Below, in pieces: positions 1 to 64,000 of a stretch of 64,000 bases of DNA (within the stretch, counting starts at the first letter, position 1; the number at the start of each line of letters is the position of its first letter). Source of the stretch: Granulimonas faecalis (lineage in GTDB: Bacteria > Actinomycetota > Coriobacteriia > Coriobacteriales > Atopobiaceae). The translations under genes and the position numbers were made by a program. Under the pieces are notes generated by a model, which was not told the origin of the DNA, did not search any database, and saw only the letters and a list, made by a program, of their open reading frames with translations. Location of the stretch: assembly GCF_022834715.1 (NCBI RefSeq), contig NZ_BQKC01000001.1:408501-472500 (forward strand). The letters are read 5' to 3'.

Positions 1-651
1 TTCTCGGCCACCACCAGCGGCGCCATGGACCGCGAGCCCCGCTTCAAGGAGATCAAGGGCGGCATCCTCTGCGAGGGCTTCGCCTCCACCGTGGGAGCGC
101 TCTTTGGCGGCCTGCCCACCTCCACCTTCGCCCAGAACGTGGGCATCACCACCAGCACCCGCGTGGTGAGCAAGCGCGTGTTCGCCTGCGCCGCCGGCAT
201 CCTCATCGTGGCCGGCCTCATGCCCAAGTTCGCCGCCGTGCTCAACACCATCCCCATGGCCGTGATCGGCGGCGCCACCCTCACGGTCTTTGGCTCCATC
301 ACCGTGACCGGTATCCGCATCCTCACCCGCGACGGGCTCTCGGCCCGCAAGGGCACCATCGCCGGCACCTCCATCGCGCTCGGCATGGGCATCTCCATGG
401 TGTCGGGCGCCCTGGCCGGCCCCGGGATCCCCGCCTGGGTCACCAGCATCTTCGGCGGGTCGGCCATCGTGGTCACCACGCTCATGGCCATCGTGCTCAA
501 CCTGGTGCTGCCCGACCCCGACGGCGAGCGGGCCGTGGGTGCCGTGGAGGAGGACGAGATGATCGGCATCGACGGCGCGGACCTTGCGATCGACGAGCAC
601 GAGGCAGCGCTCCACGGGGCTGCCGTTCCGGCGGAGTCCAAGGCGGTGTAG
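1..651 (+). CDS. NCS2-family purine (xanthine/uracil) permease, C-terminal part
   Basis: The reading frame is open from base 1 and ends with TAG at 651, so the gene starts outside the window and only the last 216 residues are present. The segment PTSTFAQNVGI followed by several hydrophobic helices matches the substrate-binding and C-terminal part of nucleobase:cation symporter-2 proteins, which import xanthine, uric acid or uracil through the cytoplasmic membrane. The wording of this motif (TFAQNVG) is closer to the xanthine/urate branch than to the uracil branch. The last 40 residues are acidic and cytoplasmic. Substrate cannot be fixed from this fragment. Confidence 0.9.
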   Translation, partial: FSATTSGAMDREPRFKEIKGGILCEGFASTVGALFGGLPTSTFAQNVGITTSTRVVSKRVFACAAGILIVAGLMPKFAAVLNTIPMAVIGGATLTVFGSITVTGIRILTRDGLSARKGTIAGTSIALGMGISMVSGALAGPGIPAWVTSIFGGSAIVVTTLMAIVLNLVLPDPDGERAVGAVEEDEMIGIDGADLAIDEHEAALHGAAVPAESKAV

Positions 652-774
652 GGTCTCGGCCTTTCTCTCATATCCGACCGGCGCGTCGGCGCCCGGGGTC
701 CTCGTGGCCACGGGCGCCGACGTTTGTGTATAACTCGAATACAGGCGCCACCGGCATCGTGGAGAGGAGCCCCC

Positions 775-1464
775 ATGGCACACCCGTCGTCCCGGCCCGC
801 CGCCCGCACCGGCTGCGGCGACGGCTGCACGGGGTTCAAACCTTCGAGCCCGCGCTGCGTGCGGTGCCACGCCCGGGCGGGGGAGGGTTACGGCGCGCTC
901 TGGGAGGACGGGCGCGGTCGCTGCGCCTGGGCCAATCCCGACAACCCCGCCTACATGGCCTACCACGACCACGAGTGGGGCGTGCCCAGTCACGACGACG
1001 GGCACCTCTTTGAGATGCTGGTGCTGGAGGCCTTTCAGGCTGGGCTGTCGTGGGAGTGCATCCTCAACAAGCGGGAGGGGTTCCGCCGGGCCTTCGACGG
1101 CTTTGACCTGGAGAAGGTCTGTGCCTACGACGAGGAGAAGGTGGAAGACCTCATGGGGGACCCCGCCATCGTGCGCAACCGGGCCAAGATCCGTGCGGCC
1201 ATCAAGAACGCGCGGGTGTTCAAGGCGATCCAAGGGGAGTTCGGCTCGTTTGCGGGCTACCTCTGGGGTTGGGTGGACGGCGTGCCGGTGCGCGAGACCG
1301 GTCGCACCACATCGCCTTTGGCCGAGCGGGTCTCCCGCGACCTCAAGCGCCGCGGTATGGCGTTCGTGGGCCCGACGACGGTGTATGCGTACCTGCAGTC
1401 GGTGGGGGTGGTGCAGGGGCACGAGGACGGGTGTTGGCTGCACGGGGGAGACGGGCGCCGCTGA
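775..1464 (+). CDS. tag: DNA-3-methyladenine glycosylase I
   Basis: Base-excision repair enzyme that removes 3-methyladenine from alkylated DNA. From about residue 45 the protein follows the Tag family: RCAWANPDNPAYMAYHDHEWG, LVLEAFQAGLSW, KREGFRRAFDGF, and a C-terminal VGPTTVYAYLQSVG..GHEDGC that supplies zinc-ligand Cys/His residues. I chose ATG 775 because a GGAGAGGAG ribosome site lies just before it; an in-frame ATG at 724 has none. The 229-residue product is about 40 residues longer than usual because of an N-terminal extension with several cysteines (CGDGCTG, CVRCHA) that may bind a second metal. It stands alone, followed by palindromic repeats. Confidence 0.93.
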   Translation: MAHPSSRPAARTGCGDGCTGFKPSSPRCVRCHARAGEGYGALWEDGRGRCAWANPDNPAYMAYHDHEWGVPSHDDGHLFEMLVLEAFQAGLSWECILNKREGFRRAFDGFDLEKVCAYDEEKVEDLMGDPAIVRNRAKIRAAIKNARVFKAIQGEFGSFAGYLWGWVDGVPVRETGRTTSPLAERVSRDLKRRGMAFVGPTTVYAYLQSVGVVQGHEDGCWLHGGDGRR

Positions 1465-1493
1465 CGGGCTGGGGCCGTGGCGGCGCTTCTAGG

Positions 1494-1622
1494 TGCACCA
1501 ACTGGCTAGTTGGTGCACTTTTCGACCGGAGAAGGGCTTCCAGACATGCGCCAACTAGCTAGTTGGCGCATCTGGCGGCTGGCAAACGCCCCCAAACCTG
1601 CCCCAACCAGCCTCTTGGCGCC
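1494..1622. repeat. Cluster of three 24-bp palindromic elements
   Basis: Two near-perfect 24-bp palindromes, 1494-1517 and 1547-1570 (arms TGCACCAA/TTGGTGCA and TGCGCCAA/TTGGCGCA around a GGCTAG-like or AGCTAG centre), begin exactly 53 bp apart and are separated by a spacer starting CTTTTCG. A third, decayed copy is at 1599-1622. The same three-element layout with the same 53-bp period recurs at 6179-6297 after another gene end. Each element can form a hairpin and may help terminate tag transcription, but the shared spacing argues for a dispersed repeat unit. Confidence 0.85.
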
Positions 1623-1647
1623 GGCCGCACCCTTGGGGGCCAGCCCG

Positions 1648-1866
1648 CTACTCCTCCATCGGCGAGAGGTAGACGGCCCGGCCGTCGGAGAGGATCTGGA
1701 ACGGCCGGTTGTGCAGGTCATTCACCGCCTCCACGGACCTGCGGAATGGCAGCACGTCGGGGGTCTTGGCCTCGAGTGCCTCCCGCAGTTGTTCAGCAAC
1801 AGTTAAGGATGCCAGTCTAATACCGGGCGCCACCGACCTCGATGCGGGCTTCGAGACAGGTCGCAC
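1648..1866 (-). CDS. Small hypothetical protein or remnant
   Basis: A 72-codon frame whose second half reads like real protein (TVAEQLREALEAK, then RRSVEAVNDLHNRPFQIL, ending DGRAVYLSPMEE), whereas the first 20 residues are low-complexity. It has no convincing ribosome site, overlaps the repeat-rich intergenic region, and resembles no family I can name. It may be the tail of a decayed gene. Small helix-rich C-termini like this occur in antitoxin-like proteins, but that is only a guess. Confidence 0.3.
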   Translation of the reverse strand: MRPVSKPASRSVAPGIRLASLTVAEQLREALEAKTPDVLPFRRSVEAVNDLHNRPFQILSDGRAVYLSPMEE

Positions 1867-2035
1867 ACCAAGGCCGCGCAGTAAGGGGGCCTTGTCTCAA
1901 GAGGCCCTTACTGTGTATTCGCCAAGGCGTGTTTGCGTCGAGTTGGGCTTAGCGCACGGTTTTTGGCGCATAAGGGCCCCTTGGTGTGCGACTTCTCGTT
2001 CGCTAAGGGGCCCTTGCGTCGAGAGGCCCCTACTG
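1861..2035. repeat. Nested inverted repeats in non-coding DNA
   Basis: TCGCACACCAAGG at 1861-1873 is repeated inverted at 1979-1991. Inside and beside it are two further imperfect hairpins built on AGTAAGGG..GGCCT/AGGCC..CTTACT (about 1879-1912) and TAAGGGGCC/GGCCCCTA (about 2004-2032). No gene is visible in this stretch. The layout, ends inverted about 130 bp apart, resembles a small non-autonomous element or a multi-hairpin intergenic repeat. Confidence 0.5.
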
Positions 2036-2105
2036 TGCGCCCTTGCTGTGCGGCTATGCGACGTGGCGGGAGAAGTGCTCGGCCAGGGAAGCGCCCGTGG
2101 GGTGT

Positions 2106-2372
2106 CTACCGCCGTCCCGCCAGCCAACGCTCCCTCGTGAGGAGCGAGGCCCGCTCGGTGCGCACGTCGCCCATGAGCCTACAGGGGACGTCCCTCGCGG
2201 TGTGGTGGTAGACGAACCCGCACTTCTCCATGCAGTGCTGCGACCGGTCGTTGCCCTCGTAGTGTCCGCACCAGACGGCGCTGAGGCCCAGGTCCTCGAA
2301 GCCGTGGCGGCCATCCTGCGATGGGCTCACCTCGGGGTCCTTGGCGTAGGCGTAGAGCGCAGGGGCGTGCCC
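2106..2372 (-). pseudogene. GNAT acetyltransferase remnant
   Basis: The minus strand encodes a typical C-terminal piece of a RimJ/RimL-type GNAT acetyltransferase: FEDLGLSAVWCGHYEGNDRS followed by QHCMEKCGFVYHHT and a C-terminal LLTRERW. Upstream the sequence YAKDPEV and, in a neighbouring frame, PIAGWPP are recognisable pieces of the same fold's earlier strands, but the central acetyl-CoA-binding segment between them is gone and the frames do not join. There is no start codon with a ribosome site. I read it as a gene broken by an internal deletion plus frameshift. Confidence 0.6.
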
Positions 2373-2500
2373 TCAACCGCGTTCAGGAGGCGAGAACGGT
2401 GCGCTGTTCCCTCTGCCGCTATGGGACAGAGAATTCATGGTACTTTCAGCTATGGTTGAGAGAAGCATCCGGTACCCGCGCACATCGGGGGGAGGTCCCC

Positions 2501-3304
2501 ATGGGGGAAGAAACACGGTCCATCCTCGACGAGCTCGTGGCCACGCGACGTCGCATCATCGAGGTGCTGTTTGAGATCGACGAGATCCACCTGCAGGTGA
2601 ACCCGCAGATCCTGGCCGAGTACGCCGGAGCTGTGGGCTACCTGGAGAACGACCTCTACTCCTGGCAGCTGAAGGCCCGCCGCCTGCGCAGGAAGGCGAC
2701 CCTCCTCCGCGCGGCCGTCAACCGCGGGGAGACCCTCTCCAACGAGGAGCTGAACGCGGCCTTGGACGTAGAGTTCCAGGCCTGGGAGGAGGAACTCTCC
2801 CGGCGCATGGCCGACCAGCTGGCGCGGCTCGAGTACCTCACCGGGTCACGCGAGCTCTCCCCGTCGGAGACGGCCGAGGTCAAGCGCCTGCACCGCCTGC
2901 TGGTGAAGCGCCTCCACCCCGACATCCACCCGGGGCAGTCGGACGAGGAGCGGCGGTTCTTCGCCATCGCGCAGGCAGCCTACAAGGCCGGCGACCTCCA
3001 GAGCCTTGAGGCTGTGGCCACCGCCACGGAGTACCTCGACGAGCCGCTGGGCTCCGTGGGCGCCGGCGGGGGCGAGCAGGACGCCGCCGTGGACCTCGCC
3101 ATGGCGGAGGTGCAGCTCAACGTCCTTCTCGGCCAGCTGGAGGAGCTCAAGTCGGGCCATCCCTACATCCTGCGGGAGCTCCTGGGCAGCCCGAGGGAGC
3201 TCGCGCGCGTGCGCAGGGACTTGAAGGTACGCATCGCGGAGCAGAGGAAGGTGGCCGAGGCCTATGAGGAGGCCATCAGGGAGCTGAGGGGGGAGAAGCG
3301 GTGA
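2501..3304 (+). CDS. J-domain (DnaJ-like) protein
   Basis: First gene of a three-gene operon. The 267-residue protein begins at ATG 2501, preceded by GGGGGGAGG; the frame is open further upstream without a better start. Residues 1-115 are charged and helical, probably coiled coil. Residues about 123-165 contain the J-domain core, with the HPD tripeptide at 139-141 in LVKRLHPDIHPGQ and then FFAIAQAAYKAGDL. The C-terminal third is again helical. J-domains stimulate the ATPase of Hsp70 (DnaK). There are no Gly/Phe or zinc regions as in true DnaJ, so this is a specialised co-chaperone. Its stop overlaps the next start by four bases (GTGA), implying coupled translation with the HIRAN gene. Confidence 0.85.
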   Translation: MGEETRSILDELVATRRRIIEVLFEIDEIHLQVNPQILAEYAGAVGYLENDLYSWQLKARRLRRKATLLRAAVNRGETLSNEELNAALDVEFQAWEEELSRRMADQLARLEYLTGSRELSPSETAEVKRLHRLLVKRLHPDIHPGQSDEERRFFAIAQAAYKAGDLQSLEAVATATEYLDEPLGSVGAGGGEQDAAVDLAMAEVQLNVLLGQLEELKSGHPYILRELLGSPRELARVRRDLKVRIAEQRKVAEAYEEAIRELRGEKR

Positions 3305-3720
3305 GTGGGGAGGGTGCCGGCACGTCCGCCGGCCTTGCGACGATCCTGAGCCACGGGGGCTCTCTGGGAACCTTGGGAGGGGCGTCCCTCTCGATACCCA
3401 TGCCCTTTGAGTCCAAGATCGTCCTCTACGAGAGCATGCGCATCGCCGGCACGACCCACGTGCCGGGCATCGACGACCTCGTGGCGTCCATGCCCGAGGA
3501 CGCCATGCTCTCCTTCGTCCGCGAGCCCGGCAACCTGGCCGACGAGTGGGCCATCCGCGTGGAGCACGAGGGCAGGAAGCTGGGCTTCGTCCCGGCCGAC
3601 CGCAACGAGGTCCTCGCCCGCCTCATGGACGGCGGCAAGACCGTGCGCGGCGAACTCCTCGACCGCGAGAAGCTCGGCAACTGGTGGAAGCTGCACATGG
3701 AGGTGAGCCTCGTTGATTGA
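3301..3720 (+). CDS. HIRAN-domain protein
   Basis: A 139-residue protein starting at GTG 3301 inside the stop of the J-domain gene. Residues 1-40 are low-complexity. From about 45 it follows the HIRAN fold: RIAGTTHVPGID, then FVREPGNLADEWAIRVEHEGRKLGFVPADRNEVLARLMDGGK, and WWKLHMEVSLVD at the end. HIRAN domains are known from eukaryotic Rad5/HLTF, where they bind 3' single-stranded DNA ends; bacterial stand-alone versions are uncharacterised. It ends eight bases into the following gene, so all three genes overlap and are probably one translational unit. Confidence 0.85.
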   Translation: MSGEGAGTSAGLATILSHGGSLGTLGGASLSIPMPFESKIVLYESMRIAGTTHVPGIDDLVASMPEDAMLSFVREPGNLADEWAIRVEHEGRKLGFVPADRNEVLARLMDGGKTVRGELLDREKLGNWWKLHMEVSLVD

Positions 3721-4549
3721 GCATGGAGATGGCACTGCCCCGCAGGAGGGGCGCGGGTTCGGCGCCGACCCCTTCATCGTCATCCCGGAGGAGACGACCG
3801 CGTACGACAACGGCGACGTGCTGCCCGGCATCTGGCTGACAGATCCCGTCTTCGACGAGAGCGGGGCGTACGCGGGCCGCGTCCTCCTCAAACCGTACGT
3901 CGCCGCCGACGACTATTGCGGCGAGGAGGCCCTCTGGTACGGCGGAGGGTACTACGACGAGGCTATGGCCCTCAGGGACCCAAGTCGGGCGGCGGAGCGC
4001 CGGCGGCTCTTTCAGGCCGTCGAGCTCCTCTACCGGCACGGCGCGGCACAGGGCAACGCCGTGGCGCAGATGAACCTGGGCTACGTGTACTACTACGACC
4101 GGGCCGATGGCGCGTACTGGGAGGATGGCACCTGCTTCACGGGCCCGGACGGCCCGATGCCGCTGAAGGAGCGCGCGTTCCTCTGCTACCGGTGGGCGTC
4201 CGAGGCCGGGTTGGTCGAGGCCTCGTACAAGCTGGGCGACTGCCACAAGAACGGCGTGGGGTGCGAGCCCGACGACGGTGAGGCCTTTCGCTGCTACAAG
4301 CGGGCTATGGAGCAGGACGATCACGGGGCCGCCTACCTCTCGGGCAGCATCGCGCTGCGGCTGGGCGACTGTTACGAGGAGGGCCGCGGCTGCGGGCACG
4401 ACTTCGCGCGGGCCCTCGAGTGCTACCGCCTGGCCGAGACCTACCTGGATGCGGCTGTGAGCCATGGCGGCTGGTACTACAGGAAGGCCCTGCGCGGTGC
4501 CCGGGACGGTGTGCGCCGCTGCGAGCAGGAGGTCGCGCTGGGGGAGTGA
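3713..4549 (+). CDS. Sel1-repeat (TPR-like) protein
   Basis: Third gene of the J-domain/HIRAN operon, 278 residues from TTG 3713, overlapping the HIRAN stop by eight bases. Residues 20-75 form an acidic region of unknown fold. From about 105 there are Sel1-type helical repeats: AVAQMNLGYVYYY, RWASEAGLVEASYKLGDCHKNGVGCEPDDGEAFRCYKRA in two pieces, and IALRLGDCYEEGRGCGHDFARALECYRLA. Sel1 repeats are adaptor modules that hold protein complexes together. No signal peptide, so it is probably cytoplasmic. With a J-domain partner it may present clients to Hsp70; that is inference from context. Confidence 0.85.
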   Translation: MIEHGDGTAPQEGRGFGADPFIVIPEETTAYDNGDVLPGIWLTDPVFDESGAYAGRVLLKPYVAADDYCGEEALWYGGGYYDEAMALRDPSRAAERRRLFQAVELLYRHGAAQGNAVAQMNLGYVYYYDRADGAYWEDGTCFTGPDGPMPLKERAFLCYRWASEAGLVEASYKLGDCHKNGVGCEPDDGEAFRCYKRAMEQDDHGAAYLSGSIALRLGDCYEEGRGCGHDFARALECYRLAETYLDAAVSHGGWYYRKALRGARDGVRRCEQEVALGE

Positions 4550-4621
4550 GCGTGCGGACGGCGGGACGGATGAGCGGGGGATGACGGGATCGCATCTGTT
4601 GGAGTGAGGAGCGGCCCCACA

Positions 4622-4630
4622 TGGTATAAA
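4622..4630 (+). promoter_or_regulatory. Extended -10 promoter for the DUF3800 leader RNA
   Basis: TGGTATAAAT reads as an extended -10 element (TGn then TATAAA at 4625-4630). A start site six to eight bases downstream would place the first base of the transcript at, or one to three bases before, the GGAG that opens hairpin 1 at 4640. A weak TTGGAG lies about 20 bases upstream. Confidence 0.55.
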
Positions 4631-4636
4631 TAGCCT

Positions 4637-4697
4637 ATCGGAGGCGCGGGTAGCGCTTCCTCCAAGTGCCGGGGGTAGTCCCCCGGCGTTTTTTGTC
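4637..4697 (+). ncRNA. Two-hairpin leader RNA of DUF3800 gene
   Basis: Hairpin 1 spans 4640-4663 (GGAG-GCGC, loop, GCGC-TT-CTCC). Hairpin 2 spans 4668-4687 (GCCGGGGG, loop TAGT, CCCCCGGC) and is followed by GTTTTTT, a textbook intrinsic terminator. Together with the promoter at 4622 this defines a roughly 60-base RNA that would usually end before the DUF3800 coding region starting at 4710. Conserved RNA structures lying next to DUF3800 genes have been described in comparative-genomics work (the DUF3800 motifs), but I cannot say which of those, if any, this matches. Confidence 0.65.
4668..4694 (+). terminator. Intrinsic terminator between leader and DUF3800
   Basis: Eight-base-pair perfect GC stem (4668-4675 with 4680-4687), four-base loop, then six T after one G. 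It lies only 15 bases before the likely start of the DUF3800 gene, so read-through is required for expression of that gene from the upstream promoter. Confidence 0.9.
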
Positions 4698-4709
4698 TAG
4701 GGAGAACAT

Positions 4710-5387
4710 CTGGCTGCGGAACTGAGCATCTTCGTCGATGAGAGTGGCGATAAGACAGGTAGAGCTCGTTACTACCTGCTTACGCTTGTGTTCCACAATC
4801 AGGCCGATGACATCAGAGGGGGCATATCTCGCTACGAGACGGTACTGCTCGATGCCGACCTGCCAAATCTACCCTTTCACTCCGAGCCGCTCTTGAACGG
4901 CCATAAGGCATACTCCTCGCTCAGCATCGAACAACGGAAGAAGATGCTTGTCTGCTTCGCGTCGCTTGTACGCCATCTGCCGATTCAATACGACTGCTTC
5001 GTTTATAAAAGCTCCGAGTTCGCCGACGAGGAGCTGCTTCGTTGCCGCATGGAGCGGGATATCGCTCGTGCTATACGGGACAGGCTCGATCTCTTTCAGT
5101 CGTTCGACGACGTGAAGGTTTATTACGACAATGGGCAGCAGATTGTAAAAGAAGCAATTTATGCCGCAACAGAGTCGGAACTCTCGAGCAATGTCGTAAT
5201 CAGGAGAAAGACGACCATGACCGAGTATCGACTCTCACAGGCCGCGGACTACTTTTGCACGATCGAGCTTGCCGCTTTGAAATACGAGGCCAACGAGGCT
5301 GGCGAGACCTACAACAAGTTCTTCGGTGGTGTGGGTGCGTTCAAGAGGAACTGGCTGAAGCAGGCTCGGCGGAAGCGTCTTTTGTAG
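4710..5387 (+). CDS. DUF3800 protein (RNase H-like fold)
   Basis: The sequence LSIFVDESGDKTG at residues 5-17 is the family hallmark, with the conserved first-strand Asp of the predicted RNase H-like fold; the later SQAADYFC and the central acidic residues also fit. A GTG lies in frame at 4788, but starting there would delete the FVDESG motif. The frame is open back past 4710, where CTG follows a GGGAG site by five bases, so I propose a non-canonical CTG start (225 residues). Composition is clearly lower in GC than its neighbours, suggesting acquisition. The family is thought to act on nucleic acid but no biochemical role is established. It is monocistronic, with its own terminated leader RNA. 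Confidence 0.8.
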   Translation: MAAELSIFVDESGDKTGRARYYLLTLVFHNQADDIRGGISRYETVLLDADLPNLPFHSEPLLNGHKAYSSLSIEQRKKMLVCFASLVRHLPIQYDCFVYKSSEFADEELLRCRMERDIARAIRDRLDLFQSFDDVKVYYDNGQQIVKEAIYAATESELSSNVVIRRKTTMTEYRLSQAADYFCTIELAALKYEANEAGETYNKFFGGVGAFKRNWLKQARRKRLL

Positions 5388-5420
5388 AGGCCGGGTTGAT
5401 GCAGTCTGCGAACGCCACAA

Positions 5421-5451
5421 GGGCCCCCGCATACATGCTGCGGGGGTGCCC
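5421..5451 (+). terminator. GC-rich hairpin after DUF3800
   Basis: GGGC-CCCCGCA pairs with TGCGGGG-GCCC around a seven-base loop 30 bases after the DUF3800 stop. It lacks a strong T run (CTCTTCG follows), so termination may be partial. Confidence 0.6.
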
Positions 5452-5476
5452 TCTTCGCGGCGGTTCGGGTGCCCCC

Positions 5477-5542
5477 TCACTGCTCGTGCAGCGGGTACGT
5501 CGCGTACCCCTCGTAGTGGCAGCTGGCGTCGATGCTCTTCAT
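5477..5542 (-). pseudogene. Possible C-terminal gene scrap
   Basis: On the minus strand a 21-codon frame reads MKSIDASCHYEGYATYPLHE and ends with TGA at 5477. It looks like a protein C-terminus rather than random GC-rich frame, but nothing recognisable precedes it. The rest of 5388-5661 shows no gene. Confidence 0.2.
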
Positions 5543-5661
5543 GAAGACCTACCGCTTACTTCCATCTACCTCGCGCAACGCGAATGTGAGTTTGCGTTGC
5601 TTGCGGGCGCGGCCGTCCTCCGGCATATCTGAGGGAGACGGATGCGGCGACGGGAGGTTCC

Positions 5662-6177
5662 ATGCTCGGCGAGACGATCAAGAACCTGAGGAAGTCCAAG
5701 GGGCTCACACAGGAGGAGCTGGCCATCAGGCTCAACGTGGTGCGCCAGACGGTGTCCAAGTGGGAGCAGGGGCTCTCGGTGCCGGACGCGTCCATGCTGG
5801 TGACGCTCTCGGAGGAGCTGGACACGCCGGTGAGCACGCTGCTGGGTGAGTCGGTTCCCGAGGCCGAACCAGACGGCCTGGCGGCCATCGCCGAGAAGCT
5901 GGAGGTGGTCAACCTGCAGCTGGCGCGGCGGCAGCGGATGGAGCGGTCCGTGTTGTTCTGGGCGCTCGTGGCGGTGTGCGCGGCCGTGGTGGCGACGTTT
6001 GCGTTGCTCGTGGCCATGGGGAGCCCATACTTGGAGTGGGACCTCTCCGATCCGGAGACCGCCGTTGCCGCCACGGCCCTCCACGGATTCGAGTGGCTGT
6101 TCGTGCGTGCGGCGCCGGTTGTGCTGCTGGCGGCGGGCGCGGGCGCCGTGGCGGTGTGGAGGTGGCGGCGCTCCTAG
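5662..6177 (+). CDS. XRE-family transcriptional regulator with two membrane helices
   Basis: 171 residues from ATG 5662, with GGGAGG just upstream. Residues 1-60 are a classical lambda-repressor-type helix-turn-helix (IKNLRKSKGLTQEELA, then VVRQTVSKWEQG and PDASMLVTLSEEL). Residues 95-118 and about 143-164 are hydrophobic helices, and the protein ends RWRRS. This arrangement, an HTH tethered to the membrane, is common in Firmicutes and Actinobacteria regulators of envelope or stress genes. No obvious target gene is adjacent; it faces the Mrr gene tail to tail. Confidence 0.9.
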   Translation: MLGETIKNLRKSKGLTQEELAIRLNVVRQTVSKWEQGLSVPDASMLVTLSEELDTPVSTLLGESVPEAEPDGLAAIAEKLEVVNLQLARRQRMERSVLFWALVAVCAAVVATFALLVAMGSPYLEWDLSDPETAVAATALHGFEWLFVRAAPVVLLAAGAGAVAVWRWRRS

Positions 6178-6178
6178 C

Positions 6179-6297
6179 TGCGCCGGGTGGCTGGGTGGTG
6201 CGGCTTTTCGGCGGGGAGGTGGGCCCTGGGCTGCACTAGGTGGCTACTTGGTGCAGAGAGGCGCCCCCGAACATGCACCAACCAGCCAGTTGGTGCA
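6179..6297. repeat. Second cluster of three 24-bp palindromic elements
   Basis: Elements at 6179-6202 (degenerate), 6232-6255 and 6274-6297 (arms TGCACCAA/TTGGTGCA). The first two start 53 bp apart with a 29-base spacer beginning GCTTTTCG, exactly as in the 1494 cluster, and the third is preceded by GCGCCCCCGAAC, also paralleled at 1588 (CGCCCCCAAAC). The cluster fills the gap between convergent genes and could terminate both. Confidence 0.85.
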
Positions 6298-6334
6298 TGT
6301 TTTGGTCCGCGAGCTCCCGCACCCGCCCGCGCCC

Positions 6335-7312
6335 CTACGCGGGCCACCAGATGCGAACGAGGGGCAGGATGGCGCGGGCCTCGCCGTCGGCGCTGTCGTA
6401 GCACTCCACATAGAGCCGCACGAACTCGTCGAGGTCGAGAAGCTTCACGGGCACGTTGGAGCGGTCGGCCTCGTAGCGGGCCTCCCGGGTGAAGCCGCCC
6501 GTGCTCACGTAGAGCCCGCGGTCGCTTGCGCGCAGGCCCCCGATGAAGGAGCGCACCTCGGGCGCCCCCATGGCCCCCTTGCGGTGCTTTACCTCGGCGA
6601 TGATGCGCGGGCTCTCAAGGCCCAAGGCATCCGGGGACGCGATCAGGTCGCGCCCGCCGTCGGGTCCCTTGGGCGTCACGCGTGCGTAATAGCCCATGGC
6701 GCGGAGCAACCCGGCCACCAGCTGCTCCATCTCTTCCCAGTCGAGGAGGTTCACACGGTCCTTGATGCGTTCGACGCCGTCGTTGTAGGTGGCGGCACGG
6801 GCCTCCTCGTCGTCGGAGGGCGCCGGCTCCTCATCGGCCGCCGGCGGTAGTGCGGCGGCGCGAAGCACATCGGCCATGACCTCGTCAGAGATGGAGAAGA
6901 TCGTCGAGATGGAGCCCAGCGAGTTTTTTGAGGACGTCGAGAGGCTGTCGCGCGGGGCCTCCTGGGTCCACACAACGGCGCGCCGGTAGGTCATGGCCTC
7001 GTTGCCTGCAACGGGCTCGCAGGGGCCCGCCACCTCGCCGATGTGATAGAGGCGGGTTTGGGGGTCGTACATGACGACGGTGCTGCCCTCGACCATGGCA
7101 TGGGCAAAGCGGTTCACCTGGCCGGCCGCCGCGGCGATCTTGGCGCGGCTTTCCTCGGGGTGGAGGGACTCGTAGGCCGTCCTGATCTGGTCGCGGGACA
7201 TGGCGGAGATGTCGGCGCCTCCCAGGTCCCATCCGATACCGATGACACCGTTCTCGATCCAGTTGGACGCGTAGGCGCCGTTGCGGCCTGCGCGAATCAT
7301 CCATGCGTCCAT
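6335..7312 (-). CDS. mrr: Mrr-type type IV restriction endonuclease
   Basis: 325 residues from ATG 7312, preceded by AGGAGC. Residues 1-115 match the N-terminal module often found on Mrr-like proteins (WMIRAGRNGAY, GVIGIGWDLGG, AGQVNRFAHAM, VMYDPQTRLYHIGEV), likely a reader of modified DNA. Residues 190-300 are the Mrr catalytic domain of the PD-(D/E)xK superfamily: MEQLVAGLLRAMGYYARVTPKGPDGGRD, with Asp 222 and the E-x-K pair Glu 240/Lys 242 in IIAEVKH. Such enzymes cut DNA carrying foreign methylation. Its place beside a type I system marks the start of a defence island; high GC suggests it is older here than the type I genes. Confidence 0.88.
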   Translation of the reverse strand: MDAWMIRAGRNGAYASNWIENGVIGIGWDLGGADISAMSRDQIRTAYESLHPEESRAKIAAAAGQVNRFAHAMVEGSTVVMYDPQTRLYHIGEVAGPCEPVAGNEAMTYRRAVVWTQEAPRDSLSTSSKNSLGSISTIFSISDEVMADVLRAAALPPAADEEPAPSDDEEARAATYNDGVERIKDRVNLLDWEEMEQLVAGLLRAMGYYARVTPKGPDGGRDLIASPDALGLESPRIIAEVKHRKGAMGAPEVRSFIGGLRASDRGLYVSTGGFTREARYEADRSNVPVKLLDLDEFVRLYVECYDSADGEARAILPLVRIWWPA

Positions 7313-7447
7313 GCGGGCTCCTGTTGACGTCCTAGGTGATTGCAATCGGATAAAAGTATGCCGCAAGGTCGTCGCACATCACTGCGCCATGTGTTTTTAA
7401 CAGCCGGGCCTCTACTCCCTCATCAGCGAAAGCCTCGCGATGCCGTC

Positions 7448-8374
7448 CTAGATGAGCGTTGATAACGCTCGCATGATTATGTCGACGTCCTTGTTCTCAA
7501 GTTCACGTATTACGTGCAGGTATGTGTCTTGGGTAGTATTCATACTTGCGTGACCAAGGCGCTTGGAAACGCTTGCAATGGAGACGCCTGCATAGAGCAG
7601 GAGCGAGGCGTGGGTATGCCGTAGCCCGTGAACGGAGATGACCGGGACGCCAACCCTGCGGCAATGCCGAGCAAGAACGTTGTTGGCCGTAGAGTTGTAC
7701 ACCTTGCCTTCTACAAAGATGGGCTTGTTTGTAGGAAGGTCTTTGAGTAGGGCAGCGAATTGCATCGTTAACTGCCAGTCGAGCTGGACTTTTCTCACAG
7801 AGGATGCGTTCTTTGTAGGGACAAATCCTCCACCGTTTTTGTAGTCCCAGGTTTTATCGACTGTGAGCGTCTGGCGTGCAAGGTCAAAGTCTTTGGGCGT
7901 GAGCCCCAGGGCCTCGGAGAATCGCAGCCCCGTTTTGGCAACCAGAAGAATCATCCAATCCCAGTCAGGTGAGTCGCCCAGCGCCAGATCCTCGAGGATA
8001 GCGTGGAGTTCGAACTGATTGAGGTACTTCGTTTTCTTTGGGCGTGGCTGCTTGCCTTTGATTATTACTTTGCGAGTAGGGTCGCGCTTGATGAGCCCCT
8101 CGTCTACCGCGTCAAGGACCGCGCCTTTTATCTGGTGGTGGAAATCCATGGTGGTCTGGCGCTCATGTTCTGCTGCATAGCCGTTTATCAGCCGCTGGTA
8201 TTCGATTCTGTCGAGGTCGCACAGCTTGAGAGCGGGTACGAGCTTTCTCAACCAGCTTTGGGTCAGCTCATACTTGCGCATGGTCACGTCCCGGATTGCG
8301 CCCGTCTTGTAGACGCTTACCCACTGGGCAAAGTAGTCACAAAACAGCGTGCTGCCGTTAATTGCTTCGGTCAT
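7448..8374 (-). CDS. Tyrosine recombinase (hsdS-switching integrase)
   Basis: 308 residues from ATG 8374 with a perfect GGAGG site; the longer frame to 8551 reads antisense through the silent hsdS cassette and was rejected. Residues 1-100 are the SAM-like core-binding domain and 115-308 the catalytic domain. Arg 151 (KTGLRFSEAL), His 249 and Arg 252 (HGLRHTH), His 275 (LGH) and nucleophile Tyr 285 (TQDTYLHV) are all in place. It lies between the Mrr gene and the silent hsdS cassette. Enzymes in this position in other type I loci invert or exchange hsdS segments through inverted repeats, which is the likely job here. Confidence 0.92.
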   Translation of the reverse strand: MTEAINGSTLFCDYFAQWVSVYKTGAIRDVTMRKYELTQSWLRKLVPALKLCDLDRIEYQRLINGYAAEHERQTTMDFHHQIKGAVLDAVDEGLIKRDPTRKVIIKGKQPRPKKTKYLNQFELHAILEDLALGDSPDWDWMILLVAKTGLRFSEALGLTPKDFDLARQTLTVDKTWDYKNGGGFVPTKNASSVRKVQLDWQLTMQFAALLKDLPTNKPIFVEGKVYNSTANNVLARHCRRVGVPVISVHGLRHTHASLLLYAGVSIASVSKRLGHASMNTTQDTYLHVIRELENKDVDIIMRALSTLI

Positions 8375-8900
8375 CTCACCCTCCTTCACCAATTCTCTTG
8401 GCTCACGCTGATGAGGGCATGGCTTTGAGTTGAAATTATCCCTAATTGGCGCCTTGGAAGAGTGTTTTTGAGTGCCCAATGCGCTGACCCTTGGGAACAG
8501 CGGAAGCTGGGCGATTTGATTGAGATTAACAGTGGGCGAGACTACAAGCACCTCGAAAATGGAGGCATCCCTGTCTACGGGACGGGAGGGTTGCTAGCCT
8601 ATGTTAACGAAGCCCTTTCCTACAAAAAGGATGCGGTAGGTATAGGACGAAAAGGTACCATTGATCATCCATACAAGCTTAAAGCTCCGTTTTGGACTGT
8701 CGACACCCTTTTTTATGCAGTTCCATCTAGTCAAGCGGACCTAGATTTTGTATTGGGTTTATTTCATAGAATCAATTGGAAGTCAAAAGACGAATCAACA
8801 GGACTTCCGAGCCTTTCAAAGAAAATAATAAATAGTGTGCCTATTATGGCTCCGCTGTTCCAGGAGCAACAGAAGATTGGTAAGGCACTCTCATATTGTG

Positions 8901-9048
8901 ATTCCCTCATCACCCTTCACCGGCGTAAGTTGGAGCACCTCCGGGAGATGAAGAGGGGCCTGCTCCAGAAGATGTTCCCGAAGGACGGTGAGTCGGTCCC
9001 GGAGCTCCGCTTCCCTGGTTTTACTGACCCTTGGGAACAGCGGAAGCT
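8901..9048 (+). repeat. Inverted repeat, silent-cassette arm (pairs with 11727-11874)
   Basis: Runs from the end of recognition domain 1 (DSLITLH) through the central linker into the start of domain 2 (DPWEQRKL). Its reverse complement, with only about half a dozen mismatches, occurs at 11727-11874 in the expressed hsdS. Further copies of the DPWEQRK end lie at 8484 and, inverted, at 12325-12348; a further linker copy is at about 11180-11255. These are natural crossover sites for the recombinase. Confidence 0.85.
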
Positions 9049-9501
9049 GGGCGATTTGATTGAGATTAACAGTGGGCGAGACTACAAGCACCTCGAAAAT
9101 GGAGGCATCCCTGTCTACGGGACGGGAGGGTTGCTAGCCTATGTTAACGAAGCCCTTTCCTACAAAAAGGATGCGGTAGGTATAGGACGAAAAGGTACCA
9201 TTGATCATCCATACAAGCTTAAAGCTCCGTTTTGGACTGTCGACACCCTTTTTTATGCAGTTCCATCTAGTCAAGCGGACCTAGATTTTGTATTGGGTTT
9301 ATTTCATAGAATCAATTGGAAGTCAAAAGACGAATCAACAGGACTTCCGAGCCTTTCAAAGAAAATAATAAATAGTGTGCCTATTATGGCTCCGCTGTTC
9401 CAGGAGCAACAGAAGATTGGTAAGGCACTCTCATATTGTGATTCCCTCATCACCCTTCACCAGCGTAAGGAGCTTGCTTCTATGGTGAACTGCCTGCAAA
9501 T

Positions 9502-9539
9502 AGGGGGCGGTCCGATTAACCCTAATCGGACCGCCCCCT
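9502..9539 (-). terminator. Terminator of the type I RM operon
   Basis: A perfect 17-bp stem (9502-9518 with 9523-9539) and four-base loop, 35 bases beyond the hsdM stop. It also closes the silent cassette from the other side. The T run is poor in both directions, but the stem is very stable. Confidence 0.8.
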
Positions 9540-9573
9540 GATGGGGCCGTACTCGCGCTGCGATGAGCCTTGA

Positions 9574-11157
9574 CTACACTCCGAGGAGTTTCAGCTGCTC
9601 GGCGATGGTCTTCTCAAGCTCGGCTATCTCTCGATCGTCCTGCTCGAGCTTTCGTTGGATCTCCTGCAGGTCGATTTCCGGCTCGGGTTCGAATGTGTCC
9701 ACATACCTCGGGATATTGAGGTTGTAGTCGTTCTCCTTAATCTCCTCGAGCGGTGCCACATGTGCGTATTTGTCGACATCGACCCGGTTTTTGTAGGTCT
9801 CGACGATCTTCTTGATGTGCTCGGGCTCCAGGCGATTCTGATTCTTCGCCTTCTCGAACTCCCGAGATGCATCGATAAACAGCACGTCCTTGGTGTCACG
9901 GTTCTTCTTGAGAACCATGATGATGGTGGGAATTCCTGTGCCGTAGAAGATATTGGCAGGGAGCCCGATGACGGCATCCAAGTAGTTCTTATCGATAATC
10001 TTCTGCCTGATCACGCCCTCTGCTGCGCCACGGAATAGCACGCCGTGGGGCAAGACGATCGCCATGGTGCCCTCGTCTCCAAGATGGTAAAGACTGTGGA
10101 GGATAAAGGCATAGTCGGCTTTTGTCTTAGGGGCGAGCTTGCCATATGGACCAAAGCGCTCGTCCTTCAGCTTAGTCTCGCTGTTGTCCCAATGCGCGGA
10201 ATAAGGGGGGTTGGCCACAACGGCATCAAAGGATGTGTGGGGGTCGTCAATACCACGAGCGTCCTTGCCAAACGGCCAGTCGGTGTCGAGCGTATCGGCA
10301 TTGGACAGGATCATATTGTTATAGGGCACGCCGTGCATCATCAGATTCATACGTGCAAGATTGTATGTGGTGGTGTTCAGCTCCTGCCCAAAGTACTTAA
10401 CTGGTTGGCCCTCGGGAAGCTCCTGGCCAACGGTGAGAAGAAGAGACCCCGACCCCATCGTAGGGTCGTACACCTCAAAGAAATCGTTCGTCCGCTTCTT
10501 GCCTAGGGTGACAATCTTCGACAGAATCTCACTCACCTCGTGGGGAGTGTAGAACTCGCCACCTTTTTTACCGGCCGATGCTGCGAACTGCTTAATCAAG
10601 TACTCGTAAATCGCACCTAGGATATCTTTCCCGTCATCGCTTTTATAATCGATGCTGTCTACGAGCTTGACGATGCGGTTCAGAGACTTCGCTCTCTCGT
10701 TTGTTGAGGACCCCAGCCGCGAATCGCCGAGATTGACGTCGTTGAAGATGCCTCTGAAATCACGCTCCGCGTCCTTGTTGAGCTGGGCGTTCTTGTTGAA
10801 GTTGTCAAACATGTCCTGGTAGTCGCTTGGCACGACCTCGCTGTTGTCGATTCTTGCTACCAGCGATGCCCAGGTGTCGTCCGGTGCGATGGCATATCCG
10901 AGGCTCGAAGAAATGTCTTCAAGGTAGTCGTTCAGGTCGTCACCGCTGGCTTGCTCCAGATAGGCGTCGTTGGGTGTTTGTCCAGGGGCGACGTCGATAA
11001 TGCCATCGTTGACCAGGTAGTTCTGCTGGTGCTCGGACAGATACCGGTAGAACATGAAGGCCAGGATGTAGTTCTTGTACTCGGCTGCGTCCATATTGCC
11101 GCGCAGCTCATTGGCCATGGCCCACAACTTCGAAGAGATCTCCTGCAGGTTGCTCAT
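9574..11157 (-). CDS. hsdM: Type I restriction-modification methyltransferase subunit
   Basis: 527 residues. I start at ATG 11157 (MSNLQEIS) because AAAGGA lies seven bases before it; a TTG seven codons earlier overlaps the hsdS stop. The N-terminal helical domain (AEYKNYILAFMFYRYLSE) precedes an adenine methyltransferase: EFYTPHEVSEIL at 201-212, SAM motif DPTMGSGSLL at 231-240, catalytic NPPY at 316-319. It methylates adenine in the sites chosen by HsdS and forms the M2S core. Last gene of the operon, 13 bases after hsdS. Lower GC than the chromosome, as are all type I genes here. Confidence 0.97.
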   Translation of the reverse strand: MSNLQEISSKLWAMANELRGNMDAAEYKNYILAFMFYRYLSEHQQNYLVNDGIIDVAPGQTPNDAYLEQASGDDLNDYLEDISSSLGYAIAPDDTWASLVARIDNSEVVPSDYQDMFDNFNKNAQLNKDAERDFRGIFNDVNLGDSRLGSSTNERAKSLNRIVKLVDSIDYKSDDGKDILGAIYEYLIKQFAASAGKKGGEFYTPHEVSEILSKIVTLGKKRTNDFFEVYDPTMGSGSLLLTVGQELPEGQPVKYFGQELNTTTYNLARMNLMMHGVPYNNMILSNADTLDTDWPFGKDARGIDDPHTSFDAVVANPPYSAHWDNSETKLKDERFGPYGKLAPKTKADYAFILHSLYHLGDEGTMAIVLPHGVLFRGAAEGVIRQKIIDKNYLDAVIGLPANIFYGTGIPTIIMVLKKNRDTKDVLFIDASREFEKAKNQNRLEPEHIKKIVETYKNRVDVDKYAHVAPLEEIKENDYNLNIPRYVDTFEPEPEIDLQEIQRKLEQDDREIAELEKTIAEQLKLLGV

Positions 11158-11170
11158 GGAGGTTTCCTTT

Positions 11171-12403
11171 CTAGACAAACATCTGCTGAAGCAGGCCTTT
11201 TTTCATTTCTTGCAGGTGCTCCAACTTACGCTGGTGAAGGGTGATGAGGGAGTCGAGACGGGAGAAAAAGTCACCAATCGCCTTTTGTTCCGCAATTTGC
11301 GGTAAAGGGACAGGCGTCTCCATTACCCTCTTTCTTGAAATATTGAATCTTGATATACCTTGTGCGAGAACCTTCATTTTCGAACGGAATAAGCTCGAAC
11401 GGAGCATGTAGGCGAGGTACAACGCATCGAATGAGCCATTCTGCCGGTAGCCGAAGCAGAAGCTGTTTAGGTAGACGTCCTTCTGGTCAGAGAGCCAAAC
11501 TGAAGACATGCCGACGTCTTCCGGAGTCTCAGACGACGTTGTAAAGAGCGTATCCCCCGTCTGCACCAACTGCTGCTTTGTATCTATCTCTATAAGCTCT
11601 AGTCTTTCGGGGTCCACTACTGGATTCTCAAATACGTTGGTATAGGGGATGTAACGTGCGAATCCGTGCCCAAAATCAGAGCTGGATTTACCGCTAAGGC
11701 CAGAGTAGGTCGTTCCGCAATCGCCTAGCTTCCGCTGTTCCCAAGGGTCAGTAAAACCGGGGAAGCGGAGCTCCGGAGCCGACTCCCCGTCCTTCGGGAA
11801 CATCTTCTGGAGCAGGCCCCTCTTCATCTCCCGGAGGTGCTCCAACTTACGCTGGTGAAGGGTGATGAGGGAGTCAATCTTGCTGAAGAACCGTCCGATT
11901 TGGCCCTGTTCGGAGATCTGCGGGACAAGAATTGTTTGGTCGAGGAAATCATCGACAACCAGCTCATTCATCATTGTTCCAAGCTTAGTAGACCGAACCA
12001 GAATTGGCCTCATGGTTGGTTCATGATGTATGTAGTGCTTCCAAAAAGCCTGATTCTGTTCTCCAGTTGGCCTAAGACAAGTGAATCGTGGGGACATAAC
12101 GCCTGTACCCGCATCATTTAGAACAAATCTTCCAAATGCAAACTCTTTGTTTTTATGACCCTCGAAGGCAATGTCTCCTTTTCTCAAGACTTTGTAATTA
12201 CGGAGAGAGTCGTTCGCGGCTCCATTGCCTTCTTCTTTGTATGTCATCGTCGAAATCGAGAGAGTGGACTCTTGACCAAGCCCTTGTTTATTCCGCTCAT
12301 TATTTTTGCGGTATAGGTCACCAAACTTCCGCTGTTCCCAAGGGTCAGTAAAACCGGGAAAGCGGAGCTTTGGAACACTTGGCTTCTTTTCGTCCATTTG
12401 CAT
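11171..12403 (-). CDS. hsdS: Type I specificity subunit, expressed copy
   Basis: 410 residues, full length for a two-domain HsdS. Recognition domain 1 covers about residues 20-180, the central coiled spacer about 180-215 (DSLITLHQRKLEHLREMKRGL), domain 2 about 230-380, and a second coiled spacer ends the protein (KLEHLQEMKKGLLQQMFV). Both domains differ from the silent-cassette domain, so recombination would change the target sequence. Starts at ATG 12403, six bases after the hsdR stop, with GAAGGG upstream. It joins HsdM and HsdR and sets DNA specificity. Confidence 0.95.
   Translation of the reverse strand: MQMDEKKPSVPKLRFPGFTDPWEQRKFGDLYRKNNERNKQGLGQESTLSISTMTYKEEGNGAANDSLRNYKVLRKGDIAFEGHKNKEFAFGRFVLNDAGTGVMSPRFTCLRPTGEQNQAFWKHYIHHEPTMRPILVRSTKLGTMMNELVVDDFLDQTILVPQISEQGQIGRFFSKIDSLITLHQRKLEHLREMKRGLLQKMFPKDGESAPELRFPGFTDPWEQRKLGDCGTTYSGLSGKSSSDFGHGFARYIPYTNVFENPVVDPERLELIEIDTKQQLVQTGDTLFTTSSETPEDVGMSSVWLSDQKDVYLNSFCFGYRQNGSFDALYLAYMLRSSLFRSKMKVLAQGISRFNISRKRVMETPVPLPQIAEQKAIGDFFSRLDSLITLHQRKLEHLQEMKKGLLQQMFV
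11727..11874 (-). repeat. Inverted repeat, expressed-hsdS arm
   Basis: Counterpart of 8901-9048. It covers the central spacer and the first residues of recognition domain 2. A crossover between the two arms would invert about 2.8 kb including hsdM and exchange the second recognition domain of the expressed gene. Confidence 0.85.
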
Positions 12404-12408
12404 CCCTT

Positions 12409-15400
12409 CTACTCCATAACTAGGTCGTCGGCGAGCTCGTAGATCGCCTCTCGCAGGGCATTGCGATACTTGATCTTTGAGAGTGCCTGGACTTCTTCGC
12501 TCTCAGCGATCTGCTTATAGCCTTCGGATGCCTGAGACAATATGAATTTTATCCATCCAGTATCGTCCAGGTCCTGCTGGCCGTAGCGGTGATGGCTGAA
12601 CATCTCGTGCATCTTCGCATTCGGGACAATCTCGGTGATGCCCCACTTGACCCTAAACCGCAGAAAGCGCCTGTCCAGACTCGCGTTGTTGGCATCTTGA
12701 ATAATGGGGCCGCAGTCATCCAGCTTCACGGGATAGTCGATCTTTGCGTCTGCGGGCGGGTACTCCTTGCTCACAATAGCCGCGGCTGCCTTGATGATCT
12801 TTGTCGCATAGGAACGGTCCTCGAGGCCGTTGGCAAACTGGCGGATTTCTTCCTGTGTCGCCATTGCCTCGTCAACCTTGTTCTCATGCACCTGGTTCAT
12901 CAACTGCTCGACCAACTCGGCCAGATAGTCGTAGTTGACTTCGACATCCTTGATGTGTGTCATCTGGAGCTCAAGCTGTTGGATGGGGATGCGTTTCTCT
13001 TTGGCGAGGTGCTCCTTGAGCTCGTTTGCGAGGACAGTGGTGAGCCTTGTCTCCTCATCCGGTGTCATCCCGAGTGCTTCAACGATCTTGTCGGGATCGT
13101 CGTAGTCGAATCCGTCCTCACCGTTCACGGTTGTGTACTGCTTGAGCTTGGCCATGCCGCGGTTGTATTCCCGCAACAGGTCGAGCATGAAGTCCTTTTG
13201 GGCCTCCGATGGCGGGAGCTCGTTGAAGTCGCTTGTCAGATCGCGGAGTTTGTCAACCTTTCCTCGAACCGCCTCGAGCATGTCCTCAAATTCAGGCGCA
13301 GTGATTCCGTCCTCAACGTTTTGCTCACTACGCTGCTCGTCGGTAAGATCGGCCGAGTCTTTGTTGGCGTACACGGCCAAGGCCTCGTTCATGAGCCTCT
13401 CGTTGTGGGCGGGCCAGCGATAGTTGACAATGCGTCCCCACGGCTTTTCCTGTAGGTCGGCAATACGGTTTGTGCGCGAGTACGCCTGGATGAGCCCGGC
13501 TCCTTTGAGCGTTCGGTCGACGTAGAGCGTATTGAGCTCCGGGGCATCGAAGCCGGTCAGGAGTTGGTCCACCACGATAACAAGATCGAGAAAGTTCCCG
13601 TCTTTTGCGGTGCGGTTGAGGCGCGTGGTGAGGTCTTGGGTGTAACTAGAGACATCGGCCATGCCAAAGTTGGTGCCGAATTCCTCGTTGTAGGCCTGGA
13701 TAGCCTCAAAGAGCCCCTTGTTGGTTTCTAGCTGAGTATCGTTGTTCGATGTGTTCTGGCTGAACGTAACCGCTACCTTGAGGGTATCCTTGCCCTCATT
13801 CGCGCGCTCGGCGTTCATACGTTGGAACTCTCGGAAATACTTCATCGCCATGGGGGTGCTGGCCTTGCCGCCACCAACGTGGGTGGTGAGCAGCGCGTTG
13901 TATTTGCCGTCGTTTGAGCGGTTACGCCAGTTGTTAAAGATGTCTTGCACCACCAGGGCTATGTGGTCGTCGTTCTCGTCGTAGAAAGACGGCTCCACGG
14001 CATCGTCCATGTCCTCAGGGGTCATGTTGTCGATCTTTTCCTGGATCTGTTCATCGGACCAATCCGGGTGCTGCTGCCTATAAAAACTAGGGAGGTATTT
14101 CTCTCGCATTTCTTGCTCATTGATAGTGGTCTCAAAGTCCACCTTAAAACCGAGTACGTTTTTGTCCGCGATGGCCTCACGGATCGTATAAGAATGGAGC
14201 AGCTTGCCGAAGATGTCCTCGGTTCGCAGAGACGGGGCGTCGTCGAACATTGGAGTGCCCGTATAGCCGACCCATGCCGCATGCTTGAACGCCTGCTGGA
14301 TGGCCTTGAATGACTCGCCTCCGGTGGAGCGGTGGGCCTCGTCAACGATAAAGACGATGTTCTTATCCGGAGACTTGAACGACTTGCGCTTTACCAGGCG
14401 GTCGAGTTTCTGCACCGAAGTGACGATGATTCCGTTGTCCTTCGACTTGAGTTTGCGGCTCAAATCTCCCGTGTTCTGGGTGTCCTGTACACTCGAGGGC
14501 ATCTCGTCGTCTGCGTCCGGGTCATAGGCGCGATAGTTTTCGCTCGTTTGTTTGGTGAGTGCGATGCGATCGACGAGGAAGACCACCTTGTCGATTTTGG
14601 GCATGCGGCTGGCGAGCCATGCCGTTTTGAAACTCGTGATTGTCTTGCCCGAGCCTGTGGTGTGCCAGATGTAGCCGACCTTGTTCACTCCCAGCTCAAA
14701 GTCGACCCGTTTGAGGCCGTCGATCACGTTCTGTGTCGCATACACCTGGTACGGGCGCATGACCTTGAGGCTTTCCTTGTTCTTAGTGCCGTCAAGAATC
14801 ATGTAATTGGTAGCCATCTGGTGAGCCATGGGAATGGAGAGCATAGAGTCTGCGAACTCTTTCCAATTGCGTACCACTGTGTTGTCGCTTTTGCGCTGCC
14901 AGTTGAAGGCAAAGTCCTTATTGAAGCGGTCTGCGGTGGTGTTGGCCATGTACTTCACGTTATTGGGCGTGATGGCTACAAGAATTTGCAGAGTCGAGAA
15001 GATGTCGCGGTACTGGCCTTCATCAATGTACTGTTCCATCTGATTGAGGGCTTCATTGACATCGTGCGTCTCGGTCTTTTCCTCTATTTGAATCACGGGA
15101 AGCCCGTTGATGAGCAACGTGGTGTCGAAGCGACAGTCTCTTTTGCCGGTTATCTTTGCGGGGCGGCGAATCTGGTTCACCACTTGGTAAACGGTGTCGC
15201 CCGCGCCGATTTGCTTTTGGTCGAACACAGTGAGAAACACGTGGCGGCCGTCATCGAGATCGACTTCGATCTGCGAGACACCGTTCATGCCGTAAAGGAA
15301 CTGACCGGCCTGATATGGGGTCTCCAGGTCGGAAATAATGCGTTTTACCTGGTTAAACTCAACCGTGCTCAGTGGGTTGTCGAGGGTGTCCTGGTTGTGG

Positions 15401-15603
15401 CGCTCGAGTATTTTTTTGAAGTTGTCCCAGAGCTGGTCGGTAGTCTTGATCTCCGGCTCGTACTTCCATCGCTTGGTCTTGGCAACGTAGCTTGCCGGCT
15501 CGCACACAACTCCCCACGGGCTCTCGTCGCCCTCCTGTGGGCTCGCGATGGTTCCATTGCAGAGGTACTGAATAAGATCGTTCTCGAACTGGAGTTCGTT
15601 CAC
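12409..15603 (-). CDS. hsdR: Type I restriction endonuclease subunit R
   Basis: 1064 residues, translated from GTG 15603, two bases after the stop of the half-size hsdS. N-terminal PD-(D/E)xK nuclease: Asp 160 and the E-x-K of IQIEEKTE (Glu 174, Lys 176). Superfamily 2 helicase motor: Walker A HTTGSGKT at about 314-321, DEAH box at 421-424, then GYTGTPMF (motif III), TRLNRTAKDGNFLDLVIVVD and QAYSRTNR (motif VI). It translocates DNA and cleaves unmethylated substrate at a distance when bound to M2S. Length and motif order are normal and no disruption is visible. Confidence 0.97.
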   Translation of the reverse strand: MNELQFENDLIQYLCNGTIASPQEGDESPWGVVCEPASYVAKTKRWKYEPEIKTTDQLWDNFKKILERHNQDTLDNPLSTVEFNQVKRIISDLETPYQAGQFLYGMNGVSQIEVDLDDGRHVFLTVFDQKQIGAGDTVYQVVNQIRRPAKITGKRDCRFDTTLLINGLPVIQIEEKTETHDVNEALNQMEQYIDEGQYRDIFSTLQILVAITPNNVKYMANTTADRFNKDFAFNWQRKSDNTVVRNWKEFADSMLSIPMAHQMATNYMILDGTKNKESLKVMRPYQVYATQNVIDGLKRVDFELGVNKVGYIWHTTGSGKTITSFKTAWLASRMPKIDKVVFLVDRIALTKQTSENYRAYDPDADDEMPSSVQDTQNTGDLSRKLKSKDNGIIVTSVQKLDRLVKRKSFKSPDKNIVFIVDEAHRSTGGESFKAIQQAFKHAAWVGYTGTPMFDDAPSLRTEDIFGKLLHSYTIREAIADKNVLGFKVDFETTINEQEMREKYLPSFYRQQHPDWSDEQIQEKIDNMTPEDMDDAVEPSFYDENDDHIALVVQDIFNNWRNRSNDGKYNALLTTHVGGGKASTPMAMKYFREFQRMNAERANEGKDTLKVAVTFSQNTSNNDTQLETNKGLFEAIQAYNEEFGTNFGMADVSSYTQDLTTRLNRTAKDGNFLDLVIVVDQLLTGFDAPELNTLYVDRTLKGAGLIQAYSRTNRIADLQEKPWGRIVNYRWPAHNERLMNEALAVYANKDSADLTDEQRSEQNVEDGITAPEFEDMLEAVRGKVDKLRDLTSDFNELPPSEAQKDFMLDLLREYNRGMAKLKQYTTVNGEDGFDYDDPDKIVEALGMTPDEETRLTTVLANELKEHLAKEKRIPIQQLELQMTHIKDVEVNYDYLAELVEQLMNQVHENKVDEAMATQEEIRQFANGLEDRSYATKIIKAAAAIVSKEYPPADAKIDYPVKLDDCGPIIQDANNASLDRRFLRFRVKWGITEIVPNAKMHEMFSHHRYGQQDLDDTGWIKFILSQASEGYKQIAESEEVQALSKIKYRNALREAIYELADDLVME

Positions 15604-15605
15604 GG

Positions 15606-16175
15606 CTAATGTGCCCCCTTCATTCGTGCTAGCACAAACTTCGTTTCCAGCATTGCCTGCTGTTTCTTCAGAGACTCCAATTTGAGCTGGTTTCTGTAAA
15701 GCGATCCGATCGTCTTCTGAACTTCGAGTGAGGGGAGACCTGAGATCTCGAGCTCGGACAACTGTCTAACGGTGCTCTTTAGGAGCTTTGATCCCTGCCG
15801 TCCAGCGAGCAACTGGTGTCTGGTGCTGCTGTCCTCGTTAAGCAGGTAGGCGAGGTAATTTGCATCAATCGTGGATGGCGGAGTGATGCGCACGTAGTTT
15901 TGGGTGAAGAGGAAGCCGTCGTGGGGCCGCCCGACCGTCGTCGCCTTCCCGGAGATGAGGCTGAAGACCAGATCGCCCGTCTGCAAGGTAAGCACGTCGT
16001 CATTGGTCTTGATAAACCGTGCGCCATGAGTGGATGAATCCTCGCCGAATAGGTCCGCCTCAAGCTCTTCTTGGCCGTAGAAGTAGTAGGTCGGGGCGTT
16101 GGGGTCCGATGTTTCCTCGATGCGTGATTGCGGCGATCCGCTTTTTAGGCCCGCTAGGCCGGCCAGTCGTCCCAT
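15606..16175 (-). CDS. Half-size HsdS-like protein (single recognition domain)
   Basis: 189 residues from ATG 16175, with AAGAAGGA before it. The core (VLTLQTGDLVFSLISGKATTVG, FLFTQNYVRI, NYLAYLLNE, RQLSELEISGLPSLEVQKTIGSLYRNQLKLESLKKQQ) has the beta-rich recognition domain followed by a helical spacer, as in one half of an HsdS. It shares no close sequence with the two-domain hsdS downstream and lacks the repeats used for switching. It could dimerise to make a separate specificity, or act as an accessory. First gene transcribed from the promoter at 16216. Confidence 0.8.
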   Translation of the reverse strand: MGRLAGLAGLKSGSPQSRIEETSDPNAPTYYFYGQEELEADLFGEDSSTHGARFIKTNDDVLTLQTGDLVFSLISGKATTVGRPHDGFLFTQNYVRITPPSTIDANYLAYLLNEDSSTRHQLLAGRQGSKLLKSTVRQLSELEISGLPSLEVQKTIGSLYRNQLKLESLKKQQAMLETKFVLARMKGAH

Positions 16176-16215
16176 AGGAGCATCCTTCTTTGAGCTATCA
16201 GGTAATTGCAATATA

Positions 16216-16243
16216 AGGATAGCCATCCTGAATGGTATGTCAA
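16216..16243 (-). promoter_or_regulatory. Sigma-70-type promoter of the type I RM operon
   Basis: On the minus strand TTGACA (16238-16243) and TATCCT (16216-16221) are separated by 16 bases, about 40 bases before the ATG of the half-size hsdS gene. Confidence 0.65.
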
Positions 16244-16296
16244 TGAAGAATCGTGATTGTCGCTAATTACAAAACAGAGATGGCGCAAATCGAGGA

Positions 16297-16920
16297 TTAG
16301 ATGCTCAGGTGGTCGAATTTGGTCACGATGATGTGTTCAAGCACCTTGATCCCCAGGAGTTCACCGGCTTCCTTGAGCTTAGCGGTGGTCTCTAGGTCCT
16401 CGGCTGAGGGTTGCGCCGTCCCGCTCGGGTGGTTGTGAGCGACGATAATGCTTGCGGCTCTGTCTTCGAGGGCCTTTGCAAAGATCTCTCGAGGGTGCAC
16501 TAGGCTCTGATTAAGAGTGCCTTGGAAGATGGTCGTGTTGCTGATGAGTCGGTTCGCTCCGTCCAAAGTGAGCAGCACGAAGTGCTCCTGCTTCTTGTTG
16601 CGAATGGCGCCGAGTTGGGCTACAGCGTCGTCGGTGCAAGAGATGACGGGGCTCTCTGCGGGCATAAGATATCGCCGACCGAGCTCGAACAACGCGACGA
16701 CCTCGCTTGTTTTGGCTGCACCCATGCCCTTTATGGAGGAAAGCTCTCCGTAGGTAACGGAGCTTCCTTTTTCTTTGAGAAGCTTGAGCACCTGCCTTGC
16801 AATGTCGTGAGCAGATACTTGCTTGTTTCCACTTCCGATGAGGATGCGCAGCAGCTCCTCGTCTGTAAGATGCGCAGGTCCGAACTTAACGAGCTTCTCT
16901 CTCGGCATCATGGTGGTCAT
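16297..16920 (-). CDS. radC: RadC-family JAB1/MPN-domain protein
   Basis: 207 residues. The N-terminus (PREKLVKFGPAHLTDEELLRILIGSG, then a helix-hairpin-helix around SIKGMGAAKTSEV) and the C-terminal JAMM metal site (HNHPSGTAQPSAEDLETT) are both intact and typical of UPF0758/RadC. Despite its name no firm repair role is established; the family is frequent on mobile and defence islands, often beside restriction systems, as here. Its lower GC resembles the type I genes, so it probably travels with them. It ends 120 bases before the half-size hsdS gene, which has its own promoter. Confidence 0.92.
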   Translation of the reverse strand: MTTMMPREKLVKFGPAHLTDEELLRILIGSGNKQVSAHDIARQVLKLLKEKGSSVTYGELSSIKGMGAAKTSEVVALFELGRRYLMPAESPVISCTDDAVAQLGAIRNKKQEHFVLLTLDGANRLISNTTIFQGTLNQSLVHPREIFAKALEDRAASIIVAHNHPSGTAQPSAEDLETTAKLKEAGELLGIKVLEHIIVTKFDHLSI

Positions 16921-17027
16921 GCTTTAGCCCCTCGTAGTGACTTATGCATAACGTGCGGCGTACATAGCAACCTATGGTAAGGGATGCTAAGCCGTTGATC
17001 TGTATGGAGCCCCTTCGCTGAGGATGC

Positions 17028-17178
17028 GTTTTTCGGTCCGGAGGTCACCCGCAAGTGGGGTCAGAGGAGGCTGGGTGAATGTGGCTCGGCTTCCAACTCC
17101 AAATGGGTGCAGGGGGCACACGTCGTCCTGCGAGACAAAGCCGTCCCTGGGGGCCGCACCAAGTGGCCACTTGGCGCA
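17028..17178. repeat. Single 24-bp palindromic element with decayed spacer copy
   Basis: 17155-17178 has arms CGCACCAA/TTGGCGCA around GTGGCCAC, the same family as the 1494 and 6179 clusters. About 130 bases upstream, GTTTTTCGGTCCGGAGGT (around 17030) resembles the spacer that follows those elements, so the cluster may once have been larger. The remainder of 16921-17205 shows no gene. Confidence 0.7.
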
Positions 17179-17205
17179 CCCTCTGGCTAAGGCCCCTCGG
17201 CAACC

Positions 17206-17946
17206 CTACGGCCGCTCGCAGGCCTCCAGCTCCTCCGTGATGCGGCCGCCCCCTATCCGGTAGATGCGGTCGCAGAACCCGCCCACCAGGGCCGGGTTGT
17301 GGCCGATGAAGAGAAACGCCGTGCCCAGCTCCCGGTGGACCCTCCCAAGCAGCGCCATGACCTTGGCCTGGACGGTGACGTCCAAGGCGCTCGTGGCCTC
17401 GTCGCACAGGAGGAGCTTGGGCCTGCCGATGACGGCCCGCGCGATCGCCGCCCGCTGGCATTCCCCGCCGGAGAGCTCGTACGGAAACCTCTCCGCGTAG
17501 GACCCGGGCAGCTCCACGGCCTCAAGCGCCTCCCTCACCAAGCGGTCCTTGTCGGCCCCCTTGAACCGCGGCAGGTAGCGGGCCCCCTCGAAGACGGCGT
17601 CGCCCAGGCGCATGGTCGGGATAAACGACGCCTCCGGGTCCTGAAAGACCATCTGCATCCCCAGCCAGGCCCGCCTCACCGCGGCCGACCGGCCCCTCGG
17701 CAAGCGGCCGCCCCCGGAGCGCTCCACGCCGTCAAACCGCACATGGCCCGCGTTGGGGGAGAGGAGCCCCGCCGCGATGCACGCGAGCGTGCTCTTTCCG
17801 CTGCCACTGGGGCCCATGAGCCCCACGCGCTCCCCGGCCCCCACCCATATCGACACATCGTCCAGGGCGAGCAGCCCGGACCGCCGGTACCTCTTGGACA
17901 CGCCCTCCAGGCGGAGAAGGGCGTCCCCGCCGCCCTCAGGCCCCAT
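17206..17946 (-). CDS. ABC transporter ATPase, nickel/peptide type (second)
   Basis: 246 residues, last of a five-gene ABC importer operon. Walker A GPSGSGKST at about 45-53, Q-loop VFQDPEASF, signature LSGGECQRAAIAR, Walker B LLLCDEATSALD, H-loop FIGHNP. It is of the DppF/NikE/OppF class, which pairs with a DppD/NikD-class ATPase; the start overlaps the partner gene by 11 bases. It lacks the usual C-terminal oligopeptide-type extension with conserved cysteines, which fits the nickel branch better than the peptide branch. Confidence 0.9.
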   Translation of the reverse strand: MGPEGGGDALLRLEGVSKRYRRSGLLALDDVSIWVGAGERVGLMGPSGSGKSTLACIAAGLLSPNAGHVRFDGVERSGGGRLPRGRSAAVRRAWLGMQMVFQDPEASFIPTMRLGDAVFEGARYLPRFKGADKDRLVREALEAVELPGSYAERFPYELSGGECQRAAIARAVIGRPKLLLCDEATSALDVTVQAKVMALLGRVHRELGTAFLFIGHNPALVGGFCDRIYRIGGGRITEELEACERP

Positions 17947-18733
17947 CGCCGACCCTCCTGAACGTCCTTCCCGTCCTCGGCACGGCGTCGATGAGCTCCC
18001 GGGTATAGGGCTGCGACGGCCTCGCCATCACCCGCTCGGTGGGGCCCTCCTCCACGATCCTCCCGTCCCTCATCACGGCGATCCGCCGGGCCACCTGCGC
18101 GGCGAACCCGATGTCGTGGGTCACCGTGACGAGGGCCACGCCCTCCCTCGCGTTGAGGTCCCCGAGCAGCCCGCCCACCTTGTCCCGGGCCTCCTCGTCC
18201 AGGCCGCCGGTGGGCTCGTCGGCCAGCAGCAGGCTGGGGCCGCACGCCACGGAGAGCGCCACGGCCACCCGCTGGCACTGGCCGCCGGATAGCTCCCGGG
18301 GAAACGCCGCCAGGACCCGCCCGGGGTCCTCTATGCCCATCCTCCGGAGGAGGGCCTCCCCCCAGGAGGGCGGCACCTCCTTGCCGTGGGCCCGGAGCAC
18401 CTCGTCGAGCTGCCGCCCGACGGTGAACAGCGGGTCCAGGGACTCCCGCCCGTTTTGGAAGACGTAGGCTATCTGCGACCCTCGCAGGGACCGCAGCACC
18501 CTGCCCGGCGCCGTGACGAGGTCGGTGCCGCGGAACTCGATGGCGCCCGACTCGATACGGGCCTGGCACGGCAGCAGCCGTGCGATGGAGCGCAGCAGCG
18601 TGCTCTTGCCCGACCCGCTCTCGCCCACGACGGCGAGGCTCTCCCCGGCACCCAGCTCAAGGCTCACCGAGGCCAGGGCCCGGTTGGGGCCGTAGCTCAC
18701 GGTGAGGGAGTCTATCTCGAGCAGTCCGTCCAT
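17936..18733 (-). CDS. ABC transporter ATPase, nickel/peptide type (first)
   Basis: 265 residues. Walker A GESGSGKST, Q-loop YVFQNGRESLDP, signature LSGGQCQRVAVAL, Walker B LLLADEPTGGLD, H-loop VTHD. DppD/NikD-class partner of the following ATPase; the two form a heterodimeric motor for the two permeases encoded upstream. Between it and the binding-protein gene lies the 24-G tract. Confidence 0.9.
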   Translation of the reverse strand: MDGLLEIDSLTVSYGPNRALASVSLELGAGESLAVVGESGSGKSTLLRSIARLLPCQARIESGAIEFRGTDLVTAPGRVLRSLRGSQIAYVFQNGRESLDPLFTVGRQLDEVLRAHGKEVPPSWGEALLRRMGIEDPGRVLAAFPRELSGGQCQRVAVALSVACGPSLLLADEPTGGLDEEARDKVGGLLGDLNAREGVALVTVTHDIGFAAQVARRIAVMRDGRIVEEGPTERVMARPSQPYTRELIDAVPRTGRTFRRVGDGA

Positions 18734-18776
18734 GGGTGGCGCGCTTTCTGCCGGCCCTGTGCCCCGCGCCCGCGTC

Positions 18777-18800
18777 GGGGGGGGGGGGGGGGGGGGGGGG
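18777..18800. repeat. 24-base G homopolymer
   Basis: Twenty-four consecutive G on the plus strand (C on the coding strand of the operon), abutting the TGA stop of the binding-protein gene at 18801 and lying 43 bases before the next start at 18733. It is not inside a coding region. Such a tract is highly prone to slippage; it may also mark a low-quality join in the assembly. Confidence 0.95.
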
Positions 18801-20387
18801 TCAGGCGACGTCGGTGTCGACCGTCACGAAATAGTACTCCGAGGGCGCCACGTCGAGACCGGACACGGCCGAGGTGCTCAGCACCGTCGCGTCGGGGTTG
18901 GAGAAGAAGACGCAGGGGTTGTCGTTCAACACCACCTGGGCGATCCGGCGCGCGATCCCGTTGCGCTCGTCCTCGTCGAAGGTCTCGTCCAGCCGCGCGA
19001 CGAGGGCGTCCACCTCCCCGTTGGAGTAGCCGCCGTAGTTGGCCGAGGCGCCGGTGACGAAGTGGGTCCTCGCGAAGTAGGCCGGGTCGCCGGTGGGGGC
19101 CATGGCGGAGCTGTCGAGGGTCATGTCGGGGTCGTCCTCGGCCCAGGTCCCCTTGTCCTCCAGGAAGTAGTCGGTGGGGACGATCCGGAGCCGTATGCCG
19201 GCCTGGGCGAGCCTGGACTGGAGGTCGTCGGCGATCTGGACGAAGCGCTCGTAGCTGGTGCAGGTGTAGAGGTCGAGCTCCACCGGGGCGCCGTCGAGCT
19301 CGCGGACGCCGTCGCCGTCGGTGTCGGTTATCCCGGCCTCCTCGAGGACCCGGGCGGCCGCCGCCACGTCGCAGCGGTCCACGGTCACCCGGAGGCCCTC
19401 GGTGCCCCCGAAGGGCAGGGTCCGGCTGTAGACGCCCCAGCTCGGGGTGGCGTTGCCCTGGCAGACGACGTCCGCGTAGCCGTCCCGGTCTATGCAGTAT
19501 GCGACGGCCGTGCGCACCGCCGCGTTCTGGATGACGGGGTGGGTCATGTTCATGCAGATGAAGTCGGCGCGGGAGGTCGTTTTCCGGGAGACCCGGTAGT
19601 CGCCGTCGCCGTCCCGGGCGAGGGTGGCCAGGGTGGAGGCGGAGGGCATCGCCACGGCGTCGATCTCTCCGTTCTGCATGGCCATGGTGATGGCGTTGTC
19701 GTCGGAGAAGCACGTGAGCCGCACCTCTGAGAGCTTGGGGGTGCCCCGCCAGTAGTGCTCGTTGGGGCCCATGACGATGTGGCTCTCGGCCTCGAACTCC
19801 CGCATCATGTAGGGGCCCGTGCCCGGGGTCTCCCTTGCGTAGTCGACGTCGTCGCCCACGTAGTACACGCACAGGAGCGGGTCGCACAGGGCGTTCTCCA
19901 GGGAGGGCACGGCCTCCCTGGTCCTGATGGTGAGGGTGTTGCCCTCCGCCGCGAGCCCCTCGCAGGGCAGGGTCTCCATCCCGCGCGGGTTCCTCTCCAA
20001 GGTGCGCTCCCAGGCGGCCTTCACGGCGGCGGCGTCCACGGCCTCGCCGTTGGAGAACTCGATGCCGTCGTTGAGGGTCACCTTCCAGGTGCGGTCGTCC
20101 ACCCGCTCGGCCCCCGCGGCCAGCCAGGGCTCCGGGGTGAGGTCGTCGCCCACCCTGAAGAGGGTCTCCACGATGCCGTAGTAGATGAGGTACCAGCTGT
20201 CCCACTCGGAGGCGGGGTCCATGGTCTCGGCGGAGAAGTGGGTGGTGGAGCCGGCATGGAGGGTCTTCTCGCCGGAGGCACGGGGGGCGGTCTGCCCGCC
20301 GCCGGAGCACCCCGCGAGCAGGAGGGCGCCGAGCAATAGGATGAGTGCGGCCATCGCGGGCCGCGCCGTCGTGACGGGTCGGGTCAT
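18801..20387 (-). CDS. ABC transporter substrate-binding lipoprotein, family 5
   Basis: 528 residues from ATG 20387, with GGGGGAG before it. The N-terminus ends in a lipobox, LLLAGCSGG (Cys about 26), so the mature protein is anchored outside the membrane. The SBP family 5 pattern is clear: ETMDPASEWDSW, GIVETLFRVGDDLTPEPWLA, VTLNDGIEFSNGEAVDAAAV, GTGPYMMREFE, NAAVRTAVAYCIDRDGYA. The ETMDP..ETLF..PWLA series resembles nickel- and metallophore-binding NikA/CntA proteins more than oligopeptide binders, so nickel or a metal chelate is my preferred substrate, with dipeptide the alternative. Third gene of the permease-permease-SBP-ATPase-ATPase operon. Confidence 0.9.
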   Translation of the reverse strand: MTRPVTTARPAMAALILLLGALLLAGCSGGGQTAPRASGEKTLHAGSTTHFSAETMDPASEWDSWYLIYYGIVETLFRVGDDLTPEPWLAAGAERVDDRTWKVTLNDGIEFSNGEAVDAAAVKAAWERTLERNPRGMETLPCEGLAAEGNTLTIRTREAVPSLENALCDPLLCVYYVGDDVDYARETPGTGPYMMREFEAESHIVMGPNEHYWRGTPKLSEVRLTCFSDDNAITMAMQNGEIDAVAMPSASTLATLARDGDGDYRVSRKTTSRADFICMNMTHPVIQNAAVRTAVAYCIDRDGYADVVCQGNATPSWGVYSRTLPFGGTEGLRVTVDRCDVAAAARVLEEAGITDTDGDGVRELDGAPVELDLYTCTSYERFVQIADDLQSRLAQAGIRLRIVPTDYFLEDKGTWAEDDPDMTLDSSAMAPTGDPAYFARTHFVTGASANYGGYSNGEVDALVARLDETFDEDERNGIARRIAQVVLNDNPCVFFSNPDATVLSTSAVSGLDVAPSEYYFVTVDTDVA

Positions 20388-20401
20388 GGTCTCCCCCAGG
20401 T

Positions 20402-21274
20402 TCATCGGGTCGTGTCTCGGGCGCTCCCCGCGGGCCCGCTGGGCCGGGCGCCGCCGTGGGTCTGCGATCCGGCGTCGAGTGCCTCGCGCAGCGTGTCGCC
20501 CAAGAGGTTGAAGATCGCCACGGTCAGGAAGAGCGCCGCCATGGGCACCAGCATGCACCAGATGGCGTACTGGAAGGTGGGCTGGGCCTCGGCCATCATG
20601 GCGCCCCAGTCGTTGGTGGGGCGCTCGGGGCCAAGGCCGATGAATGAGAGGCCCGCCATGGTGAGGACCACGTCGCTCACGGAGAGCGCCGCCAGGGTGA
20701 TCGTGGGCCCTGCCACCTGGGGCAGCAGGTAGCGGACGACTATGGCCCCGGTGGGCGCCCCGCACATCCTCGCCGCCTTGAGGCGGTCTGATTGCCTGAA
20801 CGACGCGGCCATGGCCCGCGAGAGCCTGGCGAACTGCGTCCAGTACACCGCGGCTATGGCCAGCACCATGTTGGGCACCCCCGGGCCGAGGACGCCCGCG
20901 ACGGCCACCGCGAGGACGAAGCTCGGGAAGGCCTGGAAGGCCGTGACCACCTTGTCCACGACGTAGCCCCACGGGCCCCCGAGATAGCCGCCGAGCAGGC
21001 CCACCGCCACGCCCACCGCTGCCACCACGGCGACGGTGACGAGCCCCAGGAGCACCGACTCCCGACCACCGGCGACGGTGCGCATGAGGACGTCCCTGCC
21101 CAGGGAGTCGGTCCCCAGCAGGTGGCCGTCGCCCGGCGCCCTGAGGGCCTCGCCCAGGTCGGTCGCGTTCACGCTGGCGGGGAGAAAGGCCGGTGCGACG
21201 AGGAGAAACCCGACGAAGGAGCAGGTCAGGGCCGCTGCAAATAAGAGCCTTCGCCCGCCGCGCGCCCTAGTCAT
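20402..21274 (-). CDS. ABC transporter permease, DppC/NikC type
   Basis: 290 residues with about six membrane helices. The N-terminal HLLGTDSLGRDVLMRTVAGGR is the signature of DppC/NikC permeases, and the EAA-loop region reads SDRLKAARMCGAPTGAIVVRYLLPQ. The C-terminal GLSFIGLGPERPTNDWGAMMAEAQ is also typical. It overlaps the upstream permease gene by eight bases and precedes the binding-protein gene by 14, so all are co-transcribed. Confidence 0.93.
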   Translation of the reverse strand: MTRARGGRRLLFAAALTCSFVGFLLVAPAFLPASVNATDLGEALRAPGDGHLLGTDSLGRDVLMRTVAGGRESVLLGLVTVAVVAAVGVAVGLLGGYLGGPWGYVVDKVVTAFQAFPSFVLAVAVAGVLGPGVPNMVLAIAAVYWTQFARLSRAMAASFRQSDRLKAARMCGAPTGAIVVRYLLPQVAGPTITLAALSVSDVVLTMAGLSFIGLGPERPTNDWGAMMAEAQPTFQYAIWCMLVPMAALFLTVAIFNLLGDTLREALDAGSQTHGGARPSGPAGSARDTTR

Positions 21275-22346
21275 CCCCCGCCTCCCCCTCGACGGAGGGG
21301 TCGATGAGCCGGCAGGCGCCGTCGACGGCGGCGTTGACGAGCAGGTACACGACGGCTGCCACGAGCGCGTAGGCGCCTATGAAGGGGTAGTCCCGGTGAC
21401 CCACGGCCTTGATGGACTCGAACCCGAGACCGGGCCAGCCGAAGATGCCCTCCACGATCGCCGAGCCCCCCAGCAGCATCCCGAAAGCCGTGCCGGCGAG
21501 GGTGAGGAGCGGCACCAGGCTGTTCTTGAGCACGTGGACAAGGACGATGCACGGTTCCGGGACGCCCCGCGCCCGGAGGCCGTCCACATAGGCCGACGAG
21601 AGCTGCCCTATGGCGACCGTCCGCAGCTGACGCGTGAGCCATGCCGACAGCGGGAGCGCCGTCGCGACGGTGGGCAGGAGGATGCCCGCCAGGTCCCTGG
21701 TCGAGAGGACGTCGAGCGTCCTGAGGCGCACGGAGAACACGTAGAGCAGCAGGAGCGCCACAAAGAACGAGGGCATGGAGCAGAAGAGGTAGGTGGCCGC
21801 CTGTACGGCCCTGTCCAGGGGCCCTCCCTGCCAGTAGGCGCAGGCCAGGGCGAGGGGCACGGAGACGAGGAGCGTCAGCACGATGGACGAGAGGGCCAGG
21901 GCGAGGGTGTAGGGCAGCGCGTCGAGCAGCACCTCGGCCACCGGCTCGCCGCTTCTGAGGGACGTCCCGAGGTCGCCGCGGAAGACGCCCGCCACCCAGC
22001 CGGCGTACTGCTCGGCAAAGGGCCTGTCGAGGCCCAGCTCCGCGCGCTTCTCGGCGAGCTGCGACTCCGTGGGGGAGACGCCCGCCTCAGCGAACGACCT
22101 CACCGCGGCGTCGGTGGGGGAGAGGTACGAGAGCAGGAAGGCGACCAGGGTGACCAGGAACACGACGACCAGGGCCCCGGCCAGGCGGGCCAGGACCGGG
22201 GCGGCGCCATCGGTGGCCCGGGACTTCTTGGACACGGTAGGACGGTCACCCCCCATGGGTCTCTCGGCGGTCGCAAACGGCCCGCCAACGGGGCCGGCTG
22301 GCCGCCTGGCATGCAGCTGTCTATGGTATGGGAGGATATCAGACAT
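21267..22346 (-). CDS. ABC transporter permease, DppB/NikB type
   Basis: 359 residues, first gene of the importer operon. The ATG at 22346 is preceded by GGAGGAGA with eight-base spacing, so I prefer it, although it gives a 45-residue N-terminal extension unusual for the family; ATG 22256 or a GTG shortly after would give the normal length. Family features: AELGLDRPFAEQYAGWVAGVFRGDLG (in the periplasmic loop), GEPVAEVLLDALPYTLALAL, the EAA region SSAYVDGLRARGVPEPCIVLVHVLKNSLVPLLT and GWPGLGFESIKAVGHRDYP. Confidence 0.9.
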   Translation of the reverse strand: MSDILPYHRQLHARRPAGPVGGPFATAERPMGGDRPTVSKKSRATDGAAPVLARLAGALVVVFLVTLVAFLLSYLSPTDAAVRSFAEAGVSPTESQLAEKRAELGLDRPFAEQYAGWVAGVFRGDLGTSLRSGEPVAEVLLDALPYTLALALSSIVLTLLVSVPLALACAYWQGGPLDRAVQAATYLFCSMPSFFVALLLLYVFSVRLRTLDVLSTRDLAGILLPTVATALPLSAWLTRQLRTVAIGQLSSAYVDGLRARGVPEPCIVLVHVLKNSLVPLLTLAGTAFGMLLGGSAIVEGIFGWPGLGFESIKAVGHRDYPFIGAYALVAAVVYLLVNAAVDGACRLIDPSVEGEAGDD

Positions 22347-22437
22347 TGATTGTCTCCTCCGGCCGGTCGGCGGTAGGGTCGGAGTGACAGGTCGACCTGG
22401 GGTACCTTGTCATGGGGCCGAGAGATCGGAGGGTGCC

Positions 22438-23079
22438 GTGGCTTTCATCTATGCGATGAGCGACATGCATGGCGACATGGAGGCGTTCGACCGGGCCCTG
22501 TCGGTCGTGGACCTGGACGACCCCGCCAACCGGCTGGTCCTGTGCGGCGACTACATGGCGCCGCCGGACACCGACACTGCCATGATCCGGCTCATCATGG
22601 GGATCCAGGGCGAGCATCCCGGCCAGGTGATCGCGCTCATGGGCAACCACGAGCTCGCGTACCTCGAGGACCACAGGGCCGTGGCGTCTGCGGACGACCC
22701 CGTGGTCGCGTGGCTGCGCGGGCTCCCGTATTACTGGGAGACCGACACGCAGATATTCGTCCATGCCGGGGTGGACGAGGAGGCGCAGGACCTGTGGAGG
22801 TACGGGTCCGAGGACGCCTACTTTTGCGAGAAGTTCCCCTGGAGCACCGGCGCGTTTTTGAAGGACGTGATCGCCGGGCACGTGGGCACCGCCACCATCG
22901 CGGACGACCCGTGGTTCCACGACGTCTACTGGGATGGCCAGAGCCATTACTATCTTGATGGATCCGTGCACGTGAGCCATCGGATCCCGGTGCTCAAGTA
23001 CGACACGGTCGCCCGGAGGTACACCTGCTTCCGCTTTGGTGCCGACGGGTCCGTCGAGGAGCATGAGCCCATGCTGTGA
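22438..23079 (+). CDS. Calcineurin-like metallophosphoesterase (Ser/Thr phosphatase-like)
   Basis: 213 residues from GTG 22438, just after CGGAGGG. The metal-binding blocks of the superfamily are in order: SDMHGD (8-13), LCGDYM, GNHEL, and later IFVHAGVDEE and IAGHVGT. The pattern is of the PrpA/PrpE/ApaH branch. It lacks long inserts and a signal peptide, so it is cytoplasmic. It is divergent from the ABC operon, and a GC hairpin at 23156-23185 follows it. Confidence 0.88.
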   Translation: MAFIYAMSDMHGDMEAFDRALSVVDLDDPANRLVLCGDYMAPPDTDTAMIRLIMGIQGEHPGQVIALMGNHELAYLEDHRAVASADDPVVAWLRGLPYYWETDTQIFVHAGVDEEAQDLWRYGSEDAYFCEKFPWSTGAFLKDVIAGHVGTATIADDPWFHDVYWDGQSHYYLDGSVHVSHRIPVLKYDTVARRYTCFRFGADGSVEEHEPML

Positions 23080-23475
23080 TGGGGGACGTTTCCGTTTTGG
23101 AACGAGTGGAGGTGTTCAAATTCGTAGTAGAGCCGGACGACACGCACAAGGGTAACGGCCTCCGGAGTCTCGTAATCGGAGGCCGACTGCCTCATTCAGA
23201 CAGGGGATTATGGCCGGGATGTATGTCTCCCAGCTGCCGATGACCTCGGCAGCTCCAGAAAACACCATGGGCTAAGAAGATATATCAAGCCTTCTGGCGA
23301 GGGTGGCCCTCGACAGTATTAATGCATGAGGCCTTTGGAGCGGCCTCGTTTAGCCTGCTATGGTTCGTTAGCTAATGATTTGTTGTATTAGAACATGGTG
23401 TAAACATGACAGAGTCTGAGGCTGCGAGCTCCGAGAATGTGGTCCAGGTTCTAGTCGGTATGCGGATAGATTTAA
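23080..23475. other. Non-coding stretch after the phosphatase gene
   Basis: No gene seen. Two hairpins are present: 23156-23185 (CGGCCTCCG pairing with CGGAGGCCG) and 23328-23347 (GAGGCC with GGCCTC, followed by GTTT). GC drops along this stretch, marking the left edge of the accessory cluster that ends near 26 kb. Confidence 0.6.
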
Positions 23476-23529
23476 AGCGGCCTGTAGCAATAATTTCGCT
23501 GCAGGCCGCTGACACATCGAAGATGTGTC
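23476..23529 (-). terminator. Tandem hairpins ending the DUF4417 cluster
   Basis: Two stems directly downstream of the last gene of the minus-strand cluster: 23511-23529 (GACACATC-GAA-GATGTGTC) and 23476-23510 (AGCGGCCTG..CAGGCCGCT). The second is followed on the minus strand by TTTAAAT. Confidence 0.75.
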
Positions 23530-23536
23530 CTAGAAC

Positions 23537-23731
23537 TTAGTCGTATACCGGTGTTGATCCATCATTCGGTTTTATGACATCAAAACATTCGGGCGGGTAC
23601 AGGTAGTCCTCCTCAGTTTCGTCGATAATCCGATACCAGCCCTTTTCTATGGACAAAACATCGTAAATCTTATTATTAAGGAGCCCCAGGGGGGAAGACT
23701 CTCCATGGTACTTAACCTGCATCATAACCAC
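23537..23731 (-). CDS. Small acidic protein, possible immunity protein
   Basis: 64 residues (or 62 from the next ATG), no signal peptide or membrane helix. The core GLLNNKIYDVLSIEKGWYRI then DETEEDYLYPPECFDVI looks like a compact beta-strand domain seen in many small proteins of mobile regions in Gram-positive bacteria; I know no established function. It overlaps the gene upstream by ten bases, and the pairing of a basic protein with a tightly linked small acidic one is typical of toxin-immunity or toxin-antitoxin couples. That role is inference. Confidence 0.65.
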   Translation of the reverse strand: MVMMQVKYHGESSPLGLLNNKIYDVLSIEKGWYRIIDETEEDYLYPPECFDVIKPNDGSTPVYD

Positions 23732-24120
23732 CTCTTGACCTTAAACTCACATTTTCCGACACTCGACTCCTGAAACCAGTGGACTTCTGCTGTCATAAAT
23801 CTATTGTCTCTGACAATCGTGCCAAAACCTTTTACATGTTGCCAATTTCTCGCCTTGCCACCGTATCGGCTGGCAAGCCCTTCTGCAACTTGGCGACGAA
23901 GTTTCTTTCTCGTTCCTTTACCGGCGAAAACTTCAACTCCCGAAATGGTGGACCCTTCTGCGAAGTGATACCTCTTCCCTGTCTTGGGGTCCTTCACGTC
24001 ATAGTTCAGCGCCATTGCGCCAAGACTTCTGCCGATTACAAACGGCTGACCTGCAATCGTTTCCGGGAGAGAGCCCCAGGTTCGTCCGAAATCGAGTCCA
24101 TCGCCTCTACCGGTCCCCAT
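23722..24120 (-). CDS. Hypothetical basic protein, possible toxin-like partner
   Basis: 132 residues from ATG 24120 (the longer frame to 24282 is antisense-like and lacks family sequence). Recognisable blocks: YDVKDPKTGKRYHFAEGS, EVFAGKGTRKKLRRQVAEGL, RNWQHVKGFGTIV, AEVHWFQESSVGKCEFKVKRWL. Proteins with this HWFQE-type ending occur in phage and conjugative regions and, as far as I recall, as tips of larger secreted proteins; the fold is unknown to me. It overlaps DUF4417 upstream by 14 bases and the small acidic gene downstream by ten. Confidence 0.65.
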   Translation of the reverse strand: MGTGRGDGLDFGRTWGSLPETIAGQPFVIGRSLGAMALNYDVKDPKTGKRYHFAEGSTISGVEVFAGKGTRKKLRRQVAEGLASRYGGKARNWQHVKGFGTIVRDNRFMTAEVHWFQESSVGKCEFKVKRWL

Positions 24121-24784
24121 TGCGCACCTCCTGCCCGCGCTTGTGAGAGAGAGCAAACTGGCTATCGAAGTGTTTAATCGGAACTCCCGCTTTATGAGCT
24201 GCGATGAATAGCCCGTCTGGAGCGGCGCCGTACACAATGATGGTGGACGGACGAAGCACGTCGACTGTTTTCTCGACCGCAAGTCTGATGTACCTTCTGT
24301 CGTCGCGGTGTTTGCAGCAGCCGACAGTTGACATGGCGATTACGGAATTGCGGGGGAGGCCGTCAAACACCCAGTCAAGGCTGCGCTCGTCCGATACTCG
24401 TACGTTCGGTATCACCTCGACGCCCTCATGCTGCAGCCAGTAAGATATGGTTCTTGATTTGAAGCAGCTCCATTGCTGCATTCCTGCCGGCATATTTCTG
24501 TACATACTAAAGTCAGGCCCAATCACCGCCCGGCAGCGGCGGAAGAGGGGGAGGTAGCGCATTGGGTTCCTCCATACGCACCGGAACTTCACGTCATGCT
24601 CAAAAAAGTGGATACAGGAGTTTTCGAGACCGGTCTTTTGAGCTCGCGCACGAGTGAAGGGGGTGAGGCTTTCGGGGATGAGCCGGCTAGGCATTATAAC
24701 GGGGAGCTCGAGAGGGCCTTCGTAGTCTGCGCCGGTCAAAAGGGATGCGTTGAACACGTCGTATGGGGCAAGATTGCCGTACAA
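24107..24784 (-). CDS. DUF4417 protein
   Basis: 225 residues from TTG 24784 with AAAGGA six bases upstream. Conserved family blocks: IHFFEHDVKFRCVWRNPMRY, AVIGPDFSMYRNMPAGMQQW, GVEVIPNVRVSDERS, VIAMSTVGCC. Members are found on phages, plasmids and integrative elements; no activity has been shown. The 157-base leader before it contains three matching TTCGAA-centred segments able to form alternative stems that include the ribosome site, so translation may be switched. Co-transcribed with the two small downstream genes. Confidence 0.85.
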   Translation of the reverse strand: MYGNLAPYDVFNASLLTGADYEGPLELPVIMPSRLIPESLTPFTRARAQKTGLENSCIHFFEHDVKFRCVWRNPMRYLPLFRRCRAVIGPDFSMYRNMPAGMQQWSCFKSRTISYWLQHEGVEVIPNVRVSDERSLDWVFDGLPRNSVIAMSTVGCCKHRDDRRYIRLAVEKTVDVLRPSTIIVYGAAPDGLFIAAHKAGVPIKHFDSQFALSHKRGQEVRNGDR

Positions 24785-24941
24785 TGCGGTTCCTTTCGAA
24801 TCGTTTGTATAGAGACTGGGGCGTTAGCCCAGCCCGATTCGAAAGTGCGTACAATCGTCTTGTCTAGGGAGCGGTGTACGCCGCTTTCGAATGGGCGCCA
24901 CTTTTTCGGAGGTGGCGCTCTCTTTCTTTTCGTGGTGTTGC
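24785..24941 (-). promoter_or_regulatory. Candidate switching leader RNA of DUF4417
   Basis: Read on the minus strand there are three segments: S1 ATTCGAAAG (24892-24884), S2 CTTTCGAATCG (24845-24835) and S3 CGATTCGAAAG (24803-24793). S1 pairs perfectly with the first nine bases of S2, and the stem is extended inside by GCGTACA/TGTACGC (24881-24875 with 24853-24847). S2 alternatively pairs with S3 over 11 bp, and S3 contains the 5' part of the AAAGGA ribosome site before the TTG start. A small CTGGG..CCCAG hairpin sits in the S2-S3 loop, and a GCGCCAC/GTGGCGC hairpin (24895-24918) leads the region. Confidence 0.6.
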
Positions 24942-25505
24942 TTATAGCCTTAGCGCTCTGCACCACTTTTCTCCCTTCGCTATTGCGGCGCATTGAGTCC
25001 GAGCTGCAGTTTTTGTGACTTGAAAGGACTCGCTAACCTCATCTGGAGTGAGATCGAGTATTTTACTGGCGGGCATCAGAAGCGCCCCTGCAAAGGCGTT
25101 TGCCTGCCATTCAGAGCTTTTGTATGCAGGGATGCTCTTGCTCGCTGCATTTCGTGCGAGAGCCCGCGGTACTCCTTCGTGCTCCAGAAGGTGCCCAACC
25201 TCGTGTGCAATTGTCATGCGCGAGAAGGGGTCGCCATCCACTGCTCCGTCATACACTTCCTCTCGGAGGCGAATAAGGTGCCTGTCGGGATATGTTTCTC
25301 CGAATTTATCGCCTAAATCACTGGTGGAGACTATTTCCGAATCGAAATCGTCATACAGTAAGGGAAGAACGAACTCAAAAAAATCGACTATTGGAAAGGG
25401 CTTGTCGCCTTTGTATCCGACCAGTCTGTGAACAGCATGCGCATCCTTCGTGAGGTCCATTCGACTTTTCGGCGGCACCTCAACTCCGTAGTCATGGGTA
25501 TCCAT
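24942..25505 (-). CDS. ImmA/IrrE-type zinc metallopeptidase
   Basis: 187 residues from ATG 25505, eight bases after AGGAGG. Zinc site HEVGH at residues 101-105 with the downstream SSEWQANAFAGALLMP carrying the third ligand. ImmA peptidases cleave cognate XRE repressors to trigger gene expression of integrative elements or prophages. The start overlaps the end of the XRE gene immediately upstream (stop at 25510), the usual repressor-protease pair. The C-terminal FQVTKTAARTQCAAI also fits the family. Confidence 0.92.
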   Translation of the reverse strand: MDTHDYGVEVPPKSRMDLTKDAHAVHRLVGYKGDKPFPIVDFFEFVLPLLYDDFDSEIVSTSDLGDKFGETYPDRHLIRLREEVYDGAVDGDPFSRMTIAHEVGHLLEHEGVPRALARNAASKSIPAYKSSEWQANAFAGALLMPASKILDLTPDEVSESFQVTKTAARTQCAAIAKGEKWCRALRL

Positions 25506-25509
25506 ACGC

Positions 25510-25866
25510 TTAGTCCTCCTCAAGGATTCCTCTGAGCCGTTTTTTCTGCTCCTCGCTTAAACAGGCGAATTTGCGTGCAAAAGCCACAGCGAGCTGCTGG
25601 TCTTGGCCAGGAAGCTCTTTAATGCGTAAAGAAACCTCATCGCGTGATCGATCCAGGGCGTCTTGAAGCGCTGAAAGTTCATCTGGATCAAGGTTATAGG
25701 TGGCTGCCAAACGGCCTGCAAATTCCTTTGGGGGGTTGCGCCGCCCCGTTTCAATTGAGGAAAGTGTAGATGATGCAATTCCCAGCTTGTCAGCCATGGT
25801 TTTCAGAAGCTCGTCATTGTCAATCCTTAGCCTTCGAAGGTACTTTCCCAACGCTGTCGCTGCCAT
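25510..25866 (-). CDS. XRE-family repressor, partner of ImmA
   Basis: 118 residues from ATG 25866 with AAAGGAG upstream. N-terminal helix-turn-helix: LGKYLRRLRIDNDELLKTMADKLGIASSTLSSIETGRRNPP. The C-terminal half is helical, with AVAFARKFACLSEEQKKRLRGIL. It is expected to repress its own promoter, where a TTACTT-N9-AAGTAA inverted repeat overlaps the -10 element, and to be cleaved by the ImmA protease encoded next. Confidence 0.92.
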   Translation of the reverse strand: MAATALGKYLRRLRIDNDELLKTMADKLGIASSTLSSIETGRRNPPKEFAGRLAATYNLDPDELSALQDALDRSRDEVSLRIKELPGQDQQLAVAFARKFACLSEEQKKRLRGILEED

Positions 25867-25890
25867 GTGGTCTCCTTTCGTAGCTGCGAA

Positions 25891-25921
25891 TTACTTTACA
25901 ACACCAAGTAAACTCCTTCAA
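25891..25921 (-). promoter_or_regulatory. Promoter and operator of the XRE/ImmA genes
   Basis: Minus-strand TTGAAG (25916-25921) and TAAAGT (25893-25898) are 17 bases apart. The inverted repeat TTACTT (25891-25896) and AAGTAA (25906-25911) covers the -10 region, well placed for self-repression. Confidence 0.6.
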
Positions 25922-26466
25922 CTCGAATTGTAATTTGAGTACATCTGAGCGGGCGAAACTAAGGTGTCGTGTTATTTGGCTGGTGCTGTTTGCGTGGGAC
26001 CTACTGGAGCCCATTGCTGCCCGGTGCGTATCTGTCGCTCGCCTCCATTAGGAGGGCCTTGCCTTACGTTGCCGTGCCATGATTCATGCAGTAGCCCGCA
26101 GGGGCGCTTTAGATAAGGTGCCATCAAGCTTGATGCTTGCGTGTTGGGGGGGGGTGCACCCGGTGCGACGATAGGGGTCTCGCATCAAGGGTAACCCGAA
26201 CCTGACAAAACAATTCCATTCGGTCATGAACTTGATGACTACGCTGCACATGGCTTCCAGTCATCACCAGTGGAATCGCATCGCCTGATCGCTAGTATCG
26301 CGAGCGGCGATGTCGGCAAATCGGTTGTTTTCGACAAACTATACAAACATGGGCCAAGAGCCCGCCAGCGAGCAAACGTCCGCTCTCACCCAATGATTGC
26401 CTAGCGATGGATCAGCGGAGCGGGGACGGGACTGGTGCCCTCGTAGACCTCGTCATTGGAGGTGTT
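25922..26466. other. Non-coding stretch upstream of the XRE gene
   Basis: No gene with a plausible start and protein-like frame on either strand. It holds a 14-bp palindrome CATCAAGCTTGATG (26122-26135) and a run of nine G (26146-26154). Composition is mixed, consistent with the decayed edge of an acquired cluster. Confidence 0.5.
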
Positions 26467-26886
26467 TTACCTCCCCATACATGGATTGTGTTGATGGTCT
26501 TGGTCTTGAGAGAGGTCGGCCGTGGCCTTCTCCCGCGAGTCACCGAAGAGCGACCCCTCGAGGTCCTCGTCGGCGGTCTCGGCCCGCTCGGTGGCCTTTG
26601 CGAGGAGCTCCTCGTAGACCGGCTGCCAGCGAGGGTTCCTCACCGGGGCGCCGTTTTCGAACACGCCCACGAGGCGCGCGCCGACGACGGCGCCGTTTCG
26701 CTCGGCCATCAGCGTGATGGGGGAGCGCTGGAGCTGCATCGCGGCGTTGAACCTCCCGCAGAGGGCCCAGTCCTCCCAGGCGCCCGCCTTGCGGATCCAG
26801 TTGCACCAGAGGGAGTTGTAGATGAGGGCGATGGCGTCCAGGTCGTCGGCCACGGCCTCGCGCAGGGTGATTCCTTCGATGTTCAT
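26467..26886 (-). pseudogene. GNAT acetyltransferase, C-terminally truncated
   Basis: 139 residues from ATG 26886. It begins as a normal GNAT protein (ITLREAVADDLDAIALIYNSLW, then ITLMAERNGAVVGARLVGVFENG), including the region before the acetyl-CoA loop, and continues to GSLFGDSREKATADLSQD, after which the frame ends in DHQHNPCMGR without the pyrophosphate-binding Q/RxxGxG/A motif or the last strands. The missing third makes activity unlikely. A strong hairpin with T run lies in its leader. Confidence 0.6.
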
Positions 26887-26910
26887 TGGCCCCTTCTCGT
26901 GAGACGAAAA

Positions 26911-26936
26911 GAGGGAGGCCGCGCCCGGCCTCCCTC
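26911..26936 (-). terminator. Terminator-like hairpin in GNAT leader
   Basis: An 11-bp stem (GAGGGAGGCCG with CGGCCTCCCTC) followed on the minus strand by TTTTCGTCTC, only 25 bases before the truncated GNAT start. It could end upstream transcription or act as an attenuator. Confidence 0.7.
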
Positions 26937-27095
26937 ATAGATTCAGAATGTCCTACCCCCACTCCCCGAAACCAAGAGAAATCTTATCACCCAGAGCAAG
27001 CCGCACCGATAGCCCAGAGATGGTGTTTCCTGTAAGGGCGGCATGTATGTTGTCACACGCATGCCGCCCACGACAACTGCCTGGCGTTTAAGGCG

Positions 27096-27875
27096 TTACT
27101 CGATATTTGCCTCGATGATCCGGCAGAGGAACTCGGTAGCGCCATCGCCGCAGGCGCCGTCGTAGTATTCCACGAAGCGCGGGTCTGTCAGATAACCCTG
27201 GGCCAGAGATCGATGCGCCTCAGGGGTGTAGGCGCCTTCTCCCCAGTGCACCTTGATCCATTGGGCGTGCATGCCGGCAACAAGCCTTGACTCAGGTGAG
27301 GCCGGATCGCCTGTGGCCATCGCCACGATCAGGTTGTCCTTGATGCGATGCTCCAGCTCCTCCTTGGCATCCCATGCCGTCTTGCTCATCCCGAGCATGC
27401 GCTCGTTCGCCTCGTCGATGGCCGCATCACCGTAGAGCGAACGGGCCTCTTGGCCGTACTCATTCTCGAAGTCGGCGACCGACTGCTTCTTTATCCGTTC
27501 GAATCGCTCTTTATCATCCATTTTTCCAAAAGCCTCCAATCCCGCCACGGCGATCCTCGCCGCCGCGATGGTCTCGTCCAATTCTTTCCTCTGTCGACAA
27601 AGAAGGGTCAGATGCTCTTGAAGCATGGATGCGAGGTCGAAATCCGACCTGTCGAGCGCGTCCTCGATCGACTCCAGGGGGACGCCGCAAGACCGCAGGA
27701 GCAGGATATGCTGCAGCCTGTGCATGTCGGCAGCGTTGTAGACCCGGTACCCGTTCGCGGCGCGCGCTGGAACAAGCAACCCGATCTGATCGTAGTAGCG
27801 AAGCGTGCGCGAACTCACACCAGCCAGGTCGGCCAGTTCCTTGGTGGTGTACGTTCTGTCCACGGGGACGCCCAT
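27096..27875 (-). CDS. MerR-family regulator with TipAS-type effector domain
   Basis: 259 residues. Residues 8-75 are the MerR DNA-binding domain (YTTKELADLAGVSSRTLRYYDQIGLLVPARAANGYRVY), followed by a dimerisation helix (LQEHLTLLCRQRKELDETIAAARIAV). From about 135 a TipAS antibiotic-recognition fold is recognisable (FENEYGQEARSLYGD, GMHAQWIKVHWGEGAYTPEAHRSLAQGYLTDPRFVEYYD). TipA-type proteins bind thiopeptides or other drugs and activate resistance genes. No efflux gene is adjacent; the truncated GNAT downstream may be a former target. Confidence 0.92.
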   Translation of the reverse strand: MGVPVDRTYTTKELADLAGVSSRTLRYYDQIGLLVPARAANGYRVYNAADMHRLQHILLLRSCGVPLESIEDALDRSDFDLASMLQEHLTLLCRQRKELDETIAAARIAVAGLEAFGKMDDKERFERIKKQSVADFENEYGQEARSLYGDAAIDEANERMLGMSKTAWDAKEELEHRIKDNLIVAMATGDPASPESRLVAGMHAQWIKVHWGEGAYTPEAHRSLAQGYLTDPRFVEYYDGACGDGATEFLCRIIEANIE

Positions 27876-27953
27876 GCCTTCTCCGATCTCGCGGCTTCTT
27901 GAGCAACTGCTATCAGAGTGAGCTATGACGCAGCGTAATGGTCAAGGAAAGGA

Positions 27954-27983
27954 AACGGCCCGACGATGATCCGCCGGGCCGTT
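27954..27983 (-). terminator. Terminator of guaA
   Basis: AACGGCCCG (27954-27962) pairs with CGGGCCGTT (27975-27983); on the minus strand the stem is followed by TCCTTTCCTT. It lies 28 bases after the guaA stop. Confidence 0.8.
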
Positions 27984-28010
27984 CTTAAAAAACACCTATA
28001 AACCGGTGTT

Positions 28011-29600
28011 TCACTCCCACTCGATGGTCGCGGGCGGCTTGCTCGTGACGTCATAGCACACGCGGTTGATGCCGGGCACCTCGTCCACGATGCGCTTGGA
28101 GATGGTTCCCAGCACCTCCCAGGGCAGCTTGGCCCAGTCGGCCGTCATGGCGTCGGAGCTCTCCACGGCCCGCACGATCACCGGGCGCTGGTAGGTGCGC
28201 TCGTCGCCCATGACGCCCACGCTCTTGATGTCGGGGAGCACCGCGAAGTACTGCCAGCAGGAGTGGGCGCTGTTGCGCTCGCCGGTCTCCTCAAAGAGCC
28301 TGGCGTTGTAGGCGTCCAGTTCCTCGCGCACGATCCTGTCGGCCCCCTTGAGCATCTCGAGCTTCTCGGGGGTCACGTCGCCGATGATGCGGATGGCCAG
28401 GCCCGGGCCCGGGAACGGCTGGCGGTAGACCACCTCGTCGGGCAGGCCCAGGGTGGTGCCGAGCTCCCGCACCTCGTCCTTGAAGAAGTGGTCCAAAGGC
28501 TCGATGAGGTCGAAGTGCACCCCCTCGGGGAATGGGATCAGGTTGTGGTGGCTCTTGATGGTGCTCGCCTTGCCGCCGGTCTTGCGGGCACCGCTCTCGA
28601 TGATGTCGGGGTAGATGGTGCCCTGGGCCAGGTACGTCACGTCACCCAGCTTCTGGGCCTCCTCGAAGAAGACCTTCCAGAACTCCGTGCCGATGATGCG
28701 GCGTTTCTCCTCGGGCTCGGTGACGCCGGCCAGGAGTCTGGCGTAGCGCTCCTCGGCGTGGACGTGCACCAGCGGGATGTTGAACACCTCGCGGAACACG
28801 TGGTCCACGCTCTCGGGCTCGCCGGCGCGCAGCAGGCCATGGTCCACGAACACGCAGGTGAGCTGGTCGCCCACGGCGCGGTGCACCAGGGCGGCCGCCA
28901 CGGCGGAGTCCACGCCGCCGGAGAGGGCCAGGATCACCTTGGCGTCGCCCACCTGCTCGCGGATCTGGGCCACCTTCTCCTCCACGATGTTGTCCATGGT
29001 CCAGGAGGGCTCCAGGTGGCAGATGTCAAAGAGGAAGTTCCTGAGGATGCGCTCGCCGTGCTCGGTGTGGCGCACCTCGGGGTGGAACTGGGTGGAGAAC
29101 AGGCGCCGGCGGGGGTCCTCCATGACGGCCACGGGGCAGGCCTCGGTCCTGGCCGTGACCATGAAGCCCTCGGGCGCGCGGCTCACCGAGTCGCGGTGGC
29201 TCATCCACACGGTCTGGACCTCGTTGGGGGTGCCGTCCAGCAGGGGGGAGCTGCCCAGGCGCATGAGCTGGGCGGGGCCGTACTCGCCCACGTCGGAGTG
29301 GCCCACCTCGCCGCCGAGCTTCACCGCCATGATCTGGTGGCCGTAGCAGAAGCCCAGCACCGGGATGCCGAGCTCGAGGATGGCGGGGTCCATGTCGGGG
29401 GCGTCGTCGGCGTAGACCGAGGCCGGCCCGCCCGACAGGATGATGGCGTCGGGGGCCATCTCGCCGAGCTCTGCCGCGGAGATGTCGCACGGGACGACCT
29501 CGCTGTAGACGTGGAGGTCGCGCACGCGACGGGCGATGAGCTGGCCGTACTGGGCGCCAAAATCGAGGACGGCTACGAGCGGGCGGGGCGTGTCTGCCAT
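28011..29600 (-). CDS. guaA: GMP synthase (glutamine-hydrolysing)
   Basis: 529 residues, normal length. It converts XMP to GMP using ATP and glutamine in purine synthesis. The N-terminal class I glutaminase has the nucleophile in GFCYGHQIMA (Cys 85) and the His-Glu partners in FSTQFHPEVRHTEHG. The ATP-pyrophosphatase domain has ALSGGVDSAVAA, and the C-terminal dimerisation domain ends TSKPPATIEWE, the invariant GuaA ending. ATG 29600 follows CCGGAGG. It is divergent from the LCP gene and has its own terminator. Confidence 0.98.
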   Translation of the reverse strand: MADTPRPLVAVLDFGAQYGQLIARRVRDLHVYSEVVPCDISAAELGEMAPDAIILSGGPASVYADDAPDMDPAILELGIPVLGFCYGHQIMAVKLGGEVGHSDVGEYGPAQLMRLGSSPLLDGTPNEVQTVWMSHRDSVSRAPEGFMVTARTEACPVAVMEDPRRRLFSTQFHPEVRHTEHGERILRNFLFDICHLEPSWTMDNIVEEKVAQIREQVGDAKVILALSGGVDSAVAAALVHRAVGDQLTCVFVDHGLLRAGEPESVDHVFREVFNIPLVHVHAEERYARLLAGVTEPEEKRRIIGTEFWKVFFEEAQKLGDVTYLAQGTIYPDIIESGARKTGGKASTIKSHHNLIPFPEGVHFDLIEPLDHFFKDEVRELGTTLGLPDEVVYRQPFPGPGLAIRIIGDVTPEKLEMLKGADRIVREELDAYNARLFEETGERNSAHSCWQYFAVLPDIKSVGVMGDERTYQRPVIVRAVESSDAMTADWAKLPWEVLGTISKRIVDEVPGINRVCYDVTSKPPATIEWE

Positions 29601-29861
29601 GGATACCTCCGGATTCTCCTTGGGGCGTAGGACCGATGATAGCGCGGAGCGAGGCCGCGAGGGGAGGGGGAGGGACCCGGCGCCGCGCGGCGCCCTCCCT
29701 TACAACCCCTACAGAAACCCGCATATCTTGTGCGAGGGGCAAGAGGGGCGGGGCCGTTTACTACCATGGTGCCGACCCGGGCACCGCTCGGCCGAGAACC
29801 GCACCCAGAAACGCAGCAGCCAATCGACCAGAGGCGCCCGCCGGCGCCCGAGAGGACCGCC

Positions 29862-31292
29862 GTGAGCCGCAGACGCCAAGGCAACCGACAACTGAGCAAT
29901 CCATCCGCCCTTACCCGCGACCGCGCGCAGGAGCGCTACTCCCGCAAGCGCCGCCAGAGGGACCGGAGCCGCAACGTCAAGCGGGGCCTCATGGCCGCGG
30001 GCGCCGTCGTCGTGGCGGTGGTCGCCGTGGCCGTGGTCTACCTCGTGGGCATCCAGGGGCGCCTGAACCAGGGCCTCGACAGCGGCCTCCAGGGCGTGCT
30101 GAGCACCTCGAACATCAAGGACCCCTTCTACATGCTGCTCCTGGGCACCGACAAGTCCAAGGAACGCGCCCAGAGCGCCGAGTTCGGCGACGACCCGTCG
30201 GCCTACCGTACCGACTCCATGATCCTGGCCCGCATCGACCCGGCGACCAAGCACGTGACCCTCGTCTCCATCGAGCGCGACACCCTTGTTGACATGGGCG
30301 AGCACGGCCGGCAGAAGATCAACGCCGCCTACTCCATCGGCGGCGCCTCCTATGCGGTGGAGGTGGTGAGCCGGTTCGCCGGCGTGCCCATCTCCCACTA
30401 CGCCGAGATCAACTTCGACGACTTCGTGGGCGTGGTGGACAAGATCGGCGGCATCGACGTCGACATCAAGATCGACCTCGACGACGACTACGCCAACCTC
30501 CACCTCAAGGCCGGCAAGCAGACCATCAACGGCGACCAGGCCTTGGGCCTGTGCCGCGCCCGCCACGCCTACGACGCCTACGGCGGCGGCGACTACTACC
30601 GCACGGCAAACCAGCGCATGGTCATCGGCGCCATCCTCAAGAAGGTGCTGGCGAGCGACCCGCTCACCCTCACCGGCACCGTCAACGAGCTGGCCGGGTC
30701 GGTCACCACCGACCTCTCCCTGGCCGACATCGCGAGCCTGGCCACGTCGTTCAGGGGCTTCGACCTGTCCAAGGACCTCTACTCCGGCCTCGAGCCCACC
30801 ACGTCCAAGTACATCGACGGCACCTGGTACGAGACCGTGGACGAGGAGGCCTGGAAGACCATGATGGACCGGGTGAACCAGGGGCTCTCGCCCTACTCCG
30901 ACCAGTCCCAGGACTTCACGAGCTCCGTGGCCGGCGGCGACCACGCCATCGAGAACGGCGACGGCTCCACCGGCTCCGGCGACGGCTCCCAGCAGCAGTC
31001 CGGGGGCTCCGTGCTCGTGCTCAACGGCGCCGGCGTCACGGGCCTCGCGGGCAACGTGGCCTCCACGCTGCGCAACAGCGGCTACACGGCCGACGCCCAG
31101 AGCGCCGACAGCTACGACCACGCCACCACCGAGATCCTCTTTGTGGGCGAGGAGAACAAGGCCCGCGCCCAGGCCATCGCCGACCTGCTGGGTCTCTCCG
31201 GCTCCGTGGCGGCGGCCCAGGGCGCCTACGGCGACGGCACGGCCGACGTCGTGGTGATGCTGGGGGCGGACATGGCGGGCACCCTGCAGTAG
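29862..31292 (+). CDS. LytR-CpsA-Psr (LCP) family protein with LytR_C domain
   Basis: 476 residues from GTG 29862, after AGAGGAC. A basic cytoplasmic tail (about 45 residues) is followed by one membrane helix (MAAGAVVVAVVAVAVVYLV) and the extracellular LCP domain: MLLLGTDKSK, YRTDSMILARIDP, LVSIERDTLVD, KINAAYSIGG, and the arginine-rich CRARHAYDAYGGGDYYRTANQR. A Ser/Gly linker leads to the LytR_C domain (VLVLNGAGVTGLAGNVASTLRNSGY). LCP enzymes attach teichoic-acid-like or polysaccharide polymers to peptidoglycan. It faces a close paralogue tail to tail. Confidence 0.95.
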   Translation: MSRRRQGNRQLSNPSALTRDRAQERYSRKRRQRDRSRNVKRGLMAAGAVVVAVVAVAVVYLVGIQGRLNQGLDSGLQGVLSTSNIKDPFYMLLLGTDKSKERAQSAEFGDDPSAYRTDSMILARIDPATKHVTLVSIERDTLVDMGEHGRQKINAAYSIGGASYAVEVVSRFAGVPISHYAEINFDDFVGVVDKIGGIDVDIKIDLDDDYANLHLKAGKQTINGDQALGLCRARHAYDAYGGGDYYRTANQRMVIGAILKKVLASDPLTLTGTVNELAGSVTTDLSLADIASLATSFRGFDLSKDLYSGLEPTTSKYIDGTWYETVDEEAWKTMMDRVNQGLSPYSDQSQDFTSSVAGGDHAIENGDGSTGSGDGSQQQSGGSVLVLNGAGVTGLAGNVASTLRNSGYTADAQSADSYDHATTEILFVGEENKARAQAIADLLGLSGSVAAAQGAYGDGTADVVVMLGADMAGTLQ

Positions 31293-31334
31293 GGCAGGGG
31301 CCTCGGTCATGCCTCGAGGTGACGCCCTGGGGGT

Positions 31335-31400
31335 CCGACCGGTGGGACAAAAGTGCCCGACCGTTGGGACAGAAGTGCCCGACTGGTGGGACAGACATGG
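31335..31400. repeat. Three tandem 22-bp repeats
   Basis: Units at 31335-31356, 31357-31378 and 31379-31400 follow CCGACYGKTGGGACARAAGTGC with one to seven differences. A related pair, inverted, lies at 63926-63969 after murI, so this is a dispersed intergenic family. Located between the convergent LCP genes, before their shared terminator. Confidence 0.9.
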
Positions 31401-31401
31401 G

Positions 31402-31437
31402 AAGGGGGCCGTGCATCGCCAGGTGCACGGCCCCCTT
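31402..31437. terminator. Bidirectional hairpin between the LCP genes
   Basis: A perfect 14-bp stem AAGGGGGCCGTGCA/TGCACGGCCCCCTT with an eight-base loop; short T or A tracts at both ends let it serve both convergent genes. Confidence 0.85.
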
Positions 31438-31482
31438 CGGTGTGCCCCCGCAGGGGCGGGTCTGCCTTCGCAAGGGGCGGCG

Positions 31483-32940
31483 TCAGCTGTAGTCGCGCAG
31501 GTCCGTGCCCAGCACCACGAGTACGTCGGCGTCCGAGGTGTAGCCGGCGCTGGCGTCGATGACGTTCACCTGGCCGCCGAGCACCTTGGCCACGGTCTCG
31601 GCCTTGGCCTTGCCGGCGTCGTTCATGTAGACCACCACGGTGTCGTCGTAGTGGTTGCGGGCGGTGCCGGCGGAGGTGTCGTAGCCGTAACGGGCCAGGC
31701 TGTTGGCCACGCGGCCGGCCAGACCCTCCTCGCCGGCGCCGTTGAGCACCTCCACGGTGCCGGAGTAGTCCGTGCCGTCCTTGTCGGCGCCCGTGTTGGT
31801 GTCAAAGGTCGTGGAGTCGGGGAGGGTGGTGTCGGTGCCGCCGTCGTTCTTCACGTTGACGGTGCCGCCGGCGTCGGTGCCGGTGGGGTCCTCGTCGGCG
31901 CTCGCGTAGGGGGAGAGGCCCTGGTTCACGCGGGTCATCATGGTCTTCCAGGCCTCGGTGTCGCAGATCTCGTACCAGGTGTTGTTGACGTAGCTCGAGG
32001 TGGTGGGCTCCATGCCGGTGTAGACGTCCTTGTCCATGTCGATGCCCTTCATCTGGTTGGCGAGGGACAGGATGTCTGCGAGGGAGAGGTCGGTGGACAC
32101 GGCGTCGGCCATGGACGAGATGGTGGCCGTCATGGTGGCGGGGTCGGAGGCCAGCACCTTCTTCACGATGGCTGCGATGACCATGCGCTGGTTGGCGGCG
32201 CGGTAGAGGTCGCCGTCGCCGTAGGCGTCGTAGGCGTGACGGCTGCGGCAGAGCGTGAGGGCCTGGGCGCCGTTGAGGGTCTGGAGGCCCTTCTTGATGG
32301 GCTCGCCGGCGTAAGGGTCGTCGATGTCGATGGGGACGTCCACCTCGATGCCGCCGAGGGCGTCCACGATGCCCTCGAAGTGGTCGAAGTCGATCTCGGC
32401 GTAGTGGGAGATGGGCACGTCTGCGAACCGGCTCACCACCTGCACGGTGTAGGACGGCCCGCCGAGGGAGTAGGCGGCGTTGATCTTCTGCTTGCCGTGC
32501 TCGCCGAGGTCCACCAGGGTGTCGCGGTGCAGCGACACGAGGGTGACCTGCTTGTCCTTGGGGTCGATGCGGGCCAGCATGATGGAGTCGGTGCGGTAGT
32601 TGGAGGAGTCCTGGCCGTACTCGGCGCTCCCGGCGCGCTCCTCGGACTTGTCCACGCCCAGGAGCAGCATGTAGAACGGGTCCCCCGCCTCGGTGGTGGT
32701 GAGGGTGCCGCGGAGCTTCTGGTCGACGCCGCTGTTGAGGCGCCCCTCGATGTTGGAGAGGTACGCCCACGCGCCCACGGCGCCCAGCGCCACGACGCAC
32801 ACGACGACGAGCGCGAGGACCTTGAGGCCTTTGGAGCGGCTGCGCCTCCTGCGCCTCTCGGCGTAAAGGCCGGCGGCGTCCTCTCGGGAGAGGTGTGCCG
32901 CGTCCTCGGCGGTCGATCTGGCCTTCTTCTTTGACTTCAC
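31483..32940 (-). CDS. LytR-CpsA-Psr (LCP) family protein with LytR_C domain
   Basis: 485 residues from GTG 32940 (CGGAG upstream). Same architecture as the convergent paralogue: basic tail, one membrane helix (VLALVVVCVVALGAVGAWAYL), LCP domain (MLLLGVDKSEERAG, YRTDSIMLARIDP, LVSLHRDTLVDLGEHG, LCRSRHAYDAYGDGDLYRAANQR), linker, and LytR_C (VEVLNGAGEEGLAGRVANSLARYGY). The two share long runs of identity and clearly arose by duplication. It acts in the envelope on final attachment of secondary wall polymers; substrate unknown. Confidence 0.95.
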   Translation of the reverse strand: MKSKKKARSTAEDAAHLSREDAAGLYAERRRRRSRSKGLKVLALVVVCVVALGAVGAWAYLSNIEGRLNSGVDQKLRGTLTTTEAGDPFYMLLLGVDKSEERAGSAEYGQDSSNYRTDSIMLARIDPKDKQVTLVSLHRDTLVDLGEHGKQKINAAYSLGGPSYTVQVVSRFADVPISHYAEIDFDHFEGIVDALGGIEVDVPIDIDDPYAGEPIKKGLQTLNGAQALTLCRSRHAYDAYGDGDLYRAANQRMVIAAIVKKVLASDPATMTATISSMADAVSTDLSLADILSLANQMKGIDMDKDVYTGMEPTTSSYVNNTWYEICDTEAWKTMMTRVNQGLSPYASADEDPTGTDAGGTVNVKNDGGTDTTLPDSTTFDTNTGADKDGTDYSGTVEVLNGAGEEGLAGRVANSLARYGYDTSAGTARNHYDDTVVVYMNDAGKAKAETVAKVLGGQVNVIDASAGYTSDADVLVVLGTDLRDYS

Positions 32941-33269
32941 GGGCGTCTCCGCAGGTCGGTGTGGGTCATCAACGGACAATCGCCCGATTATACCGCGCCG
33001 CACCTGCGGTTATATGGCGGCCCTGTGAACCATGGCGGCACCATCCGGGGGGTTGCCATGGCGCCGCTCGGCCCCCTTCCGGCGCCGCCGCCCCGCGGCC
33101 CCCTCGCCCCGGTGCCGTTGGCGCGGGTGCCCGGGCACTGCTAGGCTCCCAAGAAGGCATTGTTTCCGGTCCGGTAAATCCCACGCACGCGCTGGGAATT
33201 GACGGCCCGTTCTGCGATGCTGTGCCAACGCCGCCACGTGTGGGAGGGCGGCCGTGAACCGGGGGACCC
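32941..33269. other. Divergent intergenic region between LCP and metN
   Basis: No gene seen. Promoters for both neighbours must lie here. I looked for an S-adenosylmethionine riboswitch in front of metN and found no convincing one. TTGACG near 33195 could be a -35 element for metN. Confidence 0.5.
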
Positions 33270-34330
<1,061 letters not shown>

Positions 34331-34334
<4 letters not shown>

Positions 34335-34990
34335 GCCAGGAGATGATCGACCTCCTCGTCACCGGCACGTGGGAGACCCTGTACATGACCGTCGTCTCGA
34401 CGGCCATCGCCTATGTCATCGGCGTCCCGCTCGGCGTGGTGCTCTACATCACCGGTGAGGGCGGCATCGCGCGCAACCGCGCCGTCAACCTGGTGGTGGG
34501 CATCGTCGTCAACGTGCTGCGCTCCATCCCCTTCCTGATCCTGCTCGTGGCCATCCTGCCCTTCACGCGCCTTGTGGTGGGCACCACCATCGGCTCCACG
34601 GCCACCGTCGTGCCGCTCGTGGTGGCCGCCGCGCCCTACGTGGCGCGCATGGTGGAGTCGTCGCTCAAGGAGGTCGACGGCGGGGTCATCGAGGCGGCCC
34701 GCGCCATGGGCTCCTCGCCCTGGCAGGTCGTGGTCAAGGTCCTCATCCCCGAGGCCGGCCCCTCGCTGCTCGTGGGCGCCGCCATCTCGCTGGCCACGAT
34801 CCTGGGCTACTCGGCCATGGCGGGCTTCGTGGGCGGCGGCGGGCTCGGTGCCATCGCCATCAACTACGGCTACTACCGCTACCAGGGAGACGTCATGCTC
34901 GCCACGGTGGCCCTGCTCGCCGTCATCGCGCAGGTCTTCCAGGAGGGCGGCCTCAAGCTGGTTTCCAAGGTGGACAAGCGCCACCGCTGA
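34331..34990 (+). CDS. metI: Methionine ABC transporter permease
   Basis: 219 residues from GTG 34331, four bases inside metN. Five membrane helices; start LLVTGTWETLYMTVVSTAIAYVIGVPLGVVL and coupling-helix region EVDGGVIEAARAMGSSPWQVVVKVLIPEA are typical MetI, as is GGGGLGAIAINYGYYRYQ. Homodimer forms the membrane channel with MetN2 and MetQ. Confidence 0.96.
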
Positions 34991-35032
34991 CACAGACACC
35001 GGGCGCACCGCCCGCTACCCAAGGAGACACCC

Positions 35033-35866
35033 ATGAAGAAGCACCCGATCGCCGCGCGTCTCTGCGCCGTCGCCCTCGCCGTCGTCTGCGTGGCCGGCCT
35101 CGCCGCCTGCGGCCAGTCCGGCTCCTCCTCCGACGGCGACAAGACCATCAAGGTGGGCGCCAGCCCCACCCCCCACGCCCAGATCCTCAACGCCGTGAAG
35201 GACGAGCTCGCCAAGGACGGCTACACCCTCGAGGTCGTGGAATTCAACGACTACATCCTGCCCAACAAGGCCCTTGAGAACGGCGAGCTGGACGCCAACT
35301 ACTTCCAGCACGTGACCTACCTCAACGACTTCAACGAGGAGAACGGCACGCACCTCGTGAACGCCGCGGGCATCCACTTCGAGCCCTTCGGCCTCTATGC
35401 CGGCAAGACCGCCTCGCTCGACGCCCTACCCGACGGCGCGACCGTGGCCGTGCCCAACGACACCACCAACGAGGCCCGCGCCCTGCTCCTCCTGCAGCAG
35501 GAGGGCCTGATCAAGCTCAAGGACGGCGCCGGCCTCAACGCCACCGTGGTGGACATCGTGGAGAACCCCAAGAACCTCAAGATCGAGGAAGTTGAGGCCG
35601 CTCAGTTGCCTCACCACTTGCCTAGCGTTGACATTGCCGCCATCAACGGCAACTACGCGCTGGGTGCCGGCCTCAAGGTCTCCGACGCGCTGGCCACCGA
35701 GTCCGACCAGGGCGAGGCCGCCAAGGCCTACGCCAACATCGTGGCGGTGAAGGACGGTAACCAGGACAGCGAGAAGACCAAGGCCCTCGTGAAGGCCCTC
35801 ACCTCCGAGACGGCCAAGAAGTACATCGACGACACCTACGACGGCGCCGTGGTCACGGTCTTCTAG
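35033..35866 (+). CDS. metQ: Methionine-binding lipoprotein
   Basis: 277 residues from ATG 35033, AAGGAGA upstream. Signal peptide ends in lipobox LAAC. NLPA-family blocks: KVGASPTPHAQILN, YTLEVVEFNDYILPNKALENGELDANYFQH, FEPFGLYAGK, VPNDTTNEARALLLLQQEGLI, INGNYAL. Periplasm-facing methionine receptor for MetNI. Oddly, codons 186-201 (35588-35635) are rich in A/T-ending choices (GAA, GTT, TTG, CCT, AGC, ATT) in a gene otherwise almost purely G/C-ending; protein sequence there stays conserved. Confidence 0.96.
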   Translation: MKKHPIAARLCAVALAVVCVAGLAACGQSGSSSDGDKTIKVGASPTPHAQILNAVKDELAKDGYTLEVVEFNDYILPNKALENGELDANYFQHVTYLNDFNEENGTHLVNAAGIHFEPFGLYAGKTASLDALPDGATVAVPNDTTNEARALLLLQQEGLIKLKDGAGLNATVVDIVENPKNLKIEEVEAAQLPHHLPSVDIAAINGNYALGAGLKVSDALATESDQGEAAKAYANIVAVKDGNQDSEKTKALVKALTSETAKKYIDDTYDGAVVTVF

Positions 35867-35895
35867 GAACAGGTTCTTACAAGGACGGCCCCTCT

Positions 35896-35930
35896 GGCGG
35901 CCGGCGCCCACGAGCGGCGCCGGCCGCCCT
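35896..35930 (+). terminator. Terminator of metNIQ
   Basis: A 13-bp perfect GC stem (35896-35908 with 35916-35928) and seven-base loop followed by CTTCT, 29 bases after the metQ stop. Confidence 0.85.
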
Positions 35931-35941
35931 TCTGTGCGGGG

Positions 35942-36934
35942 CTACAGTAGGAGGTCCCGCCAGCGGGTGAGCCCGGCATAGAGGCGTCCTTGGAGGGAGC
36001 GGAGCGCGCCGTCCGGGGCGGGGAGCGGGCATCTCAGCCGCTCGGCGACTCGGCCTGCCCCCTTGTCGAGCCGGAGTAGGTCGCGCAGGTCGCGGTGGGC
36101 CCACTGCTCCACCCACCAGCCCGTCTGGCGCAGGACGCTGGCCCGGTTCATGTCGTCCTCGGCCACGTTCCGGTTGCCGAAGTGGTGCCTTCCCTGGTAC
36201 TCGACGACCACATGCTCGGCGGGCCACGCCAGATCGGCGTGCAGGGGCGAGTAGCCCAGCTGGCGCTCCTGGGCAGGCGGGAGGTGGATCGCATGGTTGA
36301 GCTGCGGCCGCGGCAGCCCCAGCCCGCCGAGATCTCGGGGCAGGGAGAGCATGCCGGCCGTCGCTACCTCGAGGGGCGACCACCCGTTCTCAAAGGCCAG
36401 CCCCACCAGCCTGCGGACGCGCCTGAGCCCCGGCGTGGCCTCCGGAAGCGAGGAGAGGTAGTCCTCCATGACGGCGCGCCTGCACGGCGGGGAGGTCGGT
36501 CTGTCCCCGCCCGCTCCCGCGAAGCGGCCCAGGAGCTCGCAGGCTGCCCCGAGCAGGGGAGGGTCGTCCGCAAGCGTGGCCGTCTGGAGCAGGGCGAGGG
36601 CCGGGGTCGCCACGGAGACCGTGAGCTCGGTCTCCGGCACCTCCCAGAGGAGGAGGGAGCCCCCGCTCACGGGGCCACCCCACACGTGGGAGGAGAAACC
36701 GCGGTGCCGCGTGCGCGCGTCGGCCCGGGGCACGTAGAGGTGCACGGTTCCGTAGGGCTCGCAGGCGGCGCGGATGGCCTCGAGCTCCCGGTGGCGGGGC
36801 GGGTGCCGGTGGCAGCCGATGTCGTCGAGGGAGTCGTGGGCCCGCACCTCGGTGGGCCGTATGCACAGCGCGCAGGCGCGGTCGCACGCGATGCGGAGGG
36901 CGGTGGGGCCTCCGATGACGATCCTGTGGGCCAT
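35942..36934 (-). CDS. DUF559/Vsr-like nuclease-fold protein with AbiEi-like N-terminal part
   Basis: 330 residues from ATG 36934, preceded by GAGAGGAG. The middle segment (GSLLLWEVPETELTVSVATPALALLQTA) resembles the promoter-reading part of AbiEi-like and DUF559 proteins. The C-terminal 100 residues contain a PD-(D/E)xK-type core: Asp 234 in LHADLAWP, Glu 245 and Gln 247 in VVVEYQGRHHF, and MNRASVLRQTGWWVEQW. The N-terminal CxxC-like pair (CDRACALC) is unusual. Such proteins are frequent, often one or several per genome, in Coriobacteria; no function is proven. Confidence 0.75.
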   Translation of the reverse strand: MAHRIVIGGPTALRIACDRACALCIRPTEVRAHDSLDDIGCHRHPPRHRELEAIRAACEPYGTVHLYVPRADARTRHRGFSSHVWGGPVSGGSLLLWEVPETELTVSVATPALALLQTATLADDPPLLGAACELLGRFAGAGGDRPTSPPCRRAVMEDYLSSLPEATPGLRRVRRLVGLAFENGWSPLEVATAGMLSLPRDLGGLGLPRPQLNHAIHLPPAQERQLGYSPLHADLAWPAEHVVVEYQGRHHFGNRNVAEDDMNRASVLRQTGWWVEQWAHRDLRDLLRLDKGAGRVAERLRCPLPAPDGALRSLQGRLYAGLTRWRDLLL

Positions 36935-37300
36935 GGGGTGCTCCTCTCGGTAGCCGAAAACGCTCTGCGCGATATAAACGACGCAACATGGATAAGAAAC
37001 GCTTGAAAACGGATAAAACGCCCTGTCTTGGAGGTACATGCGCATAAAACAGCATGGAATGCGATTTGATATCGCGCACTCGTCCGGAGGCTCCGCCCGG
37101 AGGTTCTGCCCGGAGGCGCCCAAGGCGCAGGAAGGGTGCTCCGGCCCTGCGGGAGAGGGGCGCCGCGGCCTGGATGGAATCGGACGCCCGGCGTCGGGCC
37201 CCGTCGCTCGGGGTACCATTCTAGGCGAAAACCCGTCGCTCCCCGCGCCCCTCGGCCTGTCCGAGGGCGCTTTGCGCTGTGCGAAAGCGAGACCCCGCCC
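36935..37300. other. Divergent intergenic region upstream of mfd
   Basis: No gene. The left part is A/T-rich and likely holds the nuclease-gene promoter. Three 13-base tandem units beginning CCGGAGG lie at 37084-37122. Confidence 0.55.
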
Positions 37301-40300
37301 ATGTTCATCAACCGCATCGCCCGCCAGCTCCTTTCCGACAAGGGGCTCCGCACCATCGCGTCGCAGCTCCGCGAGGGGGAGGACGCCACCCTCTCGGTGT
37401 CGCAGTCGGGCCGCAACCTCGTGCTCGCCTCCCTCTGGGCGGCGGACCCGCGCCCCTGCCTCTACGTGGTCTCCGGCGAGGAGGCGGCCGACCGCGCCGC
37501 CCACGCCCTCTCGGCCTGGCTCGGCCTCGAGCACGTGATGCGCTACCCCGAGCGTCGCGACCGCCCCTGGAACGAGCGCATCGCCCCCGACATGGCGCAG
37601 CTCGGCTCCCGTACCCGCGCCATGGCGGCGCTGGCGGCCGAGGAGCCCTGCGTCGTGGTGGCCAGCGCCCGCTCGCTCATGCGCCGCGTGCCGCCGGCGG
37701 GCAGCCCCTACTACGCCTCCACCGTGTGGCGCGCCGGCCGGCAGGCGGAGCCCGCCGACGTCGTCGCCGCGCTCCTGGCCTCGGGCTACGTCGACACCGG
37801 CGACGCCGAGGAGCCCGGGTGCTTCTCGGCCCGCGGCGACACCGTGGACGTCTGCCCCGCCCAGGGGACCGGCCCCGTGCGCCTGGAGTTCTTCGGAGAC
37901 GAGATCGACCGCATCCGCCGCGTGGTCCCCTCCACGGGCCAGACCATCGGAGAGCTCCGGGAGGTGGAGCTGCTCCCGGCCCGCGAGTTCGCCCTCACCG
38001 ACGAGACCGTGGCCCGCGCCGAGAAGGCCCTCTACAACCGCGCCAAGGAGTCCTCCGCCGTGGCGGCCGACCTCGAGGCGATCCAGGCCCGCATCCCCAC
38101 GGCCCGCACGGGCCTCTACCTGCGGGAGCTCTACGGCGCCACCGGCACGCCCCTCGACCACGTGGGGCCGTCGACCCTCGTGTGCCTCAACGAGCCCCGG
38201 GCTCTCTTCGACGACTGCCTGCGCGCCACCGACGACCTCGCCTCCTCGGCCCAGGGCGCCGGCGCGACCCTCGACGGCCTCTACACGGCGGCCCGGGAGC
38301 TGGACTTCGGCAACCGCCAGCGGCTGTCGTTCTCGTCCATCGCCACGGCAGGGGCCCAGCGGCCCGTGGAGCTCAAGGTGCGCCAGCCCCAGATCGCCGG
38401 CTCCGACACGCGCCTCCTCGGCCGCGTGCGCCAGCTCGTGAACGACGGCTTCTCCATCGCCTTCGCCGTGCCGGACCGCGGCGCCCGTGAGGCCCTGGAG
38501 CTCACCTTCGGCGACGAGCACGTGCCCTTCTCGGAGGCCCTGGCCGCCGACGCCGCCGGCCGCCTCCCCGTGACCGACCCGCGGGCCCAGGCCGACGCCC
38601 AGGCGCTCCCCCGGGAGAGCGTCACGTTCTTCGACGCCCCGGTGCCCGCCGGCGTGGTGGTGCCCTCCGTGCGCCTGGCGGTCTTCTCGGTGGGCGACCT
38701 CACCTCCCGCATGGCCAAGCGCGGCCGCGGCCGGCAGGTGGACCCCACCCAGGTGACCTTCCCGTTCAAGCCCGGCGACTACGTGGTCCACGCCACCCAC
38801 GGCATCGCGAGGTTCGCCGACATCGTGCGCCGCGAGGTGGCCGGCAAGGAGCGCGACTACTTCCTGCTCGAGTACTCCGAGGGCGACAAGCTCTACGTGC
38901 CGCTGGAGCAGGTTGACCGCATCACCCGCTACGTGGGGCCCGACGGCAACAGCCCGCGCCTCACGCGCCTCAACACGGCCGACTGGTCGCGCGCCACGGC
39001 GAAGGCCCGCAAGAACGCCAAGAAGCTGGCCTTCGACCTGGTGGACCTCTACACGAGGAGGGCGGCCGTCAAAGGTCACGCCTTCGCCCCGGACAACTCC
39101 GAGCAGGCCGACATGGAGGCGAGCTTCTCCTACGCCCTCACGCCCGACCAGGCCAGGGCCGTCGCCGACATCAAGGCAGACATGGAGGCCTCGCGCCCCA
39201 TGGACCGCCTGCTCTGCGGCGACGTGGGGTTCGGCAAGACCGAGGTGGCCCTGCGGGCGGCCTTCAAGTGCGTGCAGGACGGCAAGCAGGTCATGGTGCT
39301 CTGCCCCACGACCATCCTCGCCCAGCAGCACTACGAGACGTTCGAGCGGCGCTTCTCGCCGTTCGGCGTGACCGTGGAGGTGCTCAGCCGCTTCCGCAGC
39401 GCCGCGCAGCAGCGGCGCGCCCTCGAGGGCTTCGCGGCCGGCGAGGTGGACGTGCTCGTCGGCACGCACCGGCTGCTGTCGCGCGACGTCAACCCCAAGG
39501 ACCTCGGCCTCGTGATCGTGGACGAGGAGCAGCGGTTCGGCGTCCAGCACAAGGAGCAGCTCAAGAACCTGCGCGAGCAGGTGGACGTGCTCACGCTCTC
39601 GGCCACGCCCATCCCGCGCACCATGCAGATGAGCCTCTCGGGCGTGCGCGACATGAGCCTCATCATGACGCCGCCCCCCGGCCGCCTGCCGGTGAAGGTG
39701 CACGTGGGGGAGTTCGACCCCGACGTCGTCTCCGACGCCATCCGCACCGAGACCGCCCGCGGCGGCCAGGTGTACTACGTGAGCAACCGCGTGACCACCA
39801 TCGACGAGGCCGTGGGGCGCGTGCACGAGGCCGCTCCCGAGGCCCGCGTGGGTGTGGCCCACGGCCAGATGAGCGCCCGCGAGGTGGAGGACGTCATGGA
39901 GCGCTTCCAGGAGCACGACATCGACGTGCTCGTGGCCACCACCATCATCGAGAGCGGCATCGACAACCCCCACACCAACACCCTCGTCATCGAGGACTCC
40001 CAGCGCCTGGGCCTCGCCCAGCTCTACCAGCTCAAGGGCCGCGTGGGCCGCGGGCGCACCCAGGCCTACGCGTACTTCCTCTTCGACGGCGACAAGCCCC
40101 TCACCGAGGAGGCCACCGAGCGCCTCACGGCCATCAACGAGTACCAGGACCTGGGCAGCGGCATGCGCGTGGCCATGCGCGACCTCGAGATCCGCGGCGC
40201 CGGCTCCCTCGTGGGGGCCGAGCAGCACGGCAACCTCCAGCAGGTGGGCTTCGACCTGTTCACGCAGATGCTGGGTGCCGCCGTCTCGGAGGCCCGCGGC

Positions 40301-40750
40301 GAGGTGGGCGACGTCGAGCCTCCCGAGGTGACCGTGAACCTCTCGGCCGACTTCTACTTCAGCGACGAGTACGTCCCCGAGATCGACAAGCGCGTCATGG
40401 CCTACCGCCGCGTGGCGGCGGCAACGGAGCTCGAGCAGGTGGACCGCCTGGAGAGCGACCTCGCCCGTGAGCACGGCGACCTGCCCGAGGCCGCGCGGAA
40501 CCTCCTGGATCGCCAGCGCATCCGCATCCGCGCCGAGCGCCTGGGCGTCACCTCGGTGGCCCTCACGGGCGGCAGGTTCGTGTTCCTGGGCCACAGCCCC
40601 GACCGCGACGTCACACGGGAGCTCAAGGCGAAGGGGGCTCTCGTGTACCCCAAGACCGCCAAGGTGGCCTACCCGCACCGCGCCGGCGACGACGTGGTGG
40701 CCGGCGCCCTGGCCGTGCTGGAGGCCATGGGCGGCGACGACGGGGAGTGA
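37301..40750 (+). CDS. mfd: Transcription-repair coupling factor
   Basis: 1149 residues from ATG 37301; the ribosome site is weak, and an earlier in-frame start at 37136 would add sequence without family resemblance. Mfd pushes stalled RNA polymerase off DNA and recruits UvrA. Order of modules: UvrB-like domains (1-about 340), RNA polymerase-interacting CarD-like domain (FKPGDYVVHATHGIARFADI, about 487-560), motor domain with Walker A LCGDVGFGKTEVA and DEEQRFGVQHKE, SATPIPRTMQMSLSGVRDM, ATTIIESGIDNP, QLYQLKGRVGRG, and the C-terminal TRCF domain. The nucleotide strand opposite is also open for 1578 codons but is not coding. Confidence 0.97.
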   Translation: MFINRIARQLLSDKGLRTIASQLREGEDATLSVSQSGRNLVLASLWAADPRPCLYVVSGEEAADRAAHALSAWLGLEHVMRYPERRDRPWNERIAPDMAQLGSRTRAMAALAAEEPCVVVASARSLMRRVPPAGSPYYASTVWRAGRQAEPADVVAALLASGYVDTGDAEEPGCFSARGDTVDVCPAQGTGPVRLEFFGDEIDRIRRVVPSTGQTIGELREVELLPAREFALTDETVARAEKALYNRAKESSAVAADLEAIQARIPTARTGLYLRELYGATGTPLDHVGPSTLVCLNEPRALFDDCLRATDDLASSAQGAGATLDGLYTAARELDFGNRQRLSFSSIATAGAQRPVELKVRQPQIAGSDTRLLGRVRQLVNDGFSIAFAVPDRGAREALELTFGDEHVPFSEALAADAAGRLPVTDPRAQADAQALPRESVTFFDAPVPAGVVVPSVRLAVFSVGDLTSRMAKRGRGRQVDPTQVTFPFKPGDYVVHATHGIARFADIVRREVAGKERDYFLLEYSEGDKLYVPLEQVDRITRYVGPDGNSPRLTRLNTADWSRATAKARKNAKKLAFDLVDLYTRRAAVKGHAFAPDNSEQADMEASFSYALTPDQARAVADIKADMEASRPMDRLLCGDVGFGKTEVALRAAFKCVQDGKQVMVLCPTTILAQQHYETFERRFSPFGVTVEVLSRFRSAAQQRRALEGFAAGEVDVLVGTHRLLSRDVNPKDLGLVIVDEEQRFGVQHKEQLKNLREQVDVLTLSATPIPRTMQMSLSGVRDMSLIMTPPPGRLPVKVHVGEFDPDVVSDAIRTETARGGQVYYVSNRVTTIDEAVGRVHEAAPEARVGVAHGQMSAREVEDVMERFQEHDIDVLVATTIIESGIDNPHTNTLVIEDSQRLGLAQLYQLKGRVGRGRTQAYAYFLFDGDKPLTEEATERLTAINEYQDLGSGMRVAMRDLEIRGAGSLVGAEQHGNLQQVGFDLFTQMLGAAVSEARGEVGDVEPPEVTVNLSADFYFSDEYVPEIDKRVMAYRRVAAATELEQVDRLESDLAREHGDLPEAARNLLDRQRIRIRAERLGVTSVALTGGRFVFLGHSPDRDVTRELKAKGALVYPKTAKVAYPHRAGDDVVAGALAVLEAMGGDDGE

Positions 40751-40968
40751 GCCCCTGCGGGCGCCGGAATGATGTACCGGGCCCCGCGCGGGGCGACCCC
40801 TGCGCCGCCTGTGCCAAGATTGATACCGTCCGAGGGGTGCCCGTCGCGGCGCCCCGCAGGAGCGCGGGAAGGGAGCGCCATGCTAGCACCCATACAGCCC
40901 GGCCGGGGCACGACCGGCCGCAGGGCCGCCCGACAGGCGGCGTCCACCGGCGACAGGGAGGTGCGCTG

Positions 40969-42930
40969 ATGGGTTCATCCTCCCTCGAGCCCAAGGTGGT
41001 CGACGCTCGGGGGCGCACCCTGACCGGCGCCGACGTGCCCGAGGTCTGCCGCTACCTGCGCGGGTGCGTGCGTGCGGAGGTCCAGGACGACGGCTACGTG
41101 CGGCCCTGGCGCTTCTCGGCCAAGCAGCTCCGCCACCTCGCCGAGGTGGGCCGCAGCCACCGCGCCGGCTCCACGGCGGGCGTGTGCCTGGCCTTCGTCA
41201 CCGACGGCAGCGAGGTGCAGGTGGACCTCGAGGTGGTCTTCGACCTCGCCCACGACGCCGACATGGTGCGCGAGGTGCGCGCCGCCGAGGGCCGCTCCCT
41301 GGCCCCGGAGGCGGGGCTCGTGGACTCCGTGACCCTCGAGGTCGCCGGCGTCCAGCATGTGGCCACCGTGGAGTCGGGCACGCTCACGTTCGTCCTCGAC
41401 AACGGGGCCCACGTTCCCCTGGAGTGCCGCGTGTGGCTGCCCTACATCATGGCCGTGGCGGTGGGAGGGCTGCGCACGGACGGCAGCCTGGAGCCCATGC
41501 CCGACCGCCCGCTGCTGCTCACCCTGGGAGACTCCATCACCCAGGGCTTCGTCGCCGGCTGCTCCGGCGAGACCTGGCCCGTGCGCCTGGGACGCGACCT
41601 CGACTTCTGCCTGGTGAACCAGGGCGTGGCGGGCCACGTGTTCGACCCGGGCACCCTCAAGGGCTCCGGTCGCCTGCGGAGGGCCGCCCCCGCCGCCGTG
41701 GTCGTGGCCTACGGCACCAACGACTGGGCACGCATCAGCTCGGCCAGGCGCATCCGGAAGAACATCCACGCCTACCTGCGGCGCGTGGCCGACCTCTACG
41801 GCTCCTGCGCCCGCGTGTACGTGGTGTCGCCCCTGTGGCGCGCCGACGCCGCCATCGCCTCCGCCTCGGGCAAGCCCCTGGGCTGGGTGGGCCAGATCCT
41901 GCGCGACGAGTGCGCCGGGCTGGGATTCTCCTTCGTCGACGGCTTCGACCTCGTGGCCCACGACCCCCGCCTCTTCGGCGACCTGCGGCTGCACCCCAAC
42001 GCCGAGGGCTCGGCCTCCATGGCCCGGTCCCTGGCCGTGCGCATCCGAGCCGACATCGCCTCCGGCCCCGTGACGGACCCGGCCACGGGCCTCTCGGCCG
42101 TCGCCACCGCGGCCGACGGGCAGAGCCGCGACCGCGCGGGCGCACCGGGGGAGCACCCGGGATTCGACGCCCTCGTGCGCACCATCTGGCGCCTGCGCCA
42201 GCCCGACGGCTGTCCCTGGGACCGCGAGCAGACCCACGGCTCCATCCAGCGCAACATGGTGGAGGAGGCCTACGAGGCCGTGGACGCCATCGACGGAGGA
42301 GACCCGCGCCATCTGGCCGAGGAGCTCGGCGACGTGCTCATGCAGGTGCTGCTCCACGCCCAGATCGCGGACGACGCCGGCGCGTTCTCCATCGACGACG
42401 TGGTGGCCGGCCTCGACGAGAAGCTCGTGCGCCGCCACCCCCACGTGTTCGGCGACGCCGCGGCGGCCGACGAGGGCGAGGTGCTCGCCATCTGGGAGCA
42501 GGTGAAGGACGCCGAGCGCGAGGACGCCGAGCAGGGCCTCCTGGACTCCGTGCCGCGCTCGCTGCCCGCCCTCATGGAGTGCCAGAAGGTCTCCAAGCGG
42601 GCCGCGCGCGCCGGGTTCGACTGGCCCTCCGCCGACGCCGTGTGGGACAAGGTGGCCGAGGAGCGCGCCGAGTTCGAGGCCGAGGAGCCCGGCGGGGAGG
42701 CCGCCGAGCTGGAGTTCGGCGACGTGCTCTTTGCCCTGGTGAATGTGGCCCGCAAGGGGGGCGTGGACGCCGAGCGGGCGCTCCGTCGCTCCACGGCCAA
42801 GTTCCGCCGCCGGTGGGCCGCCATGGAGCGGGCCGCCCGCGAGGCCGGGACGCCCCTGGAGGAGCTCTCCCATGGGGAGCTGGAGGGGCTCTGGGCCCGC
42901 GTCAAGGAGGGCGAGCGGGGGGAGCGCTGA
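40969..42930 (+). CDS. mazG: SGNH/GDSL hydrolase fused to MazG nucleotide pyrophosphohydrolase
   Basis: 653 residues from ATG 40969, after GGGAGGTG. Residues 10-175 look like the beta-rich N-terminal partner of SGNH esterases; 180-365 are the SGNH hydrolase with LGDSITQGF (Ser 189), NQGVAGH, YGTND (249-252) and the final LRLHPNAEG (His 342). After a linker (366-395), 399-653 are a full-length two-domain MazG: FDALVRTIWRLRQPDGCPWDREQTH, MVEEAYEAVDAI, EELGDVLMQVLLHAQIA, then EFGDVLFALVNVARK. MazG hydrolyses NTPs such as ppGpp-related or damaged nucleotides. The frame is continuous, with no signal peptide, so both halves are cytoplasmic. Confidence 0.9.
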   Translation: MGSSSLEPKVVDARGRTLTGADVPEVCRYLRGCVRAEVQDDGYVRPWRFSAKQLRHLAEVGRSHRAGSTAGVCLAFVTDGSEVQVDLEVVFDLAHDADMVREVRAAEGRSLAPEAGLVDSVTLEVAGVQHVATVESGTLTFVLDNGAHVPLECRVWLPYIMAVAVGGLRTDGSLEPMPDRPLLLTLGDSITQGFVAGCSGETWPVRLGRDLDFCLVNQGVAGHVFDPGTLKGSGRLRRAAPAAVVVAYGTNDWARISSARRIRKNIHAYLRRVADLYGSCARVYVVSPLWRADAAIASASGKPLGWVGQILRDECAGLGFSFVDGFDLVAHDPRLFGDLRLHPNAEGSASMARSLAVRIRADIASGPVTDPATGLSAVATAADGQSRDRAGAPGEHPGFDALVRTIWRLRQPDGCPWDREQTHGSIQRNMVEEAYEAVDAIDGGDPRHLAEELGDVLMQVLLHAQIADDAGAFSIDDVVAGLDEKLVRRHPHVFGDAAAADEGEVLAIWEQVKDAEREDAEQGLLDSVPRSLPALMECQKVSKRAARAGFDWPSADAVWDKVAEERAEFEAEEPGGEAAELEFGDVLFALVNVARKGGVDAERALRRSTAKFRRRWAAMERAAREAGTPLEELSHGELEGLWARVKEGERGER

Positions 42931-43076
42931 GCCGCCCTGCAGGGCTCTGAGGATTCAAGGGTATCCCGCGCACGCCCCCGACCCCCGCCTCCGGGGGCGG
43001 GGGCAACGCGTGTATGATGGCTCTCCTGAGGGCGCGTCCCTCAAGAGAGCACCCCAAACGCAGCAGATGAGGAACC

Positions 43077-44108
43077 ATGTCCCAGCGCGACGACAAAACC
43101 ATCGCCTTCAGGCCGCGGGCGCGCCGCGACGCCTCCCCGGAGGCGGTCGACGAGCCCGTCTACGAGGTCGACGACGTCGCCGTGGGCCCGGACGGCTCTG
43201 TGAGCCCCAGGCCCTCCGGCGGCGAGCTGGCGTCGCCCTCCACCAGGGCCCGGTCGCACCGCCGCGCCCGTGCCACCTCCGATGCCGGCGACCCCACGCC
43301 GCTCCGCCCGCACCCCGCCCGCACCGCCTCTTCCGCGGCGTCCACGGGCGACCTCCACCGCGCCCGCGACGCCGCGCGCGCCCAGGCGGCCGATGGCCGC
43401 GGCGACCGCACCCGCCGCCGCGGGGGCGTCGGGGCCGGGCAGCGCGCCCGGGGGGCCGCAGACGCCAAGGCCAAGACCGCCAAGGCTGGCAAGGCCGCCA
43501 AGACGGCGGGGACCCCCAAGGCGTCCAAGGGCGCGTCCGCCGCGGCCAAGGCCGGTGCGGCCGTCGCCGGGGGGGCGCGCTCCGCGGCGCAGCGTCTGAC
43601 GGCGGCCGTGACGTCGGCCCGGCGCGGCGGCGACTCCCCGTCCCGGGCCCGCCGCGGCCGCACCTCCCCCCAGGAAGGTGCCGACGGGCAGCCGGGCAAG
43701 GGGCGCCTCCCGCGTCCGTCCCGCCGCGCCCTCGCCGTGCTCGCGGTGGTCGTGGTCGCCGTCGTGGCGCTTTACGGGCCGGTGCGGGACCTCTACATGG
43801 CCAAGCGCAACAACCAGATCATCCAGGACGTGCTCGCCGAGATAAACGCCGAGAACGAGGCCGTGGAGAAGCGCGCCCGCGACCTCACCACCGAGCAGGG
43901 CATCGAGGACGAGGCCCGGCTCCACGGCTACGTGAAGGAGGGCGAGGAGGCCGCAACGGTCTCCGGCCTCCCCGGTGGGCAGGGGGGCGAGGCCGTGCCC
44001 ATTCCCGAGGACGTCCGGGCCGCCGTGCTTGCCCGGGAGGACCCTTGGTACATCCAGGCCCTCGACCGACTCTTCTTCTACCAGAAGGGGGACCAGAACC
44101 ATGAGTGA
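43077..44108 (+). CDS. DivIC/FtsB-like septum formation protein
   Basis: 343 residues. A long disordered basic N-terminus rich in Ala, Arg, Lys (about 1-215, with Lys-Ala repeats like AKTAKAGKAAKTAG) precedes one membrane helix (LAVLAVVVVAVVALYGPV) and an external coiled coil (NNQIIQDVLAEINAENEAVEKRARDLTTEQGIEDEARLHGYV) typical of DivIC/FtsB, which links FtsL and FtsQ in the divisome. The C-terminus reads DPWYIQALDRLFFYQ. The 200-residue tail is much longer than in most homologues. Overlaps the Ppx/GppA start by eight bases, a common gene order in Actinobacteria. Confidence 0.85.
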   Translation: MSQRDDKTIAFRPRARRDASPEAVDEPVYEVDDVAVGPDGSVSPRPSGGELASPSTRARSHRRARATSDAGDPTPLRPHPARTASSAASTGDLHRARDAARAQAADGRGDRTRRRGGVGAGQRARGAADAKAKTAKAGKAAKTAGTPKASKGASAAAKAGAAVAGGARSAAQRLTAAVTSARRGGDSPSRARRGRTSPQEGADGQPGKGRLPRPSRRALAVLAVVVVAVVALYGPVRDLYMAKRNNQIIQDVLAEINAENEAVEKRARDLTTEQGIEDEARLHGYVKEGEEAATVSGLPGGQGGEAVPIPEDVRAAVLAREDPWYIQALDRLFFYQKGDQNHE

Positions 44109-45111
44109 GACCCGCCGTGTGGGCGTCATAGACATCGGGACCGTCACCGCCCGCGTGGGCATGGCCGACATCCAGGACCATGTGGTCCTCTCCATCGTGC
44201 GCGAGAGCCGCATCTGCAACCTCGGCGAGGGAGTGGACGCCGTGGGGCTCATCTCTCCCGACGCCATCGCCCGCGTGCTCGAGGCCGTGGACGGCTTCAT
44301 CGCCTTCCTGCGCGACCACCGCTGCGACGTCGTGGGGTGCTTCCTCACCTCCGCGGCCCGGGACGCCCGCAACGCCGACGAGCTCCTGGACGCCCTGCGC
44401 GCCCGCGGCCTCGCGCCCGAGGTGCTCACGGGAACGGTGGAGGGGGCCCTGGCGTTCCGCGGGGTCGCCCAGGCCTTCGACTGCCACAGCATGGCCGTGG
44501 CCGACATCGGTGGCGGCTCCACCGAGCTCACCTGCGGCGGCCGCACCGACGACGGGCTCGTGGTGGACTGGACCCACTCCTTCGACCTGGGGGCGCGTCG
44601 CCTGACCGAGCGGTTCCTCTCGCGCAACGACCCGCCCTCCCGCGACGACTTGGTGGCCTGCTGCTGCGAGACCCGCATGGCCTTCGAGGCCCAGATGCCT
44701 TGGATGGAGGGGGCCCTGGCCCACCCCGACATCCTCATCGCCACCGGCGGCACCGTGACGTCCCTGTCCGCCATGGGGTTGGGCTTGGAGACCTACGACA
44801 GCGCGGTGGTCCAGGGCTCCACCCTCACCGTGGAGGAGGTGGACGACCTGGGCGCCCGCCTTGCCGCCATGACCGAGTCCCAGAGGGCCCGCATCCCGGG
44901 TCTCCAGCCCAACCGGGCGCCTGTGATCCTGGGTGGCACGCTCCTGGTGGGCGAGCTCATGAGGGCCAGCGGCTTCAGGGAGCTCACGGTGAGCGACTTC
45001 GACGGCCTCGCCGGGGCCTGCATGGCCGTGGAGAGGTCCCTCGACGGGACCCCGGGCCCCGTGGGCTTCCTGCCCGCCACCGTGGGTCTCGCCGACCTCG
45101 TGGAGCCATAA
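44101..45111 (+). CDS. ppx: Ppx/GppA-family phosphatase
   Basis: 336 residues from ATG 44101, within the end of the DivIC-like gene. Actin-like ATPase fold: RVGVIDIGTVTARVG (phosphate 1), TSAARDARNADELL, TGTVEGALAFRGV, ADIGGGSTELTCG (phosphate 2), and IATGGTVTSLSAM. Exopolyphosphatase or guanosine pentaphosphatase; the family cannot be split by eye. With MazG nearby it may tune ppGpp and polyphosphate pools. Confidence 0.92.
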   Translation: MSETRRVGVIDIGTVTARVGMADIQDHVVLSIVRESRICNLGEGVDAVGLISPDAIARVLEAVDGFIAFLRDHRCDVVGCFLTSAARDARNADELLDALRARGLAPEVLTGTVEGALAFRGVAQAFDCHSMAVADIGGGSTELTCGGRTDDGLVVDWTHSFDLGARRLTERFLSRNDPPSRDDLVACCCETRMAFEAQMPWMEGALAHPDILIATGGTVTSLSAMGLGLETYDSAVVQGSTLTVEEVDDLGARLAAMTESQRARIPGLQPNRAPVILGGTLLVGELMRASGFRELTVSDFDGLAGACMAVERSLDGTPGPVGFLPATVGLADLVEP

Positions 45112-45133
45112 AGGATTAGGATGGTTCAAGGAC

Positions 45134-45218
45134 GGGGGCGTGGCGGAACGGTAGACGCAGGGGTCTTAAAAACCTCGGCCTTCACGGCGTGTGGGTTCGA
45201 GTCCCACCGCCCCTACCA
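45134..45218 (+). tRNA. tRNA-Leu (TAA)
   Basis: 85 bases with long variable arm as expected for leucine. Acceptor GGGGGCG pairs with CGCCCCT; anticodon loop CTTAAAA gives anticodon TAA; T arm GTGGGTTCGAGTCCCAC; 3' CCA is encoded. Confidence 0.95.
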
Positions 45219-45303
45219 CCTCGGTGCCGCGACGGCGGCGCCGCAGGGACGAGAACCTCTCGGCGGCCCCCAGGGGCGCCTTGGATATGAAAGCTGAACG
45301 CCC

Positions 45304-45585
45304 ATGAAGCGCATCCTCCTGGCCTGCGGGTCCGGGTTCGCCACCTCCACCGCCGTCCGTGCCCGTCTGGAGCGGTTCCTCGACTCCCACGGTTACGAGG
45401 GCGCCTACACCATCCGGCAGTGCAAGATCGCCGAGGCGCCGCGCCTCTCGGCCGGGTTCGACTTCCTCGTGGCCACCATGATGGCGCCGCAGCACCTGGA
45501 GTGCCCCTACGTCAACGGGGTCCCGTTCCTCCTGGGTGAGAACATGGCCGCCTCCGAGCGAGCCGTCCTCGCCCTGATGGGGTAG
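45304..45585 (+). CDS. PTS galactitol-type IIB subunit, orphan
   Basis: 93 residues. The phosphocysteine site is in LLACGSGFATSTAVRAR (Cys 9), the pattern of galactitol/GatB-like IIB proteins; the ending PQHLECPYVNGVPFLLGEN also fits. No IIA or IIC gene is nearby, so the partner is elsewhere or the protein works as a regulatory phosphoacceptor. The stretch 45219-45303 between the tRNA and this gene shows no other feature. Confidence 0.88.
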   Translation: MKRILLACGSGFATSTAVRARLERFLDSHGYEGAYTIRQCKIAEAPRLSAGFDFLVATMMAPQHLECPYVNGVPFLLGENMAASERAVLALMG

Positions 45586-45640
45586 TAATCCCCTGACAGG
45601 TACGTCGTCCCGCCGGGGCGTTCGATCGAGGAGGATCGTG

Positions 45641-46126
45641 ATGAAGGTAGGCAAGCTGGTCGCGGCAGGAATGCTCACCCTGGCCCTGGCGGGCTGCGGC
45701 GGGGCGCCGGCCGCACAGCCGGCGGACGACGCGGCCGCCTCCTCCACCGAGGACGCCACGGCCACGGAGCCCGCGACCTTCGGCCACGACCAGTACGGCA
45801 ACGTGGGGGAGGGCACGGCCTACTTCTCCTGCGACGAGGGCACCACCGAGGATGGCGGCATCCCGCACATGGCCGTCAACCCGCAGAAGCTCCACGCCCA
45901 GGTGTCCGTGGTCACCGAGGGCATCCCGGTCGACAGGACCACCTACGTGTTCGTGGATGGCGATCAGGTGCTGGCCGAGCCCATGGAGAACGGCGTCCAC
46001 GCCCTGGACCTCACCGACGGCCAGCTCTCCGACGGCGAGCACTCCGTCGAGGTGGTGCAGTTCTCCGACAACAAGACCTCCGGCACCGTGACCTTCTACC
46101 GCGTGGGCCGCTACTTCGTGGGCTAG
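45641..46126 (+). CDS. Small secreted lipoprotein, unknown function
   Basis: 161 residues from ATG 45641 after GAGGAGGAT. Signal peptide with lipobox LALAGCGG (Cys about 19), an Ala/Asp/Thr-rich linker of 25 residues, then a beta-rich domain (QVSVVTEGIPVDRTTYVFVDGDQVL, GEHSVEVVQFSDN) that resembles an immunoglobulin-like fold. No family recognised. Followed by its own terminator. Confidence 0.85.
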   Translation: MKVGKLVAAGMLTLALAGCGGAPAAQPADDAAASSTEDATATEPATFGHDQYGNVGEGTAYFSCDEGTTEDGGIPHMAVNPQKLHAQVSVVTEGIPVDRTTYVFVDGDQVLAEPMENGVHALDLTDGQLSDGEHSVEVVQFSDNKTSGTVTFYRVGRYFVG

Positions 46127-46162
46127 GGCGCCCGAGGCCGCGCCACGACATCGACCAAAAAT

Positions 46163-46200
46163 CAGGCCGGAGGGGTTCACACCCTCCGGCCTGCTGTTTT
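46163..46200 (+). terminator. Terminator of the lipoprotein gene
   Basis: CAGGCCGGAGGG pairs with CCCTCCGGCCTG around a seven-base loop, followed by CTGTTTTCC. Confidence 0.88.
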
Positions 46201-46204
46201 CCTA

Positions 46205-46280
46205 TGGTGCCCCCAACGGGACTCGAACCCGTGTTCCCGCCTTGAAAGGGCGGTGTCCTCGGCCGCTAGACGATGGGGAC
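46205..46280 (-). tRNA. tRNA-Glu (TTC)
   Basis: 76 bases on the minus strand: acceptor GTCCCCA with TGGGGGC, anticodon stem CCGCC/GGCGG with loop CTTTCAA (anticodon TTC), T arm ACGGGTTCGAGTCCCGT, encoded 3' CCA. Confidence 0.95.
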
Positions 46281-46337
46281 GTCGGCGCGCGATTGCCAAG
46301 TATAGCAGCATCGCCGCGCCCGGCCGCAGCCCGAAGG

Positions 46338-47309
46338 CTACCAGTCCATGCCGTTGGAGCGGGCGAAGGCCACGGCGTCGTCGAGCACGCCCGGCTGCTC
46401 CGAGGCCCAGTTGACGAAGTCGGGGGCGTCCACCACCACCGGATCGGCCTCGTGGACGGCCAGCACGGCCTCCTCGAACGACCCCGGGACGAACTCCGGG
46501 CGGCACGGGAGGTAGGTCTCCACGTAGGTGGGGCGCAGAAGCGCGTAGGCCGCGCCCTCGTTGAGGGACCTGAACCCCGCGAGGGCGCGCCGAGCCGCCG
46601 GCAGGCGGTCGAGTTTGAAGAGCAGCAGCGTGCGGGCGAGGTTGGTCCAGGCGCTGCCGCGGCGCCCCAGGCGGGCGTCCAGCTCGTTGAAGCCCTCCTC
46701 GTCCTCCAGGCGTGCCAGGGCCAGCGCCGCCGTGCCGCCCATGCCCAGCTCGTCGCCGGGCATGACGTCCAGGAGCGACCTCGCGCACCCCAGCGCCATA
46801 GAGACGTTGGCGGCGTCGAGCGCCGTGACGGCCAGGGCCGCCCGCACCCTGAGGGCGGGGTGCCGGAAGACGTCGGCCCACGCGTCCACGGGGTCGGTCG
46901 CCTCGGCCGGGGCCTCCGCGCCCAGGCTCCCGTCGAGGGCGCGGAGGGCCGTGACGTGCTCCAGGGCGTCGGCCTCGGTGGCGAGCAGGCGGATGAGGGC
47001 GGCGTCCGTGGCGTCGGGGTCTATGGAGAGGGCCTCGTCGCACGCGGCGCAGAGCCTCTCCAGTCGCCGTGCCCGTGAGGCCATGTACTCGTCGTCGCTC
47101 AGGAACTCGTCGTCGGCTGAGGCCTTGGCGAGGGCGGCCTGGGCTTGGGCCACCATGGCGAAGGCGCGGTCGGCCGGGTGGTCCACGAAGGAGTCCACGT
47201 CGGCCGCCACGGCCCCCATGAGCTCCTGGCGCGCCCCCTCGCTCATGGGGCCGTGCTCCTGGAGGTAGCGGGCGGCCACGCGCTGGGTGAGCTCGCCGTA
47301 CCAGTCCAC
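46338..47309 (-). CDS. Helical-repeat (TPR-like) protein, second of pair
   Basis: 323 residues from GTG 47309, two bases after the stop of its neighbour. All-helical, alanine-rich, with repeat-like units (DEALSIDPDATDAALIRLLATEADALEHV, NLARTLLLFKLDRLPAARRALAGF) resembling tetratricopeptide arrays. No signal peptide. Homologous in layout to the upstream gene; the two probably form one complex. Function unknown. Confidence 0.75.
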   Translation of the reverse strand: MDWYGELTQRVAARYLQEHGPMSEGARQELMGAVAADVDSFVDHPADRAFAMVAQAQAALAKASADDEFLSDDEYMASRARRLERLCAACDEALSIDPDATDAALIRLLATEADALEHVTALRALDGSLGAEAPAEATDPVDAWADVFRHPALRVRAALAVTALDAANVSMALGCARSLLDVMPGDELGMGGTAALALARLEDEEGFNELDARLGRRGSAWTNLARTLLLFKLDRLPAARRALAGFRSLNEGAAYALLRPTYVETYLPCRPEFVPGSFEEAVLAVHEADPVVVDAPDFVNWASEQPGVLDDAVAFARSNGMDW

Positions 47310-47311
47310 GG

Positions 47312-48361
47312 TCAGCCCCTCCAGTCGGTCACGGCGTCCTGGGTGCGCCCGAGGCTCATCTCGTCGGAGATGCGGGCGCTCACCACGGAGGGGTCGGCAG
47401 CCACGAAGGAGCCGAGGGCGCCCATGCCCTTGAGGTCCACGCCCTCCTGGAACACCACGCTGCTCTCGCTCACGGCGAGCACGAGCTCGTCGTTGGAGTA
47501 GGGCTCCACCGCCAGGCGCGCGAACACGCCGTCGGGGAGCTCGCTCTGGGAGGAGAGGACCATGCCGGCGTGGGGGTAGCCGTCGAGGAGCGCCTGGAGG
47601 TGGCGGTGGGCCCCCTGGCGGTCACCCCGGCGGGCCGCGAGGGCCATGGAGGCGATGAGGAGCCAAGCGTCCGGCGCCGGGCGGTGGGGGACGTTCCGTG
47701 TCGCGTGGTCCGCCAGGGCCTCGAGCCCATCGGCGTCCTCGAGCTTGGCGAGGGCGAGGTAGGCGGTGAAGCGGGCGTCGGCGTGGTCCTTGGGGTCCAT
47801 CTCCAGGACCTCCCGGCAGAACTCCAGGCTCTTGCGGTAGCGGCCGCAAACGAGGGCGCGGGCCGCGAGCGAGGCGAGCCAGCGGTAGAGCGGGTACGAG
47901 ACGAGCCGCGCCTCGATGTCGGCGCCGGTGCGCCCGGAGGCGAGCGCCTCGTTGCGCCGGGCGAGGGTGCGCCCGCGCACCTCGTCGACGTTGTCGACGA
48001 GGAAGCGGTAGTGCTCCTCGAAGCTCGGGCACTCCTGGGCCGCGAGCATGCGGCGGGCGTCGTGGCACTCGGGGTCGAGGGAGACGGCCTCCTCGAGGAG
48101 CGACCGGGCCTCGGCGACGAGGCCGGCCACGTCGCCGTCCTCGGCGAAGGGCAGCTCGCGGTCCACGAGCTCGGAGGCGCGCGCCACGAGGTGGAAGGCG
48201 CGGTCCTGGTCGGTCTGGGGAAGGGAGTCGTGGTTCCATGCGAAGCGCCGGCGGAACGCGGCCGCCGCGCGCGTGGCCGTGTAGGCGTCGCCGATCTCCT
48301 GCGTCCTGGCGAAGCGCAGGCTCAGCCTGCGGTACTCCTCCTGTGCCGGGTCGAAGGCCAT
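47312..48361 (-). CDS. Helical-repeat (TPR-like) protein, first of pair
   Basis: 349 residues from ATG 48361 after GGGGGTGA (the longer frame to 48406 adds a hydrophobic stretch without ribosome site). TPR-like helices: ARSLLEEAVSLDPECHDARRMLAA, RYRKSLEFCREVLEMDPKDHADARFTAYLALAKLEDADG. Both proteins of this pair end with a short beta-like segment after the helices (SNDELVLAVSESSVVFQ here, PGSFEEAVLAVHEADPVVV in the other), pointing to a shared ancestor. Confidence 0.75.
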   Translation of the reverse strand: MAFDPAQEEYRRLSLRFARTQEIGDAYTATRAAAAFRRRFAWNHDSLPQTDQDRAFHLVARASELVDRELPFAEDGDVAGLVAEARSLLEEAVSLDPECHDARRMLAAQECPSFEEHYRFLVDNVDEVRGRTLARRNEALASGRTGADIEARLVSYPLYRWLASLAARALVCGRYRKSLEFCREVLEMDPKDHADARFTAYLALAKLEDADGLEALADHATRNVPHRPAPDAWLLIASMALAARRGDRQGAHRHLQALLDGYPHAGMVLSSQSELPDGVFARLAVEPYSNDELVLAVSESSVVFQEGVDLKGMGALGSFVAADPSVVSARISDEMSLGRTQDAVTDWRG

Positions 48362-48743
48362 GGTCACCCCCTTTGAAATCCTAAAAAAGAGCCACAGCGC
48401 CACCACTATAGCAAGGGTTCCATCGATACCCGTCGGCCGGACGACCCGTGTTCAGGGTTGAAAAGGACCTGTGAAATGGCAGGACCGGGCCGTCGTGAGC
48501 GTCGACGGCCGTCGATCTTGTTGACCTCTTTTCAATGGTCAACTACTTCGTTTTTCTAATCAAAACTACCGTCCACGCTTCCAAAACTACCGCTCGCCTT
48601 GCAGAAATCTTCAATGATTTTCTCAGGTGCCGTTCAATGGTCGCAACGAGAGGGGCGGCGCGGAGCCAGTCGCGGACCCCGCACCACTCGGAAGGCGCCG
48701 CCCCGCGGCGAGAGTAGAGAGTAGGAAGAAGAGAGGAGTACGC
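48362..48743. promoter_or_regulatory. Control region of the fructose PTS operon
   Basis: No gene. CAAAACTACCG occurs twice, at 48561-48571 and 48582-48592, exactly 21 bases (two helical turns) apart, in an A/T-rich patch suited to a promoter. TTCAATGGTC is also repeated at 48531-48540 and 48633-48642. These are candidate operators for a regulator of fructose use; no such regulator is encoded in the window. Confidence 0.55.
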
Positions 48744-50279
48744 ATGGCTGAGCACTACGACATCCTCGCGTGCACGGGCTGCCCCACCGGCATCGCCCAC
48801 ACCTTCATGGCCAAGGAGGGCCTCGAGCAGGCTGCCAAGGCCAAGGGCCTCACCATCAAGGTGGAGACCCACGGCCAGGAGGGCGTCAAGAACGCCATCA
48901 CCGCCGAGGACATCGCCAACGCCAAGGCCGTGGTCATCGCGGCCGACGTCAACGTCGACGAGGGCCGTTTCACCTCCAAACCCATGGTCATGGCCGGCGT
49001 GACCGCCGGCATCAAGGACCCGGCCGGCCTCATCGACCGTGCCCTCGTGGCCAAGCCCGCCAACGCCGGCGCCTCCGTGCCCTCCGACGAGGAGCTGGCC
49101 ATGGACAACCACGGCTTCGAGAAGGGCGGTATCGGCCAGGAGATCTACAAGCACCTCATGAACGGCGTCAGCCACATGCTGCCGTTCGTGGTGGCCGGCG
49201 GCGTCCTCACCGCCGTCTCCTTCCTCTGGGGCATCACGAGCTTCGACTCCACCGCGGCCGACTACAACGCCTTCGCCGCCATGCTCAAGACCATCGGCGG
49301 CATCGCCATGAACCTCATGGTACCCGTGCTCGCCGCCTACATCGCCGAGTCCATCGCCGGCCGTCCCGGCCTCGTGCCCGGCTTCGTGGCCGGCATGATC
49401 GCCATCACCGGTCTGCCCGTCAACGCCGAGACCGGCCTCATCGACGCCGGCGGCGCCGGCGTGGGCTTCGGCTTCCTCGGCGGCATCATCGGCGGTTTCC
49501 TCGCCGGTTACGTCATCGAGGGCCTCAAGAAGGCCTTCTCCCGCCTGCCCGAGAACCTCAACGGCCTCAAGGCGATCTTCCTCTACCCCCTGTGCTCCAC
49601 CCTCATCACCGGCCTCGCCATGCTCGCCATCTCCGGCCCCATGGTGGCCATCAACGAGGGCATGATGGGCTTCCTTGCCAGCCTGCAGACCGCCAGCCCC
49701 ATCGTCCTCGGCCTCGCCATCGGCTGCATGTGCGCCTTTGACATGGGTGGCCCCGTGAACAAGGCCGCCTACGTCACCGGCACCGCCCTGCTCGGCACCG
49801 GCCTCGCCGCCGGCGTGGGCACCCCCGAGTACGTCTCCGGCACCGCCTTCATGGCCGCCGTGTCCGCCGCCTGCATCGCCCCGCCCCTGGTGACCACCTT
49901 CGCCACCGTCGTGGGCCGCAAGTACTTCACCCAGGAGGACCGCGACGCCGGCCTGGTGAACTTCATCCTCGGCTGCACCCACATCACCGAGGGCGCCATC
50001 CCCTTCATGACCAAGAACATCTGGCCCGTGATGCCCATCATGATGCTCTCCAGCTCCATCGCGGCCATCCTGACCCTCATGCTGGGCGTGCACGTCCCGG
50101 CCCCCCACGGCGGCTTCCTCGTGCTCCCCGTGGTCGAGAACCCCATCGCCTGGATCGGGGCCATCCTGATCGGCTCCGTGGTCGGCGGCATGCTCTTCGT
50201 GCTCTTCAAGAAGTCCCAGTACGACCGTGAGCGCCGCTCCGAGGGCGTGGGCACCGGCACCACCCCCAACGCCGCCTAA
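48744..50279 (+). CDS. fruA: PTS fructose transporter subunit IIBC
   Basis: 511 residues from ATG 48744 with GAGAGGAG upstream. Residues 1-100 are IIB, phosphorylated on Cys 10 of ILACTGCPTGIAHTFMA; about 135-500 are the IIC channel (GVSHMLPFVVAGGVLTAV, DMGGPVNKAAYVTG, GCTHITEGAIPF). There is no IIA domain, so the phosphate must come from a separate IIA or an HPr-like protein. It imports fructose as fructose-1-phosphate, the substrate of the kinase encoded next. Confidence 0.95.
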   Translation: MAEHYDILACTGCPTGIAHTFMAKEGLEQAAKAKGLTIKVETHGQEGVKNAITAEDIANAKAVVIAADVNVDEGRFTSKPMVMAGVTAGIKDPAGLIDRALVAKPANAGASVPSDEELAMDNHGFEKGGIGQEIYKHLMNGVSHMLPFVVAGGVLTAVSFLWGITSFDSTAADYNAFAAMLKTIGGIAMNLMVPVLAAYIAESIAGRPGLVPGFVAGMIAITGLPVNAETGLIDAGGAGVGFGFLGGIIGGFLAGYVIEGLKKAFSRLPENLNGLKAIFLYPLCSTLITGLAMLAISGPMVAINEGMMGFLASLQTASPIVLGLAIGCMCAFDMGGPVNKAAYVTGTALLGTGLAAGVGTPEYVSGTAFMAAVSAACIAPPLVTTFATVVGRKYFTQEDRDAGLVNFILGCTHITEGAIPFMTKNIWPVMPIMMLSSSIAAILTLMLGVHVPAPHGGFLVLPVVENPIAWIGAILIGSVVGGMLFVLFKKSQYDRERRSEGVGTGTTPNAA

Positions 50280-50311
50280 CCCCGGACGGCCAGCACCACC
50301 CGCGAGACCCC

Positions 50312-50342
50312 AGGGCCCGGCATCACCCGTATGCCGGGCCCT
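50312..50342 (+). terminator. Hairpin between fruA and fruK
   Basis: AGGGCCCGGCAT pairs with ATGCCGGGCCCT (12 bp), followed by CTTCTAT, 25 bases before the kinase start. It probably lowers read-through so that less kinase than transporter is made. Confidence 0.75.
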
Positions 50343-50366
50343 CTTCTATAGAAAGGAACGCCTCCC

Positions 50367-51290
50367 GTGATCCACACCCTCACCACCAACCCGGCCATCG
50401 ACATGAACGTCACCACCAACGACGGCGCCCTCGTGCCCGACGCCGTCAACCGCGTGGGGGCCGCCGACTACTCGCCCAACGGCAAGGGCCTCAACGTGTC
50501 GTTCACCCTCGAGCACTACGGCTCTCCCTCCTGCATCCTGGGCTTCTTCGCCGGCTTCACCGGTGACTACATCGTGGAGGGGGCCCGCAAGGTGTGTCCC
50601 GTGGAGCCCGTCTACGTGGAGGGGACGACCCGCATCACCGTGCTCGTGCGCGCCGGCGAGGTGGAGTACACCATGCCCGGCGCCGGTGCGCCCGTGCCCC
50701 TGGAGAAGCAGGACGAGATGCTCGAGCTCGTGCGCGCCCTGCCCGACCTTACCTGCCTGGTGGTCTCGGGGTCCCTCTCGCCCCTCATGGACGGCGGCTT
50801 CTACGACCGCCTGCTCGACGTCCTCGAGGAGCGCGGCGCCGAGTTCGTGCTCGACGTCTCCAGCGCCCACCTCAAGAACCTCGTGGGGCGCGGGCCCCTG
50901 CTCATCAAGCCCAACGACGACGAGCTCCGCGACATCTTTGGCCTGGACGTCGTCGACGACGCCAGCGCCGTGGCGGCCCTCGACGAGGTGGTGGCGGCCG
51001 GCGCCAAGAGCGTGCTGCTCACCATGGGCGGCAAGGGGGCCTACTTCACAGACGGGGAGGGCGTGTGGAGGTGCGGCGCCGCCAGGATCGAGCCGTTCCA
51101 GACGGCCTGCGCCGGCGACGGCACCCTGGGGGCGTTCCTGTCGGCCTGGTACGACGACCGTTCCAACGTGGAGGGTGCCCTCGTGCGGGCCATGGCCACC
51201 GGCGCCAACGTGGCGCTCTGCCCGGGGCTCGGCGACTTCGCCCGCGTGGACGAGCTCGCCTCCCGGGTGAGCGTGGAGCGCATCCGCTAG
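50367..51290 (+). CDS. fruK: 1-phosphofructokinase (PfkB family)
   Basis: 307 residues from GTG 50367 (GAAAGGA upstream). N-terminal IHTLTTNPAIDMNV and NGKGLNVSFTLEHYG are typical of FruK/LacC; the substrate-binding SGSLSP and the catalytic CAGDGTLGAFLSAW near the C-terminus are intact, although the usual Ser after the catalytic Asp is Gly. Converts fructose-1-phosphate to fructose-1,6-bisphosphate. A neighbouring FruR was not found. Confidence 0.92.
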   Translation: MIHTLTTNPAIDMNVTTNDGALVPDAVNRVGAADYSPNGKGLNVSFTLEHYGSPSCILGFFAGFTGDYIVEGARKVCPVEPVYVEGTTRITVLVRAGEVEYTMPGAGAPVPLEKQDEMLELVRALPDLTCLVVSGSLSPLMDGGFYDRLLDVLEERGAEFVLDVSSAHLKNLVGRGPLLIKPNDDELRDIFGLDVVDDASAVAALDEVVAAGAKSVLLTMGGKGAYFTDGEGVWRCGAARIEPFQTACAGDGTLGAFLSAWYDDRSNVEGALVRAMATGANVALCPGLGDFARVDELASRVSVERIR

Positions 51291-51513
51291 GTCCCGAGGC
51301 CGGAGAACCACTAATTATAATCCTTTGGACCATGGGCAGACCCGTGTTTTCGGCGAACCGCTTTTCACAGGCGCCCCCCACTGAGGGATATAAACTATCG
51401 CCCTGATGCGGTCCGTGCGGGCCGCACGGCCGAGGCTTCATCGGGCGCCCGGCGCCCGTCATCTTGCAACCGGGGGCAACAGGCGCCCCCACAGCGATTG
51501 GGAGGATTCACCC

Positions 51514-52725
51514 ATGGCTCAGTTCACCCTGCCCCGCGACATCTTCCATGGCGAGGGGGCCCTCGAGCAGCTCAAGGGCCTCAAGGGCTCCAAGGCCGTC
51601 ATCGTCACCGGCGGCGGCTCCATGCGGCGCGGCGGCTTCCTCGAGCGCACCGAGAAGTACCTGCAGGAGGCCGGCATGGAGACCCTGCTGTTCGAGGGTG
51701 TCGAGCCCGACCCCTCCGTCGAGACCGTCATGCGCGGCGCTGCGGCCATGACCGAGTTCCAGCCCGACTGGATCGTGGCCATCGGCGGCGGCAGCCCCAT
51801 CGACGCCGCCAAGGCCATGTGGGCTTTCTACGAGTACCCCGACGTCACCTTCGATGACCTCTGCATCCCCTTCAACTTCCCCACCCTGCGCACCAAGGCC
51901 AAGTTCTGCGCCATCCCCTCCACCTCCGGCACCGCCACCGAGGTCACGGCCTTCTCGGTGATCACCGATTACGCCAAGGGCGTCAAGTACCCGCTGGCCG
52001 ACTTCAACATCACCCCCGACGTCGCCGTCGTGGACCCCGAGATCGCCTACACCATGCCGGCCAAGCTCTGCGCCCACACCGGCATGGACGCCATGACCCA
52101 CTCCATCGAGGCCTACGTCTCCACCGCCGCCTGCAACTTCACCGACGCCGACGCCGTGTGGTCCATCGAGCTCATCCACGACTGGCTGGTCAAGTCCTAC
52201 GAGGGCGACAAGGAGGCCCGCCGCCAGATGCACGACGCCCAGTGCCTGGCCGGCATGGCCTTCTCCAACGCGCTGCTCGGCATCGTGCACTCCATGGCCC
52301 ACAAGACCGGCGCCGCCTTCTCCGGCGGCCACATCATCCACGGTGCGGCCAACGCCATGTACCTGCCCCGCGTGATCCAGTACAACGCCCGCGACCCGCG
52401 CGCCGCCGAGCGCTACGCCGACATCGCCCGCAGGCTGCACCTGTCCGGCGACACCACCGAGGAGCTCGTGGCCTCCCTCGTGGCCGAGCTGCGCCACATG
52501 AACGACGAGCTCAACATCCCGCAGGCCATCAAGTACTACGGCGAGGGCGGCCTGCCGGCCGAGACCTCCATCATCGACGAGGCCGAGTTCCTGGAGAAGC
52601 TGCCCCAGGTGGCCGAGCTCGCCATCGGCGACGCCTGCACCGGCTCCAACCCGCGCATCCCCACCCAGGAGGAGATGGAGAAGCTCCTCAAGTGCGTCTA
52701 CTACGACATCGACGTGGACTTCTAA
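51514..52725 (+). CDS. Iron-containing alcohol dehydrogenase
   Basis: 403 residues from ATG 51514 with GGGAGGA upstream. Group III dehydrogenase: NAD site VTGGGSMRRGG and IGGGSPIDAAKAMW, FCAIPSTSGTATEVT, and iron ligands in the series DPEIAYTMPAKLCAHTGMDAMTHSIEAY, MAHKTGAAF and GHIIHGAANA. Close to butanol dehydrogenase BdhA-like and Fe-ADH enzymes; regenerates NAD during fermentation. A promoter-like TTATAAT lies near 51314 in the 220-base gap before it. Confidence 0.93.
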   Translation: MAQFTLPRDIFHGEGALEQLKGLKGSKAVIVTGGGSMRRGGFLERTEKYLQEAGMETLLFEGVEPDPSVETVMRGAAAMTEFQPDWIVAIGGGSPIDAAKAMWAFYEYPDVTFDDLCIPFNFPTLRTKAKFCAIPSTSGTATEVTAFSVITDYAKGVKYPLADFNITPDVAVVDPEIAYTMPAKLCAHTGMDAMTHSIEAYVSTAACNFTDADAVWSIELIHDWLVKSYEGDKEARRQMHDAQCLAGMAFSNALLGIVHSMAHKTGAAFSGGHIIHGAANAMYLPRVIQYNARDPRAAERYADIARRLHLSGDTTEELVASLVAELRHMNDELNIPQAIKYYGEGGLPAETSIIDEAEFLEKLPQVAELAIGDACTGSNPRIPTQEEMEKLLKCVYYDIDVDF

Positions 52726-52783
52726 GGGGGGCGGCCCTACACTGGCCCCAAGGCCGGGCGGCACGCCCGGGGTAACGGATGCG

Positions 52784-52819
52784 AACCCGTCATCATCGCC
52801 CCAACGGTGATGGCGGGTT
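52784..52819 (+). terminator. Terminator of the alcohol dehydrogenase gene
   Basis: AACCCG-T-CATCA pairs with TGATG-G-CGGGTT, followed by TTTTTC. It overlaps the early part of the region before the MFS gene start. Confidence 0.75.
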
Positions 52820-52839
52820 TTTCTGTGGGAGGGATCTTC

Positions 52840-54267
52840 ATGGGGAAGGCCGCGGGCAACCGCTGGGCCGTGCTCGGCACGGTGGCGATCATGTCGTTCA
52901 TGTCAACGCTCAACGGGTCCACCGTCAACGTGGCCATGCCCTCCATCCAGCGGGAGCTGGGTGTGGCCATGGACTCGGTGCAGCTGGTGTCAACGGCGTA
53001 CCTCTTCGTCATGTGCGCCGTCATGCCCGTGGTGGGCGCCCTGGGCGACCGCCTGGGCAAGGTCCGGTTCTTCGAGGCGGGCGTGCTCGTGTTCACGGTG
53101 GGCTCCCTCCTGTGCGGCCTCACCCAGGGGCTCGTCCCCCTCATCGCCGCCCGCGCCGTGCAGGCCGTGGGGGCCGGGTTCGCCCTCGCCACCAACATGG
53201 GCATCGTGACCGAGGCGTTTCCGTCGGACGAGCGCGGCCGCGCCCTGGGCGTCGTGGCCACGGCGGTCTCCCTGGGCCTCATGTGCGGCCCCACCGTAGG
53301 CGGGTTCGTGGTCACCACGGCCGGCTGGCACTGGGTCTTTCCCATGAGCGTGCCGTTCGGCGTGCTCTGCCTGGTGCTGGGCCGCATGACGCTGCCCGAC
53401 GACGCCCCCGCGCCCTCGGACCGGCCCTTCGACACGCCCGGCGCCGTCCTCGTGGCCGCGGCCGTGCTCGCCCTCACCTCGGGCCTCACGTTCGTGACCA
53501 CGCACCCGTCACCGGCCACCGTGGCTCTCCTCGCCTGCGGGGCGCTCCTGCTATGCGCCTTCGTCGTGCGCGAGCGCCGGTGCGCCGACCCCCTGATCTG
53601 CCTCGACAGCTTCCGCAACCCGGCGTTCGACGTGAACCTCGCCACCATGTTCGCGAGCTTCCTCGCCGTGGGCATGAGCGAGTACATCGTGCCGTTCTAT
53701 CTGCAGGACGCCCGCGGGCTCGACGCCGCGGCGGCGGGCCTGGCCATCATGGTCATGCCGGTGGTCTCGGGCATCCTCGGGCCGGTGGCCGGCGCCCTGT
53801 CGGACCGGGTGGGCTGCGGGCGTCCCACGGCCGTGGGCCTCACGGTCTACGCCGCGGGCCTGGCCGCCGTGGCTTTCCTCGGGCTGTCCACGCCGCTCTG
53901 GCTCGTGGTGTGCGTGCTCGGCCTCGCCAGCGTGGGGGTGGGGCTCTTCCAGGCCCCCAACAACTCCCTCGTCATGGGCAGCGTGGACGAGGGCCAGCTG
54001 GGTTTTGCAAGCTCCATCGCGGCGCTTTTCAGGACCCTGGGCATGGCCCTGGGGGTCACGTTCGGCTCTGCCGTGCTCTACGGGGCCATGGGGCGGGCGG
54101 CAGGCGCCCCCCAGACCTCCTTCGAGGCCGCCCATCCCGAGTGGTTCATGGCGGGGTTCCAGGCGGTGTTCTGGGTCTTTGCCGCCCTGGTGGCCGCGGG
54201 TGCCGTGCTCACCTGGGCCGTCGTGGCGCGCGACCCGGCCCAGGAGCGGCCCGGCGAGCGTCCCTAG
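52840..54267 (+). CDS. MFS drug exporter, DHA2 (14-helix) type
   Basis: 475 residues from ATG 52840 after GGGAGGG. Motif A GALGDRLGKVRFFEAG and motif C-like VSLGLMCGPTVGGFVV are in place; helix 1 has MSTLNGSTVNVAMPSIQRELG, diagnostic of the EmrB/QacA branch. About 14 membrane helices. Expected to expel toxic compounds using the proton gradient. No regulator adjacent. Confidence 0.93.
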   Translation: MGKAAGNRWAVLGTVAIMSFMSTLNGSTVNVAMPSIQRELGVAMDSVQLVSTAYLFVMCAVMPVVGALGDRLGKVRFFEAGVLVFTVGSLLCGLTQGLVPLIAARAVQAVGAGFALATNMGIVTEAFPSDERGRALGVVATAVSLGLMCGPTVGGFVVTTAGWHWVFPMSVPFGVLCLVLGRMTLPDDAPAPSDRPFDTPGAVLVAAAVLALTSGLTFVTTHPSPATVALLACGALLLCAFVVRERRCADPLICLDSFRNPAFDVNLATMFASFLAVGMSEYIVPFYLQDARGLDAAAAGLAIMVMPVVSGILGPVAGALSDRVGCGRPTAVGLTVYAAGLAAVAFLGLSTPLWLVVCVLGLASVGVGLFQAPNNSLVMGSVDEGQLGFASSIAALFRTLGMALGVTFGSAVLYGAMGRAAGAPQTSFEAAHPEWFMAGFQAVFWVFAALVAAGAVLTWAVVARDPAQERPGERP

Positions 54268-54327
54268 GGTCGCGGCGGCCTGTCGGGAATCGGCTCCGCC
54301 AAAAAAGGAGATGGCTTCGAGCCCGCG

Positions 54328-54351
54328 ATCATGGCCCTTGAGGGCCATGAT
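54328..54351. terminator. Hairpin after the MFS gene
   Basis: ATCATGGCCC-TTGA-GGGCCATGAT, a perfect 10-bp stem followed by TATTTGGCTTATTTTGGG. The surrounding 54355-54420 is strikingly A/T-rich and likely carries the promoter of the surface-protein gene. Confidence 0.8.
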
Positions 54352-54440
54352 TATTTGGCTTATTTTGGGTTGCTTTATTATTATCTGAAAGTGAGAATAA
54401 AGTATGTGTCGATAATCCTGGATCCATCGGAGGCGAAACG

Positions 54441-57400
54441 ATGCTCAAAAGACCCGTTTCCCGGCCCTTCAGGGTCGCCGTCCTGACCCTTGTTGCCCTC
54501 TCCGTGGCACTCTCCCTCCTCCCGGCCGTACCGGCACGGGCGGCGGTCACAGCGGAGGAGCTGGCCTCCCACGTGGTCCCGAGCCTCGACCCCGAGAGCA
54601 CCACGGTCAACCTCTTCAACTACAGCGCCGGCGCGACCGGCGCCGGTGCCATGGCCGGCACCGACACCCTGGGCACCACCGGCAGTGCCACGCCCAAGGT
54701 CAACTACGACACATGGCTCGCAAACCCTGACTCCATCAACTACGGGCGCCTGCTCCTGTTTGGTGACGGCATGCGTCACCTCGGCTACTGGAACCAGGGC
54801 CTCGTGGAGAACTACGGCCAGATCGCCCGCGAGAACGCCGGCATGCAGGGCATCGTGGAGCCCGCGCTCTCCGCCACGGGCTTCCCCGTGGTGAGCGCCT
54901 CCCCCGAGATCGGCCTCGACGTCAACGACGGGTCCTACAGCGACGCGACGGGCGACACCGCCTGGGTGAAGAACCAGTCGTTCTACGGCAACGCCGGCCC
55001 CCTCTACATCTCCAACCTCACAAACACCGCCGACAACGGCCTCTTCCACCCGGTATGGGGCCGCAACATCGACCGTGTGGTCCAGGCCCAGGCCCTCTCC
55101 GTGGCCAACGGCACCGGCAACGTGAACTTCTCCGGGATCGGCAACGACCCCGACCCGAGCACCGCCGCCATCAAGACGGCGCTCGAGAACAGCTCCGTGG
55201 TGAACTTCAAGGACGGCGAGGGCTACGATCTCCCGGAGTCCGTGCGCTCGCTCCAGTACCTGTTCGACCCCGACCAGGACTGCGCCGGCAAGGAGTCCTA
55301 CAAGAACGTCACCGGTCTCTTCCAGATGGACGACCAAGGCTACTACTTCTACAACATGCGCCGGAACTTCGCCGAGTTCACGGCCGACCCCACCGAGGAC
55401 AGCGCCGGCCACTTCACCCTCTACGACGCCCCGGCGGGCCTGCGCACCGACGACAAGGGCTCCGTGGGCAACTTCTTCCCGTTCAACAGCGCCGAGAAGG
55501 CCTTCACCCTCGGTGCCGACGGCTCGCTCCAGAACGTCCTCAACGCCAACAACCAGGGCAACGCCGAGCCGGTGGACCACCACCTGGGTATGACTGTGGA
55601 GACCACCTTCCGCCAGCCCGTGGACGGCAAGGTGGGCGCGAACCCCATGACCTTCGAGTTCGAAGGTGACGACGACGTCTGGGTCTTCATCGACGACGTC
55701 CTCGTCCTCGACCTGGGCGGCATCCACTCCGAGGTCTACGGCACCATCGACTTCGCCACCGGCGAGGTGCACATGGGCCCTGCCTTCGACTTCCACGGCA
55801 TCCCCGACGACCCGGCCGCCGCCGCCACGGACTCCACCACCATCAAGGCCGCGTTCGAGGCCGCCGGCCACGGTGACGCAGTGCGCTGGAACGGCGACAC
55901 CTTCGCCTCCAACACGAGCCACACCCTCAAGATGTTCTACCTCGAGCGCGGCAACTACGACTCGTCCATCGCCCTGCGCTTCAACCTCCAGCCTGCCCTC
56001 TATCAGCAGATCTACAAGGTCGACCAGTACGGCAACCCCCTTGCCGGCGCCGAGTTCGACCTCTATGCGGTCAGGCCCTCCGACGGCACCGTCCCCACCC
56101 AGGAGAACTCCTCCACCTTCGGCCTCGACGACGTCGAGGTCGTGGGCGGCCCCCTCACGCACCTGGTCACCGACGATGACGGCGTGGCACGTTTCGAGGA
56201 CCCCGAGCCCCGGGCGACCCAGGCCCAGGCCGACCCCTTCAACTTCTCCGACCGCTACGACGCCGAGACGGGCGACGGCCTGCTCTACATCCTTCGGGAG
56301 ACCAAGGCACCTGCGGGCTACAAGTCGACCCCCCAGGACCTGCTGCTGCGCTTCGAGCCGCAGTACACCATGCTCGTGGTCAACAATCGCTACCAGACCG
56401 GCGCCTACGCGAGCTTCATCAGCCGCGTCACCGGCAACAACGCCGAGGTCTACTACGGCCAGATCGGCGAGGACGGCGGCCTGGTCACCCAGATTCCCGG
56501 GTCCGACCCGGTGCCCGTGGCCGACCAGGCCGACGGCCTCGTGGTGGCGGTGCCGATGCTGCGCTCCACCACCCCTGCCGGCGAGGAGCGCTGGCTGCCC
56601 CTCTACGGCGATAACCTCACGGGGTTCCAGGCCGTGGAGTACTCCGAGGACCGGGTGGGCTACGAGGAGTTCAAGCGCCAGGCCCGCCAGGTGACCCTCC
56701 GGGGCGCCCTCATGCAGATGGCGGCCGTCCACAACGCCGAGCGTGACGGCACCCACGCCTCGGGCTGGTACTTTACCTGGGATGACGAGACCCAGAGGCT
56801 CCAGGCCCTCCTCGAGAACCTGCCCGGCCGGGCCGACCGCTACCTGCTCAAGAACCCCGAGACCGGCGACATGCGCAACTTCTACGCCATCATCAAGCCC
56901 GACGCCTTGGCCCGGGCCCTCGGCGTGAGCCGTGAGACGGTGGCGGCCATGGACTCCTCCGAGCGCTACGCCGCTCTGGGGGCCAAGGTGGCCGAGACCC
57001 TCGACGCCGACGGCTCGGGCTCCCCGGACTCCCTCGACGCCATCGTCGACGCCATCGACCCAGATCCCGAGGACTACCTCCAACGCGGCTACTGCTCCCT
57101 GGACATCCGCCAGTTCATCCGCGACTTCCGCTCGCGCATCTACATCCCCAACGAGCAGCGCGAGCTCCGCGTCATGAAGGTCGACCAGACCGGCACCCCC
57201 AGGAACGGCGCGGTCTTCGCCCTGTACGGGTCCCGGGCAGATGCCGAGGCCAACGACCCGGCCCGGGCCCTGTCCCAGGGCACTACGGCCACCCTCGACG
57301 GCACCGACGGCATGCTTGTCTTCGAGCCCCACGAGGGCCACAAGGCCGCCGGGGACCACGGCGGCTACGGGGACATGACCTGGCCCGACACCCGCCACGA

Positions 57401-58952
57401 CGGCGAGGCCCGCACCTACTACCTGCGCGAGGTCTCCGCCCCTGAGGGCTGCGAGCTCAACCCCCAGATCGTCGAGGTCCAGGCCGGCGTCTACTCCATC
57501 TACGCCGACGCCGGTGAGGCCGACGACGGCGTCACCGTCATGGCCGGCGTGGGCAAGCTCGTCAAGACCATGGTCAAGTACGCCTCCGACGGGGCCGTCA
57601 ACATCACCCTGCGCGACATCACCGCCTTCGCCCAGGGTCAGCCCTCCGGCTCCTTCGCCATGGACGGATGGGCCGACACGGTGCTGCCGGGCACCGACGA
57701 CCAGGTGCGCTCCCTGAACCTCCATTACGGCATCAACGCCGTGGTGGACTACGGCCTGTCCGACGAGGACGGCGGCAAGAACTACAGCCCGTTCTTCGTC
57801 ACCGACACCGGCTACGTGCGCACCCGGGTGCAGCAGAACCTCCACGAGCACGACGACCCCGACGACCCGTTCTACTCCACCGCCGAGGCCGACGACCTGG
57901 GCGACATGGACATAACGGGGCTGTTCTCCCTCATCAACACCGTGGTGGTCACCGACCGCGACCCGGCCCTGCCCGCCACCGGCAGCCTGGTGCTGTCAAA
58001 GACGGTGGAGGGCGACGGCCTTGCCCCCGAGGACTACCTGCGCAACTTCAACTTCGAGGTGCGCCTCCACGATAGCGACGGCAACGAGTTGACCGACTCC
58101 TTCCACTACTACGGCCGCGACCGGGCCGGCCTGGTCAGGAGCGGCGACGTGCTGCCCCTGCACCACGGCGAGGAGCTTGTGGTCCAGGGTCTGCCCGAGG
58201 GGTGCGTGGCCACCGTCACCGAGCGCGAGGCCAACGGGGACGGCTACTACACCTATCCGGCCTCCGGCACCCATGACGTGGTCGTGGAGGCCGACGGCAC
58301 CCACCGGGCCGACTTCGTGAACGTGCGTGGGACCCGCCCCGCCCCGCCCGAGCTCTCCATCGTCAAGGAGCAGGCCGTGGGGGAGGGTGGCTTCACCGGC
58401 GACACCCTCGACGTGGGTTCCGGTGACGTGGTGACCTACCGCATGACGGTGACCAACGACGGCGAGGGCCCGGCCCGCGACGTGGTGGTGACCGACGAGG
58501 TGCCCGAGGGCCTGACCCTCGTGGAGGGCTCCGCTTCCGACGGTGCCTCCGTCGCGGGCGGCGTCGTCCGTTGGGAGCTGGGAGTTCTGGCGGCGGGGGA
58601 ATCCCGTACCGTGAGCTTCCAGGTGACGGTGCCCGAGGTGTCCGAGCCCACCGCGTGGCGCAACGTGGCCACGGTGGTGCGTACCGACGACGAGGGCGAC
58701 CCCACCGACCCCGACCCGTCGAACGAGGTCGTGGTGAAGACCCCGGTGGACGGGGAGGACCCGGTGCTGCCGGGTCCGGGCACGGGCGACCCGGTCGACC
58801 CCGACGGCCCGGCCGGCGGTGACGGCGGGACCGGCGTCGCGCAGCTCGTCCCGGTCCTCGGCGACCCCGCGTTCGTGGCGCCCCTGGCCCTTGTGACGGT
58901 GGGCCTGCTCGTCCTGCTGTTCTGCTGGATACTGCTCCCCAGGCGCGGCTAG
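54441..58952 (+). CDS. Large cell-surface protein with fibro-slime, SpaA and DUF11 domains
   Basis: 1503 residues. Signal peptide to about 34 (ends ARAA). A PA14-like fibro-slime domain lies around 370-520 (GMTVETTFRQPVDGKV, FEFEGDDDVWVFIDDVLVLDLGGIH). SpaA/Cna-B-type domains start near 521 (IYKVDQYGNPLAGAEFDLYAV) and 907 (LRVMKVDQTGTPRNGAVFALYG), with a third collagen-binding-B-like region about 1183-1295. A DUF11 repeat follows (about 1297-1430: VVTYRMTVTNDGEGPARDVVVTDEVPEGLTLVEGS). It ends with a membrane helix and RRG, but no LPXTG directly before it. LPATG occurs at 1177-1181, inside the protein. Probably an adhesin or pilin-like protein. Confidence 0.9.
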   Translation: MLKRPVSRPFRVAVLTLVALSVALSLLPAVPARAAVTAEELASHVVPSLDPESTTVNLFNYSAGATGAGAMAGTDTLGTTGSATPKVNYDTWLANPDSINYGRLLLFGDGMRHLGYWNQGLVENYGQIARENAGMQGIVEPALSATGFPVVSASPEIGLDVNDGSYSDATGDTAWVKNQSFYGNAGPLYISNLTNTADNGLFHPVWGRNIDRVVQAQALSVANGTGNVNFSGIGNDPDPSTAAIKTALENSSVVNFKDGEGYDLPESVRSLQYLFDPDQDCAGKESYKNVTGLFQMDDQGYYFYNMRRNFAEFTADPTEDSAGHFTLYDAPAGLRTDDKGSVGNFFPFNSAEKAFTLGADGSLQNVLNANNQGNAEPVDHHLGMTVETTFRQPVDGKVGANPMTFEFEGDDDVWVFIDDVLVLDLGGIHSEVYGTIDFATGEVHMGPAFDFHGIPDDPAAAATDSTTIKAAFEAAGHGDAVRWNGDTFASNTSHTLKMFYLERGNYDSSIALRFNLQPALYQQIYKVDQYGNPLAGAEFDLYAVRPSDGTVPTQENSSTFGLDDVEVVGGPLTHLVTDDDGVARFEDPEPRATQAQADPFNFSDRYDAETGDGLLYILRETKAPAGYKSTPQDLLLRFEPQYTMLVVNNRYQTGAYASFISRVTGNNAEVYYGQIGEDGGLVTQIPGSDPVPVADQADGLVVAVPMLRSTTPAGEERWLPLYGDNLTGFQAVEYSEDRVGYEEFKRQARQVTLRGALMQMAAVHNAERDGTHASGWYFTWDDETQRLQALLENLPGRADRYLLKNPETGDMRNFYAIIKPDALARALGVSRETVAAMDSSERYAALGAKVAETLDADGSGSPDSLDAIVDAIDPDPEDYLQRGYCSLDIRQFIRDFRSRIYIPNEQRELRVMKVDQTGTPRNGAVFALYGSRADAEANDPARALSQGTTATLDGTDGMLVFEPHEGHKAAGDHGGYGDMTWPDTRHDGEARTYYLREVSAPEGCELNPQIVEVQAGVYSIYADAGEADDGVTVMAGVGKLVKTMVKYASDGAVNITLRDITAFAQGQPSGSFAMDGWADTVLPGTDDQVRSLNLHYGINAVVDYGLSDEDGGKNYSPFFVTDTGYVRTRVQQNLHEHDDPDDPFYSTAEADDLGDMDITGLFSLINTVVVTDRDPALPATGSLVLSKTVEGDGLAPEDYLRNFNFEVRLHDSDGNELTDSFHYYGRDRAGLVRSGDVLPLHHGEELVVQGLPEGCVATVTEREANGDGYYTYPASGTHDVVVEADGTHRADFVNVRGTRPAPPELSIVKEQAVGEGGFTGDTLDVGSGDVVTYRMTVTNDGEGPARDVVVTDEVPEGLTLVEGSASDGASVAGGVVRWELGVLAAGESRTVSFQVTVPEVSEPTAWRNVATVVRTDDEGDPTDPDPSNEVVVKTPVDGEDPVLPGPGTGDPVDPDGPAGGDGGTGVAQLVPVLGDPAFVAPLALVTVGLLVLLFCWILLPRRG

Positions 58953-58992
58953 GGGCCGGGCACCGCACCGGTCCGCCCCTCCAGGTCTTTAG

Positions 58993-59031
58993 AAAAGCGC
59001 GCCCCGGCCATGGCGGTCGGGGCGCGCTTTT
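58993..59031. terminator. Bidirectional terminator
   Basis: AAAAGCGCGCCCCGGCC pairs with GGTCGGGGCGCGCTTTT (one G-T pair), giving T runs on both strands, between the convergent surface-protein and murE-like genes. Confidence 0.92.
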
Positions 59032-59070
59032 ACGTGACGGGGTGCCGGGCGGGCCCGGTGTCCGTCGGGT

Positions 59071-60615
59071 CTAGCGGGCCTGTGGGGCCTCGGCGTCGTA
59101 GGCGGCCACGAGCCGGGCCAGGTGGGCGCCGTCGGGCTCGTAGGACACGTCCTCGTTGCCGATACGCATCTCGGTCTCTGCTCCCTTGCCCAGGGCGCAC
59201 ACCACCGTGCGGCCGCCGTGCTCGGCCACGTGGGCGCGGGCGTGGGCGAAGGCGAGCTCGCAGGCGGCCTCGCGGTCGGGTTCCTCCGCATGGGGGGTGC
59301 CCGGGGCCAGGTTGGCGGCGATCTTGTGGCAGAGCTCGGCCGGGTCCTCGGGGCCGGGGTCGTCCGATGTGAGGACCACGTAGTCGGCGCGGCGCGAGCC
59401 GATGGCCGGCAGGTCCCGGTAGCGGTCGAGGGCCTTGCCGCCGGAGACGCCGAAGAACGCCACCTTGTAGGCGCCGGGGAAGAACTCGTCCACGGTATCG
59501 AAGAACCGCCGGTAGGAGATGTCGTTGTGGGCGTAGTCCACGATGGTGACGATGGAGCCGTCGGCCGTGGGGCGCACCTCCATGCGCCCGGGCACGTGGG
59601 CGTCGGCCAGGGCGTCGAGGGCGGCCGGGTCCTCCACGCCCACGGCCCGGGCGCAGGCCACGGCCGCCAGGGCGTCCTCCACGTTGTGCTCGCCAAGGAG
59701 GCTCAGGTAGACGTCGCGGGTCCATTTGGGGGTGCGGCAGGTGAAGTCCATGCCGTGGGCGGCGGGCGCCACGGCGGTGGCGCAGACGTCTGCCGCGGGG
59801 TCGTCCAGGGAGAAGGTGGTCACCTCGGCGCCGCGGGCCCGGGCGGCCGCGAGAGCCTCGTCGGCGTGGTCGCCGGAGAGGTTGACGACGCAGCGGTCGG
59901 CCAGCTCGAAGATGCGCAGCTTGGCGGACAGGTAGTCCTCGAAGCTGGGATGCTCCACGGGAGAGACGTGGTCGTTGCCGATGTTGAGGAAGCACGCCAC
60001 CGAGAGCGAGAGGCCCAGCACGCGGTCGTACTTGAGGGCCTGGCTGGAGACCTCCATGACCACGCGCCTGAGGCCGGAGCGGCGGGCGTTGGCCAGGTGG
60101 CGCCAGAGGTCGGGCGGCTCCGGGGTGGTGTTGGCGCTCTCAAAGGTGCCCGTGCCGTCAAAGATGGCGTGGGTGCCAAAGATGGCGCAGGGCTCGGGCC
60201 CCGCGGCGTCGAGGAGCATCTGCAGCAGGTAGGCCGTGGTGGACTTGCCTTTGGTGCCGGTGATGCCCACGATCTGCAGGTCGCGGTCGGGGCTTCCCCA
60301 GGCGGCCTTGGAGACCCATGCCATGGCGGGGCGGATGTCGGCGCAGAGGATGCGGGGCACGTCCGGGGCCACGGCGGCGAACCCCGGGGCCGCGTCCGGC
60401 GTGCAGAGGTAGGCCGCGGCCCCTGCCTCGAGGGCGGCCGAGAGGAACTCCGGCCTGAAGGCCGCCCCCTTGCAGACGAAGATGTTTCCGGGGGTCACCT
60501 GGCGCGAGTCACAGGCGGCACCGGCCACGGCCACGGAGGGGTCGCCCTCCAGGGCGGCGTCGAGGCGGTGCTGGTCGAGGAGGGAGGCGAGCTCTCCCAG
60601 GGTGATGGTGTCCAT
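59071..60615 (-). CDS. murE: MurE-like UDP-MurNAc-tripeptide synthetase
   Basis: 514 residues from ATG 60615 (upstream frame is not protein-like). Mur ligase order: N-terminal UDP-MurNAc domain (ACDSRQVTPGNIFVCKGAAF), ATP P-loop GITGTKGKSTTAYLLQ, TTPEPPDLWRHL, MEVSSQALKYDRVLGL, NIGNDHVSPVEHPSFEDY, LGEHNVEDALAA, VTIVDYAHN. Adds the third amino acid to the peptidoglycan stem. The family contains MurE and MurE-like homologues; I cannot separate them by eye, and the DNPR-type diaminopimelate motif is not seen (TSDDPGPEDP is at its place), so lysine, ornithine or another residue may be added. Confidence 0.88.
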   Translation of the reverse strand: MDTITLGELASLLDQHRLDAALEGDPSVAVAGAACDSRQVTPGNIFVCKGAAFRPEFLSAALEAGAAAYLCTPDAAPGFAAVAPDVPRILCADIRPAMAWVSKAAWGSPDRDLQIVGITGTKGKSTTAYLLQMLLDAAGPEPCAIFGTHAIFDGTGTFESANTTPEPPDLWRHLANARRSGLRRVVMEVSSQALKYDRVLGLSLSVACFLNIGNDHVSPVEHPSFEDYLSAKLRIFELADRCVVNLSGDHADEALAAARARGAEVTTFSLDDPAADVCATAVAPAAHGMDFTCRTPKWTRDVYLSLLGEHNVEDALAAVACARAVGVEDPAALDALADAHVPGRMEVRPTADGSIVTIVDYAHNDISYRRFFDTVDEFFPGAYKVAFFGVSGGKALDRYRDLPAIGSRRADYVVLTSDDPGPEDPAELCHKIAANLAPGTPHAEEPDREAACELAFAHARAHVAEHGGRTVVCALGKGAETEMRIGNEDVSYEPDGAHLARLVAAYDAEAPQAR

Positions 60616-60962
60616 GGGTCCAAGTATGGCAGGGGCGCGCGCGGGTGCGGCCCGTTTGCTGGCCGCCACCACGGGGTGCCCACAGCGGCCGTTGCCCCCG
60701 CTTGGGGATGCTGTGGGTGGGGCGGGGCCCCGGTCCCGCGCGGCGTGGAAATTGTTCCAACCGACACAATCGAGCTGAGAGCTAAGTGTTTTTAATCGTT
60801 CACACCACGATAACGACCGTTTGGCATCCATCTATATATTTCAGACTGAAATGAGAGGACGAGACCATATCATAAGAATATCCGATGCATTGGTAAATAT
60901 ATAGGAATCAAAGACGGCACGGCATTGATTTGTCGTGTCGTCGCGCTTTACGGGGGTGCACC
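60616..60962. other. Intergenic region before the ABC-2 permease gene
   Basis: No gene. It carries the 29-bp repeat copy at 60662-60690, then an A/T-rich stretch (60780-60930) with probable promoter sequence, and a stem GACGGCACG/CGTGTCGTC at about 60914-60943 just before the permease start. Confidence 0.6.
60662..60690. repeat. 29-bp hairpin repeat, copy 1
   Basis: Begins GCCGCCACCACGGGG and ends CACAGCGGCC; identical at 28 of 29 positions to 62825-62853. The ends GGCCGC/GCGGCC can pair, as can GGG/CCC inside. Confidence 0.85.
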
Positions 60963-62147
60963 ATGGGCCGTTGGCCGTCGCTTGTCTGTTTGAAGGCTGT
61001 CCTATCGATGCGGGTTCTCTGGGGCGCCCTCCTGTTCCTGGCGCTCTTTCTCTTTTCTGCGTTCATCCAGAACTACCCGGCAACCGAGATGGGGCTCTCC
61101 TATGACATCCAAGGCGTTGCCGAGACAACCGAGTTCGAGATAGTGGGCTCTCACGACGGCGTGGACCCAAAGCTGCTGGATGCCTACCGTCGGCGGGAGG
61201 CGTTGCGCCAGGAGGCAGTTATGGCGGCGGATGCAGACGCCCAAATCGATGCGCTGGCTGCCCTCCGTCTTTTTGATGCGCGCACGTTGCTGCCGGTGTG
61301 GCCCGGGGCGACGGCGTCGGATTATGCGCAGAGGAGCCTCTGGGCCTCCTCCTATGAGGCGCTCGCGGGTCTTGAGGACCGTCAGGTGACCTCGCAGGTC
61401 CGGGAGGTGCCGGCCTCTCTCTACCTTGTGTACCAGGCAACATGGCTGCCCGCCGTGTATTGGGCCCTCCCGGGGGCGGTGGCCGTCTTTGCCGTAGGGA
61501 GGCTTGCGGACAAGGGGCGTCTCCTTTCCCAGCAGCCGATGCCTCCGTTGGGCACGTTCCTGCGCTCGCTGTTCCTGGCCTTCGTGGTGGCCCTGTTGCT
61601 GACGGTTGCGGCGGTTGTGCCGATCGCCCTGACGCTTACCGTGCTGAACGGGTGGGGAGACCCGGCATACCCGGTCTTCTCCATTGTGGATGGGCACGTC
61701 GACCGCCTGACGGTGGGGGCGGCGCTCGTCCGTTTGGCGGTGCTCTGGTGCGCGTTGACCGCCTTTGTGGTGGCGCTCGGCTCGCTGGCCCGGGCCTTGG
61801 GCGCCAACGCCCTGGTCTGTGCCGTCGTGTGCGTCGTGCCGGCGCTCTGCTCGCAGGTGCCCCTCGACGGCGAGTCGCCGGTCACCCGGTGGGTCCCGCT
61901 TGCCTATATGGAGCCGATGGCCCACATCGCCCTCTTTGACTTCTTCAGCCTGGCTCCCGGAGGACAGGAGCTGCTCAAGCTTCCCGGCAGCACGTGGGAC
62001 CAGGGTGTGATGGCCTTCTTGCTGTGGTCGTTCGTACTCGATGTCCTGGGGGTCGGGGCCGTGGCGGTACGGCAGGCCGTGAGGGGCCGCCGCGCCAGCC
62101 GCATGGGGAGGCGCATGGCGGCAGAAAGGGCTGGTGCTCCATGCTGA
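60963..62147 (+). CDS. ABC-2-type permease, unknown substrate
   Basis: 394 residues from ATG 60963 (GGGGGTG upstream). One helix at the N-terminus (LWGALLFLALFLFSAFI), a large extracytoplasmic loop (about 40-165) with no recognised domain, and five more helices. It overlaps the next ATPase gene by seven bases, the usual layout of two-component ABC exporters acting on peptides, antimicrobial compounds or lipids. Less GC-strict codon use than neighbours. Confidence 0.75.
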   Translation: MGRWPSLVCLKAVLSMRVLWGALLFLALFLFSAFIQNYPATEMGLSYDIQGVAETTEFEIVGSHDGVDPKLLDAYRRREALRQEAVMAADADAQIDALAALRLFDARTLLPVWPGATASDYAQRSLWASSYEALAGLEDRQVTSQVREVPASLYLVYQATWLPAVYWALPGAVAVFAVGRLADKGRLLSQQPMPPLGTFLRSLFLAFVVALLLTVAAVVPIALTLTVLNGWGDPAYPVFSIVDGHVDRLTVGAALVRLAVLWCALTAFVVALGSLARALGANALVCAVVCVVPALCSQVPLDGESPVTRWVPLAYMEPMAHIALFDFFSLAPGGQELLKLPGSTWDQGVMAFLLWSFVLDVLGVGAVAVRQAVRGRRASRMGRRMAAERAGAPC

Positions 62148-62820
62148 CCTGTGAAGACCTCACGCTCTCGTTTGGGAGCCGCCCCGTCCTCGGCGACGCC
62201 TCCCTATCCTTGCGGGAGGGCCAGGTCCTGGGCCTCGTGGCGCCCAACGGAAGCGGGAAAACGACACTGCTCAAAGCCCTGGCCGGAGCCCCTCTGGGGT
62301 CGGCGAGGGGCGCGGTGCAGGCTGACGGGGTGCCGGGCTGCCGGACGGGCGATTATCAGGAGCTGGTGTTCTATGCGCCGGGTGACGGCTCGTTGCTCTA
62401 CGGGGACCTGAACGCCCGCGACCATTTCGACCTGCTCGTGTCCCACTGGGGTATCGAGGATTCACCGGCGGAGCTCATGGAGCGGTGGGGGTCGCCGGAT
62501 TGGGCCGCAAACCGGTGTTTCGCTACTCCCAGGGCATGAGGCAGCAGTTGGTTCTCGGCCTCGCGTTCTCGTCGCCCGCCAAGTACCTTCTGCTGGACGA
62601 GCCCCTCAACGCCCTCGACCCCACGTGGAGCAGGCGTGCGCTCGGGTGGGTCAGGGCGGCGGCGGACGGGAGACGCGGGGTCCTCATGAGCTCCCATCTG
62701 CTGGACACGATCGACGCCGTGTGCGACGGGATGGTCTTCATCAAGGGGCACGAGCTCGTGGAGGTTTCCTCCGGCCAAGGTGCCAGGGAGGCCTATGACC
62801 GCCTCTATGGGGCGGTTTGA
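62141..62820 (+). pseudogene. ABC transporter ATPase, frameshifted
   Basis: Starts at ATG 62141 inside the permease gene end. Walker A VAPNGSGKTTLLKAL is in the first frame, and this frame stops at 62539. The signature FRYSQGMRQQLVLGLA, Walker B YLLLDEPLNALDP and the H-loop SSHLLD are in another frame running to 62820. The two join cleanly if one G is added to the run of five G at 62487-62491 (expected ERWGVAGLGRKPVFRYSQG). Either a disabling frameshift, a slippage-controlled gene or a sequencing error. Otherwise the domain order is normal. Confidence 0.8.
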
Positions 62821-62824
62821 CCGA

Positions 62825-62853
62825 GCCGCCATCACGGGGTGCCCACAGCGGCC
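62825..62853. repeat. 29-bp hairpin repeat, copy 2
   Basis: Same element as at 60662-60690 with one difference (ATC for ACC). It lies between the ATPase gene and tRNA-Val, just before a TATACT (62857-62862) that may be the -10 element for that tRNA. Confidence 0.85.
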
Positions 62854-62901
62854 ATGTATACTCAGGGACCGCGACGCCCGGCTGTGCCGGTGCCGCGCAG
62901 G

Positions 62902-62976
62902 GGGCGATTGGCGCAGCGGTAGCGCAGGTGCTTTACACGCACAAGGCCGGGGGTTCGAACCCCTCATCGCCCACCA
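62902..62976 (+). tRNA. tRNA-Val (TAC)
   Basis: 75 bases: acceptor GGGCGAT with ATCGCCC, D arm GCGCAGCGGTAGCGC, anticodon loop TTTACAC (anticodon TAC), T arm GGGGGTTCGAACCCCTC, encoded 3' CCA. Confidence 0.95.
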
Positions 62977-63029
62977 GGGATTCCGCGGGCCGGCCTCAGG
63001 GCCGGCCCTTTCGTGTACGGAGGAGAGCC

Positions 63030-63920
63030 ATGGGAGACACGCGCCCCATCGGTGTGTTCGACTCGGGCCTCGGTGGCCTCACGGTGGCGCGCGCCATCGC
63101 CACGGAGCTCCCGAGCGAGTCCATCCGGTACTTCGGCGACACCGAGCGCTGCCCCTACGGCGAGCGCCCCCAGGACGAGGTGCGCGGCTTCGTGGCCCAG
63201 CTGGCCCGCTGGTTCGACGCCCGCGACGTCAAGCTCCTCGTGGTGGCCTGCAACACCGCCACGGCCGCCGGCCTCTCCGTGGCCCAGCGCATGCTTGACA
63301 TCCCGGTGCTGGGCGTCATCGTGCCCGGCGCCCGGGCCGTGGTCCAGGCCACCCATACCCGGCGCGTGGGGGTGCTCGCCACCAAGGGCACCTGCGACTC
63401 CGGCCGGTACCGGCGCGCCATCCACGCCCTGGACGCCGGCGTCCGGGTGTGGCAGGCGCCGAGCCCGCGCTCCGTGGAGATCGTGGAGCGGGCCGTGGCG
63501 TCGCCCCATGCCATGGGGCGGGACTGGATGGGCGACAAGGACTACCTCGACACCGAGGAGGCCCTGGCCGTGGCCGCCGAGGACCTCGCGCCCCTCATGG
63601 GCCACGGTATCGACGCCGTCATCCTCGGCTGCACGCACTTTCCCCTGCTCAAGCAGGTCTACCAGCGGGTGCTGGGGCCCGGCGTCACCATCGTGAGCTC
63701 GGCCGAGGAGACCGCCCGGGAGGTGCGCCAGTACCTCGGGCGGGCGGGGGAGCTCGCCCCCGAGGGCCACCAGGCCAAGTACCACTTCGCCACCACCTCG
63801 CCCGAGCTCGCGCAGTTCTGCGTGGCGGGCGAGTACGTCTTCGGCCGCAAGCTGGAGGCCGTGGAGCACGTGGACGTGGCCGACCTCGAGGCCCTGGCAT
63901 CCGAAGGCTGGCCGCTGTAG
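63030..63920 (+). CDS. murI: Glutamate racemase
   Basis: 296 residues from ATG 63030 after GGAGGAGAG. Makes D-glutamate for peptidoglycan. The two catalytic cysteines are in VVACNTATAAG (Cys 74) and VILGCTHFPLL (Cys 201); N-terminal IGVFDSGLGGLTVARAI and GDTERCPYG are family signatures. Length normal. Monocistronic behind tRNA-Val. Confidence 0.97.
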   Translation: MGDTRPIGVFDSGLGGLTVARAIATELPSESIRYFGDTERCPYGERPQDEVRGFVAQLARWFDARDVKLLVVACNTATAAGLSVAQRMLDIPVLGVIVPGARAVVQATHTRRVGVLATKGTCDSGRYRRAIHALDAGVRVWQAPSPRSVEIVERAVASPHAMGRDWMGDKDYLDTEEALAVAAEDLAPLMGHGIDAVILGCTHFPLLKQVYQRVLGPGVTIVSSAEETAREVRQYLGRAGELAPEGHQAKYHFATTSPELAQFCVAGEYVFGRKLEAVEHVDVADLEALASEGWPL

Positions 63921-63925
63921 GCCGT

Positions 63926-63969
63926 GGCGGGGTGTCCCACCACCCGGACACTTTTGTCCCAATGTTCGG
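63926..63969. repeat. Two tandem 22-bp repeats, inverted copy of the 31335 family
   Basis: On the minus strand 63969-63948 reads CCGAACATTGGGACAAAAGTGT, close to the units at 31335-31400, and 63947-63926 is a second, more diverged unit. Placed directly after the murI stop. Confidence 0.85.
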
Positions 63970-64000
63970 GCACCTTTTCCCAGCCTCGCTTCGGCCGTCG

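Follow-up and report, generated by a model that had tools for sequence, protein, structure and literature searches.

A conserved two-hairpin RNA upstream of a DUF3800 gene in Granulimonas faecalis: a candidate RNA-protein module with type III-like toxin-antitoxin layout

The 64,000-nucleotide stretch of Granulimonas faecalis DNA analysed here (the window) holds, directly upstream of a DUF3800 gene, what is, as judged by sequence comparison, a structured RNA, conserved along with a promoter of its own and lastingly tied to that gene. We suggest, with about an even chance of being right, that RNA and gene make up a self-contained RNA-protein module working by type III-like toxin-antitoxin logic, in which the RNA restrains a nuclease.

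The initial annotation had described a promoter, a short RNA, a terminator and a DUF3800 coding region in close succession, and all of these elements were found in their places on the forward strand. The promoter is an extended -10 element (TGGTATAAA, TGG-TATAAA, 4622–4630) from which a transcription start at about 4637 is predicted. In aligned relatives the TGnTATAA consensus is kept, with every named base at 87% or more, and the conserved signal upstream of it amounts to a weak TTG some 20 nt further up, with no other block. Since a pattern scan of the locus detected no promoter of sigma-70 type having a -35 box, the promoter call rests upon the extended -10 and its conservation. The RNA that would follow is approximately 58 nt long (4637–4694), is related to Rfam DUF3800-XI, and was recognized by covariation and by a covariance model (R2, below). 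Its first hairpin, P1 (4640–4660), is composed of 8 bp, GGAGGCGC-GGGTA-GCGCTTCC; the pairing is kept and the sequence differs by clade, seven of the eight pairs having changed on both sides in the alignment of relatives. The window itself has an A-U pair at a position where its own clade has U-A. A single-stranded linker, UCCAAGU (4661–4667), joins this to the second hairpin, and its conserved C, C, A, A and G (alignment columns 57–61) are each present in more than 80% of sequences. Hairpin 2, P2 (4668–4687), again of 8 bp (GCCGGGGG-TAGT-CCCCCGGC), was identified by a terminator scan as an intrinsic terminator stem and is followed by a run of six T residues (4689–4694); in 52 sequences 100% of its cells are paired, with compensatory changes in three pairs. 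A Shine-Dalgarno sequence, AGGGAG (4699–4704), lies 5 nt ahead of the start codon. The two hairpins proposed earlier are thus both present, within 4640–4687, but the separate terminator hairpin is not: because hairpin 2 is itself the terminator stem, the RNA has two hairpins in all and no third. Three variant modules (L021, L022 and L025) do have a second strong hairpin ahead of the gene, after hairpin 2, which looks like a duplicate of the terminator or an additional one.

Folding of the single sequence is unremarkable, being only slightly better than that of shuffles (z -1.68), which would suit the view that an ordinary promoter and terminator in an intergenic gap happen to lie beside a DUF3800 gene. 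Comparison refutes this view, and we give it next to no credence. Model R2, which was built from 31 relatives with the window left out to avoid circularity, matches positions 4637–4696 with 63.6 bits (E 1.6e-15 in 64 kb), and the RNA is conserved across three families of the Coriobacteriales and in Bifidobacterium. Over the whole 2.2 Mb genome the next independent match scores 18.1 bits (E 0.4); the window RNA is the sole convincing R2 match in the genome. More than 80 DUF3800 homologues were gathered together with their upstream DNA, and nearly all display the same order of TGnTATAA, hairpin 1, CCAAG-type linker, hairpin 2, T-run, Shine-Dalgarno sequence and start codon. In a sequence-only alignment of 52 RNAs, 92.0% of pairs are kept, versus 82.3% in shuffled alignments and at most 66.5% when the structure is slid along the alignment. 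The covariation score is 0.274 versus 0.140 in shuffles (0/500), a contrast which kinship among the sequences inflates; the slid control retains that kinship and is still clearly apart from the real structure (66.5% at most versus 92.0%). Changes on both sides were seen in ten pairs across the two hairpins. The initial annotation had staked its proposal upon conservation of the two stems in related genomes, and both prove to be conserved and covarying.

At cut-off, Rfam finds three tRNAs only in the window. None of the DUF3800 RNA motifs already published matches the window RNA at cut-off: the best of these, DUF3800-XI (RF02975), scores 11.7 bits on the window RNA (E 2.8), short of its gathering cut-off of 37.8. 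Distant homologous loci do match RF02975 above that cut-off (L091 with 52.0, L086 with 41.3 and L054 with 39.4 bits), and a covariance model that includes the window sequence (R1) recovers L091 and L086, neither of which was used in its building. Both RNAs lie upstream of homologous DUF3800 genes, that of the window also on the same strand as its gene, and both have the order hairpin, short linker, G-rich second hairpin and T-run. They differ in the shape of hairpin 1, in the linker (UCCAAG in the window, CCACC-type in DUF3800-XI) and in P2 (GCCGGGGG versus GGCGGGG), and the window-type proteins form a separate clade, approximately 31–38% identical. Since the window RNA falls below the cut-off yet homologous loci match, we read it, from these sequence relationships, as a probable new sister subclass of DUF3800-XI in the Coriobacteriales and Bifidobacterium. 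The top weak matches of a permissive Rfam scan, SorX and isrK, were far below cut-off and were judged to be chance terminator look-alikes. A riboswitch was rejected, there being no conserved aptamer core and a hairpin 1 which differs by clade; so was an anti-Shine-Dalgarno role for the CCUCC of the window's clade, which is not kept in Bifidobacterium or in the GGGTCTTCC group. A large survey of gut RNA motifs may list the window motif in its supplementary data (PMC8040213). We found no paper assigning a function to the DUF3800-associated RNAs catalogued in Rfam, the 2017 paper that defined the motifs lying outside the scope of this search.

Among 140 genomes of the bacterial family there were 117 matches to the RNA, 70 of them directly upstream of a DUF3800 coding sequence on the same strand and typically about 22 nt away from it. 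A search with the model of 396 genomes drawn from across the phylum gave matches solely within the same order, Coriobacteriales; the Bifidobacterium variants were reached through protein homologues. The sequence of P1 follows the protein clade, and distances in hairpin 1 and the linker correlate with protein distances (Mantel r 0.74, 0/2000 permutations, a test which kinship inflates). Near-identical modules, mostly with different flanks, occur in Collinsella, in an Eggerthella MAG, in a Coriobacteriia MAG and in other Coriobacteriia genomes. The likeness among the Collinsella, Eggerthella MAG and Coriobacteriia MAG loci is limited to about 0.9–1.1 kb, that is, promoter, RNA and gene, so that RNA and gene appear to be exchanged as a module, between bacterial families. 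Carriage by phages was rejected for want of any match in 50,697 phage records, and carriage by plasmids because the lone “plasmid” match was to a 900-kb Collinsella record. Up to eight copies of the RNA occur per genome (G061). Tandem RNA-DUF3800 modules were seen at L029 (1416–2361), L079 (516–1463), L157, L165 and L170, usually with one copy decayed, which suggests repeated gain at the same sites.

The RNA and the gene are not lost with equal ease. The two-hairpin RNA stands ahead of 68 of the 74 uninterrupted full-length DUF3800 genes, some of these being scored by visual inspection at loci that the model had missed (L057, L078 and L083–L085 are examples). The six exceptions comprise two insertions of an IS element inside hairpin 2 (L006/L175 and L066), three loci near a contig end at which the place of the RNA has been replaced (L017, L031 and L036), and L041, which has retained the linker and hairpin 2. 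Conversely, 47 of the 117 RNA matches have no DUF3800 gene directly behind them, and 16 of the 43 such orphans examined have DUF3800 debris, such as a truncated N-terminus, within 400 nt. A non-Watson-Crick pair in P2 was found in 20 of 42 orphan RNAs versus 6 of 55 gene-linked ones (p 7e-5). Because pairing relaxes in the orphans and the gene rarely occurs without the RNA, selection presumably acts upon the RNA mainly while the gene is intact. This asymmetry fits an antitoxin RNA; it is supporting evidence rather than proof, since a 60-nt element outlasts deletions more easily than a 670-nt gene, and there is the dull alternative that a gene deprived of its promoter decays anyway.

The IS element at L175 (G075:C36:1000-5425) is 1.87 kb long, has inverted ends of about 50 bp, codes for a DDE_Tnp_1 transposase and is flanked by a 12-bp palindromic target duplication, GGGGCTGTCCCC. 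In a second genome (L066) the same end of the element occupies the corresponding site, and the element therefore seems to target the terminator hairpin.

One might suppose instead that the hairpins are a cis-acting leader, an attenuator which sets read-through into DUF3800, perhaps with feedback by the protein, the short RNA itself being functionless. The position of the terminator immediately ahead of the Shine-Dalgarno sequence in nearly all loci is what such a leader would have, and relaxation of the pairing after loss of the gene is likewise in keeping with it. It leaves unexplained, however, the conserved CCAAG linker, a covarying hairpin 1 that is unneeded for termination, and the fit of the RNA to protein clades; nor was a conserved antiterminator seen. 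We consider this reading rather improbable.

Translation of the DUF3800 gene (4710–5387, stop codon 5385–5387) most likely begins at the CTG codon 4710–4712, which is favoured because it aligns with TTG and ATG starts in close relatives. The GTG at 4788 chosen by the ORF lister was rejected, as it would cut off the conserved FVDESG motif. A CTG in place of TTG or ATG would reduce expression of a possibly toxic protein. The product, of 224–225 residues (225 if CTG 4710 is the start), possesses a pfam PF12686 (DUF3800) motif (25.3 bits, E 2.9e-5, cut-off 21); Pfam showed no other domain, and PADLOC, NCBIfam and PHROGs no match. The earlier expectation of an RNase H-like fold was borne out by an AlphaFold2 model (pLDDT 93.8, pTM 0.91), of which the best Foldseek match was RNase HII (2dff, E 9.6e-4); in a second structure comparison RNase HII 1eke gave Z 8.6 over 165 residues and the PIWI domains of Argonaute proteins Z 7–8. 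Residues D9, D139 and D179 are invariant, and E10 is kept in at least 90%, of 49 sequences reaching down to 30% identity. We take the resulting D-E...D...D set to be reminiscent of RNase HII. With the predicted order of strands and helices and the RNase HII matches, these acidic residues would place the protein in the RNase H superfamily, and it is predicted to be an RNase H-fold nuclease. While RNase HII and PIWI domains are its best fold matches, sequence identity is only about 11%, and in the window protein strands 2 and 3 are separated by a large helical insertion. A sequence search of solved structures gave no credible relative, the best match being an HTH regulator (3bwg, E 0.004). An RNase H fold has been predicted for DUF3800 previously (PMC10910872), with which our model agrees, and for some CRISPR VI-F and V-A2 loci DUF3800 has been described as a nuclease of RNase H fold (PMC12669027). 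The V-A2 and VI-F accessory proteins share the DUF3800 domain with its RNase H fold (PMC10910872, PMC12669027), but those described from V-A2 are TPR fusions beside Cas12a2 (PMC10910872), whereas the window protein is DUF3800 alone, with no TPR domain. No CRISPR repeat family was found at cut-off in the 64-kb window.

Such a fold invites the thought that the RNA is not an inhibitor at all but a required cofactor or scaffold of the nuclease, the two forming a small defence ribonucleoprotein. The RNase H/PIWI-like fold is common to RNA-guided nucleases, some CRISPR loci of types VI-F and V-A2 have DUF3800 accessory proteins (PMC12669027, PMC10910872), RNA and protein co-evolve and move together, and pairing in the RNA is lost once the gene has gone. 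A guide RNA was nevertheless rejected, there being no variable or unpaired segment of guide size; the longest conserved single strand, and the longest unpaired stretch outside the hairpin 1 loop, is the 7-nt linker. The earlier suggestion that the RNA might guide the protein is thus unlikely. A terminator which lowers expression of the gene relative to the RNA also fits inhibition by dosage better than activation, and we think an activating role unlikely, if still plausible enough to be taken seriously.

Under the toxin-antitoxin reading which we prefer, transcription would begin at one promoter and yield a two-hairpin RNA of about 58 nt, most transcripts ending at hairpin 2. As the gap is too short to accommodate a second promoter, the gene would be expressed by read-through of the terminator and the RNA would be in excess; the few read-through transcripts would serve as the DUF3800 mRNA. 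Recognition of the RNA by the protein may depend upon hairpin 1, which is clade-specific, and upon the conserved CCAAG linker; the RNA would then hold the RNase H-fold nuclease in an inactive state until the ratio of RNA to protein was shifted by phage attack or some other stress. Against this reading stand the lack of tandem repeats in the RNA and the usual substrates of RNase H folds, which are RNA/DNA hybrids or DNA.

In ToxIN, CptIN and TenpIN an RNA gene, a terminator and an endonuclease gene lie under one promoter. The initial annotation had likened the locus to these systems, and in layout the comparison is sound: the window has an RNA directly upstream of a predicted nuclease gene, a single promoter, and a terminator and Shine-Dalgarno sequence in between. 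It does not extend to membership in a known type III family, the antitoxin RNAs of which consist of tandem repeats; no tandem or direct repeats were found in 4600–4720, and the putative toxin has neither the ToxN/CptN/TenpN nor the AbiF (HEPN) fold. A working example of this layout is RCd22-AbiF of C. difficile, in which the main product is the short RNA, the gene is carried on a long read-through transcript, and RCd22 neutralizes the AbiF toxin by direct binding (PMC12373285). Both loci have a promoter, a small structured RNA, an intrinsic terminator and a nuclease gene, although read-through was observed in RCd22-AbiF and is here deduced from sequence (PMC12373285). They differ in that AbiF is an Abi_2 (HEPN) protein and RCd22 has two motif copies, while here there is an RNase H fold and a single two-hairpin unit.

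Defence genes occur near the modules: in the window PDC-S02/Mrr and type I R-M, at L034 AbiD and at L048 AbiH. They come from a small sample lacking a background rate, and they fit the toxin-antitoxin or defence reading. In the window, the Mrr-type protein (6335–7366, reverse strand; PADLOC candidate family PDC-S02, E 7.5e-79) is two genes from the DUF3800 module. The type I R-M locus (7448–12403) contains an integrase along with two specificity genes that face opposite ways, one at 8462–9541 on the forward strand, with an internal duplication, and the other at 11171–12403 on the reverse strand. Such a layout is usual for phase-variable, inverting hsdS. At L034 (4400–5362, Senegalimassilia) the DUF3800 module is followed after about 0.7 kb by an Abi_2 gene of AbiD/AbiF type, and two RNA-linked nuclease families may here stand side by side.

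It is possible, if somewhat doubtful, that these loci represent a new type of RNA-protein toxin-antitoxin or RNA-controlled defence system, in which an effector of RNase HII/PIWI fold is checked by a single two-hairpin RNA. If so, they would provide an RNase H-fold counterpart to the AbiF-to-Cas13 story for HEPN proteins, and all of the DUF3800-associated RNAs would acquire a function. Restraint of the nuclease by the RNA would make DUF3800 a family of RNase H-fold toxins, and its co-option by CRISPR loci would then run parallel to the AbiF/Cas13 lineage. The subclass is compact and abundant in gut Coriobacteriales and Bifidobacterium, and its sequence variants and natural gene-loss states make the question of how RNA and protein act upon each other directly testable.

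Follow-up and report, generated by a model that had tools for sequence, protein, structure and literature searches.

The window, the 64,000-nucleotide stretch of the Granulimonas faecalis genome analysed here, contains an operon for an ABC transporter, all genes of which lie on the minus strand. Permease 1 (21267–22346) and permease 2 (20402–21274), both matching BPD_transp_1, are followed in the direction of transcription by a solute-binding lipoprotein of the SBP_bac_5 family (18801–20387; PF00496, E 6.2e-64) and by two ATPases (PF00005, ABC_tran), ATPase 1 (17936–18733) and ATPase 2 (17206–17946), the latter overlapping the end of the former. The closest NCBIfam models for the transporter are nickel- and peptide-type importers; the binding protein matches the broad SBP_bac_5 family and reaches no NCBIfam equivalog cut-off. 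An assignment to the NikABCDE nickel transporter is not supported, as the binding protein scores 317.5 bits for Opp5A_nikA against an equivalog cut-off of 600. Genes resembling a type I restriction system, recognized by eye, adjoin the operon at 12409–16226.

The junction between the binding-protein and ATPase 1 genes carries an uninterrupted run of 24 G on the plus strand (18777–18800), flanked by C at 18776 and T at 18801. A 24-base homopolymer directly past a stop codon within an operon had been reported at this place by the first-pass annotation, and its position is confirmed to the base. Given the minus-strand orientation of the operon, the tract is C24 in the transcript, where it starts at the first base past the TGA of the binding-protein gene (18801–18803). 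The remaining spacer (18734–18776) comprises 43 nt between the end of the tract and the ATG of ATPase 1 at 18733, is G-rich and has no clear Shine-Dalgarno motif by eye. The tract thus accounts for 24 of the 67 nt separating the two genes and, as had been proposed, lies outside any coding region. Upstream of ATPase 1, its frame meets a stop before any start codon, so that neither protein can be altered by tract length via the reading frame.

The junction in related operons

The order of binding protein and ATPase is kept in all 23 relatives examined, a set from which three weaker class matches that yielded no locus were left out. Their junction gaps span 4–103 nt, approximate values because each ATPase start was placed by extending an alignment; the longest G/C run found there is of five bases. 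This range indicates that the spacer length of the operon is loosely constrained and free to vary. In the seven closest relatives, which belong to another family of the order and whose binding proteins are 53–72% identical, the gaps measure approximately 7–27 nt and the runs do not exceed three bases. Compared with these gaps, the 67 nt of Granulimonas faecalis show that the tract does not account for the whole change in the spacer. A conserved feature of the operon is ruled out, since none of the 23 relatives has a junction run longer than five, and the tract appears, as far as seen, private to the Granulimonas faecalis lineage, in a collection where the genus is represented by one genome. 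An exact peptide pattern search of the genome contigs found no close relatives. While the binding protein is 53–72% identical to copies in that other family, it reaches at most 37% within its own, a pattern across families which suggests that the operon may have been acquired horizontally.

A general element consisting of a C tract behind stop codons was also considered. In 296 genomes of the class, TAA or TGA followed by C10 occurs at 35 sites, versus 11 for the mirrored pattern, an excess that we take as compositional. Only four of 20 examined sites out of these 35, this tract among them, lie past an open frame of at least 100 codons, which rules out such an element.

Long G/C runs in the genome and the family

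Within the window, the other G runs reach at most 9 bases and the C runs at most 6. The whole genome (2,231,317 bases in two contigs) contains 38 G/C runs of at least nine bases, counting both strands: 25 of 9, five of 10, three of 11 and two of 12, followed by single runs of 17, 21 and 24, the tract being the longest. Fitting a geometric distribution to the lengths 9–12 gives an expectation of 0.005 runs of at least 17 and 2e-6 of at least 24, and a model of independent bases predicts 8e-6 for the latter, so that the earlier statement that the tract is very unlikely by chance is well founded. Runs of at least nine bases are, on the other hand, rarer than the 139 expected from independent bases, which indicates that long runs are generally disfavoured and that a few have escaped upward. 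Twenty-eight of the 38 runs lie outside predicted genes, versus approximately 29% of the flanking bases (p 1.4e-8), an intergenic fraction that is approximate because genes were predicted with a crude, home-made finder based on codon usage.

The two other overlong runs are also intergenic: C21 (L011:2822-2842) is found between convergent genes, and G17 (L012:2771-2787) lies shortly past a stop codon, before a gene pair that resembles IS200/IS605 by eye. When the flanks of those among the 38 tracts that are no longer than 20 nt were searched for −35 and −10 boxes (the 24-nt and 21-nt tracts exceed the spacer range and were dropped), a single G12 scored high, with 10 of 12 positions, where shuffled flanks lead one to expect 0.04 over all tracts tested. 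This G12 (L009:2084-2095; G000:C1:698583-698594) fills the spacer, of exactly 17 nt, between TTGACT and CATAAT, and is a candidate phase-variable promoter. Another G12 (L010:2395-2406; G000:C1:1462894-1462905) is located at the meeting point of two different reading frames, one with a ParB domain and the other with an N6/N4 DNA methylase, beside genes that we read as terminase-like; it may represent a phase-variable or broken phage-type methylase.

Across the family, runs of at least G16 are present in 18 of 140 genomes, this one included, many of these genomes being draft assemblies. Several of the runs are found at contig ends, beside N stretches or in low-complexity sequence and are possible artefacts. 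A clean case comes from one genome (G051), which contains a single site in two copies, L049 and L058, with G16 in one and G21 in the other; their upstream flanks agree at 100 of 100 bases and their downstream flanks at 109 of 110. Together with the excess of length described above, this instability elsewhere in the family bears out the earlier description of the tract as prone to slippage. In these two copies and in L029 of another genome (G002), poly-G of 16, 21 and 19 bases, respectively, directly precedes a −10-like hexamer (TAGACT, TAGAAT), and in L049 and L029 a frame with a signal-peptide-like start lies past the hexamer; the three are candidates for promoters through which slippage would control secreted proteins of the family. 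Two species of one genus (G054 and G053; L035 and L189) apparently share a site: one has G12, and the other a run that reaches at least G22 and at which the contig stops. Two genera also have poly-G at a shared site (L034:1502-1529 and L046; G051 and G120), with flanks 93% identical over 1 kb, directly before a frame that starts MRVLLVNKFHY and looks by eye like a glycosyltransferase; one of the two loci carries several runs and an N stretch.

The fact that several such runs end contigs or adjoin N stretches, and the error-prone nature of homopolymers, raise the question whether the tract is an assembly or sequencing artefact, either a real tract of wrong length or the mark of a misjoin. We consider this unlikely: the tract is inside a 2.08-Mb contig, and further long runs, of 17 and 21 bases, exist in the same genome. 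Of the mis-assembly suspected earlier, a misjoin does not hold, because the binding protein aligns with its relatives to the last residues and the same ATPase comes next, which gives a normal operon order on both sides; the length of 24 is that of the assembly and may be inexact.

By a GuaA search, the nearest records are Kribbibacterium absianum (87%) and Atopobiaceae/Olsenella, which places the Granulimonas faecalis genome in the Coriobacteriia. Profile searches of this genome gave no match to MutS_I and none to MutL, and the sole signal for NucS was below the cut-off, in a protein for which UPF0102 gives the higher score. Nor did any of the 140 genomes of the family match MutS_I, a profile that 11 of 14 control genomes did match. 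According to the excerpt available of PMC5290159, all Coriobacteriia analysed there are devoid of NucS and of MutS-MutL, and indels of one or two bases are not repaired even by NucS, as stated in part of PMC11551767. Taken together, the failure to detect MutS, MutL and NucS and these reports suggest that slipped loops in G/C runs probably go uncorrected in this organism.

Possible regulatory roles of the tract

The first-pass annotation had proposed that changes in tract length could alter termination, or the coupling between the binding protein and the ATPases. A scan of 16900–23200 detected no intrinsic terminator, defined as a GC stem followed by a T run. Among effects of the proposed kind, a Rho-type one is the most plausible. 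In such a length-tunable attenuator, the naked C24 past the stop codon would help Rho to load, so that some transcription would end before the ATPase genes, and a longer tract would give fewer ATPases per binding protein. The RNA is untranslated, as the tract lies directly past the stop; the genome encodes the RNA-binding domain of Rho (92.5 bits); and among 40-nt segments of the operon the one with the tract has the greatest excess of C over G, ranking first of 5102. At 78 nt, nearer the full length for Rho loading, the region is, however, only joint best, its value being reached by five of 5064 windows, and peaks of at least 0.30 number 26–28 on each strand of the analysed stretch. The published preferences of Rho also speak in favour: the parts available of PMC4167861 describe unstructured C-rich RNA as preferred by the Escherichia coli protein and polyC as the best homopolymer for that of Mycobacterium tuberculosis, and those of PMC4746626 mention Rho sites for C-rich intergenic tracts. 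C24 resembles a rut site in being C-rich and past a stop codon in a genome that encodes Rho, but differs in being short and followed by G-rich RNA. The G-rich character of the next 43 nt, the predicted pairing of approximately 55% of the tract, the continuation of the same operon into the ATPase genes and the lack of anything conserved at the junction in relatives all weigh against the attenuator, which we regard as improbable. A Rho-loading, slippery rheostat, by which slippage would determine, cell by cell, how much binding protein is made per ATPase in a class without a known mismatch-repair system, is more doubtful still.

A phase-variable switch outside any coding region, as also suggested at first, finds no support in the analysis: the junction has no promoter, no intrinsic terminator, no special fold and no affected frame, and none of the 23 relatives has a comparable run. 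The scan of 16900–23200 found no promoter-like site, which rules out a role of the tract as a promoter spacer. C24 shares its slippage-prone poly-G/C nature with the phase-variable tracts of Neisseria, Helicobacter and Bordetella, but is located outside both promoter spacers and coding frames. The least probable reading is that of a selected phase-variable spacer, in which tract length would set coupling or re-initiation at ATPase 1 and thereby graded on/off switching of the importer; the lack, by eye, of a good Shine-Dalgarno motif before ATPase 1 means that its initiation may depend on an upstream ribosome, and short gaps are kept in the closest relatives, but the junction RNA folds no better than its shuffles (z +1.37, less stable than most), neither a conserved tract nor a promoter was found, and a nutrient or metal importer is atypical as a phase-variable surface antigen.

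Probable slippage in a tolerant spacer

With a probability of approximately two in three, we favour the reading that the tract is a slippage-expanded and probably length-variable G/C simple-sequence repeat in a tolerant intercistronic spacer, mostly neutral for the transporter. It would have arisen and grown by polymerase slippage within the spacer, where changes in length would be cheap and hence tolerated, while slipped single-base loops would probably stay uncorrected in a genome without MutS-MutL and NucS. Short G/C runs would remain rare under this regime, and a few in tolerant places would run away to 17–24 bases. The length of the tract would then probably differ between strains, with little consequence for the transporter. 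The most likely reason for its tolerance is that Coriobacteriia have no known mismatch-repair system. Two points speak against this reading: the spacer differs from those of the closest relatives by more than the tract, and, if missing repair sufficed, more genomes of the family should have long runs, while only 18 of 140 reach G16, though many of the assemblies are drafts.

The closest published parallel, judging from the portions available of PMC4746626, is found in the tracts of Propionibacterium (Cutibacterium) acnes, which are also actinobacterial G/C runs, mostly intergenic and subject to slow slippage. There, 54 variable tracts were described, 96% of them G or C and 72.2% intergenic (28 of 38 runs here), and their variation, shown across 90 genomes, is slow and clade-consistent, accumulating rather than switching. 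Two examples from there with an effect on expression are tracts of 5–7 C in promoters, whereas the present case concerns one genome and an intercistronic run of 24 bases. A literature search on homopolymers in Olsenella or Eggerthella found nothing beyond general papers. The tract is extreme in length and, as a probable slippage tract, ordinary in kind.

If it were true that tract length changed ATPase expression, the junction would constitute an unusual intercistronic rheostat. As a slippage tract, C24 illustrates well how homopolymers can run away in a lineage with no known mismatch repair; it also offers a ready marker for strain typing, and it makes testable how Coriobacteriia, without MutSL and NucS, control slippage.

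What the first reader, a model, noticed from the sequence alone, without database searches (positions are those of the whole stretch)
24785..24941. Leader of DUF4417 with two mutually exclusive stems, one covering the ribosome site
Three segments based on TTCGAA allow segment 2 to pair either with segment 1 (9 bp, extended by a further 7-bp stem) or with segment 3 (11 bp), which includes the start of the AAAGGA ribosome site before a TTG start. This is the geometry of a translational riboswitch or protein-controlled switch. An alternative reading is three palindromic operator boxes for a DNA-binding protein.
Basis: partly seen in the sequence, partly recalled or inferred. Interest (0 to 1): 0.75.

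Follow-up and report, generated by a model that had tools for sequence, protein, structure and literature searches.

The report
RNA switch before DUF4417 toxin-like operon
The stretch before a gene of unknown function (DUF4417) makes an RNA that can fold in two mutually exclusive ways, one hiding the ribosome-binding site, and the same design with different letters recurs before DUF4417 genes in many related bacteria, so it is very probably a real and so far undescribed on/off switch for a small toxin-like gene cassette.

Summary
On the minus strand (24941-24785), segment 2 pairs either with segment 1 (9 bp, plus an inner 7-bp stem) or with segment 3 (11 bp, covering the start of the AAAGGA ribosome site). 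None of 3000 shuffles shows this. The two folds are nearly isoenergetic (-51.1 and -50.0 kcal/mol).

I assembled 26 leaders of coriobacterial DUF4417 genes (20 non-redundant). They share one layout with diverged sequence: a hairpin SL1, a long stem SL2 (1:2), then a third segment on the ribosome site. Segment 2 pairs with its own ribosome site far better than with swapped ones (z -7.3); control pairings do not. SL1 shows compensatory changes at 9 of 13 pairs in one subgroup. Rfam has no match.

The leader lies in a cassette: XRE, M78 peptidase, RNA, DUF4417, a variable toxin-like gene, a small gene. 19 of 20 M78-linked DUF4417 loci have it.

Best reading: a translational switch, likely worked by a trans-acting factor, perhaps DUF4417 itself; the effector is unproven. 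A covariance model built without the window does not recover it, so the window's place in the family rests on layout, gene order and a 16-base loop motif shared with one relative.

The parts
25510..25866 (-). XRE-type HTH regulator gene, first gene of the cassette
   Evidence: Pfam HTH_31 E 1.8e-11; weak PADLOC capH match E 1.6e-7
24942..25523 (-). ImmA/IrrE-like M78 metallopeptidase gene; its stop codon lies about 22 nt upstream of SL1
   Evidence: Pfam Peptidase_M78 E 1.5e-9; PADLOC capP E 9e-13; homologue upstream in 20 DUF4417 loci
24893..24920 (-). SL1 hairpin GAGCGCCAC..GTGGCGCCC
   Evidence: fold; SL1 present in all 26 leaders, own/swapped pairing z -11.8
24884..24892 (-). Segment 1 (anti-anti-SD), ATTCGAAAG; inner continuation GCGTACA at 24881-24875
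24870..24885 (-). Possible local hairpin AGCGG cgtaca CCGCT that competes for the inner part of segment 1
   Evidence: window alone p 0.12; combined over 21 leaders Fisher chi2 92.6 on 42 df, leaders not all independent
24856..24871 (-). Loop motif CTCCCTAGACAAGACG inside SL2, shared letter for letter with leader L072
24835..24845 (-). Segment 2 (anti-SD), CTTTCGAATCG; inner arm TGTACGC at 24853-24847
24812..24835 (-). Third hairpin GGGCTGGGC taac GCCCCAGTC between segments 2 and 3
24793..24803 (-). Segment 3, CGATTCGAAAG, overlaps the ribosome-binding site
24791..24796 (-). Shine-Dalgarno-like AAAGGA
24107..24784 (-). DUF4417 gene (TTG start), predicted TIM-barrel-like protein
   Evidence: PF14386 E 4e-49; AlphaFold2 mean pLDDT 87
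23722..24117 (-). Toxin-like gene: N-terminus MGTGRGDGLDFGRTWGS resembles the conserved MGGGxGxGLxFGxTxGSG of the gene at this place in relatives; variable C-terminal part
   Evidence: no Pfam match
23537..23731 (-). Small gene after it, possible immunity gene
   Evidence: PHROG 34144 (unknown function) E 3e-21; found with the gene above in L058, L059, L061, L151, L087

Best explanation
The 157-nt leader is a cis-acting translational RNA switch, of a family not in Rfam, that governs DUF4417 and through it the toxin-like cassette behind it. Segment 2 is an anti-Shine-Dalgarno strand and segment 1 an anti-anti-Shine-Dalgarno strand. As the RNA emerges, 1:2 (SL2) can form first and leaves the ribosome site free (ON). 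If a factor disfavours SL2, or segment 1 is held in its local hairpin, segment 2 closes on segment 3 and hides the ribosome site (OFF). Shown here by comparison: both pairings, their conservation with changed sequence, the position on the ribosome site, and the link to DUF4417. Inferred: which state is the default, and that a trans-acting factor binding SL1 and the SL2 loop sets the balance. The likeliest factor is the DUF4417 protein itself (autogenous control, about 0.4), because the RNA was found only beside this gene family. The XRE/M78 pair probably supplies a transcriptional layer of control (inferred from the known CapH/CapP and ImmR/ImmA pairs).
For: Exact mutually exclusive stems, 0 of 3000 shuffles. 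Two states within about 1 kcal/mol, mean pair probabilities 0.79 and 0.19. 26 leaders with the same order SL1-SL2-ribosome site; own pairing against swapped partners z -11.8 (SL1), -13.3 (1:2), -7.3 (2:ribosome site), controls null, robust to start choice and to leaving out the window. Compensatory changes at 9 of 13 SL1 pairs and 2 of 12 SL2 pairs in subgroup B, 0 of 500 shuffles reach the score; 2 of 7 SL2 pairs in subgroup A with G-U alternates. Constant 23-nt loop in seven subgroup A leaders (21 in the window) with conserved letters. 19 of 20 M78-linked DUF4417 loci have the leader. Model R1 over 140 genomes of the family: five matches, all directly upstream of DUF4417.
Against: Model R2, built without the window, does not find the window leader in 64 kb (only 5.8 bits with filters off), so the window is a divergent member placed by layout, gene order and one 16-base loop match. 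In some leaders the 2:3 pairing is weak (L080, L063, L144, L072). The leaders were picked because they fold. No effector is known and no transcription start is mapped. Autogenous control is untested.
Confidence: 0.78

Rival explanations
1. Metabolite riboswitch: SL1 and the SL2 loop form an aptamer for a small molecule; ligand binding stabilises SL2 and frees the ribosome site.
For: Geometry of anti-SD and anti-anti-SD; constant-size loop with conserved letters; hexaloop ending in AA in about 10 of 26 SL1 hairpins.
Against: Seen only before one gene family, whereas riboswitches usually control several genes of a pathway; loop letters differ strongly between subgroups; no Rfam match.
Confidence: 0.2
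2. Leader-peptide attenuation: a ribosome on a short ORF inside SL2 decides which stem forms.
For: Some subgroup A leaders carry an ATG in segment 1 and similar peptides (MRSCDKKHYATS, MRSSDKKHYAIS, MPIPDKEHYAIS).
Against: No such ORF in the window nor in L024, L039, L029, L043, L050, L008.
Confidence: 0.07
3. DNA operator: three TTCGAA palindromes bind the XRE protein of the cassette or another regulator.
For: TTCGAA is palindromic; an XRE gene lies in the same cassette.
Against: In relatives the three segments are not palindromic, keep the order direct-inverted-direct, and the third lies on the ribosome site; G-U pairs are kept in the stems. The other three genomic copies of ATTCGAAAG are scattered singly.
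Confidence: 0.07
4. Ordinary hairpins after the M78 gene (processing or termination) with chance complementarity to the ribosome site.
For: SL1 follows the M78 stop codon closely in many loci; read on the plus strand SL1 looks like a terminator.
Against: No U-run after SL1 on the coding strand; conserved 2:3 pairing with clean controls.
Confidence: 0.05

Closest known systems
Translational riboswitches and other anti-SD / anti-anti-SD RNA switches
   Same: Two mutually exclusive stems, one covering the ribosome site; conserved loop letters between variable stems
   Different: No Rfam family matches; found so far before one gene family only; ligand unknown
Autogenous leaders such as those of ribosomal protein operons
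   Same: Narrow link of an RNA structure to one gene; RNA diverges along with the protein family
   Different: DUF4417 is not known to bind RNA; not tested
CapH-CapP and ImmR-ImmA type HTH/M78 regulator pairs
   Same: XRE HTH gene followed by an M78 peptidase gene at the head of an operon
   Different: Here a structured RNA and DUF4417 follow, then a toxin-like cassette; no CBASS or ICE genes recognised in the cassette
MuF polymorphic toxins of temperate phages (PMC5576092)
   Same: Variable C-terminal domain followed by a small ORF
   Different: No MuF domain or other known family in the toxin-like gene, only a short Gly-rich N-terminus; no prophage genes recognised around the window locus

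Membership tests
Translational RNA switch (mechanistic kind) | Mutually exclusive stems, one sequestering the ribosome site | tested here: met
Translational RNA switch (mechanistic kind) | Both stems conserved with compensatory change in homologues | tested here: met
   segment 3 pairing weak in four leaders
Translational RNA switch (mechanistic kind) | Expression changes when the stems are altered | not testable with these tools
   needs reporter fusions
Known Rfam riboswitch or leader families, including T-box | Match to the curated covariance model | tested here: not met
   no match at E up to 1 in the window region or in nine relatives
Metabolite riboswitch | Same aptamer before several genes of a pathway | tested here: not met
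   model R1 over 140 genomes found five sites, all before DUF4417; R2 over 223 genomes one site, before DUF4417
Metabolite riboswitch | Binding of a ligand | not testable with these tools
   needs in-line probing
Leader-peptide attenuator (Erm type) | Short ORF with start codon and ribosome site in the leader | tested here: not met
   absent in the window and in several relatives
Leader family described in this report | Found by a covariance model built without the sequence in question | tested here: not met
   R2 misses the window
Leader family described in this report | SL1, SL2 and ribosome-site segment in order, between an M78 gene and DUF4417 | tested here: met
CapH/CapP-like regulator pair | HTH and M78 domains in neighbouring genes | tested here: met
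   cleavage of the HTH protein not testable
MuF polymorphic toxin | N-terminal MuF domain | tested here: not met
   no Pfam or PHROG match to MuF in the downstream genes
tRNA-guanine transglycosylase / DpdA superfamily (for DUF4417) | Fold and sequence relation | tested here: inconclusive
   viral structure library gives several phage queuine transferases among the better hits (best E 1.7e-3); PDB gives only weak TIM barrels; sequence profile comparison with one bacterial TGT negative

The most novel reading that the evidence does not exclude
A new class of RNA switch, worked by the DUF4417 protein itself, guards a so far undescribed cassette XRE - M78 peptidase - RNA - DUF4417 - variable toxin - immunity gene in Coriobacteriia, giving a toxin system control at both transcription (M78 cutting XRE, for instance after DNA damage) and translation.
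Probability: 0.35. Interest if true: 0.85.

Novelty: new variant of a known kind. Interest (0 to 1): 0.72.

Why it matters
It attaches a regulatory element to a gene family (DUF4417) of which almost nothing is known. It shows a translational switch whose letters have diverged almost completely while three-way pairing is kept, which sequence-based RNA surveys can miss. It points to a recurrent cassette in Coriobacteriia with what looks like two layers of control, and it makes the question of what DUF4417 does directly testable through its leader.

Tried and rejected
Close relatives of the window's DUF4417 by peptide patterns: none in genome or viral contigs; a wide alignment was too variable to scan. 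RNAalifold on the first cross-class alignment found no pairs because the helix register differs. A 16-base loop pattern with two mismatches across 397 genomes gave mostly chance hits. The leader motif in viral contigs: pattern hits, none supported by the model. Leave-one-out model R2 misses the window. tRNA-like reading of TTCGAAT: no tRNA, and the letters are not kept in relatives. Leader peptide: not general. DUF4417 as a TGT relative by sequence: not supported. Direct repeats flanking the cassette: none found.

Full report
What was claimed. All of this is in the sequence (minus strand). Segment 1 (24892-24884) and segment 2 (24845-24835) form 9 pairs, continued inward by 7 more; segment 2 and segment 3 (24803-24793) form 11 pairs, and segment 3 contains the first bases of AAAGGA. 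Shuffles of the same 157 nt never gave such a pair of stems (0 of 3000), and any perfect 9-bp stem only in 59 of 3000. Forced into either state the leader has -51.1 (1:2) or -50.0 kcal/mol (2:3), so it is close to balanced in this energy model.

Relatives. DUF4417 is PF14386. The closest relatives found share about 40-44% identity, so leaders cannot be compared by plain alignment. I collected 98 distinct DUF4417 genes, mostly from Coriobacteriia, and searched upstream regions for unusual folding. A recurrent layout appeared: a strong hairpin SL1; 0 to 9 nt later a long stem SL2 made of segments 1 and 2 around a loop; 34 to 80 nt later the start codon with a third segment on it. Examples of segments 1 / 2 / 3: GGTGCCATA / TATGGCACC / GGTGCCAT (L037); GGCATA / TATGCC / GGGCATAATG (L055); GGCCGTA / TATGGCCTCC / GGAGGTCATAATCATG (L040); GGATCGGAG / GGCTCCAATCT / AGATTGGAGCT (L050); window ATTCGAAAG / CTTTCGAATCG / CGATTCGAAAG.

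Statistics. In 20 non-redundant leaders I compared the pairing energy of each strand with its own partner against partners swapped between leaders: SL1 z -11.8, 1:2 z -13.3, 2:ribosome site z -7.3, each beyond all 50,000 permutations. Segment 2 against the spacer gave z +1.6, segment 1 against the ribosome site z -1.0, SL1 3' arm against the ribosome site z +2.2. Because I had chosen some start codons by eye, I repeated it with start codons chosen automatically by Shine-Dalgarno strength: z -6.9, and z -6.0 without the window; there the segment 1 control was z -1.8. The leaders were chosen for folding well, so the SL1 and 1:2 values are inflated by selection; the 2:ribosome-site value is the more independent one.

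Covariation. In subgroup B (L039, L029, L043, L042, L024, L063) 9 of 13 SL1 pairs and 2 of 12 SL2 pairs have changes on both sides that keep the pair; no shuffle of 500 reaches the covariation score and sliding the partner destroys it. In subgroup A (window, L072, L082, L146, L055, L149, L040, L075) two of seven SL2 pairs change on both sides and others alternate A-U with G-U or C-G with U-G, which favours selection on RNA over DNA. In that alignment the window is out of register by two bases because its loop is shorter (21 against 23 nt).

Loop. Seven subgroup A leaders have 23 nt between segment 1 and the UAUG of segment 2. Window and L072 share CTCCCTAGACAAGACG in the loop; others have TGACAAGAAGCAT or TGACAAAGAACAT; subgroup B has (G/C)AGTAT. 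Bases just after segment 1 can often pair back on it in a local hairpin, which would give a four-strand switch, but this is weaker evidence. About ten of 26 SL1 loops are hexaloops ending in AA.

Specificity and limits. A covariance model of subgroup A (R1, window included) searched over 140 genomes of the family gives five matches, all directly before DUF4417. A model without the window (R2) finds no window site at E up to 10, and 5.8 bits in place with filters off. So the window leader is a divergent member, and its membership rests on layout, gene order, pairing pattern and the 16-base match to L072. R2 over 223 genomes of the class gave one match, again before DUF4417. Rfam has nothing similar.

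Neighbourhood. Upstream on the same strand lie an M78 (ImmA/IrrE-like) gene and an XRE gene. An M78 gene stands upstream in 20 of 98 DUF4417 loci, and 19 of these 20 have the leader (L142 does not), against 8 clear cases among the other 78 (leaders judged by reading the folds). PADLOC's capP and capH models match the pair weakly. Downstream comes a gene with a short Gly-rich N-terminus (MGGGxGxGLxFGxTxGSG in several relatives) and a C-terminal part that differs between loci, followed by a small gene. No Pfam family passes its cut-off; one variant has a sub-threshold hit to PBECR1, a phage nuclease domain. I read this as a polymorphic toxin and immunity cassette, by inference from its organisation. 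No prophage genes were recognised next to the cassette and no flanking direct repeats were found. A second DUF4417 cassette with its own leader lies elsewhere in the same genome (L008/L168).

DUF4417. The predicted structure is confident (pLDDT 87) and resembles TIM barrels; phage queuine transferase-like proteins recur among the hits in the viral library, but PDB hits are weak and a sequence profile comparison does not support it. In phages DUF4417 is found fused to a ParB-CTPase fold (PMC12704722).

How it most likely works. SL2 can form during transcription and leaves the ribosome site open; a factor that acts on SL1 and the SL2 loop shifts the balance so that segment 2 closes the ribosome site, or the reverse. 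Since the RNA is tied to one gene family and diverges with it, I think autogenous control by DUF4417 is the likeliest (about 0.4), then a metabolite (0.2), then others. The existence of the switch itself I hold at 0.78.

Noticed in passing
window 23537-25866 (-): Compact cassette XRE - M78 - RNA - DUF4417 - toxin-like - small gene, of lower G+C (about 53%) than most of the window; a similar order is found in many Coriobacteriia.
   Followed up: partly
L168 (G000:C1:146500-151500): Second DUF4417 cassette of the same genome, with SL1, SL2 and a pairing over the ribosome site, followed by a different toxin-like gene (MGEDNTGNTFPTSG...).
   Followed up: partly
window 24107-24784 (-): DUF4417 model resembles a TIM barrel, with phage queuine tRNA-ribosyltransferase-like proteins among the viral structure hits; D64, D91, S93 and R129 are invariant in a 13-sequence alignment.
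   Followed up: partly
L082, L146, L055, L149 (leaders): An ATG inside segment 1 opens similar short reading frames (MRSCDKKHYATS, MRSSDKKHYAIS, MPIPDKEHYAIS), absent in other leaders.
   Followed up: partly
L040, L072 (leaders): The stop codon of the M78 gene lies inside the 5' arm of SL1, and a few bases before it in several other loci, so a terminating ribosome could touch SL1.
   Followed up: partly
L164 (G130:C1:407000-412000) and L165 (G350:C105): Two DUF4417 leaders with a different layout, in which TTGGCTCCT or TGGCTCCT upstream can pair with AGGAGCCATC at the start; perhaps another subtype.
   Followed up: no
window 8001-16000: G+C falls to 50-54% against about 70% in most of the window, suggesting another acquired region.
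   Followed up: no
window 27096-27875 (-): MerR-type regulator with a TipAS antibiotic-recognition domain.
   Followed up: no
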